Of a stretch of DNA of 64,000 nt, positions 1 to 64,000 are shown piece by piece. Under the pieces are notes generated by a model. That model worked only from the letters and a program-made list of their open reading frames with translations, did not search any database and had not been told where the DNA came from. Position numbers and translations under genes: made by a program. Position 1 is the first letter of the stretch, and each line of letters begins with the position of its first letter. Location of the stretch: positions 62,001-126,000 of the forward strand of contig NZ_JAHCDK010000002.1 in NCBI RefSeq assembly GCF_018413465.1. Direction: 5' to 3'. Source of the stretch: Flavobacterium sp. CYK-55. Its GTDB lineage: Bacteria; Bacteroidota; Bacteroidia; Flavobacteriales; Flavobacteriaceae.

Positions 1-1922
1 TTTTGGCCATTGTGCTCGCGACCGGTTTGGTGGTGGATGACGGAATTGTAGTGACCGAAAACATCTTCAAAAAAGTTGAAGAAGGCATGAGCCCGATTGA
101 GGCGGCCATCAAAGGCTCGAATGAAATTTTCTTTGCGGTTATCTCTATTTCAATCACGCTGGCGGCGGTGTTTTTACCGGTGATTTTCTTAGACGGATTT
201 GTGGGCCGTTTGTTCCGCGAATTTGGTGTGGTGATTGGCGCCGCGGTGCTTATATCGGCCTTTGTTTCACTGACTTTGACCCCAATGCTCAACGCTTATT
301 TGATGAAAGGCGGACATCAGAAAAAATCAAAATTCTACGAACTGACCGAACCCATTTTTGAAAACATCAACCAATCCTACGCTGTATCGCTTAAAAAATT
401 CATCGGCCACAAATGGATCAGCTTTGCTATTTTGGGCTTTTGTTTTGCGCTGATTTATCTGTTTTTTAATATTTTACCTAAAGAAACCGCGCCTTATGAT
501 GACCGCAGTTCACTCGTGATGGTCACCACTACAGCCGAAGGTTCTTCGTATGATTACACCAATCGTTTTATGCAAGAATTGTCACGCTTGATTGACGATT
601 CAATTCCGGAAAAGAAAGTGAGTTTGGTGATTACCGCACCCGGATTTAACGCTTCGGCTACCAACAGCGGTCGCGTGCGCATTGCTTTGGTGGATCCTGA
701 AAAACGAGAACGCTCGCAGAAAGAATTGGCCGAAAAACTCACCAAATGGACTAAAGGTTATCCCGATGCCAAAACTTCGGTGACCGAGCAGCCGACCATT
801 GCCGTGAATAAGCGCGGTGGGCTTCCGATTCAGTACATTATTCAAGCGCCGAATTTTGAAAAATTGCAAGAGAAGATTCCACAGTTTATGGAAGAAGCCG
901 CCAAAGATCCGACTTTTGCCATGACCGATGTGAACCTCAAATTCAACAAACCCGAAATCAACGTAACCATTGATCGCGAAAAGGCTGAAAGTCTGGGTGT
1001 TTCTGTTTTAGACATTGCGCAAACGCTGCAACTTTCGCTCAGCGGACAGCGTTTTGGGTATTTTTTGATGAACGGAAAACAGTATCAAGTGATTGGGCAA
1101 TTTGACCAAAAAGATCGCTCAAAACCACTTGATTTGACTTCGATGTTTGTGCGCAATACGCAAGGCCAACTCATTCAAATGGACAATGTGGTGCATATTG
1201 ACGAGAAAAGTAATCCGCCGCAATTGTATCACAACAACCGAAATATGTCGGCTACCGTGATGGCCGGATTGGCGCCGGGCAAAAGCATCAGCGATGGCAT
1301 TGAAGCCATGAACCGCATTCGCGAAAAAGTACTCGACGATAGTTTTACCACCGATTTAGGCGGAGAATCGCGCGATTTTGTGGAGAGCAACTCGAATACT
1401 TCGTTTGCTTTTGGTTTGGCTTTGTTGCTTATTTTCTTGATTTTGTCGGCTCAATTCGAGAGTTTTATTGATCCGCTGATTATTATTCTGACCGTTCCGA
1501 TGGCCGTGGCCGGAGCATTGTTCTCGCTTTGGTTGTTTGGTCAGACTTGGAATATTTTTAGTCAAATTGGTACCATTATGCTCATTGGTTTGGTCACCAA
1601 AAACGGAATTCTGATTGTAGAATTTGCCAACCAATTGCGCGAGCAAGGCATGGAGAAAACCCAGGCCATTTTGCACGCCGCAGAATCGCGTTTGCGCCCT
1701 ATTTTAATGACGAGTTTGGCGATTGCCTTGGGCGCTTTGCCGATTGCTTTATCACTCGGAGCAGCCGCCACGAGCCGCATTGGCATGGGCGTGGTGATTG
1801 TAGGCGGAACCATTTTTTCGCTCATCCTGACTTTGTTTGTGATTCCGACTCTGTATTTAATGTGGTCGCGCGTGCGAAAACACCGCGCTGAATTTGACCA
1901 AATGGACGCTTATGAAAAATAG
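1..1922 (+). CDS. RND family efflux transporter, inner membrane pump (C-terminal part, 5' end outside window)
   Basis: Proton-driven inner membrane pump of the AcrB/HAE1 class, which exports drugs or other small molecules through a periplasmic adaptor and an outer membrane channel. The visible 639 codons start inside transmembrane helix 4, where the paired aspartates of the proton relay are seen (GLVVDD, about residues 8-13 of the fragment). A long periplasmic porter region follows (about 160-460), then the closing helix bundle with FALLLIFLILSAQFESF-like and GLVTKNGILIVEFAN segments. Family members are about 1000-1070 residues, so roughly 400 N-terminal residues lie upstream. The end overlaps the start of the TolC-like gene by 11 bp, which indicates one operon; an adaptor gene is expected upstream. 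The substrate cannot be told from sequence. Confidence 0.95.
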   Translation, partial: LAIVLATGLVVDDGIVVTENIFKKVEEGMSPIEAAIKGSNEIFFAVISISITLAAVFLPVIFLDGFVGRLFREFGVVIGAAVLISAFVSLTLTPMLNAYLMKGGHQKKSKFYELTEPIFENINQSYAVSLKKFIGHKWISFAILGFCFALIYLFFNILPKETAPYDDRSSLVMVTTTAEGSSYDYTNRFMQELSRLIDDSIPEKKVSLVITAPGFNASATNSGRVRIALVDPEKRERSQKELAEKLTKWTKGYPDAKTSVTEQPTIAVNKRGGLPIQYIIQAPNFEKLQEKIPQFMEEAAKDPTFAMTDVNLKFNKPEINVTIDREKAESLGVSVLDIAQTLQLSLSGQRFGYFLMNGKQYQVIGQFDQKDRSKPLDLTSMFVRNTQGQLIQMDNVVHIDEKSNPPQLYHNNRNMSATVMAGLAPGKSISDGIEAMNRIREKVLDDSFTTDLGGESRDFVESNSNTSFAFGLALLLIFLILSAQFESFIDPLIIILTVPMAVAGALFSLWLFGQTWNIFSQIGTIMLIGLVTKNGILIVEFANQLREQGMEKTQAILHAAESRLRPILMTSLAIALGALPIALSLGAAATSRIGMGVVIVGGTIFSLILTLFVIPTLYLMWSRVRKHRAEFDQMDAYEK

Positions 1923-3228
1923 TCTGACCCATCTCAAAATCTATAGTTTTCTGATCCTGCTGCTCGCTGGTTCGCTGCAGGCACAATCTGTATTGACTTT
2001 AGAAGACGCCGTTAAAATAGCTTTAGAAAACAATTACGCCATTCGCATCGCGCGCAATCATGCCCAAGTAAGTCAGACCAATGTAGCAGTTGGAAATGCC
2101 GGAATGTTGCCCAAAGTTACGGCTTCATTTACAGATACCAACGGCATTCAGCATTTGTCACAAACCCGCGCCGACGGAACAGTAAATACGGTGGATAATG
2201 CACACAGCAGCAACATTAGCTACGGCGCCAACCTTGATTGGACGGTTTTTGACGGCTTTAAAATGTTTGCGCGTTATGACCAACTCAAAGCACTGCAACA
2301 ACTGGGCGAAAGCCAAATGAAACTCAAAATTCTCGATCGAATTGCAGCCGTAAACAGTTTGTATTTTGATTTGGCACAACAGCAATTACAACTGGCTGCA
2401 CTTGATACCGCTTTGGTGATTTCAAAACAAAGATTGACTTTGGCGCAAAACCGCTACAGCATTGGCAAAGCTTCAAAACTTGAAGTGCTCAATGCTCAAG
2501 TTGATTTGAATGCCGACACTTCTGCCCTGCTCAAACAAAAAGATTTGTACGGGCAAACCAAAACGCAATTCAATGAATTGTTGGCGCGCGATTTAAAAAC
2601 TGATTTTGCAGTGGCTCAAGACATTCAAGTTGATCAAAAACTCGAGTTGATGCAGTTGACTGAATTAGCGCAAAAACAAAATCCGGAGCTGGAATCCATC
2701 ATCATCAGTAAAAAAGTAGCCGAATTGCAACTCAAACAAGTCAAAGCCAATCGTTATCCGACGGTAAAAGTCAATACCGGATACAACTTTAGTGAAGCCA
2801 AATCAGAATTGGGTTTTACAACGCAAAGCAGCGCCCGCGGGCTCAATTACGGTTTGAGTGCAACCTTGAATTTGTTTGACGGAAACAATCAAAACCGCAA
2901 TGAGAAAATCGCCAAATTAGCAGTTGAAAATGCCCAACTCGCAGCCGATCAACAACAGCAAACCATAGAAACACAACTCAATTTGGCTTTTCAGAACTAT
3001 CAAACGCAATTGCAATTGAGCGCGCTTGAAGAAAAAAACGTACAAATCGCGCAACAAAACCTCAACATTACCCTGGATAAATTCAGAATCGGAACCATTA
3101 CCACATTTGAATTCAGAACCGCGCAACTCAATTTTGTCGAGGCCAAAACCAGATATTCAAACACGCTTTATCAAGCCAAATTGGCCGAGATAAGCTTGCG
3201 CGAGTTGGCCGGAAATCTGACTTTTTGA
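1912..3228 (+). CDS. TolC family outer membrane efflux protein
   Basis: Outer membrane channel of the tripartite efflux pump whose inner membrane part ends just upstream. The start is the ATG at 1912, because it opens directly into a signal peptide (MKNSLTHLKIYS followed by a hydrophobic core and cleavage after LQAQ). The mature protein shows the two outer membrane efflux repeats: long alpha-helical stretches rich in Gln, Leu and Ala, each beginning with an LTLEDAVKIALENN-like segment or its C-terminal counterpart (about residues 270-430). The length of 438 residues is normal for the Bacteroidetes TolC group. The 11-bp overlap with the pump gene suggests translational coupling. Confidence 0.94.
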   Translation: MKNSLTHLKIYSFLILLLAGSLQAQSVLTLEDAVKIALENNYAIRIARNHAQVSQTNVAVGNAGMLPKVTASFTDTNGIQHLSQTRADGTVNTVDNAHSSNISYGANLDWTVFDGFKMFARYDQLKALQQLGESQMKLKILDRIAAVNSLYFDLAQQQLQLAALDTALVISKQRLTLAQNRYSIGKASKLEVLNAQVDLNADTSALLKQKDLYGQTKTQFNELLARDLKTDFAVAQDIQVDQKLELMQLTELAQKQNPELESIIISKKVAELQLKQVKANRYPTVKVNTGYNFSEAKSELGFTTQSSARGLNYGLSATLNLFDGNNQNRNEKIAKLAVENAQLAADQQQQTIETQLNLAFQNYQTQLQLSALEEKNVQIAQQNLNITLDKFRIGTITTFEFRTAQLNFVEAKTRYSNTLYQAKLAEISLRELAGNLTF

Positions 3229-3257
3229 TTAGATTTGCATCAAACAATCCAAAACAA

Positions 3258-4121
3258 ATGATATCCTACAACACCAAAGACTGGTTTACTTTTATTTTTA
3301 AATTCCACAAGGCAGATACGTTTAGAACTTTGCTGCCGATTATGCTCGCCATTGGTATTTATGCGGGTTTGGTCGGATGGCTCGAGGTTGAATACTGGCA
3401 ACTTTCTGAGACCAGTTACATCAAAAACATCACGCTCATGCACGGAATGCTGGGTTTTGTGATTTCATTGTTGCTGGTTTTTAGAACCAACACTGCTTAT
3501 GACCGTTGGTGGGAAGGCCGAAAAATGTGGGGCGCTTTAGTAAACAACAGCCGAAATTTCGCTTTGAAACTCTCGGCCATGCTGGGCGATGAACACGACC
3601 GCACCTATTTTAGAAAAATGATTCCGGGCTATGCGCACGTTTTACACAAACACTTGGGCAACGAACAAACCGGAAAAGTGCTTTTTGACGATGTTGACCT
3701 AGAACTTGATCAACACAAACACCGCCCGAATCAAGTAGCGCAAATGATGTTTGCCAAAATCAACGATTTGTATCAATCAAAAAAAATTACGGGCGATCAA
3801 CTGATTATTCTCAATGCCGAAGTACAATCGTTTACGGATATTTGTGGCGCTTGTGAGCGGATTAAAAACACACCGATTCCGTATTCGTACAGCGCGTTTA
3901 TCAAGAAGTTTATCTTTTTTTATGTGATGACTTTGCCTTGGGGTTATGCCTTTAGTTTGGGCTATTACGTGGCGCCGGTTGTGGTTTTTATCTTTTATGT
4001 TTTGGCTAGTTTAGAGCTTATTGCCGAAGAAATTGAAGATCCGTTTGGCGGCGACACCAATGATTTGCCCACGCAAAAAATCACCGAAAACATCAAAAAA
4101 CACGTGGGCGAATTGCTGTAG
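3258..4121 (+). CDS. Bestrophin-like (RFP-TM, UPF0187) membrane protein
   Basis: Membrane protein of the bestrophin family; bacterial members form pentameric ion channels of debated selectivity. The family signature is clear: FRTNTAYDRWWEGRKMWG at about residues 80-97, followed by NNSRN. Hydrophobic helices sit near residues 30-50, 65-82 and 215-255. The ATG at 3258 is chosen because the family N-terminus (NTKDWFTFIFKFHKADT) follows at once. The 287 residues match the family size. It lies 29 bp behind the TolC-like gene with no terminator between, so it may be read from the efflux operon, but I see no functional link. Confidence 0.9.
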   Translation: MISYNTKDWFTFIFKFHKADTFRTLLPIMLAIGIYAGLVGWLEVEYWQLSETSYIKNITLMHGMLGFVISLLLVFRTNTAYDRWWEGRKMWGALVNNSRNFALKLSAMLGDEHDRTYFRKMIPGYAHVLHKHLGNEQTGKVLFDDVDLELDQHKHRPNQVAQMMFAKINDLYQSKKITGDQLIILNAEVQSFTDICGACERIKNTPIPYSYSAFIKKFIFFYVMTLPWGYAFSLGYYVAPVVVFIFYVLASLELIAEEIEDPFGGDTNDLPTQKITENIKKHVGELL

Positions 4122-4162
4122 TTTACATACAAAAAAAGTGTATCTTAGGCTTTGCTAATTAA

Positions 4163-5092
4163 ATGCATATGCCTTCAAAAGTTTTGCTCAACAAACCCGC
4201 ACTCACCCACGAAAAGTCACTCAAAACTTTGGTGGAAAACCGCACCATTTTTTCATTAGAGCATTGCGAATTGAACATTTTTGAAACCTACGAAAAATCA
4301 GATTTGGTTCCGCTGAAGTTTAATGATTTGGTGGTGACCAGTATGCTGCGCGGCAAAAAAGTGATGCATTTGTTTGACGAACCTTCGTTTGATTATTTGC
4401 CCGGCGAAACGGTGATTGTGCCTTCAAACGTTGAAATGAAAATTGATTTTCCCGAAGCTACAACGGCCAATCCGACGCAATGCATTGCCTTGGCGATTGA
4501 TCATGAAATCATTAGTGATACGCTGCATTTTTTAAACGAAAAATACCCCAAAGAAGGCCAAAACAACCTCTGGAAACTCGACCACGAAAACTACTTTTTT
4601 TACAACAATGTTGAGCTGGCCGGAACCATCAACAAGCTCATTAAAGAATGCATGGGCGATGCGATTACCAAAGACGCACTGGCCGATTTAACACTGCAGG
4701 AACTCATCATCAGAATCATACAAACCCAAACGGCTCGACGGTTTGAAAACGAAAAATACCTCGATATCAACAGCCCGATTACGCCTTCGGTTGAATACAT
4801 TCGCAAGAATATTCGCGAGAGCATTAACCTGAAAGATTTGAGCGATAAGGCTTGTATGAGCACGACTTCATTTTACCGCTATTTTAAACGCGAAATGGGC
4901 ATGAGTCCGATTGAGTTTATTTTGAACGAAAAAATCAAATACGCCAAAAAACTCCTGAGTAACCCGAATGTGCATGTCAATGAAGTGTCGTATGCCACGG
5001 GCTTTGAAGACTGTAATTACTTCATCAGATTGTTTAAAAAATACGAAGGTGTTACGCCCAAACAGTATCAGCTGATGAACTTTAATCCGTAA
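4163..5092 (+). CDS. AraC family transcriptional regulator
   Basis: DNA-binding regulator of 309 residues. The C-terminal 100 residues (about 207-309) hold the double helix-turn-helix of the AraC family: INLKDLSDKACMSTTSFYRYFKRE, SPIEFILNEKIKYAKKLL, then VSYATGFEDCNYFIRLFKKYEGVTPKQYQ. The N-terminal part (about 25-200) resembles the AraC_N type effector domain, with a beta-rich segment around LPGETVIVPSNVEM. The gene faces DUF779 and the aldehyde dehydrogenase; their 3' ends overlap by 11 bp. Such regulators often control a neighbouring aldehyde dehydrogenase, so control of that pair is a reasonable inference. A TTTACAT motif just upstream (4122-4128) recurs before the dehydrogenase. Confidence 0.92.
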   Translation: MHMPSKVLLNKPALTHEKSLKTLVENRTIFSLEHCELNIFETYEKSDLVPLKFNDLVVTSMLRGKKVMHLFDEPSFDYLPGETVIVPSNVEMKIDFPEATTANPTQCIALAIDHEIISDTLHFLNEKYPKEGQNNLWKLDHENYFFYNNVELAGTINKLIKECMGDAITKDALADLTLQELIIRIIQTQTARRFENEKYLDINSPITPSVEYIRKNIRESINLKDLSDKACMSTTSFYRYFKREMGMSPIEFILNEKIKYAKKLLSNPNVHVNEVSYATGFEDCNYFIRLFKKYEGVTPKQYQLMNFNP

Positions 5093-5456
5093 ATTTTAAA
5101 TCGGATAAATTTTGGGCTTCCTCAGCCGAAAACAAGCGCGATTGCGTGAGAAACCGAACGCCCAAAGGAATTTCTAAAGAAAAACTCGAGCCTCTGCCCG
5201 GTACCACATCAATGGTGAGTTGGGTGTGTTTCCAGTATTCAAATTGGTCGCGACTCATCCAGAATTCGCAGTGGGCAATCTCGCCCAAACAAACATCAGA
5301 CGAACCTACTTTGAAGTCGCCTTTTTCAAAACACATAGGTTGTGAACCATCACAGCAACCGCCGCTTTGGTGAAACATCAAATCGCCGTAACGATCTTGC
5401 AATTGTTGAATGATTTGAGCCGCTGCCACAGTAACGGTAACGCGTGGTGTTTTCAT
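5082..5456 (-). CDS. DUF779 family protein, aldehyde dehydrogenase partner
   Basis: Small cytoplasmic protein of 124 residues in the DUF779 family, which is repeatedly found beside ExaC/AldB-type acetaldehyde dehydrogenases; its biochemical role is not established. The family hallmark is a cysteine cluster, seen here as SGGCCDGSQPMC (C34, C35, C42), with further cysteines in VCLGEIAHC, which suggests metal or thiol chemistry. The gene lies downstream of the dehydrogenase on the same strand, but a strong hairpin terminator and a dispersed repeat sit between them (5514-5634). It would therefore need readthrough or its own promoter; I see no clear TAnnTTTG box before it. Its last 11 bp overlap the convergent araC-type gene. 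Confidence 0.9.
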   Translation of the reverse strand: MKTPRVTVTVAAAQIIQQLQDRYGDLMFHQSGGCCDGSQPMCFEKGDFKVGSSDVCLGEIAHCEFWMSRDQFEYWKHTQLTIDVVPGRGSSFSLEIPLGVRFLTQSRLFSAEEAQNLSDLKFTD

Positions 5457-5513
5457 AGGATAATTTTGAAAGGTTGAAGTTTCAGTGGTGATTGAGCTTA
5501 TTGATGTGCGACT

Positions 5514-5600
5514 GCCCTAGCCCCGATTGAAGCGGCAGCCTTTTGGCGGTTTCTTAACCGGCAAAAGCTACAGCGGAAAGCGGGAATGAGCTTCTGAAAA
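5514..5600 (+). repeat. Dispersed structured intergenic repeat, copy 1
   Basis: The copy begins CCCTAGCCCCGATTGAAGC and ends GCGGGAATGAGCTTC. Outer pairing is AGC-CCCG with CGGG-GCT. The inner hairpin is CTTTTG/CAAAAG extended by CGGTT/AACCG around a four-base loop; an AG/CT step below it carries one bulged C. Related copies lie at 22345, 26717, 59573, 61993 and 63181. It abuts the U-tract of the dehydrogenase terminator. Confidence 0.8.
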
Positions 5601-5634
5601 ACAAAAACCATCCGAAGCCGAAACCTCGGATGGT
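5600..5634 (-). terminator. Rho-independent terminator of the aldehyde dehydrogenase gene
   Basis: Perfect 9-bp stem ACCATCCGA (5607-5615) with TCGGATGGT (5626-5634) and a 10-base loop. On the minus strand the stem is followed by a T-rich tract (TTTTTGTTTTT read leftward). It lies 22 bp past the dehydrogenase stop codon. Confidence 0.85.
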
Positions 5635-5656
5635 GCACCAACAAATTAAATGAATC

Positions 5657-7162
5657 TTAAAAGAATCCAAGTTTGTTTTTGTTGTATGAGATGAGCATAT
5701 TTTTGGTTTGACGATAATGCGCCAACATCATTTTGTGCGTTTCGCGTCCGAAGCCCGATTTTTTGTAACCGCCAAACGGTGCGTGCGCCGGATAAGCGTG
5801 ATAACTGTTGACCCAAACGCGTCCGGCCTGAATGGCGCGCGGCACTTGATAAAGTTCGTGGGCATCGCGAGTCCAAACACCGGCTCCTAAACCATAAAGC
5901 GTGTCGTTGGCAATTTCAATGGCTTCTTCGGTGGTTTTAAAAGTAGTCACACATACCACCGGACCAAAGATTTCTTCTTGAAAAACGCGCATTTTGTTGT
6001 GGCCTTTAAAAATGGTCGGTTGAATGTAATAACCGCCGGCCAAATCACCGCCGAATGAGTTGACATCGCCGCCAGTGAGCAGTTCTGCGCCTTCTTCTTT
6101 TCCGATTTTGAGATACGATTGAATTTTCTCGTATTGATCATTAGAGGCTTGTGCGCCCATCATGGTAGATGGATCGAGCGGATCACCGCAAATAATGGCT
6201 TTAGTGCGAGCAATAACGCGCTCCATGAATTGATCGTAGATACTTTCGTGCACCAAAATACGCGACGGACAAGTACAAACTTCGCCTTGGTTTAAAGCAA
6301 ACAATACGGCGCCTTCAACGGCTTTGTCAAAGAATTCATCATCGGCATCGGCCACAGACGGAAAGAAAATATTCGGTGATTTTCCGCCGAGTTCCATGGT
6401 TACCGGAACCAAGTTTTCAGAAGCGTATTGCATGATCAATCGACCTGTGGTGGTTTCACCGGTAAAGGCCACTTTATTGACGCGCGGTGAGGTAGCCAAA
6501 GGTTTTCCGGCTTCAATACCAAAACCCGTGACTACATTGAGTACACCCGCAGGAATTACATCCTTGATAAGTTCCATGAGCACCATAATCGAAGTAGGCG
6601 TTTGTTCGGCCGGTTTGACGACCACACAGTTTCCGGCAGCGAGTGCAGGTGCGATTTTCCAAGAAGCCATAAGCAGTGGAAAGTTCCAAGGAATAATTTG
6701 CCCGACCACACCCAAAGGCTCGTGCAAGCATATGCTCACGGTGTGCTCATCGTGCTCGGCAATGGCGCCTTCTTCTGAGCGGATAACACCTGCAAAATAG
6801 CGAAAGTGATCAATGCACAAAGGTAAATCGGCGGCCATGGTTTCGCGGATGGCTTTTCCGTTGTCAATGGTTTCAACCGCAGCGAGATAGGCAAGGTTGG
6901 CTTCCATGATATCGGCAATTTTGAGCAACATATTGCTGCGCGTGGTAACCGAGGTTTTGCTCCAGGTTTTGAAAGCTTCATGGGCAGCATCGAGGGCCAA
7001 ATCAATGTCTTCTTTGGTGGATCGAGCGGCTTGGGTAAATGCTTTTCCGTCAATAGGTGAAATGTTTTCAAAGTACTCACCTTTGACCGGAGGCGTGAAT
7101 TTTCCGCCTATAAAATTGTCGTAGTGCGACTTAAATTCGGGTCTTTTTGTTGCTTGACTCAT
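5657..7162 (-). CDS. Aldehyde dehydrogenase, ExaC/AldB (acetaldehyde dehydrogenase II) type
   Basis: NAD(P)+-dependent oxidation of an aldehyde, most likely acetaldehyde or a similar short one, to the acid in the cytoplasm. The length of 501 residues is typical. The catalytic cysteine is C296 in [11 protein letters not shown], a signature of the AldB/ExaC branch; the general base glutamate is E257 in MELGGKSPN. The cofactor-site segments [10 protein letters not shown] (about 156-165) and [10 protein letters not shown] are present, and the N-terminus [17 protein letters not shown] is also of this subgroup. DUF779 lies downstream and an AraC regulator faces it, a common arrangement for this enzyme. 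A TACTTTTG box at 7186-7193 is the likely promoter, with direct repeats further upstream. Confidence 0.95.
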
Positions 7163-7185
7163 AATTTTAATTTTTTGGTTGTAGC

Positions 7186-7193
7186 CAAAAGTA
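7186..7193 (-). promoter_or_regulatory. -7 box of the aldehyde dehydrogenase promoter
   Basis: Reads TACTTTTG on the minus strand, matching the Bacteroidetes TAnnTTTG element, 24 bp before the ATG. No TTG is seen at the usual upstream distance, which fits a promoter that needs an activator. Confidence 0.6.
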
Positions 7194-7223
7194 GTTTCAA
7201 AGCCGAGCTCACTGATAGCACAT

Positions 7224-7269
7224 TTTTTACATTTTACAGCACAAATTAATCAATGTGTAATTTTTACAT
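7224..7269. promoter_or_regulatory. Candidate AraC-type operator: direct repeats TTTTTACAT
   Basis: TTTTTACAT occurs at 7224-7232 and again at 7261-7269, with a weaker ATTTTACAG at 7231-7239. The set lies upstream of the dehydrogenase -7 box, where an activator would sit. The core TTTACAT also occurs at 4122-4128, just before the araC-type gene. The motif is AT-rich, so chance cannot be excluded. Confidence 0.4.
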
Positions 7270-7387
7270 GAGAATATTTAAACATCACAAATAATCTTAT
7301 TAATAAATCAAGAATATGATAATTACTGCGGATGAAAATTCGGGGCATGACGTCTAAAAATATATTTTAAAATAAACGCGCAATGAG

Positions 7388-7395
7388 TATATTTG
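7388..7395 (+). promoter_or_regulatory. -7 box of the pheT promoter
   Basis: TATATTTG fits TAnnTTTG and lies 18 bp before the pheT ATG, which predicts a leader of about 10-14 nt. No convincing TTG element is seen upstream. Confidence 0.6.
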
Positions 7396-7413
7396 CAGCC
7401 TTAATTTGCATCG

Positions 7414-9834
7414 ATGAAAATCTCATACAACTGGTTAAAACAATTCATTAAAATTGATTGGAAATCTGAAGAAACTGCTGCCCTACTCACCGATTTAGGT
7501 CTTGAAGTTGAAACGGTAGAAAAATACCAATCAGTCAAAGGCGGACTCGAAGGTATTGTTGTAGGTCATGTTTTGAGCTGTGAAAAACACCCGAATGCCG
7601 ATCGTCTCAAAGTAACGATGGTTGATTTAGGCGAGGGCGCTCCGGTACAAATTGTATGCGGCGCAGCCAATGTAGCAGCCGGACAAAAAGTTCCTGTGGC
7701 CACCATAGGTTCAACTTTGTATGATGCCGACGGAAATGCGTTTGTCATCAAGAAAGGTAAAATTCGCGATGTAGAAAGCTTCGGAATGATTTGCGCCGAA
7801 GACGAAATTGGTTTGGGCAACAGCCACGACGGGATTATGGTTTTGGATGAAAAACTCAAACCCGGAACTTCGGTAGCCAAAGTTTTTAAAGTAGAGAACG
7901 ACGAAATTTTTGAAATCGGCCTCACGCCCAACCGCGCCGATGCGATGAGTCATTTAGGCGTGGCGCGCGATCTGAGAGCCGGCATGATTCAGAAAGGAAA
8001 TCACGTAGAGTTGATTACACCATCGGTGAGCAATTTTAGAATTGATAAAAGAACCCTCAAAATTGATGTTAAAGTTGACAATACCAAACTCGCGCCTCGT
8101 TATTGCGGTGTGACTATTTCGGGCGTGACGGTCAAACCTTCTCCGGAATGGATGCAAAACCGACTTAAATCAATCGGGCTTACACCCAAAAATAATATTG
8201 TGGACGTGACCAATTACGTCATGCACGAACTCGGTCAGCCTTTGCACGCCTTTGACGCGGCTAAAATTCACGGAAAAGTGATTGTCAAAACCGTTGAAGC
8301 CGGAACCAAATTTGTGACATTAGACGAAGTTGAACGCAGCTTGCACGAAGAAGATTTGATGATTTGCGACGAAAAAGGCCCGCTTTGTATTGCCGGTGTT
8401 TTTGGCGGAAAACAATCAGGTGTGAGCGAAACCACCACCAATATCTTTTTAGAAAGTGCCTATTTTAATCCGGTGAGCGTGCGCAAAACAGCCAAACGCC
8501 ACGGGCTCAATACCGATGCTTCGTTCCGTTTTGAGCGCGGCATTGACCCAACCATTACCGAATATGCGCTCAAACGTGCAGCTTTACTGATTCAAGAAAT
8601 GGCCGGCGGCGAGATTACTTCAGATGTGATTGATATTTATCCGAAGAAAATTGAAGATGCCACCGTGTTTTTGAATTTTGCCAAAACCGCGAAACTCATC
8701 GGCCAAGAATTGCCCAAAGAAACCATCAAGAAAATCTTGGCTTCGTTGGATATCAAAGTCAACAGCGCGACTGATGGCGGTTTGGGATTGACCATTCCGG
8801 CGTATCGCGTAGATGTGCAGCGTGAAATTGATGTAATTGAAGACATCTTGCGCGTATATGGTTACAACAACATCAACTTTACCAAAAAACTCAATGCAAC
8901 GGTAGCCAATTCATCGCGAACCGAAGATTATAAAGTGCAGAATATTGTTGCGGCGCAGCTCAACTCTTTTGGTTTTCATGAAATGATGGCCAACTCGCTG
9001 ACCACAGCAGAATATGTATCACTCACCGAATCATTGAGCGCCGACCACAACGTAACGATGCTCAATCCGCTGAGTAATGATTTGGCCACGATGAGACAAT
9101 CATTGTTGTTCTCGGCTTTAGAAGCTGCGGCGTATAACATCAACCGCAAAAACCAAGATTTGAAGTTGTTTGAGTTTGGAAAAACCTACCACAAATTGCC
9201 GTCAAATTATCAGGAAAACAAGCATTTGACGTTGCTTTTGAGCGGAAATCGCCATGCCGAAATTTGGAACAACGCCCAAAAACCAACTGACTTTTTTATG
9301 TTTAAAGGTTATGTTGACTCTGTTTTGTCGCGTTTGGGCATTGAAAAAATCAAATCAGTTCCGGTAGAGGTTGATTTGTTTGCCGAAGGGATGAGTTATC
9401 AAGTGGGCACTGAAGTTTTGGTGCGTTTCGGAACCATCCGCAAGAACATCCTCAAGCATTTTGACATCAAACAAGAAGTATTTTTTGCCGATTTTCATTG
9501 GGATGCCGTTTTGAAACTCATCTCAAACAAAATCAAGTTTGCCGATATTCCGAAATATCCTGAAGTGCGCCGCGATTTGGCTTTGCTGGTTGATGAACAA
9601 GTTTCATTTGATTCGATTTATCAAACTGCGCGTCAATCAGAAAAATCATTGCTCAAAGAAGTTCAATTGTTTGACGTTTACACCGGAGCCAATCTTCCGG
9701 GAGGGAAAAAATCATACGCTGTGAGCTTTACTTTGCAAGATGATTCAAAAACGTTGACCGATGAGCAAATCGAGAAAGTAATGAGCAAATTACAGAAAAA
9801 CTTTGCCGCTGAACTCGGTGCGGTTTTGCGTTAA
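7414..9834 (+). CDS. pheT: Phenylalanyl-tRNA synthetase beta subunit
   Basis: Beta subunit of the cytoplasmic (alpha-beta)2 enzyme that charges tRNA-Phe. The 806 residues hold the standard bacterial domain order. The N-terminus MKISYNWLKQFIKID is followed by the EMAP/OB-type tRNA-binding domain (about 40-155, with VVGHVLSCEKHPNADRL and IVCGAANVAAGQKVPVA). Next come the B3/B4 editing domain (about 215-375), B5 (about 405-480, VQREIDVIEDILRVYGYNNI), the catalytic-like core (about 490-690) and the anticodon-binding FDX-ACB domain (about 712-806, FADIPKYPEVRRDLALLVD). pheS is not adjacent, so the subunits are encoded apart, as is common in this phylum. The gene is transcribed away from the dehydrogenase, from its own promoter. 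Confidence 0.98.
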   Translation: MKISYNWLKQFIKIDWKSEETAALLTDLGLEVETVEKYQSVKGGLEGIVVGHVLSCEKHPNADRLKVTMVDLGEGAPVQIVCGAANVAAGQKVPVATIGSTLYDADGNAFVIKKGKIRDVESFGMICAEDEIGLGNSHDGIMVLDEKLKPGTSVAKVFKVENDEIFEIGLTPNRADAMSHLGVARDLRAGMIQKGNHVELITPSVSNFRIDKRTLKIDVKVDNTKLAPRYCGVTISGVTVKPSPEWMQNRLKSIGLTPKNNIVDVTNYVMHELGQPLHAFDAAKIHGKVIVKTVEAGTKFVTLDEVERSLHEEDLMICDEKGPLCIAGVFGGKQSGVSETTTNIFLESAYFNPVSVRKTAKRHGLNTDASFRFERGIDPTITEYALKRAALLIQEMAGGEITSDVIDIYPKKIEDATVFLNFAKTAKLIGQELPKETIKKILASLDIKVNSATDGGLGLTIPAYRVDVQREIDVIEDILRVYGYNNINFTKKLNATVANSSRTEDYKVQNIVAAQLNSFGFHEMMANSLTTAEYVSLTESLSADHNVTMLNPLSNDLATMRQSLLFSALEAAAYNINRKNQDLKLFEFGKTYHKLPSNYQENKHLTLLLSGNRHAEIWNNAQKPTDFFMFKGYVDSVLSRLGIEKIKSVPVEVDLFAEGMSYQVGTEVLVRFGTIRKNILKHFDIKQEVFFADFHWDAVLKLISNKIKFADIPKYPEVRRDLALLVDEQVSFDSIYQTARQSEKSLLKEVQLFDVYTGANLPGGKKSYAVSFTLQDDSKTLTDEQIEKVMSKLQKNFAAELGAVLR

Positions 9835-9838
9835 ATTA

Positions 9839-9846
9839 TATATTTG
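9839..9846 (+). promoter_or_regulatory. -7 box before the small secreted protein gene
   Basis: TATATTTG matches TAnnTTTG, starts 4 bp after the pheT stop codon and lies 26 bp before the next ATG. Confidence 0.6.
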
Positions 9847-9872
9847 TAACACAAATTCTAACTAAGATAAAC

Positions 9873-10262
9873 ATGAAAATCAAAACATTAGCCATCGTAC
9901 TTTTTGTACTCGGACTCAACTCGGTTCAAGCGCAATCAACTTTTGACAAATGGCCGGCCATTAAAGCTTTTCACGCGGTAATGTCACAAACGTTTCATCC
10001 GTCAGAAGAAGGAAATTTAGAGCCCATCAAAACGCGTTCTGAAGAATTGATGAACAGAGCGGCCGATTTATTAAAATCAGATATTCCGGCTGAATTTAAA
10101 ACACCGGGCATTTTGGCATCGGCTGAAAAATTGCAAATCAAAAGCAAAGCCTTACACAAAATGATTCAGGCCAAAGCATCAGATGCCGACATCACCAAAG
10201 CGCTCGCTGAATTACACGACGTCTTTCACGAAATAGTTGGTTTGTGCTCTGAGAAAAAATAA
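9873..10262 (+). CDS. Small secreted helical protein of unknown function
   Basis: I do not recognise a named family. The 129-residue product has a clear signal peptide (MKIKTLAIVLFVLGLNSVQAQ). The mature protein of about 108 residues is predicted helical, with four amphipathic stretches (about 30-42, 52-68, 80-100, 106-125). Size and fold resemble cytochrome c' four-helix bundles, but there is no CXXCH haem site; the C-terminal helix has HDVFHEIVGLC with a single cysteine. Histidines in AFHAVMSQTFHP and LHDVFHEI could bind a metal, which is speculation. It has its own -7 box and a strong terminator, so it is a single-gene unit. Confidence 0.75.
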   Translation: MKIKTLAIVLFVLGLNSVQAQSTFDKWPAIKAFHAVMSQTFHPSEEGNLEPIKTRSEELMNRAADLLKSDIPAEFKTPGILASAEKLQIKSKALHKMIQAKASDADITKALAELHDVFHEIVGLCSEKK

Positions 10263-10265
10263 TTT

Positions 10266-10292
10266 CAAGCCCAACTTCGGTTGGGTTTTTTA
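10266..10292 (+). terminator. Rho-independent terminator
   Basis: Stem CCCAAC (10270-10275) with GTTGGG (10280-10285) around a UUCG tetraloop closed by C-G, then a run of T. It closes the small secreted protein gene. Confidence 0.9.
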
Positions 10293-10313
10293 TTGGATTT
10301 GTTCATTACTTTT

Positions 10314-10345
10314 TTGAACCGAACTCAATTTAAATTTTACCTTTG
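10314..10345 (+). promoter_or_regulatory. Bacteroidetes-type promoter of the pRiA4b ORF-3-like gene
   Basis: TTG at 10314-10316 and TACCTTTG at 10338-10345 are separated by 21 bp, a good match to the TTG / TAnnTTTG promoter. The ATG follows at 10368. Confidence 0.7.
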
Positions 10346-10367
10346 ACGCTTAAATAAAAAACACATC

Positions 10368-10913
10368 ATGGTTTATAAATTCAGAGTAATTCTCGACACT
10401 GAAGAAGATATTTTTAGAGACATTGCCATTTTAGAAGACGACAATTTAGAAGATTTGCACAACGCCATTGTCAATGCTTTTGGTTTTGACGGAATGGAAT
10501 TGGCCTCGTTTTACACTTGTGACCAACAATGGAACCAAGACGAAGAAATTCCGCTTTTTGATACCGGCGACAATCCCGGCGAAATCAAAACGATGGCTGA
10601 TTATCCGCTGAGTTCAATTCTGGATAAAAATCAAACCAAAATTATTTATGTCTACGACTTTTTGAACATGTGGACGTTTTTGGTTGAATTGGCCGCAATT
10701 GAAGATGTTCAATCAGGCGAAGCTTATCCGGCAACGCTTTTCTCGCACGGTGAAATGCCGGCCGAAGCCACAGAAAAAAGTTTTGGTTCAGACCAAGACA
10801 TGCGCGATGACATTTACGGCGAATTTGAAGACGATTTAGACGAAGATGACCTCGATATGTTTGAAGGCGACGATAACTATGAAGATTATGGTTTCGAGGA
10901 GAATTGGAACTAA
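10368..10913 (+). CDS. Plasmid pRiA4b ORF-3-like family protein
   Basis: Cytoplasmic protein of 181 residues in the pRiA4b ORF-3-like family, which databases also call IS1096 element passenger TnpR-like; its function is unknown. The N-terminal part shows the family pattern: YKFRVILDTEEDIFRDIAILEDDNLEDLHNAI, then NAFGFDGMELASFY, and around 90-110 IIYVYDFLNMWTF. The C-terminal 50 residues are extremely acidic, with many Asp and Glu (EFEDDLDEDDLDMF and following). Despite the family label there is no transposase or inverted repeat nearby, so I regard it as a resident chromosomal gene with its own promoter. Confidence 0.85.
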   Translation: MVYKFRVILDTEEDIFRDIAILEDDNLEDLHNAIVNAFGFDGMELASFYTCDQQWNQDEEIPLFDTGDNPGEIKTMADYPLSSILDKNQTKIIYVYDFLNMWTFLVELAAIEDVQSGEAYPATLFSHGEMPAEATEKSFGSDQDMRDDIYGEFEDDLDEDDLDMFEGDDNYEDYGFEENWN

Positions 10914-11004
10914 GAAACTGAGTGCCTGAGCAACTAAACTTTGAATTATAAATTTTAATTACTGTTGTTGACTTTTGGGTCAATAAATGGTGTACATCTA
11001 AAGA

Positions 11005-12063
11005 ATGATTAATCTATTCAACACCCATATAGAAAGCCTCTCAATTCACCGAGTGGGCAATAAAAGCCGAAACGAATCGGTGTTTCTCTCTGAAAAAACC
11101 TATGCACTCAACGACGAAATTGTGCCGTTGCTCAAAGAGTTTTTCTTGAAACCGTTTCGCGAGAAAGAAGAAAACTACTATCAATTTGCCCACGAAGTTG
11201 ATTTAGAATACAACGATATGTACAACTTGGCCACCGAGGTTTTCAACAATCCGGGCTCAGTGCATGAAGTGTCCAAAAAAATCACACGCCATTTGTATGA
11301 GCAATCTGGGCATCCGCACATTAAAAACGGCGAAGTATATGTGGCTTATTTAACGCATTTGAACATTGACAACCAAATGGTTGATGCAATCGGTATTTTT
11401 AAAAGCGAAATTCAAACCGATTTTCTGCAGTTTGAAGAAAAAGACAGCACGCTTGAAATGATTCTGCAGCAAGGCATCAACCTCAACAAACTCGACAAAG
11501 GTTGTTTGATTTTTAACCACAAAAAAGAAGAAGGTTATAAAATTCTAACGGTTGACAGCAATCGTTACGACGCGCGTTATTGGCTCGAGCATTTCTTGTC
11601 GGTCGATGCGTTTGAAGACGAGAATTTCATGACCAAAAAATACCTTAAATTCTGCCAAGGATTTGCCAAAGATGTGGTTTTTCCGGCCGAAGACAAAAAA
11701 GAAGAAGTGATGTTCATGAATCGTTCGGTGAATTATTTTGCCAAAAACGATCAGTTTGAAGAATCGCAATTTTTGAATGAAGTGCTCGACAATCCTGATT
11801 TGATTCCGGAGTTTAAAAGCTACAAAGCCGACAAAGGCGAAAAATACAGCATTGAAGACGTGACGAATTTTCCGATTGCCAATGCAGCGGTTTCAGATGT
11901 GCGCAAATCGATTAAAAACGTGATTAGTTTAGATACGAATATTCAGATTAAACTTGATTTCATCAATCCGGAAAGCGCCGAAAAGTTTGTAGAAAAAGGC
12001 TGGGATGAAGAGCGCCAAATGTATTATTACTTGGTATATTTTAACAAAGAACAAAAAGGTTAA
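11005..12063 (+). CDS. Nucleoid-associated protein, NdpA (37-kDa) family
   Basis: Member of the NdpA/YejK nucleoid-associated protein family, 352 residues. The family N-terminus is recognisable (NTHIESLSIHRVGNKSRNESVFLSE), as are the middle segment GHPHIKNGEVYVAYL at about 98-112 and the C-terminal region NPESAEKFVEKGWDEERQMYYYLVYF. The E. coli homologue coats DNA; the role in Bacteroidetes is not established. It stands alone between the pRiA4b-like gene and a terminator. I could not find a good TAnnTTTG box in the 91 bp before it; that gap instead holds degenerate CTGAG/CTAAA short repeats. Confidence 0.9.
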   Translation: MINLFNTHIESLSIHRVGNKSRNESVFLSEKTYALNDEIVPLLKEFFLKPFREKEENYYQFAHEVDLEYNDMYNLATEVFNNPGSVHEVSKKITRHLYEQSGHPHIKNGEVYVAYLTHLNIDNQMVDAIGIFKSEIQTDFLQFEEKDSTLEMILQQGINLNKLDKGCLIFNHKKEEGYKILTVDSNRYDARYWLEHFLSVDAFEDENFMTKKYLKFCQGFAKDVVFPAEDKKEEVMFMNRSVNYFAKNDQFEESQFLNEVLDNPDLIPEFKSYKADKGEKYSIEDVTNFPIANAAVSDVRKSIKNVISLDTNIQIKLDFINPESAEKFVEKGWDEERQMYYYLVYFNKEQKG

Positions 12064-12069
12064 TTCCAT

Positions 12070-12100
12070 ATTCCCCGGCTTAGTTCGGGGATTTTTTTTT
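12070..12100 (+). terminator. Rho-independent terminator
   Basis: CCCCG (12073-12077) pairs with CGGGG (12086-12090), followed by A and nine T. It closes the NdpA-family gene. Confidence 0.88.
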
Positions 12101-12173
12101 GATGAAAACTAAATCAAAAAAATCGGTAACATTTTTATAACTTGTCTGTCCAACGAGCACTTAATTTTTTGTT

Positions 12174-13082
12174 TTGAAAACCATCCTCACTTTAAAAAAC
12201 CTCAGCAAACGTTACGGCCCGGTGCTTGCGGTCAACAATGTTTCACTCACCATTGAAAAAGGCCACGTTTATGGAATTTTAGGGCCAAACGGTTCCGGAA
12301 AATCAACCACTTTGGGCATGGTGCTCAATGTAGTTAACAAAACTTCGGGCGAATATTTTTGGTTTGACGGCTCAATTCAAACGCATGAAGCACTCAAAAA
12401 AGTAGGCGCCATCATTGAACGACCGAATTTTTATCCGTACATGACCGCGCGTGAAAACCTCGCATTGGTGTGCAAAATCAAAGATGTTTCTGAGCAAAAA
12501 ATCACAGAGAAACTCGAATTGGTTGGGCTTATGGAACGCGCGAACAGTAAATTCAGCACGTTTTCACTGGGTATGAAACAACGTTTGGCCATAGCTTCGG
12601 CTTTGCTCAACGATCCGGAAATTTTAATTTTGGACGAACCTACGAATGGCTTGGATCCGCAGGGAATTCACCAAATACGCGACATCATCAAAAAAATAGC
12701 CACGCAAGGAACAACCATTTTATTGGCTTCGCACCTACTCGATGAAGTTGAAAAAGTTTGCTCGCATGTATTGATTTTGCGCAAAGGACAAATGCTCTAT
12801 TCAGGCCGCGTGGATGCCATGAATGCACAAACCGGATTTTTTGAAGTCGAAAGTTATGATATGAGTTTACTCAGAAATGCTTTGCAAGCCCATCCGGATT
12901 TAGAAAAAATAGACGAAGATAAAGGCAAAATCATCGCTCATTTTAAAGGTTCGGTAGCAGCGCAAGACTTGAATAAATATTTGTTTGAGCGTCAAATTAT
13001 TTTGAGTCATTTGGTCAAACGACAACGCACACTCGAAGAACAATTTTTAGAACTCACCAACCAAAATCAAACCAAATCATGA
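12174..13082 (+). CDS. ABC transporter ATP-binding protein
   Basis: Cytoplasmic ATPase subunit of an ABC-2 type exporter, 302 residues. Walker A is GPNGSGKST (about 39-47), the signature is SLGMKQRLAIA (about 130-140), Walker B is ILILDEPTNGLDPQG (about 152-166), and the H-loop is ASHLLDEVEKV. The start is TTG at 12174: the strand order ILTLKNLSKRYGP must begin there, and the only later ATG lies past Walker A. The C-terminal 90 residues are a regulatory extension seen in gliding or antibiotic-type exporters. The stop overlaps the permease start as ATGA, so the two are translationally coupled. Confidence 0.95.
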   Translation: MKTILTLKNLSKRYGPVLAVNNVSLTIEKGHVYGILGPNGSGKSTTLGMVLNVVNKTSGEYFWFDGSIQTHEALKKVGAIIERPNFYPYMTARENLALVCKIKDVSEQKITEKLELVGLMERANSKFSTFSLGMKQRLAIASALLNDPEILILDEPTNGLDPQGIHQIRDIIKKIATQGTTILLASHLLDEVEKVCSHVLILRKGQMLYSGRVDAMNAQTGFFEVESYDMSLLRNALQAHPDLEKIDEDKGKIIAHFKGSVAAQDLNKYLFERQIILSHLVKRQRTLEEQFLELTNQNQTKS

Positions 13083-13915
13083 AGCGATTACTAACCATTG
13101 AGTTTTTAAAAATCTGGAGAAACCGCGCCAGCAGAACCCTGACTTTGGCTTATTTTATACTGCTGACTTTTATTGCGCTCATCGCCTCGATTAAATTTAA
13201 TTTGGGGCCAATTGAGTTAAATGTGGCTGAAATGGGCATTTTCAACTTTCCGTTTATTTGGCATTTCAATACTTATGTTGCTGCCATTTTGAAGTTCTTT
13301 TTAGCGGTGGTGATTGTCTCGATGATGGCCAACGAATACAGTTACGGAACACTCAAACAAAACCTGATTGACGGACTCAGCAAACGCGAATTCATTACTT
13401 CAAAATTTCTGATGGTGGTTGCTTTTGCTGCTGTTTCGACTGTTTTTGTATTTGTGATTTCACTGATTTTAGGCTTGATTTTCTCATCGTATAACGAACT
13501 CGGAATCATCTTTTCTGACTTAGAATATTTGCTGGCTTATTTTGTGAAACTCGTTGGTTTTTTCTCGTTCTGTTTGTTTTTGGGCATCTTGATCAAACGT
13601 TCGGCTTTTGCCTTAGGCTTCTTACTGATTTGGAACATTATTGAAGGCATCATCAGCGGATTATTGCATTTTAAAGTTTTTCCGAACAGTAATTACGCTG
13701 ATTATTTCACACAATTGTTGCCCCTTGAAGCCATGTCAGATTTGATTGTAGAACCAATAACCCGATTGTCTGTCATTAAATCGATTGGCAACCAAATTGG
13801 CGTCGATAACATCAAAGATTACAGTGTGCATCCGCTCGGGCTTTTGATCGTGATAGCTTGGACGATTATTTTTGTCATCTCGTCGTACAAATTATTGCTC
13901 AAAAGAGATTTGTAG
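13079..13915 (+). CDS. ABC-2 type transporter permease
   Basis: Membrane partner of the ATPase encoded just upstream, 278 residues. I see six hydrophobic segments, near residues 20-40, 58-85, 110-135, 155-175, 180-200 and 245-270, which is the ABC-2 pattern. The short N-terminal cytoplasmic leader (MKRLLTIEFLKIWRN) and the NEYSYGTLKQNLIDGLSKREFITSKF loop (about 85-110) are typical of the YbhS/NosY-like class that drives lipid, antibiotic or protein-linked export. The cargo is unknown. The next gene has its own -7 box overlapping the end of this one, so coupling to the surface protein genes is possible but unproven. Confidence 0.92.
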   Translation: MKRLLTIEFLKIWRNRASRTLTLAYFILLTFIALIASIKFNLGPIELNVAEMGIFNFPFIWHFNTYVAAILKFFLAVVIVSMMANEYSYGTLKQNLIDGLSKREFITSKFLMVVAFAAVSTVFVFVISLILGLIFSSYNELGIIFSDLEYLLAYFVKLVGFFSFCLFLGILIKRSAFALGFLLIWNIIEGIISGLLHFKVFPNSNYADYFTQLLPLEAMSDLIVEPITRLSVIKSIGNQIGVDNIKDYSVHPLGLLIVIAWTIIFVISSYKLLLKRDL

Positions 13916-13923
13916 TATCTTTG
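13916..13923 (+). promoter_or_regulatory. -7 box before the choice-of-anchor L surface protein
   Basis: TATCTTTG matches TAnnTTTG, starts right after the permease stop codon and lies 34 bp before the ATG at 13958. Confidence 0.55.
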
Positions 13924-13957
13924 GCAGGCAGATTTGACTGCGCAGAAAACGGCCTGT

Positions 13958-16282
13958 ATGTCATTGAAAATTATCGTGCAAAAAAAACAATTTTGGGTTC
14001 AAAAAGGCTTCTTTTTACTGAACCTTTTTTTTGCTTTTTTTTCTAATACAACTCAGGCACAATTTGTTCGTGTTGACGATACTTATTCGGCGCAACAACT
14101 CATTCAAAATGTTTTGGTCAACAGTCCGTGCGCCAATGTGACCAATATTCAAGCAACCGGAAACCCTTTCAATACCAATGAACTGAGTTATGGTTATTTT
14201 GACGCCAACGGAAGCAGTTTTCCGTTTCTGAATGGTGTGGTGCTTTCAACCGCGCGCGCCAAAAGATCTGAGGGGCCAAATACAAGTTTGATAGACGAAG
14301 GCGAAACGGGTTGGCAAGGCGATCCTGATTTAGAGCAAGCTTTGGGCATCAGCAATACATTTAATGCTACAGTCATTGAGTTTGACTTTACACCGCTGAC
14401 CAGTTATGTGAGTTTTGATTATATTTTTGCTTCTGAAGAATACCAAGGAAACGCACCGTGCCGATATTCAGATGGTTTTGCTTTTTTGCTCAAACGCGCC
14501 AATTCTACTGAAAACTACAGAAATTTAGCGCTGATTCCCAACACGAATACACCGGTTTTGGTCACGAGTGTGCATCCTACTACTTCGGGTTGCCCAGCTA
14601 TCAATGAGCAATATTTTGGACAATATAACGGAAACAGTGATGCGGTTAATTTCAACGGGCAAACTACTGTTTTAAAAGCTGAATCAACCGTAACGCCAGG
14701 AGTTACTTATCACATCAAATTAGTGATTGCCGATCATGAAAACATTCGGTATGATTCGGCTATTTTTTTGGGTGGCGGAAGTTTTAAAGTGGGAACTGAC
14801 CTTGGTCCTGACCGCTTGATTGCGAGCAATAACCCTATTTGTCAAGGGCAATCCTATCAACTCGATGCTACCGAAGTCGGAACCAACAGCTATAAATGGT
14901 TCAAAAACGGAATTGAGCAAATCGGTTTTACAGCGCCTATTTTTAATGTGACTTCAGACGGAATCTATAGTGTAGAAGTTTCACTCGGAAGTTCGGGTTG
15001 TATTTCATCGGGCGAAGTGACTATTGAATATATTCCGGGACCTAATTTATCACCGAGCACGCTGGTTCAATGCGATGAAAACCAAGACGGAAGCGCCTTG
15101 TTTAACTTGAATTTAGCCAATACTCTAATCATCAACGGAAATCCTGGTACCGTTACCTATTACGAAAACCTAAACGATGCTCAGAATCAGAATACAACCC
15201 AATCTATTCCAGATCCGAGTGCCTATGAAAGTGTTCCTAAAACCATTTACGCAACGGCGCTGAGTTCTGCCGGATGTGTGGGCGTTACCCAACTGTCTTT
15301 GCAAATATCCAACAATAGTTTGCCCAGCGAAATTGACTATGAAACTTGTGATTTAGATAGTGATAAAGATGGTTATTACGGAATTACACTCGCGCAAATT
15401 GACACCGATGTGCTGAGCGGATTGCCTTCAGGGCTTGTCGTACAATATTACCCGACTTATCAAGATGCGCTGTTGCAAACCAATGCTTTACCCGCTGTTT
15501 TTACGAATACCGTTCGATATGAGCAAACCATTTTTGCCAAAATCATCAATGGCAGTGACTGCTACGGAATTGTTCCTGTCAAGCTATTCATCAACAAAAA
15601 TGAACCGGATAACTTTGAGGATGAACCTGTTTTTTTGTGTTATGGTCAACCTATAACCATTTCAGTCGCCAATACTTTTGCCACTTATTTGTGGAGCAAC
15701 GGAGCCACCGGATCCTCTACACAAATCAGCAGTCCGGGCCTATATACTGTTACCGTTACCGATGCTAATACTTGTGAAGCGACCAAAACTTTTATAGCCG
15801 ACGGATCTGAAGCGCCTACGATTACCAATGTTCTGGTGGATGATTTTCAAGGAAACCAAAACAGCGTTCACATCATAGCCGAAGGAAACGGAAATTTTGA
15901 ATATTCCATTGATGGAAATACTTTTCAAAACAGTGCGGTTTTTTATGGCCTTCAACCCGGAAATTACTCTGCTGTAGCCAACGATATCAACGGTTGTGGG
16001 TTTGATACTTACGCGTTTATCATCTTAGATTATCCGCGATTTTTTACGCCCAATGACGATGGTTATAACGATGTTTGGAACATTGAAAATCTAAACATTA
16101 TTCCAAATGCAAAAGTTGAAATTTTTGATCGTTACGGAAAGAACCTCTTCGAATTCAATGCACTTCAGAGAGGTTGGGACGGCAATTATAACGGAAAAAA
16201 ATTACCCGCTGATGATTATTGGTTTGTTCTTACACGAACCACCGGAAAAACCATCAAAGGCCATTTTGCGCTCAAAAGATAA
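13958..16282 (+). CDS. Choice-of-anchor L domain protein with T9SS type B sorting domain
   Basis: Secreted or cell-surface protein of 774 residues. The ATG at 13958 is preferred over an upstream TTG because it gives a normal signal peptide (about residues 1-35, hydrophobic core FFLLNLFFAFF, cleavage near TTQAQ). The choice-of-anchor L domain follows (about 40-265): DTYSAQQLIQNVLVN, GVVLSTARAK, FDYIFASEEYQG, and YHIKLVIADHEN with DSAIFLGGGSF. Ig-like and SPP-type repeats fill the middle. The last 80 residues are the gliding motility-associated (T9SS type B) domain: FFTPNDDGYNDVWNI, VEIFDRYGK, GWDGNYNGKKLPADDYWF, GHFALKR. Type B signals route a protein through the T9SS and a PorP/SprF-type partner, which is not in this window. 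The next gene follows after 30 bp. Confidence 0.93.
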   Translation: MSLKIIVQKKQFWVQKGFFLLNLFFAFFSNTTQAQFVRVDDTYSAQQLIQNVLVNSPCANVTNIQATGNPFNTNELSYGYFDANGSSFPFLNGVVLSTARAKRSEGPNTSLIDEGETGWQGDPDLEQALGISNTFNATVIEFDFTPLTSYVSFDYIFASEEYQGNAPCRYSDGFAFLLKRANSTENYRNLALIPNTNTPVLVTSVHPTTSGCPAINEQYFGQYNGNSDAVNFNGQTTVLKAESTVTPGVTYHIKLVIADHENIRYDSAIFLGGGSFKVGTDLGPDRLIASNNPICQGQSYQLDATEVGTNSYKWFKNGIEQIGFTAPIFNVTSDGIYSVEVSLGSSGCISSGEVTIEYIPGPNLSPSTLVQCDENQDGSALFNLNLANTLIINGNPGTVTYYENLNDAQNQNTTQSIPDPSAYESVPKTIYATALSSAGCVGVTQLSLQISNNSLPSEIDYETCDLDSDKDGYYGITLAQIDTDVLSGLPSGLVVQYYPTYQDALLQTNALPAVFTNTVRYEQTIFAKIINGSDCYGIVPVKLFINKNEPDNFEDEPVFLCYGQPITISVANTFATYLWSNGATGSSTQISSPGLYTVTVTDANTCEATKTFIADGSEAPTITNVLVDDFQGNQNSVHIIAEGNGNFEYSIDGNTFQNSAVFYGLQPGNYSAVANDINGCGFDTYAFIILDYPRFFTPNDDGYNDVWNIENLNIIPNAKVEIFDRYGKNLFEFNALQRGWDGNYNGKKLPADDYWFVLTRTTGKTIKGHFALKR

Positions 16283-16312
16283 TCATAGCAATATAATTAC
16301 TACTTTTATCGA

Positions 16313-19300
16313 ATGAAAAAGCTATACCTACTGATTTTGCTCTTCATAACTGTGGTGTCAACTGCCCAATTCAGTAAGACACACTATATTCCACCGCTAT
16401 CAGGTTCAGACAACACCTCTTCAAGCGCACAGGAACAGTATTTATATATTTCTACCCCAAGTACCGCACCGGTTAATTTTACCATTAAACAATTAGGAGG
16501 AATCAACGTAACGGGTACGGTTTCAAAAAGTACACCCTATGTGTACAATATTGGCAACGGAACCAATACACAATTGATGGTTCCAAAAAACAATGTAAAT
16601 AATATACTTTCTAATAAAGGCTTTATTGTTGAAGCCGAAGACTTGGTTTATGTTGCGGCACGTATTATTGCCGGAAATAGCAATCAAGCCGGAGCCGTGG
16701 TATCAAAAGGTATGGCAGCTTTGGGCACACGATTCAGAATTGGTTCTTTACTCAATACTACAGCCAACCCATACACCGACAATCACTATACTTTTGTAGC
16801 CATCATGGCCACAGAAAACAACACCTTGGTTACTTTTAGTGATATCAGAACAGGTGCTCAACTCATCAACAATGCCATTGCTGGAAGCACACCTGCACCG
16901 ATTACGCTTAACAGCGGCGAAAGTTTTGTTATGGCGGTTCAAGGCCCTACAGATGCCAATCGTGATGCACTCATCGGCTCGTTAGTGAATTCAGACAAAC
17001 CTATTGCTGTAAATTGTGGCTCATTTACAGGTTCAAACGCAGCTACCAATTTAGATTTAGGTTTTGATCAAATTGTATCAGCCGAACGTACAGGTAAAGA
17101 ATATGTATTTATCAAAAGTACCGGTCAAGCAGATGTTGAAAAAGTATTGCTTACTGCTGATGTTGACAACACAGAAATATACCTGAACAACAACACCGGA
17201 CTTCCGAATTTTATTCTAAATGCAGGTGAATATTTAGTTCTAGACGGAAATCAATTTGTGAGCGGAAGTTTATATGTACGCAGTTCTGAGAAGGTATTTG
17301 CCTATCAAACCGTAGGCGATGATACTCGAACAGATTTTGCCAACCAAGAAATGTTCTTTGTTCCACCGTTAGGTTGTGATACACCGCATATTATTGATAA
17401 CATACCGATGATTGAAAAAATCGGGAGTCGAATTTTTCAAGGCCGAGTTACAATACTTACAGAGGCTGGTTCAACGCTTCAATTTGAGGTTAACGGAACC
17501 ACTTATTCACTAACTGCTTTAGATGCTTTAGCGGGTGTTTCTGTCAACGGTCCAACTACAGTACCAACGCAAAATCAAAGCTTTGACACCTATACCATAA
17601 CCGGACTTACCGGAAACATCACCGTATTATCAACAACACAACTCTATGTTGCTGCTTACGGAACCGATGGCGCTGCAACTTTTGGCGGATTTTACTCAGG
17701 GTTCACTTTCAAACCTGAAATCTCTTTTAATTTATTGGCTATTACTCAAACCAATTGTATTGTACCCAATATTGATTTAAGGGTCACAACCTTGAGTCCG
17801 TTTGATAACTATCAATGGTATTTTAACGGTAATCCTATTCCTGGTGCTACACTTAATCATTATTCGCCACCACAACCCGGTGCCTATTATGTAAAAGCAG
17901 CAATTTCAAATTGTAATGCCATTGGCGATATTTACTCAAATGAAATTCCTGTGAGTACTTGTCCGACTGACTCCGACAATGATACCGTTAATGATAATGT
18001 AGATATTGACTACGATAACGATGGATTGAGCAATTGCAGTGAATCGTTCGGAAATCAACCTATAGACTTAGTTGGAGAAGGCAGCATTTTGATTACTACC
18101 GGAGGCAACGATGCTCCCGAACCTGTGCCGTTTAGCGGAACCACAATAGGTAGTTTTGTAACAAGAACCCCTATGGGTAAAGGAAACTTTGTTAAAGTCG
18201 AAAAAACATTTCCACAACCAATTAATGTAGCTTTAGAATACGCATCAAATGCAAATAGTTCTGACTTCATTACCTCATCAGGAGATTTTATATTGAGTTG
18301 CAACACCTCACAAACTATTACGGTACTCAACCCAACTGATCAATTACTCATTGATACCAATTACGATAATATTTATGAAAGTGGGGTTACCAGCTATTCA
18401 TCATATGAAATTAGGTTTCGTCTAAAGGATGCTTTGCCGCTGGCCGCCGGAACCGGAACTTTTCAATTTCGATGCAACAAAGCATCAAGCCTTAGTTTAA
18501 AGCACATTAATTTATCCGACAACTCCGGAAACAATGCCACTTTCAAGCTAATTTACACCTGTGTTCAACGTGATTCCGATAGCGATGGAATACCTGACAG
18601 TTACGACCTTGACAGTGATAACGATGGTATTCCTGATCGTGCTGAAGCGTTGGGTAATACAGCGCTAAGTCCTGCCAATGCTGATAACAACAAAGATGGT
18701 ATGGATGATGCTTTTGGAACTGGTATTAATCCGAATGATAACGACAATGACGGCGTAGTTAACAACATCGATTTAGATAGTGATAATGATGGAATTTTTG
18801 ACTTGTTTGAAGCCGGACATGCACAAGCTGATGCAAATCTTGACGGAAGAATTGACGGTCTACCCAGCGTTTTTGGCAGCAACGGATTAAGCAATGCTTT
18901 AGAAACCTCAATTGAATCTGGTACCATTAACTATGTAATTGCCGATACCGACAGCAATTCGGTTAAAAATTACTTATCTATTGATAGCGATAACGACAAC
19001 TGTTTTGATGTCATCGAAGCTGGTTTTCAAGATGGTGACGGCAATGGAATTTTAGGCTCAGGCACTGCAACCGTTAACCCGGCTGGAATGGTTCAGAACG
19101 GTTCCGGATATGCTGCACTACCCAACAACAATTACATCATTTCGGCTCCCATCACGATCAATACACAACCCAGTATTTCAGCTTTTTGCGCCTATGACAA
19201 CGCAATCATCAGTATTACCTCAACGCCTGTTGATGGCTATCAGTGGCAATCATTTATAGCCGGTGTTTGGACCGACCTTAACGATGATATCAACCACAAC

Positions 19301-21430
19301 AACACACACAGCCAAAATTTGCAGATTATTGCTCCGCCATTTTCATTTAACGGCAGAAAATATCGCGTGATTTTACGCAAAAACGGAAACAGTTGCTCGG
19401 TTACTTCAAATGAAGTAATACTTAATTTATATGATGTTCCTAACATTACAACTCCGGTTTTGTTGGTTCAATGTGATGATGACAATGACGGCTACACCAC
19501 AGTAAACCTTTTGCAAAAACAAAGTTCTATGGCGCCATTGAGCAATCATGTATTTACTTATTATAAGACGCAAACTGCCGCAGAATTAGGAGACCAAACC
19601 AGCTCTTCCTTTATTGCTAATCCTTTAAATTATTATACCAATACATCAACCGTTTGGGTTCGTATTGTTGAACAAACACATGGCTGTCATAGTGTTGGGC
19701 AATTAGATGTAAATGTGACTACTACGCAAATTCCGCAAAGTTTTGTCAAGAAATATTACAAATGCGACGATTACCTCGATAGTTTTGGCCAAAATTCAAG
19801 CAATAATAACGATCGAGACGGGATATCCAGTTTTGATTTTAGCAGCGCAACCGCTGATATCTTATTGCTGCTTCCGCCCACAGGCACTTACAATGTAAAG
19901 TATTACAAAAACTTTGAAGATGCCTCAATGGAGGTTGATGCCAATGGAGTTTCGTTAGAGATATCTCAAAATTCGTTGGCTGTTGAAAACATCTACAACT
20001 ATCGAAATCGACAGTATCCGTTTCAGCAAAATATTTGGGTTCGAGTTGAAAGCACAATTGACAATTCATGCTTTGGTTTAGGACCATATGTTAAGCTTGA
20101 AGTTGAACAATTACCCGTAGCGCATCAGTATAATTACGACAATATCATTAGACATTGCGATGACAATCAAGACGGAATATACGGTTTTAATACTTCGCTG
20201 TTTAACAACATCATTGTAGCAGGACAAACCAACGTTAACATACAATATTTTGATGCTGCAGGAAACTTAATTCCAGGCAATTTGCCAAATCCGTTTTTTG
20301 TAAACGGAACAACCACCATAACAGCGCGCGTGGTCAATGCTATTACTTATGCAACCGATGGCCCTTGTTATGATGAAGAAACACTGACTTTTATCGTTGA
20401 TAAATTACCTGAAGCTTATCCGGTCAATCCGAGTTTGCTATCGGTTTGTGATGATGAAGTTGACCCGCTTGACCAAGATGGGATTTATGGTTTTGATACG
20501 GCTACGATAGAAAATTCGGTACTCAATGGGCAAACCGGGGTTCGTGTCAAATATTATGACGGAAATTTACAACCCTTGCCAAGCCCGCTGCCCAATCCGT
20601 TTTATACCACTTCACAAAACGTTACTGTAGTGGTTGAAAATCCAATAAATTTAACTTGCCCGGCCAGTACTATTTTACCTTTTAAGGTGTGGCCAACACC
20701 CAAAATAAGATTACAAGGGCGTGAGTTGATATGTTCTGACAACCCTAATTTTTACAAACGTATAGATGCAGATATTGTTGATTCAAGTACAATTTCAAAC
20801 TATACTTTTCAATGGTATAAAGAAGGCGTTTTGATTCCAGGCGCAACTCTGTACACTTTAGATGTCAACGTTCCGGGCTTATATTCTGTAGATGTGACTT
20901 CGGTGCACGGTTGCCTGAAAACGCGTGTTATTGATGTTGTGAATTCTGATGTAGCTCATATTGATGCCATAATTGTTACCGACTTAACTGATTTTAATTC
21001 AATAGAAATCCTCGCCAGTGGTGGTGGTGATTTGGTATATAGCCTTGATGATCCAACCGAATATCAATCTTCAAATATCTTCTATGATGTTTCGATGGGC
21101 ATTCACCAACTCTATGTGAATGACCTCAACGGCTGCGGGAATATTGGTCCGATTGATGTTTATGTTTTAGGTATTCCTAAATTCTTTTCACCAAATGGTG
21201 ACAAAGTCAACGACTATTGGAACTTACGCGGCACCGGTGAAAACCATCAAAATAAATCATGGCTGAATGTTTTTGATCGCCACGGAAAATTACTACACGG
21301 TTTTGGTGCTTCTGACTTGGGTTGGGACGGAAACTACAACGGAAACCCCATGCCTTCTGACGATTATTGGTATGTAATTGAAATGGAAGATGGCAGAATT
21401 TTTAAAGGACATTTCAGTTTAATTCGATAA
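16313..21430 (+). CDS. Giant T9SS type B surface protein with IgGFc-binding-like and calcium-binding repeat regions
   Basis: Very large secreted protein (1705 residues), probably surface-exposed. A signal peptide (MKKLYLLILLFITVVSTAQ) is followed by about 450 residues resembling the IgGFc-binding N-terminal domain found in bacterial surface proteins (KGFIVEAEDLVYVAARI, VAIMATENNTLVTFSD). An Ig-like segment comes next, then acidic thrombospondin type 3-like calcium-binding repeats (about 550-890; DSDSDGIPDSYDLDSDNDG and relatives). Several beta-rich modules follow, each starting near a CDDDNDGYTTVNL-like motif (about 1060-1500). The C-terminus is a T9SS type B domain: FFSPNGDKVNDYWNL, LNVFDRHGK, GWDGNYNGNPMPSDDYWY. 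Adhesion or matrix binding is a reasonable inference; nothing identifies the ligand. It is flanked by another type B protein and an esterase in the same direction. Confidence 0.9.
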   Translation: MKKLYLLILLFITVVSTAQFSKTHYIPPLSGSDNTSSSAQEQYLYISTPSTAPVNFTIKQLGGINVTGTVSKSTPYVYNIGNGTNTQLMVPKNNVNNILSNKGFIVEAEDLVYVAARIIAGNSNQAGAVVSKGMAALGTRFRIGSLLNTTANPYTDNHYTFVAIMATENNTLVTFSDIRTGAQLINNAIAGSTPAPITLNSGESFVMAVQGPTDANRDALIGSLVNSDKPIAVNCGSFTGSNAATNLDLGFDQIVSAERTGKEYVFIKSTGQADVEKVLLTADVDNTEIYLNNNTGLPNFILNAGEYLVLDGNQFVSGSLYVRSSEKVFAYQTVGDDTRTDFANQEMFFVPPLGCDTPHIIDNIPMIEKIGSRIFQGRVTILTEAGSTLQFEVNGTTYSLTALDALAGVSVNGPTTVPTQNQSFDTYTITGLTGNITVLSTTQLYVAAYGTDGAATFGGFYSGFTFKPEISFNLLAITQTNCIVPNIDLRVTTLSPFDNYQWYFNGNPIPGATLNHYSPPQPGAYYVKAAISNCNAIGDIYSNEIPVSTCPTDSDNDTVNDNVDIDYDNDGLSNCSESFGNQPIDLVGEGSILITTGGNDAPEPVPFSGTTIGSFVTRTPMGKGNFVKVEKTFPQPINVALEYASNANSSDFITSSGDFILSCNTSQTITVLNPTDQLLIDTNYDNIYESGVTSYSSYEIRFRLKDALPLAAGTGTFQFRCNKASSLSLKHINLSDNSGNNATFKLIYTCVQRDSDSDGIPDSYDLDSDNDGIPDRAEALGNTALSPANADNNKDGMDDAFGTGINPNDNDNDGVVNNIDLDSDNDGIFDLFEAGHAQADANLDGRIDGLPSVFGSNGLSNALETSIESGTINYVIADTDSNSVKNYLSIDSDNDNCFDVIEAGFQDGDGNGILGSGTATVNPAGMVQNGSGYAALPNNNYIISAPITINTQPSISAFCAYDNAIISITSTPVDGYQWQSFIAGVWTDLNDDINHNNTHSQNLQIIAPPFSFNGRKYRVILRKNGNSCSVTSNEVILNLYDVPNITTPVLLVQCDDDNDGYTTVNLLQKQSSMAPLSNHVFTYYKTQTAAELGDQTSSSFIANPLNYYTNTSTVWVRIVEQTHGCHSVGQLDVNVTTTQIPQSFVKKYYKCDDYLDSFGQNSSNNNDRDGISSFDFSSATADILLLLPPTGTYNVKYYKNFEDASMEVDANGVSLEISQNSLAVENIYNYRNRQYPFQQNIWVRVESTIDNSCFGLGPYVKLEVEQLPVAHQYNYDNIIRHCDDNQDGIYGFNTSLFNNIIVAGQTNVNIQYFDAAGNLIPGNLPNPFFVNGTTTITARVVNAITYATDGPCYDEETLTFIVDKLPEAYPVNPSLLSVCDDEVDPLDQDGIYGFDTATIENSVLNGQTGVRVKYYDGNLQPLPSPLPNPFYTTSQNVTVVVENPINLTCPASTILPFKVWPTPKIRLQGRELICSDNPNFYKRIDADIVDSSTISNYTFQWYKEGVLIPGATLYTLDVNVPGLYSVDVTSVHGCLKTRVIDVVNSDVAHIDAIIVTDLTDFNSIEILASGGGDLVYSLDDPTEYQSSNIFYDVSMGIHQLYVNDLNGCGNIGPIDVYVLGIPKFFSPNGDKVNDYWNLRGTGENHQNKSWLNVFDRHGKLLHGFGASDLGWDGNYNGNPMPSDDYWYVIEMEDGRIFKGHFSLIR

Positions 21431-22351
21431 ATGAAATTTTTACTTATAATTCCACTTTTTTGTTTGAATATGCTAGCGCAACCCATTGAAGTTAAAGCAG
21501 GCAGAGTTGTTCGTATATCAGATTTCGCAAGCAAGCTAATCACACCCAAAAACATTGATGTTTGGTTGCCCGATGGTTATAACGAAAAACAGAAATACAG
21601 TGTTCTATATATGCACGACGGACAGATGCTTTATGATCCTGAAACTATATGGAACAAGCAAGCTTGGGACGTAGACGACATTGCTAACCAGCTTATCAAA
21701 TCAGGGCAAACCCAGCCCTTTATTGTGGTAGGAATTTGGAACAATCCGAGGTTTAGACACCAAGAATACTTTCCGCAAAAGGCCTTTGAAAGCATGACTG
21801 AAGAACAACAGAAATTGGTTTCAGATGAATACCTCAACTTGAAAAAAATATCTGAACCCTTCAAACCGGTGTCAGATGCTTATTTAAAATTTATTGTCTC
21901 CGAACTAAAACCTTATGTAGACAGCCATTTTAGTGTTTTTACTGATCGTGACCACACATTTATTATGGGTTCGAGTATGGGCGGATTGATTTCAATGTAC
22001 GCCTACTGCGAATACCCAAAAGTGTTTGGAGGCGCTGCTTGTTTGTCAACACACTGGACCGGAATTTACCGCAACGAAAACAATCCGGTACCGGACGCCA
22101 TGATCAATTATCTGCAAAACTACTTACAACCTGAAGCAGGCAGAAAAATCTACTTTGATTATGGCGATAAAACTTTAGATAGTTTATATGCTCCATCACA
22201 AAAAAAGGTGAATGCGCTGCTCAAAGCCAAAAGTTTTACACCAAAAAATGCCATGTCTCAATTTTTTCCGGGTGAAAATCATTCGGAAGAAGCTTGGAAA
22301 AAAAGACTCGATATTCCGCTTACTTTTTTATTGGGAAACGTTAAGCCCTAG
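21431..22351 (+). CDS. Secreted alpha/beta-hydrolase, esterase D/Fes-like family
   Basis: Predicted periplasmic or secreted esterase of 306 residues. A signal peptide (MKFLLIIPLFCLNMLAQ) leads into the putative esterase fold: NIDVWLPDGYN, YSVLYMHDGQMLYD, FIVVGIWNN. The nucleophile elbow is GSSMGG with S182, and the catalytic histidine is probably in GENHSEEAWKKR near the C-terminus. Relatives act on esterified sugars or siderophores; the substrate here is unknown. The ATG abuts the stop of the giant surface protein (TAAATG), so the two are co-translated. The stop codon TAG is itself part of the dispersed repeat that starts at 22345. Confidence 0.88.
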   Translation: MKFLLIIPLFCLNMLAQPIEVKAGRVVRISDFASKLITPKNIDVWLPDGYNEKQKYSVLYMHDGQMLYDPETIWNKQAWDVDDIANQLIKSGQTQPFIVVGIWNNPRFRHQEYFPQKAFESMTEEQQKLVSDEYLNLKKISEPFKPVSDAYLKFIVSELKPYVDSHFSVFTDRDHTFIMGSSMGGLISMYAYCEYPKVFGGAACLSTHWTGIYRNENNPVPDAMINYLQNYLQPEAGRKIYFDYGDKTLDSLYAPSQKKVNALLKAKSFTPKNAMSQFFPGENHSEEAWKKRLDIPLTFLLGNVKP

Positions 22352-22427
22352 CCCGGATGGCAGCGGCTATCCTTTTGTGCTGGGGTTCAGCGCAAAAGAT
22401 AACAGCGAACAGCCGGATGAGCTTCAA
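22345..22427 (+). repeat. Dispersed structured intergenic repeat, copy 2
   Basis: The copy runs from CCCTAGCCCGGATGGCAGC to AGCCGGATGAGCTTC. Outer pairing is AGC-CCGG with CCGG-GCT. The inner hairpin is CTTTTG/CAAAAG topped by GCTG/CAGC, with TAT/ATA below it across a bulged C. It overlaps the esterase stop codon at one end and the terminator U-tract of the minus-strand gene at the other. Confidence 0.8.
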
Positions 22428-22458
22428 AAAAAAACCACCCACAAATTGCGGATGGTTT
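22424..22458 (-). terminator. Terminator of the fibronectin/T9SS protein gene
   Basis: On the minus strand AAACCATCC pairs with GGGTGGTTT (22458-22450 with 22440-22432, one G-U pair), followed by eight or more T. It lies 22 bp past the stop codon. Confidence 0.85.
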
Positions 22459-22480
22459 CTCATTATATAATCGTTTAGAT

Positions 22481-25400
22481 TTACTCTTTTACGATGCGCA
22501 TGGTTTGCGCCAAGCCTGAAGATTGAACTTTAACCAAATAAGTTCCGGCCGATAGTTGCGTCATGTTGATGGTGCCCGTTTTGGCATGCAGATTTTGCTG
22601 AGCCACCAATTGCCCCAACATATTGTATATCTCAACTTGATCAATCGGTTGGTCATTGCTCAAGTTGAGCATACCTGTAGTTGGGTTGGGATATAAAGCT
22701 AAATGCTCTAATTGGTTTTGCTCATTGGCTAATGAAGTGGTACACTTGATATATCTGACTCGATTGACTTGTTCACTGGTACATGTAGCGTCGTTGTGCA
22801 AGTAATAGCGAAGCACACCAGAGTTGGTACTTGACTGCCATACGAGCGGCGTTGTTCCGAAAGCGTAAATTACCGTTGCGTTGGCATTGGTGATGGTCAC
22901 AAAATCAGTGGCTACAGAGCTGGTAAAAGTATATTCTTTATTGGTACTAATGTTGACATTGGCATATTCACCGGTCCAGGCCGTATTGGTAATTTGTTCA
23001 TTGCTACCACTGCAAACCGGCGTAAAATTGAGTTGCGGGAATAAACCGTTCACCGCCGTTGTACAACCGGTTACGGTTAAAGTAGTAAAACTTCCTCCGC
23101 TCACCCATGCACTTCCGTACGGACCACAGAAATTTCTTCCCCAAATGTAATAAGTAGTTGCAGCTGTCAATCCGGTAATTACACGCGTAGTACTGAGCGA
23201 GCTTCCGCTGGCAGCTGTTAAACTAGTCGGTGGAGTACTGCTTGTACTGATGTAGTATTGATAGGCCTGAGGTGTAATAGAACTTGTCCATTGTACAGTG
23301 GCTTGCGCAATATCAATACCCGAAACACTTACAGAAGTTGGCGGTGCACAATAGGAAGCACAAGTGATGGATCTTGTTCGATTGGTATTCTGCGTGCCGC
23401 AATTGGCATTGGTATGAAAATAATATCTGATAACCCCTGATGTTGTTCCTGAAACCCAAACCAGTGGTGTGGTACCACGTGTGTAGACTGTTGTGCCGGT
23501 TTCATTGGTGATGGTAATAAAATCGGTGGCGACCGAGCTGGTAAAAGTGTATTCTTTATTGGTGAGGATATTCACCAAAGCATACTCACCCGCATAAGCA
23601 TCGGTTACAATGGTTTCAGAAACACCCGTACAACCCGGTGTGAAAGCTGAGGTTGGATATTGGCCGTAGATAGCATCGGTACAATCGCCTTGTACTGGTG
23701 TGGTAAAGCTTCCGCCTGATACCCATGTGCTATCGGTAGTTCCGCAATCTGAGCGAACCCAAACGTAATAGGTAGTACTTCCGGTAAGGTTAATCAAATT
23801 AGCGGTAAGCGCATTTAAACTTCCGACAGGAGTTGTAGAAGCATTGGGCGCAACACTTGATGTACTAAAGTAAATATCGTATTGCGTTGGTGCCGGAACC
23901 GCAGCTGACCATGAAAGATTGGCTGTATTACTGGTAATATTTGAAACCGATACGTTTGAAGGAGCACTACAAGCTGCTGCCAAAGTGGTGAAACTTCCGC
24001 CTGACATCCAGCTGCTTTTACTTGAACCACAATCTGATCGAACCCAGAAATAATAAGTGGTACTCGCTGTTAAATTGATCAAATTGGCTGCGAGTGAAGT
24101 TACGGTTCCTGAAGCAATTGTAGCCGCTGTTGGTGCAGTATTAGAGGTGCTGAAATAAACATCATACTGCGCTGGCGTGGGAACCGCTGCTGACCAAGTT
24201 ATATTGGCAGAGGTACTGGTAATACTGCCACTGCTCAGGTTAGTTGGCCCATTACACGGAGCTGATGCAGTGGTGAAATTTCCACCGGCGACCCAGACGC
24301 TCTGACTTCCGCCACAGCTAGAACGAACCCAAACATAATAAGTGGTTTGAGATGATAAACCTGTTAAAGTAGTGCTCGTATTGGTTGCAGTACTCGTTGG
24401 TGTTGTACTGCTGTTTGGTGCTGTACTTACGGTGCTAAGATAAATTTGATAACCTTGTGCTGGACCGGGAACCGGAGCTGTCCAACTGACCACTACAGAG
24501 GTTTGAGTTACGGTACCAAGGGTAACAGCCACCGGGGCACTACAAACACCAGTCACTGGTTGGCAGGTAATATAACGCGTACGATTGGAATTTTGAGCGG
24601 CACAAGCTGAATTAGCGTGAATATAATAACGAATAGTACCCGACACGAGACCAGAATTCCAAATCAAAGGTGTGTTTCCGGATATATAGGTAATGGTGGC
24701 ATCTTGGTTGGTAATCGTAATATAATCACTGGTTACTGAGCTTCTAAAAGTATATTGACGATTCGAAAAAATAGAAACCAAATTGTATTCACCGGCATAA
24801 GCATCGGTTACAATGACTTCTTCAACACCACTGCTCAAACAAGTTGGCGTAAAAGTGGTGGTTGGATATTGACCGTTTTGAGCATCGGTACATCCGGTAG
24901 TACTGCCAGTAGTATTGAAAACAGTTCCAAACACCCATTGACTCACACCGTTGGCACAATTAGAACGCACCCAAAAATAATAAGTGCTGTTGGCAGTAAG
25001 CCCATTGGCTGTTACACCATTGGTCGTGGTAGAACCCGTAGGTGCTGTAGATGCTGTTGGTGTAACCTGATTGGTAGCTATATAATATTGATAACCATTG
25101 GCCGGAATCGGACTAGCATGGTTCCAGGTTGTGGTTACTGTATTGGCTGTAACTGCTGAAATAACCAGCCCTGAAGGTGTGGTACAACTGGGCACTGCAT
25201 TATTACATGCAACGGTTGTAGTTCTGCTTACGTTCTGGAAACCACAGGTTGAATTGGTATGAAGCATAAAACGAATAGTAGCCGTATTCGCGCCCGAAGA
25301 CCAAACCAAAGGCGTTGGACCACTGGCGTATGTGTATGAAGTGGAATCATCTTTAATGGTAATGAAATCTGTGGTGGTAGAACTGGTAAACGTATAGGTT

Positions 25401-26569
25401 TTATTAGGCAAAATATTGACTTTGCTGAATTCACCCGCCCAAGAATTGGTGGCGATGATTTCAGGCGTTCCGATACAAGCCGGTGTAAAAGTTGTGGTTG
25501 GGTTTTGCCCGTAAATACTAGTAACACAACCTACAGGGTCTGAGGCTAAGGTACTAAAGCTTCCGCCGTAAATCCAATTTGAAATATCAGTTCCGCATGA
25601 AGATCGCAACCAATAATAATAAGTAGTATTGGGTGTTAAACCGGTAACTGTAGTTTTATTTTGGACTTGTTCAGAGCCGCTGGGCGTTGCATTAATTGTT
25701 GGTGTTGTACTGTTGGTACTGACATAATATTGAGTAGCTGTAAACGAACCGCTAAACGACCAACTCAACACAGCTCCGGTACTTGAAATAGAATAACTAA
25801 TCGGACTAATCGGCGCAACACAAGTAGACGGAACTACAGAACAGGTAACCGAGCGTGTGCGTTCCACCTGCTGGATTCCGCAATTGCTGTTGCTGTTCAA
25901 AAAGTAACGAATAACTCCGTCAAAGGTGCCGGAATTCCATGTAAACGGAACTGCTCCATGCGCAACAACTCCATCAACTCCGGTGTTGGTAAGGGTCACA
26001 TAGTCTGTGTTTCTGGAACTGTCAAAAATGTATTGACGGTTGGGAACTACCTCAATATCGGCATATTCACCCGCATAAGCATCGGTATTGATTACCTCGG
26101 CACTTCCGGTGCAAGAAGGTACAAATGTGGTGGCTGGATTTAATCCGTATGGGCCATTAGCACAGCCTGAGTTCGCGGCCAAAGTGGTGAAACTACCTGC
26201 GCTTTGCCAATCACTGACCGAAGTAAAATCACAACGGGTGCGCACAAAAATTCGGTAGGTAAAGTTCGGCGTGAGACCAGACCAAGTTGCATAGGTTAAA
26301 CCCGTTGTTTCGTGGTTGGCTTCGGCCCCAATTGGCGGATAATTGATCAAATCATTCGTTACGTAATAATCGTAGTTCATGACTGAGCTTCCGGAGGTGG
26401 GCGCTGACCATGAAAACGATACGCTATCAGTAGTGAGCGAAGTTTTTTGGATGTTGATTGGGCGATTGCACTGCGCGCTTATTTGATTAGGAAAAACGAA
26501 AATAAACAACAACATAAAAATGAATAGGCTTTTATGTGTCGATGTTTTAAAAGAGTAATTCTTTTTCAT
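22481..26569 (-). CDS. Multidomain fibronectin type III protein with five novel-looking repeat modules and T9SS type A sorting domain
   Basis: Secreted surface protein of 1362 residues. The ATG at 26569 is chosen because it gives a signal peptide ([20 protein letters not shown], cleavage after QISAQ); a longer reading frame adds 28 unlikely residues. Seven fibronectin type III domains (about 35-130, 250-340, 460-555, 675-955 as three in a row, 1075-1160) alternate with five copies of a Cys-bounded module of about 110 residues (about 135-245, 345-455, 558-670, 960-1072, 1165-1277). Module landmarks are [32 protein letters not shown], IRYYxHTN and RxRxITC. The last 75 residues are a T9SS type A signal ([32 protein letters not shown]). 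Likely a surface adhesin or matrix protein. It has its own promoter and terminator. Confidence 0.92.
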
Positions 26570-26595
26570 AAAACTAGATTTGAATTCACAACTTA

Positions 26596-26629
26596 CAAAT
26601 ATAAAATCTCTGACGGTTAAATCTTTCAA
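26596..26629 (-). promoter_or_regulatory. Promoter of the fibronectin/T9SS protein gene
   Basis: On the minus strand TTG (26629-26627) and TATATTTG (26603-26596) are 23 bp apart, matching the TTG / TAnnTTTG promoter. The leader to the ATG at 26569 would be about 20 nt. Confidence 0.65.
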
Positions 26630-26716
26630 AAAAAAGTAATTGCAGCCAATCATTGAATAATTGAGCCAAAATTATCTGTATCTGTTTTGAGTAATAAGCT
26701 TGTGTTTGCACTACAC

Positions 26717-26798
26717 CCCTAGCCCGGATAGTAGTGAAAATCCTTTTGCGGCGGAGTTCGCCGTGAAAGATTGCAACGGATAGCCGGATCAGCTTCAA
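26717..26798 (+). repeat. Dispersed structured intergenic repeat, copy 3
   Basis: The copy runs from CCCTAGCCCGGATAG to AGCCGGATCAGCTTC. The outer helix is AGC-CCGG/CCGG-GCT. The inner hairpin is topped by CGGCG/CGCCG, with AAT/ATT below it across a bulged C. It abuts the U-tract of the typA terminator. Confidence 0.78.
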
Positions 26799-26828
26799 AA
26801 AAAAAACCACCCAAAAGCTGGATGGTTT
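26797..26828 (-). terminator. Terminator of typA
   Basis: On the minus strand AAACCATCC (26828-26820) pairs with GGGTGGTTT (26812-26804) and is followed by about ten T. It lies 8 bp past the typA stop; the stem arms are the same as those of the terminator at 22432-22458. Confidence 0.85.
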
Positions 26829-26836
26829 TCTGAGTA

Positions 26837-28636
26837 CTACTCTATTTTGTAGCGTTTGCGATCATTTTCGTTGAGATAAATTTTGCGCAATCTGAGCGAT
26901 TTAGGCGTTACCTCAACGTATTCATCTTTTTGGATGTATTCTAAAGCTTCTTCTAACGAGAATTTGATGGCCGGCGTAATGCGTGTTTTATCATCGGCAC
27001 CCGCAGAACGGAAGTTGGTAAGCTGCTTGGTTTTGGTAATGTTGATGACCATATCATCGCTGCGTGAATTCTCGCCGACTACTTGACCTTCGTATACATC
27101 TTCGTTCGGATCAACAAAGAAGGTTCCGCGGTCTTGTAATTTATTGATGGAATATGGAATGGCTTTTCCGTTTTCCATCGAAATGAGTGAACCGTTGATG
27201 CGGCCTGCGATTTCACCTTTGAACGGTTCATAACCAATAAAGCGGTGCGCCATAATGGCCTCACCGGCAGTGGCGGTCAATAGTTGATTTCTGAGCCCGA
27301 TGATACCGCGCGATGGAATATTGAACTTCACAATCATACGCTCGCCTTTGGCTTCCATGGATAGCATTTCGCCTTTGCGCACTGAAACAAATTCTACGGC
27401 ACGACCCGAAAGGTTTTCAGGTAAATCAATGGTGAGTTCTTCAATTGGCTCGCATTTTTGACCATCAATTTCTTTGATGATGACTTGCGGCTGGCCAATT
27501 TGTAATTCGTATCCTTCGCGACGCATGGTTTCAATGAGTACTGACAAGTGCAATACACCACGACCGAATACCATGAATTTATCAGCTGAATCAGTATCAG
27601 CTACGCGCAAGGCTAAGTTTTTTTCGAGTTCTTTGGCCAAACGATCTTTGATGTGGCGCGAGGTTACGAACTTTCCTTCTTTACCAAAAAACGGTGAATC
27701 GTTAATGGTAAAAAGCATGCTCATCGTTGGCTCATCAATAGCAATGGTTTGCAATGCTTCAGGGTTTTCAAAATCAGCAATGGTATCGCCAATTTCAAAT
27801 CCTTCAACACCTACAATGGCACAGATATCACCTGCAATTACTTCTTGTACTTTTTTACGGCCTAAACCTTCAAAAGTGTGGAGTTCTTTGATGCGTGATT
27901 TGATGATTTTACCGTCGCGTTTAACGAGTGAAATAGGCATGCCTTCTTTCAAAACACCGCGCTCTAAACGACCAATGGCGATACGTCCGGTAAACGATGA
28001 GAAATCAAGTGAAGTGATGAGCATTTGTGGTGTTCCTTGGCTTACTTCAGGCGCAGGAACATTATTGATGACCATATCTAACAAAGGTTCGATGTTGCTG
28101 GTTTGGTTTTTCCAATCATCAGACATCCAATTGTTTTTGGCTGAACCATAAACCGTCGGAAAATCAAGTTGCCATTCTTCGGCACCCAACTCAAACATCA
28201 AGTCAAAAACTTTTTCGTGCACTTCTTCAGGCGTACAGTTTTCTTTGTCAACCTTATTAATTACCACACATGGTTTTAATCCTAAATCAATAGCTTTTTG
28301 CAATACGAAACGCGTTTGCGGCATCGGGCCTTCAAAAGCATCTACGAGCAAACAAACACCATCAGCCATATTGAGTACGCGCTCTACTTCGCCACCAAAA
28401 TCGGCGTGACCCGGAGTATCAATAATATTGATTTTAGTGCCTTTGTACACTACCGAAACGTTTTTGGAAGTAATGGTAATTCCGCGCTCGCGCTCTAAAT
28501 CATTGTTGTCTAGAATAAGATCGCCGGTGTTTTCGTTTTCGCGAAAAAGTTGGCAGTGGTACATAATTTTATCTACCAAGGTGGTCTTACCGTGGTCAAC
28601 GTGCGCAATAATGGCTATGTTTCTAATTGATTCCAT
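26837..28636 (-). CDS. typA: Translational GTPase TypA/BipA
   Basis: Ribosome-associated GTPase of the elongation factor G superfamily, involved in ribosome assembly and stress adaptation. The 599 residues have the full family layout. The GTPase domain has G1 AHVDHGKTTL (11-20), a G2 RGITI-type switch, G3 DTPGHADF and G4 NKVD. Next come a beta-barrel domain (about 205-295), two EF-G-like domains (about 300-480) and the BipA-specific C-terminus ending in LRLRKIYLNENDRKRYKIE. It is a single-gene unit with its own -7 box (28656-28663) and terminator. Confidence 0.97.
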   Translation of the reverse strand: MESIRNIAIIAHVDHGKTTLVDKIMYHCQLFRENENTGDLILDNNDLERERGITITSKNVSVVYKGTKINIIDTPGHADFGGEVERVLNMADGVCLLVDAFEGPMPQTRFVLQKAIDLGLKPCVVINKVDKENCTPEEVHEKVFDLMFELGAEEWQLDFPTVYGSAKNNWMSDDWKNQTSNIEPLLDMVINNVPAPEVSQGTPQMLITSLDFSSFTGRIAIGRLERGVLKEGMPISLVKRDGKIIKSRIKELHTFEGLGRKKVQEVIAGDICAIVGVEGFEIGDTIADFENPEALQTIAIDEPTMSMLFTINDSPFFGKEGKFVTSRHIKDRLAKELEKNLALRVADTDSADKFMVFGRGVLHLSVLIETMRREGYELQIGQPQVIIKEIDGQKCEPIEELTIDLPENLSGRAVEFVSVRKGEMLSMEAKGERMIVKFNIPSRGIIGLRNQLLTATAGEAIMAHRFIGYEPFKGEIAGRINGSLISMENGKAIPYSINKLQDRGTFFVDPNEDVYEGQVVGENSRSDDMVINITKTKQLTNFRSAGADDKTRITPAIKFSLEEALEYIQKDEYVEVTPKSLRLRKIYLNENDRKRYKIE

Positions 28637-28655
28637 CTGTGTTTTTTAATGGCCG

Positions 28656-28663
28656 CAAAGGTA
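28656..28663 (-). promoter_or_regulatory. -7 box of the typA promoter
   Basis: TACCTTTG on the minus strand, 19 bp before the typA ATG. No clear TTG partner is seen. Confidence 0.55.
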
Positions 28664-28764
28664 CACTTTATTTCGAGATAAAAAACCTTAAAATTACACT
28701 GATTTTGCATTTTAAAATTGTAAGATTCGGCTGTTAAAAACTATGTTGAAGTTTCGGTTTTGAG

Positions 28765-28797
28765 TTGATATGCTTTCAATAAATTAATTTATATTTG
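28765..28797 (+). promoter_or_regulatory. Promoter of the PAS sensor kinase gene
   Basis: TTG at 28765-28767 and TATATTTG at 28790-28797 with 22 bp between. The ATG is only 5 bp after the box, so transcription would start at or very near the start codon. Confidence 0.65.
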
Positions 28798-28802
28798 AGA
28801 CA

Positions 28803-30518
28803 ATGAAAAATAAAGCCACCAAAATAACCCTGCTGTACATTTTGTTTTCAACATGTTTGGCTATTGTTGGCTTTTTTGTTTTGAATAACTTCAAATATGA
28901 ATCTTCAACCGATTTGCTTTATGTTGTTGGTTTAAAAGATGTTATTTTCATTCTTGTATCGGCCATTATCTTTAAAATTATTCTGACTAAAAACGATTTT
29001 CAGAACCGGAAGATTTTTGAGCAGATGAATGAAACCAATGAGGAGCTTATTTCATCAAACGAACGATACGATATTGTAGCCAAAGCAACCAGCGACACGA
29101 TTTGGGATTGGAAAATTCAAGATGATCATTTTACTTGGAACAAAGGAATTCAGGGCGTTTTTGGTTACAAAAAAGAAGATGTAGGCAATACTTCAAAATG
29201 GTGGTTTGACAGAATTCATCCGGAAGACAGTATTAAAATGTCTATAAAACTTTATTCATTCATAGAACAAAAAACCGAAAAATGGCAAGATGAATATCGA
29301 TTTATGTGTGCCGACGGAACCTATAAATATGTGTTTGATAGAGGTTTTTTAGTCAAGGACGAAGATGGCAATGCAGTGCGTATGATTGGAGCAATTCAGG
29401 ATGTTACACGCCAAAAAGAAGAAGAACAACGACTCAAACTTTTGGAAACGGTGATTACCGAAACCAAAGATGCCGTGATTATTACAGAATCAGAAAAATC
29501 AAACTCAACGATTCCGAAAATTGTATTCGTTAACCCTGCTTTTACTGAAATGACGGGTTATAAAGCAACTGAAGTTATCGGTAAAACGCCTAAAGTTTTT
29601 ATGGGTAAGCCATCGGTTAAATCAGAAATATCTTCTCTAAAAAACGCGCTCAAAAACCGATTAGAATTTAAGTTTGAAACGCTCAACCACACCAAAAAAG
29701 GCGAGGAATATTGGGTAAATTTCTCGATGATTCCAATCACCAACAAAGAAGGCGAACATTCGCATTGGGTTTCGATTCAGCGCAATATTACCGAAGAAAA
29801 ACGCCAAGAAAAAGAAAAAGAACAACTCATTCGCGAGCTTACGCAAAACAACAGCGATTTGAAACAGTTCTCGTATATTACTTCGCACAATTTGCGCGCA
29901 CCACTCTCGAATTTGACCGGTCTTTTGAATTTGATCAAAGAAATTCCGGTTGAAAATCCGGAGCTCAAAGAAATTCTCAACGGATTCTCGACATCGACCA
30001 ATTTACTCAATGAAACCATCAATGATTTGGTTAAAGTAATCATCATTAAAGACAATCCGTCGATTCAAAAAGAAGAAGTGGTGATTAAAGATGTTTTTGA
30101 AAATGTCTTCAATCAACTTTCTTACCTCATCAGCCAACATCAACCCATCCTAAAAGTAGAATTAGAAAAAACCACAATTCTAAACACCAACAAGGCTTAT
30201 CTCGAAAGCATTCTGTTGAATTTATTTACCAACGCTATTAAGTATCGTTCACCAAAAAGAACACTGCGTATTTTGATTTCAGGTAAAGATTCGGCCAACC
30301 ATGTTGTTTTGACTTTTAAAGACAACGGAATTGGCATTGATATGGAACGAAACAGGGATAAGATTTTTGGACTGTACCAACGCTTTCACAATCATTCGGA
30401 CAGCAAAGGTCTGGGGCTTTACCTAGTCAGATCACAAGTAGAATCAATGGGCGGAACTATTAGCGTTGAAAGCGAGGTTGATAAAGGAACAACTTTTACG
30501 ATAACCTTTAAAAAGTAA
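28803..30518 (+). CDS. PAS domain sensor histidine kinase
   Basis: Membrane-bound two-component sensor of 571 residues. Two N-terminal transmembrane helices (about 7-27 and 40-62) enclose only a short periplasmic loop, so sensing is probably internal. PAS 1 (about 85-205) includes IHPEDSIKM and a PAC motif FRFMCADGTYKYVFDRGF-like; PAS 2 follows (about 212-335; FVNPAFTEMTGYKATEVIGK). The phospho-acceptor is H362 in TSHNLRAPLSN. The ATPase domain has an N box NAIKYRS, DNGIGID, and GLGLYLV. A single-domain response regulator starts 4 bp downstream and is the likely partner. Confidence 0.94.
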   Translation: MKNKATKITLLYILFSTCLAIVGFFVLNNFKYESSTDLLYVVGLKDVIFILVSAIIFKIILTKNDFQNRKIFEQMNETNEELISSNERYDIVAKATSDTIWDWKIQDDHFTWNKGIQGVFGYKKEDVGNTSKWWFDRIHPEDSIKMSIKLYSFIEQKTEKWQDEYRFMCADGTYKYVFDRGFLVKDEDGNAVRMIGAIQDVTRQKEEEQRLKLLETVITETKDAVIITESEKSNSTIPKIVFVNPAFTEMTGYKATEVIGKTPKVFMGKPSVKSEISSLKNALKNRLEFKFETLNHTKKGEEYWVNFSMIPITNKEGEHSHWVSIQRNITEEKRQEKEKEQLIRELTQNNSDLKQFSYITSHNLRAPLSNLTGLLNLIKEIPVENPELKEILNGFSTSTNLLNETINDLVKVIIIKDNPSIQKEEVVIKDVFENVFNQLSYLISQHQPILKVELEKTTILNTNKAYLESILLNLFTNAIKYRSPKRTLRILISGKDSANHVVLTFKDNGIGIDMERNRDKIFGLYQRFHNHSDSKGLGLYLVRSQVESMGGTISVESEVDKGTTFTITFKK

Positions 30519-30522
30519 TCTT

Positions 30523-30933
30523 ATGTTAGATTTAGTGTTGTGTGTAGATGACGATCCGATTACACTAATGTTGTGTAAAATGGTCATTAATAAATCTGAG
30601 ATTACCAAGAACCTTATAACAGCCGAAAATGGTGAAGATGCGCTCAATTATTTTGACGATTTAAAATTGAATAATCTTGGTGGTGAAATTTCAAGTTATC
30701 CACAACTTATTTTTTTAGATTTGAATATGCCGGTTATGGGCGGTTGGGAGTTTCTCGATCATTTTTCTCAAGCAGAATATCGAGAACTTTTTAAAGATTG
30801 TAAAGTAATTGTGCTTTCGTCAACTATTGACCCTGAAGACATTAATAAAGCAAAAACTTATCCGATGGTACTTGACTTCATGTCAAAGCCCATTTCAAAA
30901 GAAATGCTTGAAGATTTGAAAAAAATTCTTTAA
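30523..30933 (+). CDS. Single-domain response regulator
   Basis: CheY-like receiver of 136 residues with no output domain. The acidic pocket is D9-D11 (CVDDDP), the phosphorylation site is D66 in FLDLNMPVMGG, the conserved Ser/Thr is in VLSSTIDPED, and the lysine is in MSKPIS. It follows the PAS kinase by 4 bp, so the two form an operon. Without an output domain it probably acts by protein contact or passes phosphate on; the orphan Hpt protein at 62176 is one possible partner elsewhere in this window. Confidence 0.93.
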   Translation: MLDLVLCVDDDPITLMLCKMVINKSEITKNLITAENGEDALNYFDDLKLNNLGGEISSYPQLIFLDLNMPVMGGWEFLDHFSQAEYRELFKDCKVIVLSSTIDPEDINKAKTYPMVLDFMSKPISKEMLEDLKKIL

Positions 30934-30952
30934 AACCCAATACCATTAAAAT

Positions 30953-30982
30953 AAAAAAGCCTTCCGATTGGAAGGCTTTTTC
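30953..30982. terminator. Bidirectional terminator between the response regulator and rpsT
   Basis: GCCTTCC (30959-30965) pairs with GGAAGGC (30970-30976) around GATT, flanked by A-run and T-run on either side. It serves both convergent genes. Confidence 0.9.
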
Positions 30983-31000
30983 TATAATTATGTTAACTCG

Positions 31001-31252
31001 TTACAATTTAGAAACGTGTTTAGTCAATTTTGATTTAAGGTTTGAAGCTTTGTTATCGTGAATAACATTTTTCTTAGCCAATTTATCAATCATCGAGATA
31101 ACTGCTGAAAGTTTAGCTGAAGCATCTGCTTTGTCAGTAGACATACGTAAAGCTTTGATTGCATTACGAGTTGTTTTATGCTGATAACGATTCAACACTC
31201 TTCTTTTCTCGTTGCTTCTGATTCTTTTTAAAGCTGACTTGTGATTTGCCAT
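31001..31252 (-). CDS. rpsT: 30S ribosomal protein S20
   Basis: Primary 16S rRNA-binding protein of the small subunit, 83 residues. It is lysine- and alanine-rich with the S20 pattern: [21 protein letters not shown], an AIKALR helix, and [29 protein letters not shown]. It starts 29 bp behind tRNA-Glu with no promoter of its own in that gap, so the two are probably co-transcribed from the promoter at 31373-31402. Confidence 0.97.
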
Positions 31253-31281
31253 TATTCTTGTAACTTAAAGTTTAAATTTTG

Positions 31282-31353
31282 TAGCCCGTAGGGGAATCGA
31301 ACCCCTCTTACCAGGATGAAAACCTGGCGTCCTAACCGATAGACGAACGGGCC
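31282..31353 (-). tRNA. tRNA-Glu (anticodon UUC)
   Basis: 72-nt tRNA. The acceptor stem is GGCCCGT with ACGGGCT (one G-U pair). The anticodon stem CCAGG/CCTGG encloses the loop TTTTCAT, which gives anticodon TTC. The T arm GAGGGGTTCGATTCCCCT is intact. The 3' CCA is not encoded. It lies directly upstream of rpsT. Confidence 0.97.
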
Positions 31354-31372
31354 ATCTTTCTCATTGCGGTTG

Positions 31373-31402
31373 CAAAGATACATCTATTTTCTATCCGCGC
31401 AA
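31373..31402 (-). promoter_or_regulatory. Promoter of tRNA-Glu and rpsT
   Basis: On the minus strand TTG (31402-31400) and TATCTTTG (31380-31373) are 19 bp apart. The box is 19 bp before the tRNA 5' end. Confidence 0.75.
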
Positions 31403-31430
31403 GAGCTAAACTAATTTTTTTTTATTTTTT

Positions 31431-32909
31431 TTAGTACGCCTTTGCAAACAGCACTCTACCTGAGGATTTTGCCCCTGAAAAAACACAAATTCCTTCTTCC
31501 TTTTTTTGATCTAAAGCAATACAACGAATGGTTGCTTTGGTCAATTCTTTGATTTTTTCTTCGGTCTCAGCAGTGCCATCCCAATGTGCTGAAATGAATC
31601 CGCCTTTACCTTCAAGCACTTCTTTGAATTGATCAAAGTTTTCAACCTCTGTAACATGAGTGTTTCTGTAATTCAAAGCGCGATCAAATAGATTTTTCTG
31701 AATTTGTTCGAGCAAATCTGACACGTAATCAACAATTGCATCTTGACCAACCACTTCTTTGGTTAGATTATCTCTACGGGCAACTTCATAGGTTCCGTTA
31801 GCCAAATCATTGGGACCGATGGCAATGCGAACCGGAACACCTTTGAGCTCGTATTCATTGAATTTAAAACCAGGCTTGTGCGTGTCTCTGTCATCAAATT
31901 TGACTGAAACTCCTCTTTTTCTGAGTTGCCCCACCAATGCATTTACATTTGCTGAAATCTCAGCCAATTGATCGTCTGATCTATAAATAGGAACAATTAC
32001 TACTTGAATCGGAGCTAAATTTGGAGGCAAAACCAATCCTTGATCATCTGAATGGGTCATGACTAAGGCACCCATCAATCGGGTAGAAACACCCCATGAA
32101 GTGCCCCAAACATGCTCTTGTTTTCCTTCGGCATTGGCAAATTTTACATCAAAAGCTTTGGCAAAATTTTGCCCTAAAAAATGCGAAGTTCCCGCTTGAA
32201 GTGCTTTTCCGTCTTGCATTAAAGCCTCAATACAATAGGTTTCCTCAGCTCCGGCAAAACGCTCACTTTCAGTTTTAAGACCTTTGATTACCGGAATGGC
32301 CATAAAGTTCTCGACAAAATCAGCATAAACATTCATCATTTTTTCTGACTCTTCAATCGCTTCAGCTTTGGTAGCATGAGCTGTGTGCCCTTCTTGCCAC
32401 AAGAATTCAGCGGTGCGCAAAAACAAACGCGTGCGCATCTCCCAACGAACTACATTGGCCCATTGATTAATGAGCAAAGGTAAATCGCGATAAGATTGAA
32501 CCCAACTTTTATAAGTTGACCAAATAATAGCTTCACTCGTCGGGCGAACAATGAGTTCTTCTTCAAGTTTGGCATTGGGATCTACGATAAGCTTTCCGGC
32601 TTTGTCAGGATCATTCTTTAAGCGATAATGCGTAACAATAGCGCATTCTTTGGCGAATCCTTCGGCGTTTTTCTCTTCTGCTTCAAACATGCTTTTAGGC
32701 ACAAACAACGGAAAATACGCATTGCTGTGACCCGTTTCTTTGAACATTCGATCGAGTTCGGCTTGCATTTTTTCCCAGATGGCATATCCGTATGGCTTGA
32801 TAACCATACAGCCGCGCACACCGGAATTTTCAGCGAGATCTGCCTTTACAACCAATTCGTTGTACCATTTTGAATAATCTTCAGCTCTTGTAGTAAGGTT
32901 CTTGCTCAT
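31431..32909 (-). CDS. proS: Prolyl-tRNA synthetase (archaeal/eukaryotic-like type)
   Basis: Class II enzyme that charges tRNA-Pro, 492 residues. The short form lacks the bacterial INS editing insert and belongs to the archaeal/eukaryotic-like ProS type common in Bacteroidetes. Seen are [18 protein letters not shown] at the N-terminus, [17 protein letters not shown] (motif 1 region), [25 protein letters not shown] (motif 2) and [17 protein letters not shown] (motif 3). An anticodon-binding domain follows (about 290-390). A zinc-type C-terminal domain ends in the typical tyrosine (RVLFAKAY). The promoter at 32960-32990 diverges from that of the lipoprotein gene. Confidence 0.97.
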
Positions 32910-32959
32910 TTATTTAATGGCATAAATATTGTTTAACTTTTTTTAACTAAAACGTTCGG

Positions 32960-32990
32960 CAAAACTAACTAATTTTGTGTTGCTGGACAA
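32960..32990 (-). promoter_or_regulatory. Promoter of proS
   Basis: On the minus strand TTG (32990-32988) and TAGTTTTG (32967-32960) are 20 bp apart. The leader to the proS ATG is about 45 nt. It overlaps the divergent lipoprotein promoter. Confidence 0.65.
32970..32977 (+). promoter_or_regulatory. -7 box of the aromatic-rich lipoprotein gene
   Basis: TAATTTTG matches TAnnTTTG and lies 27 bp before the ATG at 33005. It is back to back with the proS box, only 2 bp away. Confidence 0.5.
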
Positions 32991-33004
32991 TAAAATATGT
33001 TGTT

Positions 33005-33955
33005 ATGAATCCGAATAAAACTGCCTTCAAAAGAAATTTCATTTTAATCGTTTCTGGAATTTTTTCTCTTTGGCTTACCTCATGTGATACCTATCAAAAT
33101 GTTTCTTACTACGACCGTGACGGTATCTACTCTGACTTCAATCAAAACAAAAACGAATCGGTTACAACTACACCTGCCGCTTCGAACAATCAATACAAAG
33201 AATACTTTAGTTCTCTTCAGAACAATCAGCCAAAAGATGAAATCTTTAGCGATGTAGAACAATATCGCAGTTCAAATTACAATCAGAACGATACAACATT
33301 TGTTTATGCTAATTCATATCAAGATTGGGGAGCAAACACCTCACAAACCAACATTAATTATTACGGAGGTAATTGGGGACTAGGATGGAATAATTACTGG
33401 GGATGGAACTCTGGTTGGAATTGGAATATCGGTTTAGGTTGGGGCTCTTGGTACGGACCTTATTACAGTTGGGCTTGGGATCCATGGTATAATCCATATA
33501 ACTACTATGGTTGGGGCTGGAACACATGGCCTATGAACTATGGATACGCAGCATATCATCATCACCCAAGATACTACGGAACCAGAAGTTATAATCGAAA
33601 CTATTCGACTGGTGCTAACAGTTACAGTTATAATGGTGTAAGAACACCCCAAAGATTCAACAACAGGACACAGAATAGCAGTACACGTACCCCGCAAGGA
33701 TATTCAAATGGAAATGTACGCCAAAACACTTATCAAAACACTCGTAATTATAGCTCAAACAGTCAAAATCCCTCTTATAATCAGAATAGTAATCCAAGAC
33801 CTAATTATAATCCTGGAAGAACACAGAGTCCAAACAGAACATACAGCACTCCAAGTTACAACAATGGAGGCTATACACCCACCAGATCAAATGGCAGCTA
33901 TTCAAGCGGAAACTATGGAAGCAGTGGCGGTCGTTCAAGCGGAGGAAGAAGATAA
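33005..33955 (+). CDS. Aromatic- and Asn/Gly/Ser-rich lipoprotein of unknown function
   Basis: I do not recognise a family. The 316-residue product has a lipoprotein signal peptide (n-region NKTAFKRN, core FILIVSGIFSLWL, lipobox LTSC with C27), so it is probably lipid-anchored in the outer membrane. The ATG at 33005 is used because 10 upstream residues would spoil the signal. After a Ser/Asn/Gln-rich segment there is a strikingly Trp/Tyr/Gly/Asn-rich block (about 118-200, for example WGLGWNNYWGWNSGWNWN). A Tyr/Asn/Ser/Arg-rich tail ends GGRSSGGRR. Such low-complexity aromatic tails suggest carbohydrate contact or self-assembly; this is inference only. The strand opposite has reading frames that are mere shadows of the low complexity. 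Confidence 0.85.
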   Translation: MNPNKTAFKRNFILIVSGIFSLWLTSCDTYQNVSYYDRDGIYSDFNQNKNESVTTTPAASNNQYKEYFSSLQNNQPKDEIFSDVEQYRSSNYNQNDTTFVYANSYQDWGANTSQTNINYYGGNWGLGWNNYWGWNSGWNWNIGLGWGSWYGPYYSWAWDPWYNPYNYYGWGWNTWPMNYGYAAYHHHPRYYGTRSYNRNYSTGANSYSYNGVRTPQRFNNRTQNSSTRTPQGYSNGNVRQNTYQNTRNYSSNSQNPSYNQNSNPRPNYNPGRTQSPNRTYSTPSYNNGGYTPTRSNGSYSSGNYGSSGGRSSGGRR

Positions 33956-33965
33956 TTTAACATGT

Positions 33966-33998
33966 AAACCTATGTACCTTTGAGGACATAGGTTTTTT
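33966..33998 (+). terminator. Terminator of the lipoprotein gene, with a promoter box in its loop
   Basis: AAACCTATG (33966-33974) pairs with CATAGGTTT (33987-33995), followed by T. The 12-base loop contains TACCTTTG. Confidence 0.8.
33975..33982 (+). promoter_or_regulatory. -7 box of the FadL-like gene, inside a terminator loop
   Basis: TACCTTTG matches TAnnTTTG and lies 33 bp before the ATG at 34016; a start point near 33988 would fall in the right arm of the terminator stem. Confidence 0.5.
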
Positions 33999-34015
33999 TA
34001 TTGAACAAATTGATT

Positions 34016-35533
34016 ATGAAATATTTTATTATCGCATTAATTTTATTTAACAGTACATTTTTGCAATCACAATCTCTTGCTGAAGGATTGCTTTACGCCA
34101 ACCAAAACATGAACGGAAGCGCTCGTTTTAGCGCTATGAGTGGAGCTTTCGGAGCTTTGGGCGGGGATTTTTCGTCGCTAAATGTAAACCCTGCTGGAAG
34201 TGCCGTTTTTATGAATAATCAAGTGGGGTTTACTTTAAGTAGCCTCAACACAAAGAACCAAACAAACTACTTTGGAAGCAAGATAAACAGTAATGACAAT
34301 TCGTTTGACATTAACCAAGTTGGTGGCGCTTTGGTTTTTAACAATTTTGACCAAAAGAGTAAATGGAAAAAAATAGTTCTATCATTTGACTACGAAAACA
34401 CGCGAAATTTCAGCAACTCGATCATCAGTATGGGGACCAACCCAAATCAATCAGTAGCTGATTATTTTTTGAGCTATGCCAATCCTGATTTATACGGTTC
34501 AAACATACCGGTTGATGATTTGACTTCAAATTACTACGAAGATTTAGATATTAGAACACAGCAAGCATACTTAGGTTACCAAGGCTATGTCATAAATCCG
34601 GATCCGGGCAATCCTAATCAAAATACTTATTTAGCCAATGTGAGTCCGGGGAATTTCTATCAAGAAAATTTTATTGATACTGAAGGTTACAACGGAAAAG
34701 CAGCTTTCAATCTCTCAGCTCAATATACAGACAGATTCTATTTTGGCTTAAACTTTAATTCCTATTTTACAGATTACGAAAAAACAAGTTTGTTTTATGA
34801 ATCTAATGATAACAACAACACCGATGGAATGAAAGAATTATATTTTGAAAATTACCAACGAACCTACGGTAGAGGCTATTCATTTCAATTGGGTACGATT
34901 GCAAAACTCAATAAAAACTTCCGAGCGGGTTTGTCTTATGAATCTCCAACTTGGTACGAACTTGATGACGAAAAAAAACAACTTCTCACAACCACAGGTT
35001 ATAAATATGGAAACCCAACCATTTCAGGGCTTTCAGATGCAACCGTAGATTCAGACATACTCATTGTTTATCCAACATACAAATTACAAACCCCAAGTAA
35101 ATGGACCGGAAGCTTGGCCTATATTTTTGGAAAAGGGGGTTTGATTAGTATAGACTACAGCTTGAAAAATTATAGCAATGTTAAGTTTAAACCCAATGAT
35201 AACTTTTTTAGACCATTAAACATTCAGGCAAATGAGCTCTTAAAAACCTCCGGTGAATTACGTATCGGAGCCGAGTATCGATACAAGTTGTGGAGTTTCC
35301 GCGGAGGCTATCGCTACGAACAAAGCCCTTATGAAAACAAAAGAATCATGGGTGACTTAACCGGATTCTCAACGGGCTTTGGTTACAATTTTGGGAATAC
35401 AAAACTTGATTTATCGTATAATTACGCCCAAAGAAAATCTCAAGAAGCCGTTTTTTCACAAGGATTTACAGCAGCTCAAAACCTAAAATCACAATTTAAC
35501 AACATCTCAGCTACTTTAATTTTCGAATTATAA
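34016..35533 (+). CDS. OmpP1/FadL/TodX family outer membrane protein
   Basis: Outer membrane beta-barrel of 505 residues. FadL relatives move hydrophobic molecules such as long-chain fatty acids across the outer membrane. The ATG at 34016 opens a signal peptide (MKYFIIALILFNSTFLQSQ). The family N-terminal hatch motif is visible as SARFSAMSGAFGALGGDFSSLNVNPAGSAVF-type sequence at about 36-66. The rest is alternating beta-strand sequence, with GYRYEQSPYENKRIMGDLTGFSTGFGYNF near the end and a C-terminal strand ending in aromatic/leucine residues. It is flanked by terminators on both sides, so it is a single-gene unit. Confidence 0.92.
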   Translation: MKYFIIALILFNSTFLQSQSLAEGLLYANQNMNGSARFSAMSGAFGALGGDFSSLNVNPAGSAVFMNNQVGFTLSSLNTKNQTNYFGSKINSNDNSFDINQVGGALVFNNFDQKSKWKKIVLSFDYENTRNFSNSIISMGTNPNQSVADYFLSYANPDLYGSNIPVDDLTSNYYEDLDIRTQQAYLGYQGYVINPDPGNPNQNTYLANVSPGNFYQENFIDTEGYNGKAAFNLSAQYTDRFYFGLNFNSYFTDYEKTSLFYESNDNNNTDGMKELYFENYQRTYGRGYSFQLGTIAKLNKNFRAGLSYESPTWYELDDEKKQLLTTTGYKYGNPTISGLSDATVDSDILIVYPTYKLQTPSKWTGSLAYIFGKGGLISIDYSLKNYSNVKFKPNDNFFRPLNIQANELLKTSGELRIGAEYRYKLWSFRGGYRYEQSPYENKRIMGDLTGFSTGFGYNFGNTKLDLSYNYAQRKSQEAVFSQGFTAAQNLKSQFNNISATLIFEL

Positions 35534-35552
35534 TATCTCGTATCTAAAAACG

Positions 35553-35586
35553 TACAAAGCCACTATCAACCATGGTGGCTTTTTTC
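35553..35586 (+). terminator. Terminator of the FadL-like gene
   Basis: AAAGCCAC (35556-35563) pairs with GTGGCTTT (35575-35582), followed by T. Confidence 0.82.
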
Positions 35587-35626
35587 ATGAATTTATTTTA
35601 TAGCTTATAAATTAAACAATAAAACG

Positions 35627-35634
35627 TACTTTTG
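35627..35634 (+). promoter_or_regulatory. -7 box of rimO
   Basis: TACTTTTG matches TAnnTTTG, 32 bp before the rimO ATG. Confidence 0.6.
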
Positions 35635-35666
35635 CGCTCCATTAATTCAGAGGTAAATCACAACAA

Positions 35667-36980
35667 ATGAGAACTAAATCACTCAAAAAAAACAAAATCA
35701 ATGTCATTACTTTAGGATGTTCTAAGAATGTTTATGACAGCGAAGTCCTCATGGGTCAACTCCGCGCCAGTGGTAAAGAAGTTGAACACGAAGCTGCTTC
35801 TGAAAATGAAGGCAACATCATCGTCATCAATACTTGTGGATTTATTGACAACGCCAAAGCCGAGTCAGTCAATATGATTTTAGAGTATGCCGACAAAAAA
35901 GAGCGCGGTTTGGTTGATAAAGTTTTTGTAACCGGTTGCTTGTCTGAACGATACAAACCTGATTTAGAAAAAGAAATTCCCAATGTGGATCAGTTTTTTG
36001 GCACCACCGAATTACCGCAGTTGCTCAAAGCTTTGGGTGCTGATTATAAACATGAATTACTCGGTGAGCGCATCACCACTACCCCAAAAAATTACGCTTA
36101 CCTTAAAATTGCCGAAGGTTGTGACCGTCCGTGTAGTTTTTGTGCCATTCCACTCATGCGCGGAAAACACGTATCACAACCGATTGAAAAGCTTGTCAAA
36201 GAAGCCGAAGGTTTGGCGCGTGACGGCGTAAAAGAGCTGATTCTTATTGCTCAAGACCTCACCTATTACGGACTCGATTTATACAAAAAAAGAAACCTTG
36301 CCGAATTACTTGAAAACCTAGCAGCAGTTGAAGGTATTGAGTGGATTCGATTGCATTATGCCTTTCCGACCGGTTTTCCGATGGACGTTTTAGAGCTTAT
36401 GAAACGCGAACCAAAAATTTGCAATTATATTGATATTCCGTTGCAACATATCTCTGATCCGATTCTCAAATCGATGCGTCGCGGAACCACCCAAGCCAAA
36501 ACAACACAATTGCTGCAAGATTTTAGGGCAGCAGTTCCTGGAATGGCCATCAGAACTACCCTTATTGTAGGTTATCCGGGTGAAACCGAAGCCGATTTTG
36601 AGGCACTCAAAGATTTCGTTCAAGAAATGCGCTTTGATCGCTTGGGATGTTTTACTTATTCACATGAAGAAAACACCCATGCTTTTGCCTTAGAAGATAA
36701 TGTTCCTGAAGAAGTTAAAAAATCGCGTGCCGAAGAAATCATGGATTTGCAATCACAAATTTCATGGGATCTAAACCAAGAAAAAATCGGGCAAACTTTT
36801 AAATGCATCATTGACCGAAAAGAAGGTGCTCATTTTGTGGGAAGAACCGAATTTGACAGCCCGGACGTTGACAATGAAGTTTTGATTGACGCCACAAAAT
36901 TCTACCTTAAAACAGGTGATTTTGCACAAATTAAAATTACAGACGCTACTGAATTTGACTTGTACGGAGAACCGGTATAA
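35667..36980 (+). CDS. rimO: Ribosomal protein S12 methylthiotransferase RimO
   Basis: Radical SAM enzyme that adds a methylthio group to an aspartate of ribosomal protein S12. The 437 residues have the family order. The N-terminal UPF0004 domain has its own cluster cysteines (LGCSKNVYDSE, INTCGF, TGCLSE). The radical SAM core has CDRPCSFC (C152, C156, C159), and the TRAM RNA-binding domain lies at about 372-437. RimO rather than MiaB is indicated by LGCSKNVYDSE and the overall length. It stops 2 bp before the convergent outer membrane protein gene, with no hairpin between. Confidence 0.97.
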   Translation: MRTKSLKKNKINVITLGCSKNVYDSEVLMGQLRASGKEVEHEAASENEGNIIVINTCGFIDNAKAESVNMILEYADKKERGLVDKVFVTGCLSERYKPDLEKEIPNVDQFFGTTELPQLLKALGADYKHELLGERITTTPKNYAYLKIAEGCDRPCSFCAIPLMRGKHVSQPIEKLVKEAEGLARDGVKELILIAQDLTYYGLDLYKKRNLAELLENLAAVEGIEWIRLHYAFPTGFPMDVLELMKREPKICNYIDIPLQHISDPILKSMRRGTTQAKTTQLLQDFRAAVPGMAIRTTLIVGYPGETEADFEALKDFVQEMRFDRLGCFTYSHEENTHAFALEDNVPEEVKKSRAEEIMDLQSQISWDLNQEKIGQTFKCIIDRKEGAHFVGRTEFDSPDVDNEVLIDATKFYLKTGDFAQIKITDATEFDLYGEPV

Positions 36981-36982
36981 AC

Positions 36983-37822
36983 TTACTGATAGTGAAATGA
37001 AATCCCGGCAATCAAGAAATTTCTACCAAAAGCTTCAGTATTAGCATCGGCAGCATTATGGATGTAATTGACCCAAATCGGAACCGTAAATCGTTCGCCT
37101 ACACTCCATTCATGAGTTGCTTTGAAACTCAAATTTACAAGTGAAACTTTGTCATAATCACCTGCGGTGTAATATTCAGCTTGATTGTTTAAAACCGCCC
37201 CTATAGCAGCTTCAAGATTGAGGTATTCTGACCAAAAATCTTTTGAATACATAGCCTCAACATAAGTGGTGAAATTTTGTTTTGGGTTTTCACCTTGAGC
37301 ATTATATCGATAATCACTACCTGCTACGAGTGTACTTACTGTTAATTCAAGTGGAATTTCCCAGTGGTTCAAATCAAAAAAAACACTGGCATCAACTGTT
37401 TTTACACTATCAGGTCCATAATTAAAGAAACTATTGTCAACACCTTCAACTTGAGAAACAGTAGGCCAATAATAATCCCAAATTTCAACCGAAAGCCAAG
37501 GTGCAAACTCATATTTTATATTGAAATCAATTTCTTGGTAACCACGTGGTCCGGTCATTTGATCTGAATAAAAGTAACGAGACTCAAAATTAGTCGTAGC
37601 CCAAAATCCAATTGAAAATTTATCGTTTAAATGATAATCAATCGTAGGTTGAACAACAAAATAATCACCGCCCCATGATTGACCTCGCCAAATATATCTG
37701 CTTGCTATATCTAGATTAAATTCAAATTTTGAATTGGGTTTTGCCTGCTCGGTTGATTGGCTAAAAACCGAGGCTGCCATAAACAATGCAAAAATTAAAT
37801 GTCTCTTTTTTTTATCGATCAC
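36983..37822 (-). CDS. Outer membrane beta-barrel protein, putative porin-like
   Basis: Secreted protein of about 279 residues predicted to form an outer membrane barrel: alternating strands, many aromatics, and a last strand ending in FHYQ. SRYIWRGQSWGGDYFVVQPTIDY-type sequence near the N-terminus resembles the TorF/Gcw_chp group of putative porins. The start is uncertain. No ATG precedes the signal peptide; GTG at 37822 gives a good one (VIDKKKRHLIFALFMAAS, cleavage after VFSQ), while a TTG at 37849 adds nine charged residues. With the GTG, the gene overlaps the end of the upstream hybrid kinase by 11 bp, so translation is probably coupled. Confidence 0.8.
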   Translation of the reverse strand: MIDKKKRHLIFALFMAASVFSQSTEQAKPNSKFEFNLDIASRYIWRGQSWGGDYFVVQPTIDYHLNDKFSIGFWATTNFESRYFYSDQMTGPRGYQEIDFNIKYEFAPWLSVEIWDYYWPTVSQVEGVDNSFFNYGPDSVKTVDASVFFDLNHWEIPLELTVSTLVAGSDYRYNAQGENPKQNFTTYVEAMYSKDFWSEYLNLEAAIGAVLNNQAEYYTAGDYDKVSLVNLSFKATHEWSVGERFTVPIWVNYIHNAADANTEAFGRNFLIAGISFHYQ

Positions 37823-39920
37823 TTTTTTTGTTTTTCTGAACCTGATCAATCATTTCAAATAATTTCTCACGATTGATGGGTTTGGTTAAATATCCATAGA
37901 AACCAGCTTTTATTATTCGCTCTTCATCATCACTCGATGCATACGCGGTTTGAGCAACCACAAATAATTCCGGTCGAATGGCTTTGACTTTTTCAAGTGC
38001 CTCAAAACCATTCATAATTGGCATTTTAATATCCATCAACACCAAGTCAATATCTGGGTTACTCAATGAAATTTCAACCGCTTCAAGGCCATTTACCGCT
38101 CTGATGATATTGTAATTTCGGGATTGTATAATTTTTTGAAACAATAGATAGTTTATATTGTCATCTTCAGCTATGAGAATAGTAAACGATTCATGTTCAG
38201 AAGATTTTCGCGACTTAACTTGCTTGACCGAAATTTTTTGAACCTCGGCATACTGCAACGGAAGAGTAAATGAAAAAACAGAACCTTTACCTACTTCAGA
38301 TTTAAGCGTAATGCTTCCGCCCATCATTTCAACATAGGCTTTGGTAATGGCCAAGCCCAAACCTAAACCACCAGCTTTAATAGAAGCATCATTCTCAATT
38401 CGTTTAAATCGATCAAAAATAAATTTCTGATTTTTAGCATCAATTCCAGGCCCGGTATCATAGATTGAAAAAGTAATCTCTTTTTTCTTTTCATTGAGCT
38501 CATATCCAAATGACACAGTTCCTTTATCGGTATATTTAATACCATTAGTAACCAAATTGACCAACACTTGTTTTAGTTTGGTTTCATCAGCAATAATCGG
38601 ATAAGCTAGTGGTTCTCGGGCCGGAACAACAAAAAGCTCAACGGGCTTGCTTTTGGGAATGGTAATGCGAATAGTCTCAAACAACTCGCTCACACAAGCT
38701 TCTAAATCAACTTGGGTGTAATTGGGCGAAATTTGATTCGAATCTATCTTCGACATTTCAATTAAATCATCAATAATTGATACTAAATTTCTACCACTTT
38801 TATCAACTACTTTCAGATACTCAATTTGCTCTTCGTGGCTGAGTTGGGTATTGAGCATCAAATCAGTAAAGCCGCTAATAGCATTCATCGGCGTTCTAAT
38901 TTCATGCGAAAGATTTGCCAAAAAAGATGATTTAAGCCGATCGCTTTCTTCAGCTTTAAGTTTAGCTTTGACCAACTCATGCTTTTGATTATTGTTTTCT
39001 TCAAACAAAAGCCCAATGTTTCTAAACTCGCCGTGGGTAGCTTTGAGCTCTTTGATAGCCTTTTTCTCACCGGTTTCCAGAACTCTTGTTATCAAATCAA
39101 GCGGTAGATAGACCAGCTTTCGCGTATAAAATAAGTTAATGAGTATGTTGATTACAAAGACCACAAAAATCAAATACAGAATATTGAGCATGTTTTCAAA
39201 ATAGACATCAAATTTGCGTTCAAATTGCAATCTGCCGATGGTATTTCCAAAACAATCTTGCAAATTAACTGTGGCATAAATGGTGTGGTTTTCTTTTTTT
39301 ATAGCCCTATCTGTGTTGATAAACTTAATTTCTGAGGATGCTATCTTCTTAAAATCACCAATATATTTTTGGTCGATAAGACGAGCAACAAAAAAATAAC
39401 CGAAAGGCTTAGTTTTTTTCTTGAGCGGATCATCAGACGGATGTATCGATGCTCCTGTTACTTCGGCTAAACCTTCGGGAATAAGCAAATAAAACTTTGT
39501 CGTTCCAACTTCGTCTAGTTGATCCATGGCATGCTTAGGAATGATATCCGTCGAGCGCAATCGGTTTGACGCGGTTCTAATCATGAACTTTTTGTTGACA
39601 TCATAAGTTCCTAAATAATCGGCTTTATAAATATCTAATTCATTTCCGATGGTTTCATCATACCATTGTTTGTTATTTGTTTTGGTAAAATCAACAAACT
39701 CATCCCAATTGGTATCGTTATTCAAAGCTACTTGAATGGGTTTGTTCTCAAGTTGAAGCAACATGTTTACCTCATTGTTATATTGGAATTCTGTACTGGT
39801 ATACACTTGTTTTTCAACTTGTTTGGTATAATAATACAACGAAAAATACAACAATATAAAAAAGATACTCGAAGAGAATATGAGTAGTAATATTTTGGGA
39901 TAAGTGTTTTTAAGTTTCAT
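37812..39920 (-). CDS. CHASE4-domain hybrid sensor histidine kinase/response regulator
   Basis: Membrane-bound hybrid sensor of 702 residues. A transmembrane helix (about 9-29), a periplasmic CHASE4-like sensing domain (about 40-235; NDTNWDEFVDFT, YFFVARLID) and a second helix (about 243-265) precede a linker and coiled coil. The dimerisation domain has H339 in LSHEIRTPMNA. The ATPase domain has NLVTNGIKYT, DTGPGID and GLGLGLAITK. The C-terminal receiver (about 580-695) has D630 in VLMDIKMPIMNG and the lysine in LTKPIN. The outer membrane protein gene overlaps its end, so the pair may be one unit. The signal sensed is unknown. Confidence 0.94.
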   Translation of the reverse strand: MKLKNTYPKILLLIFSSSIFFILLYFSLYYYTKQVEKQVYTSTEFQYNNEVNMLLQLENKPIQVALNNDTNWDEFVDFTKTNNKQWYDETIGNELDIYKADYLGTYDVNKKFMIRTASNRLRSTDIIPKHAMDQLDEVGTTKFYLLIPEGLAEVTGASIHPSDDPLKKKTKPFGYFFVARLIDQKYIGDFKKIASSEIKFINTDRAIKKENHTIYATVNLQDCFGNTIGRLQFERKFDVYFENMLNILYLIFVVFVINILINLFYTRKLVYLPLDLITRVLETGEKKAIKELKATHGEFRNIGLLFEENNNQKHELVKAKLKAEESDRLKSSFLANLSHEIRTPMNAISGFTDLMLNTQLSHEEQIEYLKVVDKSGRNLVSIIDDLIEMSKIDSNQISPNYTQVDLEACVSELFETIRITIPKSKPVELFVVPAREPLAYPIIADETKLKQVLVNLVTNGIKYTDKGTVSFGYELNEKKKEITFSIYDTGPGIDAKNQKFIFDRFKRIENDASIKAGGLGLGLAITKAYVEMMGGSITLKSEVGKGSVFSFTLPLQYAEVQKISVKQVKSRKSSEHESFTILIAEDDNINYLLFQKIIQSRNYNIIRAVNGLEAVEISLSNPDIDLVLMDIKMPIMNGFEALEKVKAIRPELFVVAQTAYASSDDEERIIKAGFYGYLTKPINREKLFEMIDQVQKNKKSDR

Positions 39921-40027
39921 TTCGGCTTTTAATCTACACCGAAAATAAACTATTAGTTTTCGTGAGATTTACCTGATTTAAAAAAGTAATTAAGAATCTT
40001 TTTAACATTATTTTAAAAAATACAACA

Positions 40028-40056
40028 AAAAAAGCCCGGAATAAACCGGGCTTTTA
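40028..40056. terminator. Terminator of the DUF1573 gene
   Basis: GCCCGG (40034-40039) pairs with CCGGGC (40046-40051), flanked by A-run and T-run, so it can work in both directions. It lies 19 bp past the DUF1573 stop codon. Confidence 0.87.
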
Positions 40057-40074
40057 AAATAAATAACTCAATAT

Positions 40075-40479
40075 TTAGATAACTGTACCTTTAAAAGTTA
40101 GAACTTTTGGGGCGCTGTCAGCGTTGGTTGTTACCGTTACTGTTTTTGAAAAAGCACCTTTATTGGCTGCGTTGTAGGTTGCAACAATGGTTGCAGTTGA
40201 TCCGGGTTGAATAGGAGTTTTAGTGTAATCGGTAGCGGTACAGCCACATGAAGCCTTAACGTCCGTAATGAGCACAGGTGTTTTGCCAGTGTTTTTAAAC
40301 TCAAACGTGACTTTTTTGGGCTGATTATGAGGAATTTCACCCAAGTCAATTGATTCACTTTTCCATACAACTGATGATACCAAATTGACTTTTACCATTG
40401 AAGGTTTAACCTCAGGAACTACATTGAATGACATTAAACCAAAGGCAAACGCCAAAACCGAAATTTGAATAGTTTTCAT
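40075..40479 (-). CDS. DUF1573 domain secreted protein
   Basis: Exported protein of 134 residues in the DUF1573 family, common and often multicopy in Bacteroidetes, of unknown function. The signal peptide is MKTIQISVLAFAFGLMSFNVV. The immunoglobulin-like domain (about 38-134) shows the family pattern: IDLGEIPHNQPKKVTFEFKNTG, KTPVLITDVKASCGCTATDYT with a conserved CGC, and a PGSTATIVATYN strand. The CGC pair might bind a ligand or metal, which is not known. It has its own -7 box (40520-40527), divergent from the kinase/OmpR-type operon across a shared 167-bp region. Confidence 0.9.
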   Translation of the reverse strand: MKTIQISVLAFAFGLMSFNVVPEVKPSMVKVNLVSSVVWKSESIDLGEIPHNQPKKVTFEFKNTGKTPVLITDVKASCGCTATDYTKTPIQPGSTATIVATYNAANKGAFSKTVTVTTNADSAPKVLTFKGTVI

Positions 40480-40519
40480 AATATTTGTTTTTAAAGGTTG
40501 ATTTATTTTTTGTTCGAGT

Positions 40520-40527
40520 CAAAAGTA
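40520..40527 (-). promoter_or_regulatory. -7 box of the DUF1573 gene
   Basis: TACTTTTG on the minus strand, 41 bp before the ATG. The tandem-repeat array at 40550-40592 lies just upstream of it. Confidence 0.55.
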
Positions 40528-40549
40528 GTTGGGTAATTATTGAGCCACT

Positions 40550-40592
40550 GTTAATCGGTTTCTAACGTTTGTTAATGAGTTGTTAACCGATT
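40550..40592. promoter_or_regulatory. Candidate OmpR-type operator: four tandem 10-11 bp repeats
   Basis: GTTAATCGGTT, TCTAACGTTT, GTTAATGAGTT and GTTAACCGATT follow one another without gaps. Consecutive direct repeats with a helical-turn period are the usual target of OmpR/PhoB-type regulators. The array sits between the divergent DUF1573 gene and the kinase/OmpR-type pair, so it could control both. Confidence 0.55.
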
Positions 40593-40646
40593 TTTGACTT
40601 AGAATTTTTGACTAATATTACACCATTCTAAAAAGAATCGCTTCAA

Positions 40647-41909
40647 GTGAAAATCAACAGACTCAACAGCATCATTGTACTCGGACTGATTGCCATCATC
40701 GGCATCTTGATCGCACAGCTTTTGTGGACCAAACAAGCCTTTAATCTTGAAGAAAAAAAATTCAGTCAAAAGACGCACATCGCTTTGCTGGAAGTAGCCA
40801 AAAAACTCTATGAAGGCACCAACCGCGAATTACCCGCCGAAAATCCGGTACAGAAAATCTCGAATGATTATTACATCGTCAACATAGACAACGACTTTGA
40901 ACCTCAAATTCTGGATTATTACCTCAAAAACGAATTTGAAAAAGTCAACATCGGAACCGATTATGAATACGCCATGTACAACTGCCAAAGCGATGAAATG
41001 GTGTATGGAAATTACGTCTCGGCTTCAAAAACCGCCGATAAAAACCATTCGGTGTATTTTCCGAAGCACAAAAATTTGGTGTATTATTTTGCCGTGCGAT
41101 TCCCGAATGAAACCAGTTATTTGTTTCGATCGCTCAAATTTTGGTTGGCTTTATCCGGCGGAATCATCGTGATTTTGCTCGTATATGTGTTTTCGATTTT
41201 GACGATTATGCAACAAAAAAAATACTCTGAATTGCAGCGCGACTTCATCAATAATATGACGCATGAATTCAAAACTCCGCTGTCATCCATCTTGATTGCT
41301 TCAAATTTTCTCAAACAACAAAACGTCATTCAAGCCGACGAAAAGCTTGAAAAATACACCGAAATCATCATCGCGCAAAGCAAAAAACTCAACGCTCATA
41401 TTGAAACGATTCTCAACAGCGCCAAATCAGACAACGGGCCTTTGGTATTGAACAAAACTACGGTTGATTTGATGGCATTGTTGCGGGATGTGATAGAAAA
41501 TATTCAGCTCAAATATCCGCAAAGTCACATTAAAACTGAAGCGCCCGACAGCCATGTTTTGCTTGAAGCCGATGCTTTTCACCTCACCAATATTTGTTAT
41601 AATTTGCTGGACAACGCTATTAAATATTGCGAAAAAACACCTGAAATTACGGTAAAAATTAATCAGAAATCCAATCAAATTAAATTAGATTTTATAGACA
41701 ATGGAATCGGAATTTCTAATAAAAACCTTCCGTTTATCTTTGATAAATTCTACCGAATTTCAAGCATCAAAAGCAATGAAGTCAATGGTTTTGGTTTAGG
41801 ATTGTACTATGTCAAAAAAATCTGCACGTTGCACCATTGGAAAATTTCAGCTCAAAGCAATACAAATGGAACAACAATTACCATTTTAATTCCTGCTCAT
41901 CATGGCTAA
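40647..41909 (+). CDS. Two-component sensor histidine kinase
   Basis: Inner membrane sensor kinase of 420 residues. The start is GTG at 40647, directly before MKINRLN-like sequence and the first membrane helix (about 7-27). A periplasmic domain (about 30-165) and a second helix (about 168-190) follow. The phospho-acceptor is H206 in NNMTHEFKTPLSS. The ATPase domain has NLLDNAIKYCE, DNGIGIS, FDKFYR and GFGLGLYYVK. Its stop overlaps the response regulator start by 8 bp. This is an EnvZ/PhoR-like arrangement, with an operator-like repeat array about 55 bp upstream. Confidence 0.95.
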   Translation: MKINRLNSIIVLGLIAIIGILIAQLLWTKQAFNLEEKKFSQKTHIALLEVAKKLYEGTNRELPAENPVQKISNDYYIVNIDNDFEPQILDYYLKNEFEKVNIGTDYEYAMYNCQSDEMVYGNYVSASKTADKNHSVYFPKHKNLVYYFAVRFPNETSYLFRSLKFWLALSGGIIVILLVYVFSILTIMQQKKYSELQRDFINNMTHEFKTPLSSILIASNFLKQQNVIQADEKLEKYTEIIIAQSKKLNAHIETILNSAKSDNGPLVLNKTTVDLMALLRDVIENIQLKYPQSHIKTEAPDSHVLLEADAFHLTNICYNLLDNAIKYCEKTPEITVKINQKSNQIKLDFIDNGIGISNKNLPFIFDKFYRISSIKSNEVNGFGLGLYYVKKICTLHHWKISAQSNTNGTTITILIPAHHG

Positions 41910-42594
41910 ATGTAAAATTCTCTATGCCGAAGACGACCAAACCCTCGCCTTTTTAACCCAAGATAATTTGGAACAAAATGGCTATGAAGTGGTGCATTGT
42001 TCTGATGGAATTTTGGCCTTAGAAGCTTTTAAAAAAGAGGCTTTTGACATTGCAATTCTCGATATTATGCTGCCCAAAATGGATGGTTTTGAATTGGCTT
42101 CTGAAATCAGAAAACGCAATACTGAGGTTCCACTGATTTTTCTATCGGCCAAAACGCTCAAAGAAGATCGCATCAAAGGTTTGCGTTTGGGCGCCGATGA
42201 TTATTTGGTGAAGCCTTTTAGCATTGAAGAATTGATGCTCAAAATTGACATTTTCTTAAAGCGTTCTCAAAAAAACACTACGCCATCAACCAAAACATGT
42301 AACATCGGAACATTTGAATTTGATCCGCAGAATTATGTGCTCATCCGCAATGGCGAAAAAACCAAACTTACCCAACGCGAATCTGAATTGTTGCAGTTTT
42401 TTATTGAACATCAAAATACGGCGCTCAAACGCGAGTTCATTCTCAAATCAATTTGGGGCGATGACGATTATTTTATGGGAAGAAGTCTGGATGTTTTCAT
42501 TTCAAAGCTCCGAAAAATACTGGCCGCCGATACTTCACTTAGCATTGAGAACCTACATGGAATTGGGTTTCGATTTACGGTAAAATCTGCCTAA
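41902..42594 (+). CDS. OmpR family response regulator
   Basis: DNA-binding response regulator of 230 residues. The receiver (1-120) has acidic residues in YAEDDQT, D54 in AILDIMLPKMDG, a conserved Ser in FLSAKT and the lysine in YLVKPFS. The winged-helix domain (about 133-228) has LTQRESELLQFF, REFILKSIWGDDDYF and RSLDVFISKLRKIL, ending with the IENLHGIGFRF motif. It is co-transcribed and translationally coupled with the kinase upstream. Autoregulation through the repeats at 40550-40592 is likely but inferred. Confidence 0.96.
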   Translation: MAKCKILYAEDDQTLAFLTQDNLEQNGYEVVHCSDGILALEAFKKEAFDIAILDIMLPKMDGFELASEIRKRNTEVPLIFLSAKTLKEDRIKGLRLGADDYLVKPFSIEELMLKIDIFLKRSQKNTTPSTKTCNIGTFEFDPQNYVLIRNGEKTKLTQRESELLQFFIEHQNTALKREFILKSIWGDDDYFMGRSLDVFISKLRKILAADTSLSIENLHGIGFRFTVKSA

Positions 42595-42599
42595 AACAT

Positions 42600-42628
42600 C
42601 GAATTCTCATTACTGATAAACGAATTCT
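42600..42628. promoter_or_regulatory. Candidate LytTR binding site: CGAATTCT direct repeats with 13-bp spacer
   Basis: CGAATTCT at 42600-42607 and again at 42621-42628, a 21-bp period. LytTR regulators (AgrA, AlgR, ComE) bind two short direct repeats separated by 12-13 bp. The site lies upstream of the -7 box of the operon that encodes a LytTR regulator. Confidence 0.55.
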
Positions 42629-42660
42629 AGATTCGGCCACAGCAAACAAAAGCGTTCCGT

Positions 42661-42668
42661 TATATTTG
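42661..42668 (+). promoter_or_regulatory. -7 box of the TPR kinase/LytTR operon
   Basis: TATATTTG matches TAnnTTTG, 23 bp before the ATG at 42692. There is no TTG at the expected distance, consistent with dependence on an activator. Confidence 0.6.
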
Positions 42669-42691
42669 TGTAGCTTTAATCTGGAAGTTAT

Positions 42692-44614
42692 ATGAACTCA
42701 AGGAAATTTTTCGCTTTTACTCTATTTTTGCTTTGGAGCTTTTTGGGTTTTGCTTCTGATATTAATAATCGCCCGAGCATCTCAACGGCAATTGACACTA
42801 CTCAAGTAAACGCACTCAATTTAAAAGCTGACGCGCTCAAAGAAATCAATCCGGATTCTAGTTTATATTTCTGTAAAAAAGCTGCGGCTTGGTCAAACAA
42901 ACTCAAATTCAAGCCCGGATTGGCACAAGCTGCCATTAATGCCGGAAACGCATACATCATTCTGAGTCAGTACAAAGAAGCGTTGGGTGAATTTACCAAA
43001 GCCCAGCAAATCTTTACGTCGCTGGTTCAAGAATCATCTTCAAAAACTTTTAAAACCGGTTTGGCCCGCGCTTATGCGAGTATGGCAGTGGTGCATTCAG
43101 AAATTAACAACTATCCGATGGCTCTTGATTTTTATGGAAAAGCGCTCAAAATTTACCTCGAAACCCATCAAAAAAATTACTGCGCCAAAGTGTACAACAA
43201 TATTGGCATTGTATATAAATCGCAAAAAAGATATCCGCACGCGCTTGAATATTTGCAAAAAGCCTTGATGCTTCAAAAAGAAACCAACGATGCCTCGATG
43301 CCCACCACTTTGACCAATATGGGCGCGATTGCTTTTGAACAACAAAACTACCAGTTGGCTGAAAATTATTATCATCAAGCCGAACAAGCTTTTGAAAAAA
43401 TAGGTGCATCGAGAAACAACGCTTTGTTATTGACTTATTGGGGCGATTTATGCTTGCAGAAAAAAGATCACACACAAGCCAATAATTATTATCAAAAAGC
43501 ATTGGCCGGTTATCAATCGATGCAAAATGATTTTGGAGCCGCATTGGTTTGGTACAAAATAAGCGGATTGCAATTTGAATTGGGGCAATATTTGGCCGCT
43601 TTGACCTCGGCTGAAAAATCTTTGCAATTGGCTCAATCTATTGGAACGCAAGACCAAATTATTGAGGATGAAAAACGCATCAGCGAAATATACGCGGCCC
43701 TCAACCAACCGCAAGCTGAACTGATACATTACAAAAAATACATTGCTGCCCGCGATGCGCTGAACAATTGGGAAAACAACAAAAAGTTTTTGCGCGCCGA
43801 AATGAACTTTGAATATCAGAAAAAAGAGGCGCTCATTCACGAAGAAAACAAACGCCAAAATCAGTTGTTTTGGTTTGTGGTTATTGGCGGATTATTGCTG
43901 ATCGGGCTGGTTTTTGTAACCTACAACCGACTGCAAATCAAACGCCGATTGACCTTGCAAAAAGAAGTGGCCGAATACGAACAAAAAGCGTTGCATTTGC
44001 AAATGAATCCGCATTTTGTGTTTAATTGTTTGAGTTCAATTTCAAGTTTTATCTTGCAAAACGGAACCGATTCGGCCATTAAATATTTGGCTAAATTTTC
44101 TAAGCTTATGCGCTTAACCCTTGAATATTCTAAGGCTTCGCTGATTCCGGTGCACAAAGAAATTGAAAGTTTGCAGCATTATCTTGAACTCGAACAACTG
44201 CGCTTTCACAAAAAGTTTGATTTTACCATTCAAGCTTCGACCAGTGTTGAAGACGATATGGCTTTGCCTCCGCTGCTGATTCAGCCGTTTGTTGAAAATG
44301 CCATTTTGCACGGAATTGTTCCGAAAGAAACCAACGGAAACATCGACATTGTTTTTAAAGTAGAGCAAGAACAATTGGTTTGCATCATCACCGATGACGG
44401 CATCGGGCTGAGTAAATCAATGGCCATCAAAGAAAACTCTGTAAAAGCGCATGAATCAATGGCACTCGAGATTACCAAAAAGCGTCTGGAAATGATCGAA
44501 TCTACCACGCATCAAAAAGCGCGTGTGCTCATTGAAGAAGCCAGCGATCAGCCATCAGGAACACAAGTAACACTGTATTTGCCCATTCAATATTTAACCA
44601 ACCAAAACAACTAA
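42692..44614 (+). CDS. TPR-repeat sensor histidine kinase, LytS-like (His_kinase) family
   Basis: Sensor of 640 residues. A signal-like N-terminus (FFAFTLFLLWSFLGFAS) exports a periplasmic region of tetratricopeptide repeats (about 45-365; motifs such as ALGEFTKAQQIF, AKVYNNIGIVYKSQ, ALEYLQKALMLQK). A transmembrane helix follows (about 392-412, FWFVVIGGLLLIGLVFV), then a coiled coil. The kinase is of the PF06580 type, with the phospho-acceptor H441 in QMNPHFVFNCLSS. The ATPase part has IQPFVENAILHGI and DDGIGLS. The LytTR regulator starts 2 bp later and is the obvious partner. The TPR domain suggests sensing of a protein or peptide in the envelope. Confidence 0.95.
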   Translation: MNSRKFFAFTLFLLWSFLGFASDINNRPSISTAIDTTQVNALNLKADALKEINPDSSLYFCKKAAAWSNKLKFKPGLAQAAINAGNAYIILSQYKEALGEFTKAQQIFTSLVQESSSKTFKTGLARAYASMAVVHSEINNYPMALDFYGKALKIYLETHQKNYCAKVYNNIGIVYKSQKRYPHALEYLQKALMLQKETNDASMPTTLTNMGAIAFEQQNYQLAENYYHQAEQAFEKIGASRNNALLLTYWGDLCLQKKDHTQANNYYQKALAGYQSMQNDFGAALVWYKISGLQFELGQYLAALTSAEKSLQLAQSIGTQDQIIEDEKRISEIYAALNQPQAELIHYKKYIAARDALNNWENNKKFLRAEMNFEYQKKEALIHEENKRQNQLFWFVVIGGLLLIGLVFVTYNRLQIKRRLTLQKEVAEYEQKALHLQMNPHFVFNCLSSISSFILQNGTDSAIKYLAKFSKLMRLTLEYSKASLIPVHKEIESLQHYLELEQLRFHKKFDFTIQASTSVEDDMALPPLLIQPFVENAILHGIVPKETNGNIDIVFKVEQEQLVCIITDDGIGLSKSMAIKENSVKAHESMALEITKKRLEMIESTTHQKARVLIEEASDQPSGTQVTLYLPIQYLTNQNN

Positions 44615-44616
44615 GC

Positions 44617-45378
44617 ATGATTACCGCTGTACTCATAGACGACGACCAACATTTGCGCGCAGGCATGAAAAGTATGCTCAAAATGTACGCCTCTGACATT
44701 AAAATTGTAGCCGAAGCCGAAAGTGTTTTATCGGGCAAAGAAGTCATTGAACAATGGGAACCTCAGGTGATTTTTTTAGATATTCATTTGGCCGACGGAA
44801 CCGGTTTTGACATTTTAGAGCAACTCAAAGCGGCGCAAAACAAACTCAGTTCACACATTGTATTCATTACCGCCCACGAGCAATATGCGCTCAAAGCTTT
44901 TAAATTCAGCGCGCTTGATTTCTTGCTCAAACCCGTCGACCCTGAAGATTTGCAGCAAGCTATGAGCAAAGTCAAAGTGGCGCTTGAGAAAAACAGCACT
45001 TTTGAGCACATTGATTTGCTCATTGAAAACATTCGTAAAAAAACAGATCACTTCAAACGCATTGCGCTATCCACTTCAGAAGGCATTCATTTATTTGAAA
45101 TTAGTGACATTATTCGCTGTGAATCAATGGACAATTACACCAAGTTTTTCATCAAAAACCAAAAGCCGATGCTGATTTCAAAAACGCTCAAAGAATATGA
45201 AGAACTTTTGGCACAACACGGTTTTGAACGCGTGCATCAGTCACATCTAATCAATTTGGCTTATCTGAAATCATACATCAAAACCGATGGCGGTTATGTG
45301 CTCATGGCCGATGATTCGCGGATTCCGATTGCCCAACGCAAAAAAGAACGATTAAACGAATTGCTCAAATCAATTTAA
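44617..45378 (+). CDS. LytTR family response regulator
   Basis: DNA-binding response regulator of 253 residues. The receiver has IDDDQHLR at the N-terminus, D55 in IFLDIHLADGTG, a conserved Thr in FITAHE and the lysine in LLKPVDPED. The LytTR domain (about 150-250) has IIRCESMDNYTKFF, the MLISKTLKEYEELL strand-helix, FERVHQSHLINLAYLK and the basic tail RIPIAQRKKERL. It pairs with the TPR kinase upstream. The secreted leucine-rich protein gene begins 20 bp downstream with no terminator, so it is probably transcribed with the sensor pair. Confidence 0.96.
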   Translation: MITAVLIDDDQHLRAGMKSMLKMYASDIKIVAEAESVLSGKEVIEQWEPQVIFLDIHLADGTGFDILEQLKAAQNKLSSHIVFITAHEQYALKAFKFSALDFLLKPVDPEDLQQAMSKVKVALEKNSTFEHIDLLIENIRKKTDHFKRIALSTSEGIHLFEISDIIRCESMDNYTKFFIKNQKPMLISKTLKEYEELLAQHGFERVHQSHLINLAYLKSYIKTDGGYVLMADDSRIPIAQRKKERLNELLKSI

Positions 45379-45398
45379 GAACAAAACAAACAGACATC

Positions 45399-47840
45399 AT
45401 GAAAAATATATTTTACACTTTATTGCTTTTCTCAGTTGTGGCCCATGGGCAAATTGTGAATATTCCGGATGCTGATTTTAAAGCATTTCTTATAGCCTCT
45501 GGGTTTGACACTAATAACGATGGACAAATTCAGTACAGCGAAGCACAAGTAACAACAAACTTGAATTTACCACCCAACACGATTCATGATTTAACAGGAA
45601 TTGAGGCTTTCACTAATTTGCATATCCTAGCAATTACGAATGCTCCTATTACATTCTTGAATGTTTCAAACTTATCTAATTTATACAGTTTAGATATTAG
45701 TGGTACCTTGATAACTGATTTAAATCTAAACAATTTATCAAACCTAAATTCATTATCAATTGGCGCAAACAATAACTTAGAATCTACAATTAGTTTAAAT
45801 GGTTGTACAAACCTTGAATCGGTTATCGTAATGAATTCAAAAATAAGTAGTTTAGACTTAAGAGGTGCTACGAATTTAAATCATCTTGAAGTAATAAATT
45901 GTGATTCTATTACAGAAATTAATTTTGAAAATTTACAACATTTAGACCAACCTATTATTAGAAACAATCTTCAATTAAGCAATATCAGAGGAGCAAATAG
46001 TGGAATTCTGATGCTATCGGTATTTGTTGCCAACAACAATATTCAAACTGTTGATGTCTCAAATTGTCCATTCCTTAATACTTTGGAAATAAACAGTTCA
46101 TCATTAGCTTCTGTTAATATCAATAATTCTCAATTGTTAAGAGAGATAAGATTAACCAGTGATTTTTTATCTTCAATAGATTTATCCACAAATAATTTAC
46201 TTGAACTTTTTGCATTGAACTCATTAAATACAAATATGGTATTGACATCCCTAAATTTTTCGAGCAATCATAATTTGAATAATTTAAGTCTAAATAATTG
46301 TAATCAGATCAATACATTGTTTATAAAAAATGGTAGAAATGAAACGGTTACATTTCAAAATTTACCAAACCTTAATTACATATGCGTAGATGATAGCCAA
46401 TTGATTAATATGCAAAGTCAATTGATTGCAAGCGGATTAAACAATACAGTCTGCAACAGCTATTGCTCTTTTACGCCCGGAGGCGATTACAATACCATTA
46501 CCGGAAAGACCCAATATGACCTTGACAACAATGGTTGTGATGACAATGATCTTGTTTATCCGTATGTAAAAATAAATCTTAATGACGGTATAAATCAAGA
46601 AGCAACTTTTACCAATCTAAACGGAGCTTTTACTTTTTACACCCAAGCCGGTAATTTTAATCTAACACCACAAACTGAAAACCCAACTTGGTTTAATTTC
46701 ACGCCACCTAATGCTTTGATAAATTTTCCGGTGGTTGACAATTCTGTGCAAACACAAAACTTTTGCATCACACCCAATGGTATTCATCCGGATTTAGAAG
46801 TCATATTATCACCTTTCGGACCAGCTCGTCCGGGCTTTAATGCTTATTATAAAATCGTCTATAAAAACAAAGGAAATCAAACGCTATCTGGTCAGGTAAA
46901 TTTGACTTTTGATGATGCCCGTATAGATCATATTTCAGCAGCCCCAATCATTGATGGTCAAACAATCAATACTTTGAATTGGAATTTTAATAGTTTGACT
47001 CCACTTGAAACTCGTTCTATAATGCTGAATCTAAATATTCATTCCCCAACCGACGTGCCTGCCGTTAACGCTGGAGATATTTTGAATTTCACAACATCAA
47101 TAAGTCTATTCACCGGTGAAGAAACCCCTAATGACAACACTTTTGAACTCAATCAACCTGTGGTCAACAGTTACGACCCAAATGACAAAACCTGCCTTGA
47201 AGGCAATACCATTGCGGCTTCTGAAATTGGTAAATATGTGCATTACAACATTAATTTTGAAAACATCGGAACCAGTGAAGCCATCAATATTGTAGTCAAA
47301 GACACGATTAATCTTCAAATGTTTGACATCAATAGTTTGCAGTTGCTCTATGCCTCGCATCCGGTTGAAACCAAAATCAGAGACGGTATTGTTGAGTTTA
47401 TCTTTAGAGGAATTCATTTGCCGCCATCCAACGGAGGACCCATTGGCGGACACGGCAATGTACTGTTCAAAATCAAAACCTTGTCCACGCTGCAAGTCGG
47501 TGATGAAATTGCCAACACGGCCAACATCTTTTTTGATTACAACCACCCAATTGAAACCAATGAAGCGCGCTCGGCTTATACCAACTTGAGCCAATCGGTC
47601 TTTACCAAAGATGAAAGCATTGATTTGTTGCCGAATCCAACCCAAGACAAAGCAACAATTACAGCTCTATACGCATTAAAATCGATAGAAATTTTCGATG
47701 TACAAGGCAGATTATTGCAAACCATCATTGATCACGGAAAAACCAAAACCATTGACTTATCAAGTTATAGTCGCGGCATTTATTGGGTAAAAATCAATAC
47801 CGAAAAAGGAAGCGCTGTTGAGAAGCTTATTAAAGAATAA
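45399..47840 (+). CDS. Leucine-rich repeat protein with DUF7619-like and T9SS type A sorting domains
   Basis: Secreted surface protein of 813 residues. The signal peptide is MKNIFYTLLLFSVVAHGQ. An EF-hand-like stretch (DTNNDGQIQYSEA, about 33-45) opens an internalin-like leucine-rich repeat region (about 45-350; repeating NLxxLxxLxIxxxxI). A region of beta domains follows and includes the SYDPNDKTCLEGN ... HYNINFENIGTSEAINIVVKDTI motif of the DUF7619/DUF11-like group (about 590-720). The T9SS type A signal closes the protein (LLPNPTQDKATI, IEIFDVQGRLL, YSRGIYWVKI). The leucine-rich part is visibly more AT-rich than its neighbours. It lies 20 bp behind a LytTR regulator, so it may be an output of that sensor pair. 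Confidence 0.92.
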   Translation: MKNIFYTLLLFSVVAHGQIVNIPDADFKAFLIASGFDTNNDGQIQYSEAQVTTNLNLPPNTIHDLTGIEAFTNLHILAITNAPITFLNVSNLSNLYSLDISGTLITDLNLNNLSNLNSLSIGANNNLESTISLNGCTNLESVIVMNSKISSLDLRGATNLNHLEVINCDSITEINFENLQHLDQPIIRNNLQLSNIRGANSGILMLSVFVANNNIQTVDVSNCPFLNTLEINSSSLASVNINNSQLLREIRLTSDFLSSIDLSTNNLLELFALNSLNTNMVLTSLNFSSNHNLNNLSLNNCNQINTLFIKNGRNETVTFQNLPNLNYICVDDSQLINMQSQLIASGLNNTVCNSYCSFTPGGDYNTITGKTQYDLDNNGCDDNDLVYPYVKINLNDGINQEATFTNLNGAFTFYTQAGNFNLTPQTENPTWFNFTPPNALINFPVVDNSVQTQNFCITPNGIHPDLEVILSPFGPARPGFNAYYKIVYKNKGNQTLSGQVNLTFDDARIDHISAAPIIDGQTINTLNWNFNSLTPLETRSIMLNLNIHSPTDVPAVNAGDILNFTTSISLFTGEETPNDNTFELNQPVVNSYDPNDKTCLEGNTIAASEIGKYVHYNINFENIGTSEAINIVVKDTINLQMFDINSLQLLYASHPVETKIRDGIVEFIFRGIHLPPSNGGPIGGHGNVLFKIKTLSTLQVGDEIANTANIFFDYNHPIETNEARSAYTNLSQSVFTKDESIDLLPNPTQDKATITALYALKSIEIFDVQGRLLQTIIDHGKTKTIDLSSYSRGIYWVKINTEKGSAVEKLIKE

Positions 47841-47858
47841 AAATGGTTAGTTAATTGA

Positions 47859-47893
47859 AAAACGCCGTTTCATTGCTGACCGGCGTTTTTTTA
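47859..47893. terminator. Bidirectional terminator
   Basis: ACGCCG (47863-47868) pairs with CGGCGT (47882-47887), with A-run before and T-run after. It closes the leucine-rich gene and the convergent carboxylase operon. Confidence 0.88.
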
Positions 47894-47903
47894 TCAATTT
47901 ATT

Positions 47904-49445
47904 TTACAAAGGAATATTTCCGTGTTTGCGTTGTGGCCTTTCGACTACTTTGTTTTCGAGCATACTAAACGCTTTGATGAGTTTTTTGCGCGTGTCTTGG
48001 GGTAAAATAACCTCATCAACAAATCCGCGTTGGGCCGCTGTGTATGGATTGGCAAACAAATCAGCATATTCAGCTTCTTTTTCAAGCAATTTGGCTTCAG
48101 GGTCAGCAGCTTCACTAATTTCTTTTTTGAAGATGATTTCACTGGCTCCTTTGGCACCCATTACCGCAATTTCTGCCGATGGCCATGCAAAGTTCATATC
48201 GGCACCGATGTGTTTTGAATTCATCACATCATAAGCGCCGCCATAGGCTTTTCGGGTAATCACCGTGACCCGCGGAACCGTCGCTTCGCTGAGCGCATAC
48301 AGCAATTTAGCTCCGTGAACAATGATGCCGTTCCACTCTTGATCGGTTCCCGGCAAAAAGCCCGGCACATCAACCAAAACCAATAACGGAATGTTGAAAC
48401 AATCACAAAAACGCGTAAAACGAGCGGCTTTAATCGAACTTTTCACATCTAAACATCCCGCCAAAAACATCGGATTGTTGGCTACAATGCCCACACTTCT
48501 TCCGGCCATACGCGCAAAACCTACAATAATGTTCTCAGCGTATTCTTTATGAATTTCAAAAAACGAATCCTCGTCAATAAGTCCGGTAATGACCTCGTGC
48601 ATATCATAAGGTTTGTTGGCATTATCGGGCACTATGTTATTGAGTTGCGGTCTGATTTCATCGCCCAATTTAAAAGGCAGTTTTGGCGTGGTTTCCCGGT
48701 TGTTTTGCGGAAGATAACCCAGCAACTTTTTAATGTCATCCAAACAAGCCACTCCGTTGGGCGAAGTGATGTGTGCCACACCTGATTTAGTCGCATGCGT
48801 CAATGCACCACCGAGTTCTTCAGAGGACACCTCTTCATTGGTAACGGTTTTTACCACATTCGGACCGGTGACAAACATATAGCTGTTGCCCTCAACCATC
48901 ATCGTAAAATCGGTCATAGCCGGCGAATACACCGCGCCACCCGCACAAGGACCGAGAATAGCAGATATCTGCGGAATTACCCCTGAAGATTGTACGTTTC
49001 TAAAAAAGATATCGGCATATCCGCCCAATGAGCGTACACCTTCTTGAATACGCGCACCGCCTGAATCGTTCAGACCAATCATGGGCGCACCCACTTTAAG
49101 CGCCATATCCATGACTTTGCAAATTTTCTCGGCATGCGTTTCTGACAAAGCACCGCCAAATACGGTAAAATCTTGGGCAAAAACATACACCAATCGGCCA
49201 TTGATGGTTCCGTAACCGGTAATTACGCCATCGCCGTAATAGATTTCTTTTTCCATGCCGAAATCGGTGGTTCGGTGCGTTACGAGCATTCCGATTTCTT
49301 CAAAAGAACCTTCGTCTAACAAATAATTGACACGTTCGCGTGCCGTGAGTTTTTTCTTTTCATGCTGCTTGGCAATGCGTTTTTCACCACCGCCAAGTTG
49401 GGCAAGCGCTATTTTTTCGTTTAAGAGATTTATTTTTGATTCCAT
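47904..49445 (-). CDS. pccB: Acyl-CoA carboxylase carboxyltransferase (propionyl-CoA carboxylase beta type)
   Basis: Transfers CO2 from carboxybiotin to an acyl-CoA, most likely propionyl-CoA to give methylmalonyl-CoA. The 513 residues form the fused two-crotonase carboxyltransferase. The N-terminal half has [41 protein letters not shown] and [20 protein letters not shown]. The C-terminal half has [42 protein letters not shown] and [14 protein letters not shown]. It is the last gene of a compact operon with biotin carboxylase and biotin carrier genes (4-bp and 2-bp gaps). Acetyl-CoA carboxylase beta (AccD) is excluded by the lack of a zinc ribbon and by the single-chain layout. Confidence 0.93.
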
Positions 49446-49449
49446 AGTT

Positions 49450-50892
49450 TTAAGAGATTGGTAAACGAACCACTTTTTGATCGGACAGATATTGCTTTAA
49501 AGCGACAAGCATAGCTACTTCAGCTTCAGTTTCGCGTTGTTTTTTAAGGATTTCGGCATCGTAGTATTTTTTAACAAAATTAGTATCAAAATGTCCCGAG
49601 CGGAAAGCTTCGTGTTGGCAAACAAAAGTTCCAAACGGCAAAGTAGTTTGTACGCCTTCCACTTTATAATGGGCAATGGCTTGAATCATAAGTTCAATGG
49701 CCTCTTCACGCGATGCTCCGTAAGTGATGAGTTTTGAAAGCATCGGATCGTAATAAATCGGAATATCCATGCCTTGCTCAAAACCATTGTCTACGCGAAT
49801 GCCTTCGCCTTGCGGCAAACGATACACGTCTAAATGTCCGACACTCGGTAAGAAATCGTTGATAGGATCTTCAGCATAAACGCGCAATTCAAGAGCGTGT
49901 CCACAAATTTTGAGGTCTTCTTGTTTGAGCGCGAGCGCCTCGCCTCTGGCCACGCGAATTTGCAATTCAACCAAGTCAACTCCGGTAATCATTTCGGTCA
50001 CCGGATGCTCTACTTGCAAACGCGTATTCATTTCAAGGAAATAAAAGTTCAGATTTTCGTCGAGCAAGAATTCAACAGTTCCAGCTCCTAAATAATCACA
50101 CGATTTGGCAACCATAACCGCGGCTTCACCCATTTGTTTGCGCAATTCGGGCGTGAGCACAGATGACGGAGCTTCTTCGACCACTTTTTGGTGTCGACGT
50201 TGAACACTGCATTCGCGTTCAAAAAAGTATAAGATATTGCCATGCGCATCAGCCATGACTTGAATTTCAATATGGCGCGGAGAAGTTACATAACGCTCTA
50301 AAAACACAGATCCATCGCCAAAAGCAGCTTGTGCTTCACTCACGGCACGGTTCATTTGGGCTTCAAAATCAGCTTCTTTTTCAACGACGCGCATGCCTTT
50401 TCCACCGCCGCCGGCTGAAGCTTTGATGAGCACCGGAAAACCCACTTCTAAAGCAACTTTTTTGGCCTCGGCTATATCGGTAATGGCGTGATCAATGCCC
50501 GGAACCATCGGAATATTATAAGCTTTAACGGCATCTTTGGCCGCCAATTTACTACCCATAATTTCAATGGCTTTTGATTTTGGACCGATAAAAATGAGGT
50601 TGTTTTTTTCAGCAGCTTTGGCAAATTCGGCATTTTCACTCAAAAATCCGTAACCCGGGTGAATGGCATCTACACCGAGCTCTTTGGCCACTTCAATAAT
50701 TTTGTCTCCGCGCAAATACGATTCGCTCGAAGGCGCCTCACCAATACAAACCGCTTGGTCGGCAAATTTTACGTGCGGGGCATTTCTATCGGCTGTTGAA
50801 TAAATAGCAACGGTTTGAATACCCATTTTCTTGGCGGTTTTCATTACTCTGATGGCAATTTCACCGCGGTTAGCAACTAATATTTTTTTCAT
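49450..50892 (-). CDS. accC: Biotin carboxylase subunit
   Basis: ATP-grasp enzyme that carboxylates biotin on the carrier subunit, 480 residues. The N-terminal domain has [14 protein letters not shown] and [14 protein letters not shown]. The ATP-grasp domain has [14 protein letters not shown] (about 160-173), the [17 protein letters not shown] catalytic segment and [13 protein letters not shown]. The C-terminal biotin carboxylase domain has [12 protein letters not shown]. Its place between the carrier and carboxyltransferase genes marks it as part of an acyl-CoA (propionyl-CoA) carboxylase rather than the housekeeping acetyl-CoA enzyme; the symbol reflects the family. Confidence 0.92.
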
Positions 50893-50894
50893 GT

Positions 50895-51380
50895 TTATTC
50901 AAATTCAATTAACAATTGGCCTTTGTCAACAGCAGCTCCTACGGCCACCGAAACCGATTTAATGACACCTTCGCGCGGTGAGAGCAAGCTGTTTTCCATT
51001 TTCATGGCGCTTAAAATCAGCAGCGGATCATTTTCTTGAACGGTTTGCCCCACAGACACATTGATCTCAATAATCAGCCCCGGCATAGGCGCTTTTACTG
51101 CATTAACGTGTTTGGCACTACCCGATTCAAAGCCCATTTGTTGAATGAGTTGATCTAGTGTGTTTGAAATTTTAACGGTGTAGGCATTGTTATTGACCGA
51201 TACCGTATAGGTTTTTTGCAGAAAATCGGCCTGAAGAATTTCAGCCTGATACGGCTGAGCATCGCGCAAAACGTGATATTCATGGGTATCCACTTGAACT
51301 GCGTCGAGTTGGTGAACATCGCTTTCAGAGCACTCAAGAGTTTTGAGTTTGTCCACTGATAGCTTATAGGATTGTTTCAT
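50895..51380 (-). CDS. Biotin carboxyl carrier protein of the acyl-CoA carboxylase
   Basis: Carrier subunit of 161 residues that swings carboxybiotin between the two enzymes encoded downstream. The C-terminal biotinyl domain (about 92-161) has the attachment lysine K127 in SAMKMENS, preceded by VKAPMPGLIIEINV and followed by EGVIKSVSV. The N-terminal 85 residues are a beta-rich acyl-CoA carboxylase linker domain, not the Pro/Ala linker of AccB. First gene of the operon. A TAAATTTA palindrome (51406-51413) is the nearest thing to a -7 box, one base off consensus. Confidence 0.92.
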   Translation of the reverse strand: MKQSYKLSVDKLKTLECSESDVHQLDAVQVDTHEYHVLRDAQPYQAEILQADFLQKTYTVSVNNNAYTVKISNTLDQLIQQMGFESGSAKHVNAVKAPMPGLIIEINVSVGQTVQENDPLLILSAMKMENSLLSPREGVIKSVSVAVGAAVDKGQLLIEFE

Positions 51381-51512
51381 AAACGATATTATTTTAGTCC
51401 GGAAGTAAATTTAGAGAAAACCCAACGGATAATATCTGATAAAAGTCAAGAAAATTGCAAAATTGATATATGCGTTTTTGAGCGCGAGAAAAATCTTTCA
51501 AGCCCGATGAAT

Positions 51513-53702
51513 TTAAACAGCGAGCAAACCTTTAGTGCGAAGCGTTTGCATGGGTTTTGAAAACCAGAAAAGTTCAAAATGATCTAGCTTTTCTTCAAAA
51601 GAAGTTTGTAGTTTTTGTAATGTCCAACGCACTTCGGCCGATGGTTTTAAGTATTCTAATTGTTCTGCCAACCACAAACCTTGTTCTTTTTCAAAAGTTA
51701 AAACCAATTGATCAAATCGGTTGTGAAAAAGCAATTCGGCAACTTCCCAAGTTTGGCCTTTCTTAGATTTAGTGGTGATTTTAATTTGTGGTTGCGCACC
51801 CAACCAAATGAGCTTGGCTTGCGGTTTCATTTTAAAATCGGTTTCAACTTGCAAGGCTTGCTGAATATAATCAGGTGAAATTCGCGTTCGAGGAATTTTA
51901 AAATCAAACCAATTTTGAAGCGGCTCATCAAAACAGATTCCGTGCATGTAATTGTACAGCGATTTTCTGAGTCCGAAGCTAAATTGTTCGTGGTCAATTT
52001 TTGTAGCATCTTCAAAAAGCAAATCATTGTTGGCAAATCGACCCTCGGGATGCGTTGTTGGAACCACGCCAAATTCTTCAGGATGTAATCCAACCGGACT
52101 GTGCGCCGTCATGGCAAATCGATGCCAAAATCCAGACTGAACGATACCGGCTTCAAAAAGTTGACGTACCATTTCTAAACTGTCTACTGTTTCTTGAACG
52201 GTTTGCGTTGGATAACCATACATCAAATAAGCATGCACCATGATGCCGGCTTGGGTAAAATTTCGGGTAACTTGTGCTACTTGTTCGACCGTTACGCCTT
52301 TGTCAATAAGCGCCAAAAGCCTATCAGAAGCTACTTCAAGTCCGCCCGAAACCGCAATGCAACCCGAGGCTTTGAGCAACCAACACAGATCAGCAGTGAA
52401 GCTTTTTTCAAAACGAATGTTCGTCCACCACGTAATGGTGAGGCCGCGGCGTAAAATTTCAAAAGCAACTTCACGCATCAAAGCCGGAGGCGCTGCTTCA
52501 TCTACAAAATGAAAACCGCTCTCACCCGTTTGCTCGATTAAAGTTTCAATGCGATCAACAATGAGTTTGGCCGCGACGGGTTCGTACACTTTGATGTAAT
52601 CAAGCGAAATATCGCAAAACGTGCATTTGCCCCAATAACAGCCGTGTGCCATGGTGAGTTTGTTCCAGCGTCCGTCGCTCCACATTTTGTGCATCGGATT
52701 GGCCATTTCAATCACCGATATATATTGATCTAACAACAAATCAGCATAATCCGGAGTGCCCACTTGACTCATTTTATAATCAGACTGAGTCGCATTATTT
52801 TTATAAACCACTTGCTCGTTTTCAAGCAAAAAAGTGCGTTTGTAAACCGGATGCTGAGCGTTTAAATTTTTAATCAGTAATTCAACCGGTAATTCGCCAT
52901 CGTCTAAAGTGACGTAATCAAAAAAATCAAAAACGCGTGGCTCAGAAAGCGAGCGCAATTCGGTATTGGCAAAGCCTCCACCCAAAGCGATTTTGGTTTG
53001 CGGATGATGAATTTTAAACCATTGCGCCAATCGAAACGCTGCGTATAAATTTCCCGGAAACGGCACTGAAACCAACACCAAATCAGGAACAAATGTTTGC
53101 GTTTTTTGCGTCAATACATCAAAAAGTAAAGTATCGATATAGGTAGATTCAGCTAGTAAAGCTTCGTGCATTTCATCAAACGATTGTGCGCTGCGGCCTA
53201 GTTGTTCGGCATAACGACTGAACCCGAAATGAGGATCAACGGTTTCAACGATAAAATCGGCTAAATCTTCAAGGTATAAAGTAGCCAAATGCTTGGCTTT
53301 ATCTTGTGTTCCCATCGCACCAAAAGCCCAATCGAGTTCTTGCAATTGGTTAAATCTGGACGCTTCGGGCAAGAAATACTGTTGACAAATTTGCAAGGCC
53401 AAAGTTGGATTTTTTCCTTGTAAAAAAGCTATAACCGAATCAATGGTTTGAATGTAATCAGCACGCAAAGCGTAGATTCGCTGCGCATTTTCAGACCAAT
53501 TCTCGTTGGGAAGCCTGCATTGGATAAACAAGTTTTTTAATCCTTTGGAGGAGAACAATTCGAGAATTACCTCGATTCCCAAATCAGCTTGTGTTGACTC
53601 AATATCAATTGTATTGAGAAATCCCTTGAGGTAAGCCGTGGCCGGATAAGGCGTATTGAGCTGCGTAAAGGGCGGTGTTACAAGTAAGATTTTTGGGTTC
53701 AA
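51513..53702 (-). CDS. B12-binding-type radical SAM protein of unknown function
   Basis: Radical SAM enzyme of 729 residues with an N-terminal cobalamin-binding-like Rossmann region (about 1-290; ILLVTPPFTQLNTPYPA, LVLVSVPFPGNLYAA, KIALGGGFANTELR) and a radical SAM core (about 350-560). The cluster cysteines are spaced CX4CX2C (C355, C360, C363 in HGCYWGKCTFCD), not the usual CX3CX2C. Other core motifs are ESGFHFVDEAAPP and SGGLEVASDRLLALIDKG. Family members do varied methylations or C-C chemistry; the substrate is unknown and no precursor peptide gene is near. An in-frame TAG just upstream forces a TTG start at 53702, supported by a good promoter at 53721-53749. Confidence 0.88.
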   Translation of the reverse strand: MNPKILLVTPPFTQLNTPYPATAYLKGFLNTIDIESTQADLGIEVILELFSSKGLKNLFIQCRLPNENWSENAQRIYALRADYIQTIDSVIAFLQGKNPTLALQICQQYFLPEASRFNQLQELDWAFGAMGTQDKAKHLATLYLEDLADFIVETVDPHFGFSRYAEQLGRSAQSFDEMHEALLAESTYIDTLLFDVLTQKTQTFVPDLVLVSVPFPGNLYAAFRLAQWFKIHHPQTKIALGGGFANTELRSLSEPRVFDFFDYVTLDDGELPVELLIKNLNAQHPVYKRTFLLENEQVVYKNNATQSDYKMSQVGTPDYADLLLDQYISVIEMANPMHKMWSDGRWNKLTMAHGCYWGKCTFCDISLDYIKVYEPVAAKLIVDRIETLIEQTGESGFHFVDEAAPPALMREVAFEILRRGLTITWWTNIRFEKSFTADLCWLLKASGCIAVSGGLEVASDRLLALIDKGVTVEQVAQVTRNFTQAGIMVHAYLMYGYPTQTVQETVDSLEMVRQLFEAGIVQSGFWHRFAMTAHSPVGLHPEEFGVVPTTHPEGRFANNDLLFEDATKIDHEQFSFGLRKSLYNYMHGICFDEPLQNWFDFKIPRTRISPDYIQQALQVETDFKMKPQAKLIWLGAQPQIKITTKSKKGQTWEVAELLFHNRFDQLVLTFEKEQGLWLAEQLEYLKPSAEVRWTLQKLQTSFEEKLDHFELFWFSKPMQTLRTKGLLAV

Positions 53703-53720
53703 AAGCTATGCAATTTGCCA

Positions 53721-53749
53721 CAAATGTAAGTGTATTTGTTTTATCACAA
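53721..53749 (-). promoter_or_regulatory. Promoter of the radical SAM gene
   Basis: On the minus strand TTG (53749-53747) and TACATTTG (53728-53721) are 18 bp apart. The TTG start codon lies 18 bp beyond the box. Confidence 0.7.
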
Positions 53750-53810
53750 GCAGATGTTAAACCAAATCAAATTAATTCAAGTTTTTTTACTTTTACCAAA
53801 AATTCAAACT

Positions 53811-55397
53811 ATGCCCAGCGACTGTATTAGCTATCAAGAATCAGGTTATTTTACTCCATTGATTGTAGATTATCTCAATCAGTCCCCTGAAGTTGAATCA
53901 CTTTATAATCATTTTCCGAATTTAGAAGGATTCAAGGCTCAGATTGCTGAAAAAAAACAGCAATTTCCGTTAGCTCATCGAGCAACTCTGGTTGAAGAAC
54001 TCAAAAAGCAATATGCAAAACTGAATGCTACAGAAAGTTTGAGCAATATTGAGTTACTTGCTTCAGAAAATACCTTTACCATTACGACAGGGCATCAACT
54101 CAATTTGTTTACCGGACCTTTGTATTTTTTGTACAAAATCATTTCAACCATTAATCTCTGTAAGGAACTCAAAATAAATTTTCCTGAATATAATTTTGTT
54201 CCGGTTTATTGGATGGCCACCGAAGATCATGATTTCGAGGAAATTAATTTCTTTAACTACAAAGGCAAAAAAGTCAGGTGGAATGCTGAAGTTTCTGGGG
54301 CCGTCGGGCGTCAATCAACCTCAGGACTCAAAGATGTTTACGAGGTTTTTGCACAAGAAATTGGTCACAGCCAAAATGCCGAGCAAATCAAAAAATGGTT
54401 TAAGGAAGCTTATTTAAAACACGATAATTTAGCCGACGCCACTCGATATTTAGCGCACCAACTTTTTGGATCGTATGGCTTGGTTATTTTGGATGCGGAT
54501 GTTCCGGCTTTAAAACAAATATTTGTTCCGTATATTCAAAAAGAACTCACCGAACAAACCACACACCAACAAGTTTTACAGACCAATGAGCTACTCAAAG
54601 ATTATTTGGTTCAGGTCAATCCGCGAAAAATTAACTTATTTTATCTTGAAGATAGTCTGCGAGAGCGCATTATTCTTGAAGACAATCAATATAAAGTAAA
54701 CGATACTGAGTTGATTTTTACACAAAGTGAAATTCTTTCAGAAGTTAAGCATCACCCTGAAAAATTCAGTCCGAATGTATTGCTCAGACCTTTATATCAA
54801 GAAGTAATCTTGCCTAATTTATGCTACATAGGTGGTGGCGGTGAATTGGCTTATTGGCTACAACTCAAAGCTAATTTTGAGAATTTCGGGGTTACTTTTC
54901 CTATTTTATTATTGCGCAATTCAGTGTTGTTAGTCACCGAAAAGCAAGCCCAAAAATCAGATAACCTAAAGCTTAGTTGGCAAGATTTATTCAAAAATCA
55001 GCATGAATTAATCAACATCAAAACCAAAGAAATCTCTGAATTCCCAATTGATTTGAGCATTCAAAAAGATCATTTGAGCACACAATTTCATTATTTGCAC
55101 AAATTGGCCGAAAAGACAGACGCTTCATTTTCTGGAGCCGTCAAAGCGCAAGAAGCCAAGCAAATCAAAGGTTTAGAAAACCTTGAAAAAAGATTGCTCA
55201 AAGCGCAGAAACGCAAACACAAAGATCAACTTGAACGAATCATTTTATTGCAAAATGAACTTTTTCCCGGGAAATCTTTACAAGAAAGGCAACTCAATTT
55301 CTCAGAATTTTATATTGAGTTTGGCAATCAATTGATTGAAAATTTATTTGAAAAGTTACATCCGTTAAATGATAATTTTACAGTTGTAAAATTATAA
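53811..55397 (+). CDS. bshC: Bacillithiol biosynthesis cysteine-adding enzyme BshC
   Basis: Last step of bacillithiol synthesis: joining cysteine to glucosaminyl-malate in the cytoplasm. The start is the ATG at 53811, because MPSDCISYQESGYFTPLIVDYL is the conserved family N-terminus; a longer frame from 53730 adds 27 implausible residues. The 528 residues fit the family. Seen are ITTGHQLNLFTGPLYFLYKI (HxxN near 110-130), PVYWMATEDHDFEEINFF (a HxGH/nucleotidyltransferase-like region), PRKINLFYLEDSLRERI, and RPLYQEVILPNLCYIGGGGELAYWLQLK. A C-terminal coiled coil (about 425-490) follows. It diverges from the radical SAM gene. A TACTTTTA sequence near 53788 is one base off the -7 consensus. Confidence 0.95.
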   Translation: MPSDCISYQESGYFTPLIVDYLNQSPEVESLYNHFPNLEGFKAQIAEKKQQFPLAHRATLVEELKKQYAKLNATESLSNIELLASENTFTITTGHQLNLFTGPLYFLYKIISTINLCKELKINFPEYNFVPVYWMATEDHDFEEINFFNYKGKKVRWNAEVSGAVGRQSTSGLKDVYEVFAQEIGHSQNAEQIKKWFKEAYLKHDNLADATRYLAHQLFGSYGLVILDADVPALKQIFVPYIQKELTEQTTHQQVLQTNELLKDYLVQVNPRKINLFYLEDSLRERIILEDNQYKVNDTELIFTQSEILSEVKHHPEKFSPNVLLRPLYQEVILPNLCYIGGGGELAYWLQLKANFENFGVTFPILLLRNSVLLVTEKQAQKSDNLKLSWQDLFKNQHELINIKTKEISEFPIDLSIQKDHLSTQFHYLHKLAEKTDASFSGAVKAQEAKQIKGLENLEKRLLKAQKRKHKDQLERIILLQNELFPGKSLQERQLNFSEFYIEFGNQLIENLFEKLHPLNDNFTVVKL

Positions 55398-55482
55398 AGT
55401 AACAACGCAAATCAGTAAATCACACTTAATCTTGGGCATTCATAAATAGCGATTTGTCAGTTAATTAATAATCTTTTCAACA

Positions 55483-55496
55483 CGAAAACGTTTTCG
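55483..55496. promoter_or_regulatory. Candidate LacI-family operator, 14-bp perfect palindrome
   Basis: CGAAAACGTTTTCG is a perfect palindrome with a central CG, the usual form of LacI/GalR-family operators such as maltose or catabolite sites. It lies about 85 bp before the SusE/SusF-like gene. Confidence 0.5.
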
Positions 55497-55580
55497 CTTA
55501 TTTTTTTAAGGTTTGTTCTGAACTATCAGAGTTTTTTTTAGCTTAAATTAGCGTTGTAAAAATTTTTTAACTCAAAAATT

Positions 55581-57041
55581 ATGAAAACAAAATTACTTTT
55601 ATTATTACTTGTGTTCTTTGGATGGACCTCACAAGCACAAGTTTCAATGATTGGTCCCGGTGCTACCGGAACACAATGGGACGCTGATATTGATTTACTT
55701 GATCAAGGAGGTGGTATCTGGTCATTGACAAATGTTACTATGCCTGGGGGTGAATTCAAATTCAGAAAAAACCACTCATGGGGTGTTAACTGGGGTGCCG
55801 TTGGTTTCCCAACAGGAACTGGTGTTCAAGACGGACCAAACATTACTGCTATCAGCGGTACTTATGATGTAACCTTTAATGAGAATACCGGAGAATATTC
55901 ATTTAGCGGTGGTGCTCCTGTGCCAGTTGTTAAATTAGTTGGTGCTGCAGTAAGTGATGTAAACGGAATCAGCTTTATCACTACAGACGGAGTAGTATAT
56001 ACTGCAAGCAATGTAACTTTACTTGACGGAAATGCTCAATTTGATATTGATGGATCATTGGTTGGAGAAACTACTTTCCCGACAGGTACATTGTCAGGTG
56101 CTTCTGACAACATTCCAGTTGTAGGTGGCGGATATACTTCAATTACTTTAGATTTATCTTCAGGAAACTATACTTTCGTAGCGGCACCTATTTATCCAGT
56201 AATAAGCATTATTGGTAGTGCTGTTGGTGGATGGGATGAGGCTCATGAAGTTGATATGGCTACCAATGATGGAGTTATGTATACTGCAACTGTAACCCTT
56301 GATGGTACTGCAGGCAACAATGAATTGAAATTCAGAACTGGTCACGATTGGGGATTACCTAATTATGGTGCTTCTGATTGGCCAACAGGTATCGCTACAA
56401 CAACTGGCGGAAATATTCCTGTAGCTGCTTCAGGAACTTATTCAGTTACTTTCAACTTGACTACAGGTGAGTACAATTTCTTCTTCCCGGGTATTTCATT
56501 AGTTGGTGATGCTACCCCTGGTGGATGGCCAACAGGAACTCCAGGCGAAATTGATCCTGCTCAATTAACTACTACAGATGGTTTAGACTATCAATTAGCA
56601 AGTATTTCATTAGTGGTAGGCGGAGCTAAGTTCCGTCAAAACAATGATTGGGCTACCAACTGGGGCGCGGCTGATTTCCCTGCAGGTACAGCTACTCCTG
56701 GAGGTGCTAACATTGCTGTAGCAACTGCTGGTGATTATGGTATCCTTTTCAATAGAGTATCTGGTGTATATACATTTGGTGCGCCATTGGCTAACAATAC
56801 TTTCAGCAAATCAAATTTTGTAGTGGCTCCAAACCCAACAAACAATGCTTGGACTTTTGCTTCATCAAACAAAGCAATCATTTCAATTCAAATTGTTGAT
56901 GTTTTAGGAAATGTGGTTGCTACCATTGCACCACAAGCAACTACAACTTCTGTTGATGCTTCAAGCTTGGCTAAAGGCTTGTACATGGCGAAAATTTCAA
57001 CTGCTAACGGTTCAGAAACTGTTAAGTTGATGAAAAACTAA
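55581..57041 (+). CDS. Secreted protein with four SusE/SusF-like modules and T9SS type A sorting domain
   Basis: Secreted protein of 486 residues. The signal peptide (MKTKLLLLLLVFFGWTSQAQ) has no lipobox cysteine, unlike true SusE/SusF lipoproteins. Four repeats of about 90-105 residues follow, at about 22-112, 115-210, 213-303 and 305-400. Repeats 1, 3 and 4 share KFRxxxxW, NWG or NYG, FPxGTxxxGxNI and YxVxFNxxTGEYxF; repeat 2 is the most diverged. This pattern resembles the starch-binding modules of SusE/SusF. The T9SS type A signal closes the protein (VVAPNPTNNAWTF, IQIVDVLGNVV, AKGLYMAKI). There are no SusC/SusD or amylase genes beside it, so starch or glucan binding is inferred from resemblance only. 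A LacI-type palindrome upstream supports sugar control. Confidence 0.87.
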   Translation: MKTKLLLLLLVFFGWTSQAQVSMIGPGATGTQWDADIDLLDQGGGIWSLTNVTMPGGEFKFRKNHSWGVNWGAVGFPTGTGVQDGPNITAISGTYDVTFNENTGEYSFSGGAPVPVVKLVGAAVSDVNGISFITTDGVVYTASNVTLLDGNAQFDIDGSLVGETTFPTGTLSGASDNIPVVGGGYTSITLDLSSGNYTFVAAPIYPVISIIGSAVGGWDEAHEVDMATNDGVMYTATVTLDGTAGNNELKFRTGHDWGLPNYGASDWPTGIATTTGGNIPVAASGTYSVTFNLTTGEYNFFFPGISLVGDATPGGWPTGTPGEIDPAQLTTTDGLDYQLASISLVVGGAKFRQNNDWATNWGAADFPAGTATPGGANIAVATAGDYGILFNRVSGVYTFGAPLANNTFSKSNFVVAPNPTNNAWTFASSNKAIISIQIVDVLGNVVATIAPQATTTSVDASSLAKGLYMAKISTANGSETVKLMKN

Positions 57042-57063
57042 TTTTTGAGTTTTTTTCATATCT

Positions 57064-57097
57064 AAAAATCCCCGGCTCGTTCGGGGATTTTTTTTGC
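57064..57097 (+). terminator. Terminator of the SusE/SusF-like gene
   Basis: ATCCCCG (57068-57074) pairs with CGGGGAT (57082-57088), then eight T. Confidence 0.9.
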
Positions 57098-57139
57098 TTT
57101 ATATTCACTTCAAAGGTTTTAGGAATCAATTAATAATAC

Positions 57140-57147
57140 TATTTTTG
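57140..57147 (+). promoter_or_regulatory. -7 box of ndk
   Basis: TATTTTTG matches TAnnTTTG, 61 bp before the ndk ATG. Confidence 0.55.
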
Positions 57148-57208
57148 CAGCCGATTTAAGGCAAATAAGCCAAACAGAAAATTAAAATTAAAATTAAATA
57201 CTATAAAA

Positions 57209-57628
57209 ATGGCTGGTAACAGAACTTTTACAATGATTAAACCCGATGCGGTTGAAAAAGGATACATCGGTGGAATTTTGAACATGATTACTGAAGGTGG
57301 TTTCAGAATCGTATCCATGAAATTAACGCAATTAACCGTTGCAGACGCTCAAAAATTCTACGCGGTACACGCCGCTAGACCTTTCTTTGGTGAATTGGTA
57401 GAATTCATGACTCGTGGTCCGATTGTAGCAGCTATCTTAGAGAAAGACAATGCAGTTGAAGACTTCAGAGCTTTAATTGGTGCAACCAACCCGGCTGATG
57501 CTGCTGAGGGAACCATCCGTAAAAAATATGCTTCATCGATTGGTGAAAATGCTGTTCACGGTTCAGACTCTGATGAGAACGCTGCTATTGAAGGTGCTTT
57601 TCACTTTGCCGGAAGAGAGCAATTCTAA
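57209..57628 (+). CDS. ndk: Nucleoside diphosphate kinase
   Basis: Transfers the gamma phosphate between nucleoside triphosphates and diphosphates in the cytoplasm. The 139 residues carry every hallmark: [19 protein letters not shown] at the N-terminus, [14 protein letters not shown], the nucleotide site [22 protein letters not shown], and the phospho-histidine H117 in [12 protein letters not shown]. It is a single-gene unit with its own promoter and a strong terminator. Its A-rich leader of about 55 nt holds no start-proximal Shine-Dalgarno sequence, which is normal for this phylum. Confidence 0.98.
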
Positions 57629-57630
57629 AA

Positions 57631-57760
57631 AGATTGTAAGATCATAAGATTTCAAGACTTAATGGTCAGAAATATAAAATCCCGTTCTGCTGTGAACGGG
57701 ATTTTTTTTGAACATATCTAATAATCTTACAGTCTTACAGTCTTAAAATCTAAAATCACC
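57631..57760. repeat. Long imperfect inverted repeat of short TAAGATT units flanking the ndk terminator
   Basis: AAGATTGTAAGATCATAAGATT (starting near 57630) is nearly complementary to AATCTTACAGTCTTACAGTCTT (starting near 57722), with about four mismatches in 22. Each arm is itself made of degenerate 8-9 bp units. The ndk terminator hairpin sits in the middle. Confidence 0.6.
57677..57711 (+). terminator. Terminator of ndk
   Basis: AATCCCGTTC (57678-57687) pairs with GAACGGGATT (57694-57703), followed by T. Confidence 0.92.
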
Positions 57761-58052
57761 TCAAAACTACTTGCTTAATTACTTCTTGTCCGAGTTCATC
57801 ATTAATCATACGAATGATTTTATCTTTGCCGTAACTGAGTTCTTCGCGCAAAACCGCCGAGGTCAAATCAACATATAAAGTAGTTCCTTTGAGCGTGACT
57901 TTTTGCGTATAAGTATTCACGCCATTACCCATGAGCGACTTCCAAGCATCGGCCACTGCAATCTGATTCATACCAGATTCAAGCTTGTTACTGGAAATAA
58001 TCTGCTTGAGTACCTCGCCTACCGAATTCTCGTTACTTAGCCTTTTGCTCAT
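57756..58052 (-). CDS. DUF721 (DciA-like) protein
   Basis: Small protein of 98 residues in the DUF721 family, whose best-known member DciA loads the replicative helicase DnaB in bacteria without DnaC. The family core is seen in the middle (IAVADAWKSLMGNGVNTYTQKVTLKGTTLYVDLTSAVLREEL-type sequence, about 30-72). The C-terminal part IRMINDELGQEVIKQVVLR completes the KH-like fold. It lacks the long C-terminal tail of proteobacterial DciA, so helicase loading here is an inference. It overlaps the upstream lipoprotein gene by 20 bp and is thus translationally coupled. Confidence 0.85.
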   Translation of the reverse strand: MSKRLSNENSVGEVLKQIISSNKLESGMNQIAVADAWKSLMGNGVNTYTQKVTLKGTTLYVDLTSAVLREELSYGKDKIIRMINDELGQEVIKQVVLR

Positions 58053-58473
58053 GCGGAATTAGGTTAATGGGTTGCGCTTTTTTGTAGTGATATTTCTTGT
58101 GGGAATCATTTTCAATCACGAGTTCTTGATCGGTTAATGTCAGGATGGTTTCTTGCCACTGAGCATAAGCCGTTTTGCAGTTCAAAATGAGTTTTCCGTC
58201 TTTTTCTTGGGCCGATATAGATTCAGATAAATCGTTGGTGAGAAAAGTACCGTCGAGTTGCGGCATGACTTTTTTGCGATAGCCCTTTTGATTTTTGATT
58301 TCAATGTAATCAAACGATTCATTCATTTTGTATTCTTTGTGGTCGCCTTCGGGAAAATCAACGGATTTGATTTCCCAATAACCATTGATTTTAGGTAAAT
58401 CGGTCAATTTAGCGTTGGGTTGACACGCGCTTAAAACGAATAAAACAACCAGTGAATACAGCAATTTTTTCAT
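58033..58473 (-). CDS. Lipocalin-like lipoprotein of unknown function
   Basis: Predicted lipoprotein of 146 residues. The signal peptide MKKLLYSLVVLFVLSAC has the lipobox LSAC with C17. The mature part looks like a small beta-barrel of the lipocalin-like type common in Bacteroidetes: INGYWEIKSVDFPEG, then FDYIEIKNQKGYRKKVMPQLDGTF, KLILNCKTAYAQWQETILTL and ELVIENDSHKKYHYKK. No ligand can be named. It precedes the DUF721 gene with an overlap, and lies behind the ftsY terminator. Confidence 0.8.
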   Translation of the reverse strand: MKKLLYSLVVLFVLSACQPNAKLTDLPKINGYWEIKSVDFPEGDHKEYKMNESFDYIEIKNQKGYRKKVMPQLDGTFLTNDLSESISAQEKDGKLILNCKTAYAQWQETILTLTDQELVIENDSHKKYHYKKAQPINLIPHEQKAK

Positions 58474-58511
58474 GGACTTTTTGAATCTGAATCGAGCCTC
58501 TAATTTAAATC

Positions 58512-58542
58512 AAAAAAGGACATCAAAATACAATGATGCCCT
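58512..58542 (-). terminator. Terminator of ftsY
   Basis: On the minus strand GGGCATCA (58541-58534) pairs with TGATGTCC (58525-58518), with one G-U pair, followed by six T. Confidence 0.85.
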
Positions 58543-58567
58543 CTTTATCTATAAAATCTTGTTGGGT

Positions 58568-59548
58568 TTATTTAAAGAATGAATCGACGAATTCGTATTT
58601 GTTGAATACTTGTAAATCATTGATGCCTTCGCCTACACCAATATATTTTACCGGAATCTGAAATTGATCTGAAATACCAATCACCACACCGCCTTTGGCC
58701 GTTCCGTCGAGTTTGGTAACCGCCAGTGAAGTAACTTCGGTAGCAGCGGTAAACTGTTTGGCTTGTTCAAAAGCATTTTGCCCGGTTGAACCATCGAGCA
58801 CCAACAATACTTCATGCGGTGCATCTTCTTGGATTTTTTGCATCACGCGTTTTACTTTAGACAATTCGCCCATAAGGTGTGCTTTGTTATGCAAACGACC
58901 GGCTGTATCAATAATCACCACATCGGCATTTTGCGCTACAGCACTTTGCAAAGTATCAAAAGCTACTGATGCAGGATCGCTGCCCATTTGCTGTTTTACC
59001 AGCGGAACACCAACGCGGTCTGCCCATATTTGCAACTGATCAATCGCGGCAGCACGAAACGTATCAGCAGCGCCTAAAACTACTTTATATCCTTGGTTTT
59101 TAAACTGATGCGCTAGTTTTCCGATGGTGGTGGTTTTACCTACTCCGTTTACGCCCACAATCATAATCACATACGGATGTTTGTCTTGCGGTATGCTAAA
59201 CTCAGTAGCTTCACCGGAATTGGTCTCTGAAAGCAAGCCCGAAATTTCTTGACGCAAAATCAAATTGAGTTCATCGGTTCCGAGGTATTTATCTTCAGAA
59301 ACGCGTTTCTCTATGCGCTCAATGATTTTAAGTGTGGTTTCAACACCCACGTCTGAAGTAACGAGAATTTCTTCAAGGTTATCTAAAACCTCGTCATCTA
59401 CCTTTGATTTACCCGCTATGGCTTTGGTAAGCTTGGTAAAAAAGGAAGTTTTTGATTTTTCTAATCCTTTGTCAAGGGTTTCTTTGGCTTCTTCGGTAAA
59501 AGTGGTTTCTCTTTTTTCAGAAGAAAATATGCGTTTAAAAAATGACAT
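58568..59548 (-). CDS. ftsY: Signal recognition particle receptor FtsY
   Basis: SRP receptor GTPase that docks ribosome-nascent chain complexes at the membrane. It has 326 residues, short because the acidic A domain of E. coli is missing, as is usual in Bacteroidetes. The N-domain helices (about 20-110) are followed by the G domain: G1 GVNGVGKTTT (132-141), LGAADTFRAAA, IIDTAGR, TKLDGTAKGG and the closing GVGEGINDLQVFN. It follows rpmB-rpmG-DUF4295 in the order conserved in the phylum. Here a terminator, a -7 box and a structured repeat separate it from them, giving it a leader of about 180 nt. Confidence 0.97.
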   Translation of the reverse strand: MSFFKRIFSSEKRETTFTEEAKETLDKGLEKSKTSFFTKLTKAIAGKSKVDDEVLDNLEEILVTSDVGVETTLKIIERIEKRVSEDKYLGTDELNLILRQEISGLLSETNSGEATEFSIPQDKHPYVIMIVGVNGVGKTTTIGKLAHQFKNQGYKVVLGAADTFRAAAIDQLQIWADRVGVPLVKQQMGSDPASVAFDTLQSAVAQNADVVIIDTAGRLHNKAHLMGELSKVKRVMQKIQEDAPHEVLLVLDGSTGQNAFEQAKQFTAATEVTSLAVTKLDGTAKGGVVIGISDQFQIPVKYIGVGEGINDLQVFNKYEFVDSFFK

Positions 59549-59572
59549 ATTGTTTGATTTTTAGTACTAATG

Positions 59573-59719
59573 CAGCCCGGATTGCGGCAGACAGCCCGCA
59601 GTTTTGAGCGAAAGTGTTTGCCAAAACAAGACGGCAACCAGTGGAAGCCGAATGGTTTTGTGCCAACACCGCGCGAAAAGCGAGGACTGTGGCCAAAAGC
59701 CGGAAGGTCTGCCCAACTT
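59573..59719 (+). repeat. Divergent, expanded copy of the dispersed structured repeat, copy 4
   Basis: It begins AGCCCGGATTG and ends near AGCCGGAAGGTCTGCCC, so the outer CCGG/CCGG pairing of the family is kept. GGCAGAC (59588 onward) and GTCTGCC near the other end are also complementary. The interior is different from the short copies and holds many GC-rich inverted segments. Orientation is given by the family ends. Read on the minus strand it lies between a -7 box and the ftsY start codon. Confidence 0.6.
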
Positions 59720-59735
59720 TAAATTAAGCGGAACA

Positions 59736-59743
59736 AATATAAA
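59736..59743 (-). promoter_or_regulatory. -7 box likely to drive ftsY
   Basis: TATATTTG on the minus strand, a perfect TAnnTTTG match, placed between the DUF4295 terminator and the repeat. It would start a leader of about 180 nt that includes the repeat. Confidence 0.6.
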
Positions 59744-59744
59744 A

Positions 59745-59774
59745 CAAAAAAGCTACTTTCGGTGAGAAAGTAGC
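59745..59774 (-). terminator. Terminator of rpmB-rpmG-DUF4295
   Basis: GCTACTTTC pairs with GAAAGTAGC (arms near 59752-59760 and 59766-59774) around a five-base loop, followed on the minus strand by six T. Confidence 0.87.
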
Positions 59775-59798
59775 CTGTCTGTATAGGTTGTTTGCGAA

Positions 59799-59951
59799 TT
59801 ATTTCTTTTTCAAGAATTCGTCTACCTCTTCTGGAGCCATAATCGCTTCAACGAATGTGTAAGCGCCGGTTTTTGGAGATTTTACCATTTTGATGGCTTT
59901 AGATAATCTCTTAGAAGCGGTTTGTAAAGTTGCAACGGTTTTCTTTGCCAT
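59799..59951 (-). CDS. DUF4295 family protein (50 residues)
   Basis: Small basic protein of 50 residues, MAKKTVATLQTASKRLSKAI followed by a KMVKSPKTGAYTFVEAIMA segment and an EEVDEFLKKK end. It belongs to DUF4295, a Bacteroidetes-specific family encoded between rpmG and ftsY; its role is unknown, but the context and charge suggest a ribosome-associated protein. The ATG at 59951 is the only sensible start. It is the third gene of the rpmB-rpmG-DUF4295 unit and ends 24 bp before the terminator. Confidence 0.93.
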   Translation of the reverse strand: MAKKTVATLQTASKRLSKAIKMVKSPKTGAYTFVEAIMAPEEVDEFLKKK

Positions 59952-59995
59952 GACTTATATTGTTTAGGAAATTTTTACAGTATAAAAACTCCGAA

Positions 59996-60178
59996 TTACT
60001 TAATTTCTTTGTGAACGGTTACTCTTTTAAGGATAGGATTGAATTTTTTGATTTCTAATCTATCCGGAGTATTTTTTTTGTTTTTAGTAGTGATGTAACG
60101 AGACGTTCCTGGAACACCAGAAGTTTTATGCTCTGTACACTCTAAAATAACTTGGATTCTGTTACCTTTCTTTGCCAT
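59996..60178 (-). CDS. rpmG: 50S ribosomal protein L33
   Basis: Large subunit protein of 60 residues: [43 protein letters not shown] and the closing [10 protein letters not shown]. Only one cysteine (C14) of the zinc-ribbon type is left, so this is a zinc-independent form. It is the second gene of the ribosomal unit, 26 bp behind rpmB. Confidence 0.97.
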
Positions 60179-60204
60179 CTTGCTATTCTTGTTTTAGGAA
60201 CGGA

Positions 60205-60441
60205 TTATTTAATGAATCCTTCTGTCTGCGCTTTTTTCAAAACAGCAGCAATTCCGTTTTTGTTAATTGTTTTTATGGTAGAAGCAGCTACTCTCAATGT
60301 AATCCAACGATCTTCTTCGGCTAGGTAGAAACGTTTTTTTACCAAGTTAACCGAAAATTTTCTTTTCGTTTTGTTCATCGCGTGAGAAACATTGTTCCCT
60401 ACCATCGCTCTTTTACCTGTAAGGTCACAAACTCTTGACAT
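60205..60441 (-). CDS. rpmB: 50S ribosomal protein L28
   Basis: Large subunit protein of 78 residues with the L28 pattern: [55 protein letters not shown]. First gene of the ribosomal unit. The 157-bp gap upstream (to cinA) contains a TTTCTTTG sequence near 60475 that is one base off the -7 consensus; no other signal is obvious there. Confidence 0.97.
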
Positions 60442-60598
60442 TATCTTTATCTTTTATCGTTATTCAAATCGAGGGTGCAAAGAAAATAAAAATAAACCAT
60501 TGTGCAAAATAAATATTAGAGATTTTTTCATTTTTTTTATTTGGATTTTAATCCGTGAAAAGAACTCGCTTTTTTGCTCAAAAAATAATGGCTTTTAT

Positions 60599-61855
60599 TT
60601 ATTCAATACTGCTTTTTAAAATTTCTTTTTGCAACAATTCTAATGCTTTGTTGACGGTTCTGTCGATGACTTTTTCGCGCGGTTGCCCAAAGTTGAATTC
60701 AAAGGTTTGTACTCCAACAGGCGTTGCCAAACCAATAAATACAGTTCCTAAATCGGCAGGTGAATCACCCTTAGACGGGCCGGCATTTCCGGTAGTGGCC
60801 AAAGCGTAATCAGTTTGCATGAGCTTTTGAACCGCTTGTGCCATCGCAGCAGCTACCGCTGAACTTACCACCGAATGTTCTTGAATGAGTTCTGGCTTGA
60901 GCCCCAAAACATCTATTTTGGTCTGGGTAGCGTATGAAACCACACTTCCTTTAAAATAAGCTGAAGCTCCAGAAACCGAAGTAATCAATTGCGCTATTCT
61001 TCCGCCGGTACAACTCTCAGCCGTTGCGAGTGTTTTTTGTTGTTGCGTGAGCAATTTTCCGAGCATAACTTCTAGGGTTTCGCCTTCATCAAAGCCTACA
61101 ATAATATCGCCAATGAGCTCTGTGAGCGTAGTAACTTTTTCGGCGATGGTTTGCTCGAGCAAAGCTTGATCGGTTCCGCGCGCGGTGAGGCGCAAACGAA
61201 CTCTACCCGGAGCAGGCAAATAAGCGAGTTTGATAAAATCGGGTAAGTTGTTTTCCCAATCTTCAATGCGCTCGGCCACCATGCTCTCGCCCATACCATA
61301 AGTCATGATGGTTTTGTGCAAGATATACGGACGTTTGTATTCGGTAACGATTTTCGGAATGAGGTATTGATCAACGATGCCTTTCATTTCAAACGGAACG
61401 CCCGGCAACGAAACAAAAACAGTTTGCTCTTTTTGAATCCACATGCCCGGAGCGGTTCCGTAGGCGTTGTGCAAAATGGTAGCGCGCGATGGAACCAAAG
61501 CTTGATCTTTGTTGACTTGGGTAACGGTTACCGTAAGGATCTTTTGAAACAAATCAACAATGTGTTGCTCGACTTCGAGATTGCGCACCAAAGTATCTTG
61601 GAAGTATTCACAAAAAGTGTGTTTGGTGATGTCGTCTTTGGTCGGGCCCAAACCTCCGGTAATAATGACCAAATCAGTTTGGTTTTGCAAACGCGCAAAA
61701 GTGTCGAGTATGTGTTTTCTATCATCAGAAATAGAAACCATTTCATGCGTTTGAACGCCTACTTTGTCAAGCGCTTTGGCTATATAACCCGAATTGGTAT
61801 CGGTAATTTGCCCGATGAGAATTTCATCGCCGATGGTCACTATAGTTGCTTTCAT
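60599..61855 (-). CDS. cinA: CinA family nicotinamide-nucleotide amidohydrolase
   Basis: Two-domain protein of 418 residues. The N-terminal molybdopterin-binding-like domain (about 1-170; [42 protein letters not shown]) in CinA relatives has ADP-ribose pyrophosphatase activity. The C-terminal PncC domain (about 258-415; [49 protein letters not shown]) deamidates nicotinamide mononucleotide for pyridine nucleotide recycling. The old name competence/damage-inducible protein does not imply competence here. A CGAAGATA sequence at 61922-61929 (TATCTTCG on the minus strand) is a near match to a -7 box. Confidence 0.96.
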
Positions 61856-61862
61856 TTTCTTT

Positions 61863-61945
61863 GCGTTACTGAGATATTGAGCTGATAAGCACCTAAGAAA
61901 TCAAGGGCCGCAACAGCCCTGCGAAGATACTGAGTTTCTGAGAAA
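61863..61945. repeat. Degenerate short CTGAG/CTAAG-type repeats upstream of cinA
   Basis: Reads as TACTGAGAT, ATTGAGCT, GATAAGC, ACCTAAGAA, then ATACTGAGTT and TCTGAGAAA, with a spacing of about 8-10 bp. Similar strings occur near 10914, 62140-62175 and 63136-63178. The 320-bp gap from 61856 to 62175 holds this string, a short unremarkable stretch and the expanded repeat copy at 61993. Confidence 0.45.
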
Positions 61946-61992
61946 ATGTAGGATTGAATTTAACCGAAATGACAACCGTAAAACGAAAGCCA

Positions 61993-62136
61993 AGCCCTGA
62001 TAGAAGCAAAAAGCCCCGAACGCATAAAACCATGTAGCGCCGCAGAAAAGTGCGACCCACGGAAGCGCCTTTGATGTGCTAGCGATACAGGTTTTATGAG
62101 TTTGGGCTTGAAGCGAATAGCAGGAATAGCTGCCTA
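61993..62136 (+). repeat. Expanded copy of the dispersed structured repeat, copy 5
   Basis: The family ends are clear: AGCCCTGATAGAAGC at the left and AGCAGGAATAGCTGCC at the right, with the outer helix AGC-CCTG/CAGG-GCT. In place of the short CTTTTG hairpin there is a long stem. AAGCCC ... CATAAAACC-TGTA (about 62010-62035) pairs with TACA-GGTTTTATG ... GGGCTT (about 62086-62109) around about 50 bases of loop that has its own GC-rich pairs. Confidence 0.72.
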
Positions 62137-62175
62137 AAAATTTTTTTATCAGAAACTCAGCAAGCTCAGAAACTT

Positions 62176-62520
62176 TTACAAATCAAAATCTTTGGTGATT
62201 TCTTTCACCGCCTTTTCAATTTGCGATTCTACGCTGTCAAAAGTAGCTTTGATTTCTTTGCGTTTGCCTTCGGCTTTGCCCCAAGCTTCAATTTGAAGGA
62301 TTTCGTGAAAAGCCTGATCCATTCCTAACAAATCAAGAGTAGGCTTGATTTTGTGCGCATAGCTATACGCCATTTTATGGTCTTTGGTCTGGATGCCGAG
62401 CTTTACCTGAATTAGGTCTTGCGGTACCTCGGTAACAAATAAGGTAATGATTTGGTTTACAAACTCCGGGTCATTGTCTGACAAGGCGTAAACTTTAGAT
62501 AGGTTGTAATTTAGGGCCAT
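62176..62520 (-). CDS. Hpt (histidine phosphotransfer) domain protein
   Basis: Stand-alone phosphotransfer protein of 114 residues. The four-helix Hpt core has the phospho-accepting histidine H56 in AYSYAHKIKPTLDLLGM. The first helices carry DPEFVNQIITLFVTEVPQDL and the last is KEIKATFDSVESQIEKAVKEI. No kinase is adjacent; the hybrid kinase at 37812 and the single receiver at 30523 are possible partners, which is inference. It starts 1 bp after the stop of the fumarylacetoacetase-fold gene upstream, so the two are in one operon. Confidence 0.9.
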   Translation of the reverse strand: MALNYNLSKVYALSDNDPEFVNQIITLFVTEVPQDLIQVKLGIQTKDHKMAYSYAHKIKPTLDLLGMDQAFHEILQIEAWGKAEGKRKEIKATFDSVESQIEKAVKEITKDFDL

Positions 62521-62521
62521 T

Positions 62522-63133
62522 TTATTTGATATTTAATCTGAATAATTTTTGTTGTTCGAGGTAACCTTCAAGCACATCACCAGGTTTGACTGCTGCCACG
62601 CCCGCTGGTGTACCGGTAAAAATTACATCGCCGGTTCTGAGTGTAAAATACTGAGAAACATACGAAATAAGTTCATCAATCTTCCACAACATCAGGCTAG
62701 AATTGCCTTTTTGCACAGTAATCCCATTATTTGTGAGTTCAAAATTAATACTTTCTAAAGAACTGAAAACTTTTTTCGATATAAAGTCACCAATAATCGC
62801 TGAACCGTCAAAAGCTTTGGCCTTTTCCCACGGCAAGCCTTTCTCTTTGAGCCTTTGCTGCACGTCGCGCGCGGTAAAATCAATACCCACGGTAATTTCG
62901 TCGTAATACTTATACGAAAATTCGGGCTCTATGTATTTACCCATCTTATTAATTTTTACAACTAATTCAATTTCGTGGTGAATATCTTGCGAAAAATCGG
63001 GTATAATAAACGGTTGCGGACGCGACAAAACCGCCGTATCGGGTTTGAGAAAAATCACCGGTTCGTCAGGGCGTTCGTTGTTGAGTTCTTCAATGTGGTT
63101 GGCGTAATTGCGGCCGATACAAATAAGTTTCAT
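62522..63133 (-). CDS. Fumarylacetoacetate hydrolase family protein
   Basis: Metal-dependent enzyme of the FAH superfamily, 203 residues. Seen are KLICIGRNYANHIEELNNERP at the N-terminus, PVIFLKPDTAV, the metal-binding HHEIELVVKI (E and E), IDFTARDVQQRLKEKGLPWEKAKAFDGSA, and GDVIFTGTPAGVAAVKPGD. Small FAH proteins of this kind act as acylpyruvate hydrolases or oxaloacetate decarboxylases; the exact reaction cannot be assigned. It is co-transcribed with the Hpt gene. A 132-bp region with degenerate repeats and a dispersed repeat copy separates it from the exonuclease gene. Confidence 0.93.
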   Translation of the reverse strand: MKLICIGRNYANHIEELNNERPDEPVIFLKPDTAVLSRPQPFIIPDFSQDIHHEIELVVKINKMGKYIEPEFSYKYYDEITVGIDFTARDVQQRLKEKGLPWEKAKAFDGSAIIGDFISKKVFSSLESINFELTNNGITVQKGNSSLMLWKIDELISYVSQYFTLRTGDVIFTGTPAGVAAVKPGDVLEGYLEQQKLFRLNIK

Positions 63134-63135
63134 GC

Positions 63136-63178
63136 TGAGTTGCTAAGATTTTGAGCTACTAAGTTGTTGAGATTTTTT
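63136..63178. repeat. Degenerate short TGAGTT/TAAGATT repeats upstream of the FAH gene
   Basis: Reads GCTGAGTT, GCTAAGATT, TTGAGCT, ACTAAGTT, GTTGAGATT, TTTTAG, a string of related 8-9 bp units between the FAH start codon and the dispersed repeat. Confidence 0.5.
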
Positions 63179-63180
63179 AG

Positions 63181-63256
63181 AAGCCGGGAACCTGCTTTTC
63201 ACTGCTATCTTTTGCTGCGTTGCGCAAAAGGATATCCGCTACAATCAGGGCTAGGG
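63181..63256 (-). repeat. Dispersed structured intergenic repeat, copy 6
   Basis: On the minus strand it begins CCCTAGCCCTGATTGTAGCGG and ends AGCAGGTTCCCGGCTT. The outer helix is AGC-CCTG/CAGG-GCT. The inner hairpin is CTTTTGC/GCAAAAG, with TAT/ATA below it across a bulged C. It is the only copy in the same direction as the gene it follows (the exonuclease). Confidence 0.8.
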
Positions 63257-63266
63257 ACTTCGCGTT

Positions 63267-64000
63267 TTAGAATAATTTGTTGTTGAGCTTTCTGAGTTTG
63301 ATTCCGGTAAGCACTTTTTTGGTATACAACGGAAAATCAGCGCTTTGCACCCAACCGAAATAACCGGGTTCGTCTTCAAAAACCTTCTCGACTTTGACGC
63401 CTTTGTGTTTTCCGAAGGTAAAGATTTCATCGCCGTTTTGGTCAAAAGCAATAAATCCCGCAAAGTCAGCGGCTTTTTTGCGTGTGGTAAATTCTGAGAG
63501 CGCCTTAATATCGTTCTGCAAATCCGGATAGCGATCGAGTTGCGCTTGCAGAATCTCAAAAGTTGCCATCGTATCGGCTTCGGCTGAGTGCGCGTTGTCT
63601 AATGATTTTTCGCAGTAGAATTTATAAGCAGCGCTCAGAGTGCGCTCTTCCATTTTGTGAAAAATAGTCTGCACATCAACCGAAACGCGGTTTTTCATGT
63701 CAAAATCAACACCGGCGCGCAAGAGTTCTTCTGCCAACAACGGAATATCAAATCGATCTGAATTAAAACCCGCCAAATCTGAATCTTTCATCATCTGAAA
63801 AACTTGTGGCGCGAGTTCTTTAAAAGTCGGTTCGTTCGCTACGCGTTCATTGGTAATTCCGTGTACTGCCGAGGCTTGCGTCGGAATCGGCATCTCCGGA
63901 TTCACCAGCCAAGTTTTGCTCTCGCGGTTGCCATTCGGAAATACTTTAAAAACCGAAATCTCTACAATGCGGTCTTTGGCCACCTCGATTCCGGTGGTTT
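63267..64000 (-). CDS. DnaQ-like 3'-5' exonuclease (5' end outside window)
   Basis: Exonuclease of the DEDD family related to the epsilon proofreading subunit of DNA polymerase III. The visible part is about 244 residues; the reading frame stays open to the window edge as TTGIEVAKDRIVEIS, so only the first catalytic D-x-E motif and a few residues are missing. Further motifs are AVHGITNERV, GFNSDRFDIPLLAEEL (second acidic motif) and HSAEADTMATFEIL (third motif, with the HxAxxD pattern). The C-terminal 60 residues contain FTFGKHKGVKVEKVFEDEPGYFGWV, a small domain common to this Bacteroidetes group. Role in repair or proofreading is inferred. Confidence 0.93.
   Translation of the reverse strand, partial: TTGIEVAKDRIVEISVFKVFPNGNRESKTWLVNPEMPIPTQASAVHGITNERVANEPTFKELAPQVFQMMKDSDLAGFNSDRFDIPLLAEELLRAGVDFDMKNRVSVDVQTIFHKMEERTLSAAYKFYCEKSLDNAHSAEADTMATFEILQAQLDRYPDLQNDIKALSEFTTRKKAADFAGFIAFDQNGDEIFTFGKHKGVKVEKVFEDEPGYFGWVQSADFPLYTKKVLTGIKLRKLNNKLF

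Follow-up and report, generated by a model that had tools for sequence, protein, structure and literature searches.

The window, i.e. the whole stretch of 64,000 nucleotides that was analysed, carries a set of tandem repeats at 40550-40592, inside the 167-bp gap (40480-40646) that separates a DUF1573 gene from a divergent sensor histidine kinase gene. The kinase ORF overlaps the ORF of a response regulator by 8 bp. The features of the locus, in order of position, are as follows.

40075-40479, minus strand: DUF1573 gene, 134 aa (PF07610, 3e-35), the presumed activated target.
40520-40527, minus strand: TACTTTTG, lying 22 bp from unit 1 as the −7 box of the DUF1573 promoter.
40550-40560, plus strand: unit 1, GTTAATCGGTT, half-site adjoining the DUF1573 promoter, assigned from its sequence; the full array is found at 70/73 kinase loci.
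40561-40570, plus strand: unit 2, TCTAACGTTT, 10 bp, a weak half-site with bases 4 and 5 (AA) kept in 68/68 and 66/68 loci.
40571-40581, plus strand: unit 3, GTTAATGAGTT, assigned from sequence and conservation.
40582-40592, plus strand: unit 4, GTTAACCGATT, with GTTAA at about −33 to −29 relative to where the kinase operon is predicted to start.
40603-40610, plus strand: AATTTTTG, 16 bp past unit 4 and with one mismatch to TAnnTTTG, which probably serves the kinase operon as its −7 box.
40613-40621, plus strand: TAATATTAC, conserved block that spans the start site predicted for the kinase operon.
40647-41909, plus strand: sensor histidine kinase, 420 aa, GTG start (HisKA, HATPase_c).
41902-42594, plus strand: OmpR/PhoB-type response regulator, 230 aa, RprY-like (Response_reg, Trans_reg_C), the presumed ligand of the array.

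This module is flanked by 37812-39920, which we take to be a hybrid-kinase-like gene, and by 42692-45378, presumably a sensor–regulator pair that is LytS/LytTR-like by appearance. The regulator at 41902-42594 matches PF00072 (2.3e-28) and PF00486 (7.2e-18), as is characteristic of OmpR/PhoB-type response regulators, and its top named model is NF051850 RprY at 257.3 bits, which lies under the curated cut-off of 370 and hence outside RprY proper. A second RprY-like kinase/regulator pair is present in the same genome. In Pfam, DUF1573 bears the name of a protein with unknown function, and the available text of PMC9312934 places it among selenoprotein families with a UGC motif.

The repeats had been described in a sequence-only reading as four gapless 11-bp units. 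On rereading 40550-40592 their sequence and coordinates proved correct, whereas the unit lengths are 11, 10, 11 and 11 bp, unit 2 being a 10-bp weak variant with TCTAA where the others have GTTAA (3/5 bases match). The half-sites thus start at 40550, 40561, 40571 and 40582, with a step of 21 bp from pair 1+2 to pair 3+4. Tandem direct half-sites at 10–11 bp, as seen here, are a feature of OmpR/PhoB-type operators, and units 3-4 constitute a GTTAAN6GTTAA box of the SaeR type, the sole such pair in the 64-kb window. The gap is AT-rich (28% GC), and Tandem Repeats Finder at a minimum score of 30 did not report the array at 40550-40592. Three-unit arrays appeared in 0/5000 dinucleotide shuffles of the gap and the GTTAA-N6-GTTAA pair in 15/5000; the shuffled 64-kb window contained a mean of 0.31 such pairs (100 shuffles) vs 1 in the real sequence. 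Copies of TTTTTGACT occur at 40591-40599 and 40605-40613. The second falls in a conserved block and the first outside any, which rules out both copies together as operator parts.

Conservation was followed in a sample of 150 genomes of the genus, where a kinase match at E<=1e-60 defined a kinase-positive genome and a genome was called kinase-negative if none of its scored candidates (12 at most) reached that threshold. A kinase match was found in 73/150 genomes (67/124 with completeness of 90% or more and contamination of 5% or less), and a divergent DUF1573 gene was present in 66/69 of the kinase loci read first and in 4/4 read later. Three exact GTTAA with matching spacing lie upstream of 70 of the 73 kinase genes, at 11-10-11 in 68 loci and 11-11-11 in 2, counts that overstate the number of events because related species are not independent. 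When the 73 upstream regions were each shuffled 20 times, the score of 15/15 was never attained, the top score being 14 in 2/1460. The 70 arrays were chosen by GTTAA score, ties being broken by a small weight on the AA of unit 2 and the TT before it, so the invariance of these columns stems partly from the selection itself. Alignment columns −1, 19, 20 and 31 were not used in picking, and among columns of this kind a T precedes unit 1 and TT precedes unit 3 in 68/68 loci. Unit 2 is a conserved weak half-site with AA at its end. A regulator search across the phylum added 14 loci of the same genus, with the array in 12 of the 13 that could be scored (in L295 the contig ends before the promoter). 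Conservation upstream of orthologous kinases, the lack of which had been named beforehand as evidence against the operator, is therefore observed, at 70/73.

The array is held at a fixed distance from a promoter on its DUF1573 side. In the available text of PMC6847099, promoters of F. johnsoniae are described as having a nearly invariant TAnnTTTG −7 box, a start 4–5 nt past the box and a weak −33 element. TAnnTTTG (CAAAnnTA on the plus strand) is located 22 bp (50 loci) or 21 bp (20 loci) from unit 1 in 70/70 array-bearing loci, whereas shuffled flanks place such a box at 21 or 22 bp in 2/1400. The −7 box is that of Bacteroidota sigma-A promoters; a TTTG-type −33 element is missing, as TTG is absent 16–23 bp upstream of the box in 70/70. 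By the 4–5 nt rule the DUF1573 start would lie at ∼40515, with the near edge of unit 1 at approximately −35. The same rule, as given in that text, would put the GTTAA of unit 4 at approximately −33 to −29 of the kinase-operon start. On this side the −7 box has 0 or 1 mismatch in 38/70 loci and is an exact TAnnTTTG in 16/70, while an exact TAATATTAC follows unit 4 at 26 or 27 bp in 43/73 loci. The spacing of 21–22 bp was discarded as a unique feature, conserved groups being seen by eye at ∼20, 26 and 32 bp also, among the matches listed.

Loci from which DUF1573 is missing serve as natural deletions. No divergent DUF1573 was detected at three of the 73 kinase loci (L086, L098 and L158): L098 and L158 have kept units 3-4 and lost unit 1, and L086 has kinase and regulator and no array. 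In L277/L310, a further locus of the genus that came from the phylum sample, DUF1573 is missing and the array consists of units 3-4 only. Unit 1 is thus missing in L086, L098, L158 and L310, and DUF1573 lies beside the kinase in none of them. The loss of unit 1 together with the retention of units 3-4 fits an assignment of unit 1 to DUF1573 and of units 3-4 to the kinase operon. These loci bear directly on whether the operator might be one-sided, controlling DUF1573 only, with its position before the kinase a by-product of the divergent layout. The strictness of the −7 spacing on the DUF1573 side (70/70) compared with the looseness on the kinase side (16/70 exact) would be expected of such an operator, but units 3-4 remain before the kinase in L098, L158 and L310, all without DUF1573, and TAATATTAC keeps its 26–27 bp distance in 43/73 loci, so that we regard one-sided control as unlikely. 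An OmpR/PhoB-type operator common to the divergent DUF1573 and kinase genes, as the sequence-only reading had proposed, is supported by the conservation of the array in 70/73 loci.

The module also occurs beyond the genus. A kinase search at 1e-60 that covered the family with 199 genomes from 198 genera returned the same genus only; the regulator search over 395 phylum genomes was more productive, with 75 places listed, of which 30 were made into loci, 29 were read and 20 upstream stretches were taken by choice. A single-sequence search of genome contigs returned mostly distant regulators, and among its ten loci (L001-L008, L066, L067) L002 carries the module, while L001, from a distant MAG (regulator 61%, kinase 51% identity), has neither DUF1573 nor the array. 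Altogether nine loci outside the genus have DUF1573 adjoining the kinase: four in a family of the same order (f2), three and one in two families of the same class (f8 and f10), and the MAG locus L002. The 11-10-11 array is present in 9/9 of these, with CAAA (the TTTG of the −7 box) 22 bp away in 9/9 and a complete TAnnTTTG in five (L305-L308, L323). Among the 20 chosen stretches (17 from outside the genus plus L310, L320 and L321 from within it; kinase ORF unlocated in L316 and L323), the array was found in 8/8 with DUF1573 and 0/12 without, a contrast that is partly one of orthology because the twelve may include several paralogous systems.

Genome-wide scans of the genus sample relate the array to this regulator. 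At no more than 2 mismatches, the 37-nt array was found at the kinase locus in 59/73 kinase-positive genomes vs 0/77 kinase-negative genomes. The other kinase-positive genomes comprise nine with the array at 3 mismatches and five with no match at the kinase locus, and the only matches among kinase-negative genomes, in five of them, have 3 mismatches. DUF1573 relatives at 1e-12 are present in 150/150 genomes, many of them probably paralogues, and the sole regulator relative in the eight kinase-negative genomes examined is a paralogue of 44–46% identity. Incomplete assemblies occur among the kinase-negative genomes, such as G050, where a DUF1573 match of 53% ends at a contig edge. Away from the kinase locus, TTGTTAAYGASTTGTTAA (at most 1 mismatch) had 29 occurrences among kinase-positive and 2 among kinase-negative genomes, vs 28 and 27 for the reversed-pattern control, which corrects for the difference between the genome sets and not for the absolute rate because it is commoner than TTGTTAAYGASTTGTTAA in kinase-negative genomes (27 vs 2). 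The tallies of 29 vs 2, of the reversed control and of 59/73 vs 0/77 were counted by hand, an overlapping pair in G032 being scored once.

Seven of the 29 TTGTTAAYGASTTGTTAA sites precede an exported protein of ∼230 aa without a Pfam match (two of the seven scanned), four precede a membrane protein resembling MauE/DoxX (two of these scanned), two a lipoprotein-like gene and one an unlinked DUF1573 gene; six fall inside reading frames, perhaps by chance (L207, L213, L223, L227, L230, L231). TAnnTTTG is 21–22 bp from the site at the four MauE/DoxX-like genes and at the unlinked DUF1573 gene, which is in G078 and has the box 21 bp off. At the seven loci of the ∼230-aa exported protein (L211, L212, L215, L217, L219, L221, L225), TGGCACAGC(A/T)ATTG stands between the GTTAA site and the gene in 7/7, an element that to our eye resembles the sigma-54 −24/−12 element. 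Judged on sequence, the form that accompanies the DUF1573-kinase-regulator system is closer to TTGTTAAYGASTTGTTAA than to GTTAAnnnnTT.

The GTTAA half-site itself is shared with other systems. The arrangement CAAAnnTA-N21/22-GTTAA-N6-GTTAA occurs in 90/150 genomes of the genus, both kinase-positive and kinase-negative, with 9 genomes for the reversed control. Among 30 such loci that were read (L246-L275), 17 precede a lipoprotein-like gene of ∼470 aa; four adjoin an ABC-type gene that often flanks the lipoprotein-like gene, with no called target of this sort or else inside a reading frame; six precede what we take to be a DUF47/PhoU-like protein; and the remaining three have other contexts. 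In the window genome, GTTAATGTTTGGTTAA stands before the kinase of the second RprY-like pair, at G000:C3:192269-192320 (L175, L192), where the kinase gene is preceded by GTTAATGTTTGGTTAAT...TGTTAAAATGTTAATTTTG; sequences closely similar to these upstream repeats occur in many genomes of the genus, among the matches listed. Tandem GTTAA with different spacers also marks other regulator-kinase pairs (L318-L322). The motif GTTAAnnnnTT, earlier put forward for the regulon, does not hold up as a specific or private one, since similar GTTAA pairs precede other genes, also in kinase-negative genomes, and other kinase genes. A two-unit scan of the window's own genome at one mismatch is uninformative because the reversed control gave 91 places vs 48. 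The earlier interpretation is thus right in kind, and its motif is too broad.

Several other occurrences of the repeat are recorded here as separate observations. A pair of the TTAACGCTCGATTAAC type, flanked on either side by TAnnTTTG (G012:C5:25265-25350 and similar places elsewhere), is a second possible divergent operator. A GTTAA pair precedes a MoxR-type ATPase gene in the window genome (L186, G000:C1:495363, one mismatch) and in two relatives (L228, whose gene was scanned, and L235), one of which is kinase-negative. At G000:C2:31396-31411 (L177, same genome), GTTAAAGAGTTGTTAA precedes a gene which presumably encodes a small heat-shock protein, given its resemblance. Finally, a four-unit GTTAA-like array (2 mismatches) lies between convergent genes in two genomes (L237, L238), in no obvious promoter position; we take one of these genes to resemble a multicopper oxidase.

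Since other regulators seem to use the GTTAA half-site, a paralogue could bind the array, and the 44%-identical RprY-like regulator (G000:C3) might be its main ligand and the true controller of DUF1573, with the adjacent regulator a bystander or partner. This would accord with the GTTAA repeats before the paralogue's own kinase gene, with GTTAA-N6-GTTAA at 21–22 bp from TAnnTTTG in genomes that have no counterpart of the window system, and with G039 (L244), where the DUF1573 gene retains GTTAATGAGATGTTAA upstream and the genome has no kinase match and no orthologous regulator that was found. Yet a regulator of 44–46% identity was found in 8/8 of the kinase-negative genomes tested, and the 37-nt array at no more than 2 mismatches is missing in 77/77, while the array accompanies the DUF1573-kinase-regulator set from family to family, which makes control by the paralogue more doubtful still than one-sided control. 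That the array is a chance or functionless simple AT-rich repeat, as the base composition of the gap and the silence of Tandem Repeats Finder might suggest, is contradicted by the shuffles and refuted by the conservation, and hardly merits credence.

We therefore consider it very likely, from the sequence evidence assembled here, that the array is the operator of the adjacent regulator (41902-42594), through which the regulator would activate DUF1573 and autoregulate its own operon. In many related bacteria the array has scarcely changed, probably because it serves to switch on the small exported DUF1573 protein. We infer a head-to-tail arrangement of two regulator dimers, in which the first would occupy units 1+2 (strong + weak) and the second units 3+4 (two strong), at a distance of 21 bp, equal to two helical turns. 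The regulator at unit 1, which reads TTAAC toward DUF1573, would replace the −33 contact and recruit RNA polymerase in the manner of class II activation by PhoB, so that DUF1573 would be transcribed; the lack of TTG near −33 in the DUF1573 promoter suggests that the regulator probably substitutes for this contact, and the position of unit 1 (approximately −35) is where a PhoB-like activator acts. As unit 4 covers the −33 region on the kinase side, autoregulation is likely, and the complex there could act on the kinase-regulator operon with either sign.

More tentatively, and as a possibility that we do not favour, GTTAA repeats at 11 bp may be a shared RprY/PhoB-like code in Bacteroidota, in which private signatures in the spacers and weak half-sites would insulate paralogues from one another, and an operator 21–22 bp upstream of TAnnTTTG would be the standard replacement for the −33 element. 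If true, this would supply a rule by which activated promoters could be read in Bacteroidota, whose promoters are unlike those of E. coli. The predicted operator with its fixed −7 spacing would in any case give a handle on RprY-like regulators and on DUF1573, i.e. a seat, a target gene and bases to mutate.

Among known systems, RprXY/RprY of Bacteroidales is the best-scoring named family for the window regulator, from which it differs in its score (257.3 bits vs 370) and in that its genome holds another RprY-like pair. RprY of P. gingivalis is reported, in the available text of PMC5706477, to bind its own promoter. PMC3646045 and PMC6032018, both on RprY, yielded nothing in their main texts on a motif, consensus, repeat, binding site or footprint. 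The transcription-start map of F. psychrophilum (PMC9723704) describes sigma-factor motifs, and TTAAC is absent from its main text. The open-access literature searched yielded no operator for the DUF1573-kinase system described here and no binding site for Bacteroidota RprY-like regulators. PhoB boxes in class II activation are tandem direct repeats of ∼11 bp that replace the upstream promoter element, and the array is alike in the first respect and probably in the second, whereas its sequence is another one and its geometry is set relative to a TAnnTTTG promoter. Staphylococcus aureus belongs to a different phylum than the window genome. Its SaeR binds GTTAAN6GTTAA and is autoinduced from its own P1, which has two such sites, according to the available text of PMC5083920. 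The half-site and the 6-bp gap are identical to those of units 3-4, both regulators have an OmpR-type DNA-binding domain, and the domain of the window regulator finds the SaeR domain 4u88 at 1.3e-6. However, SaeR chains are distant matches only (1.3e-6 to 8.7e-4), which places the array outside a SaeR regulon, and regulator and targets are others; the window differs further in its four half-sites at 11-10-11, the conserved weak second unit, the Bacteroidota −7 box and the divergent genes. The array is very likely an operator of a known kind, here with an unusually clean and conserved architecture.
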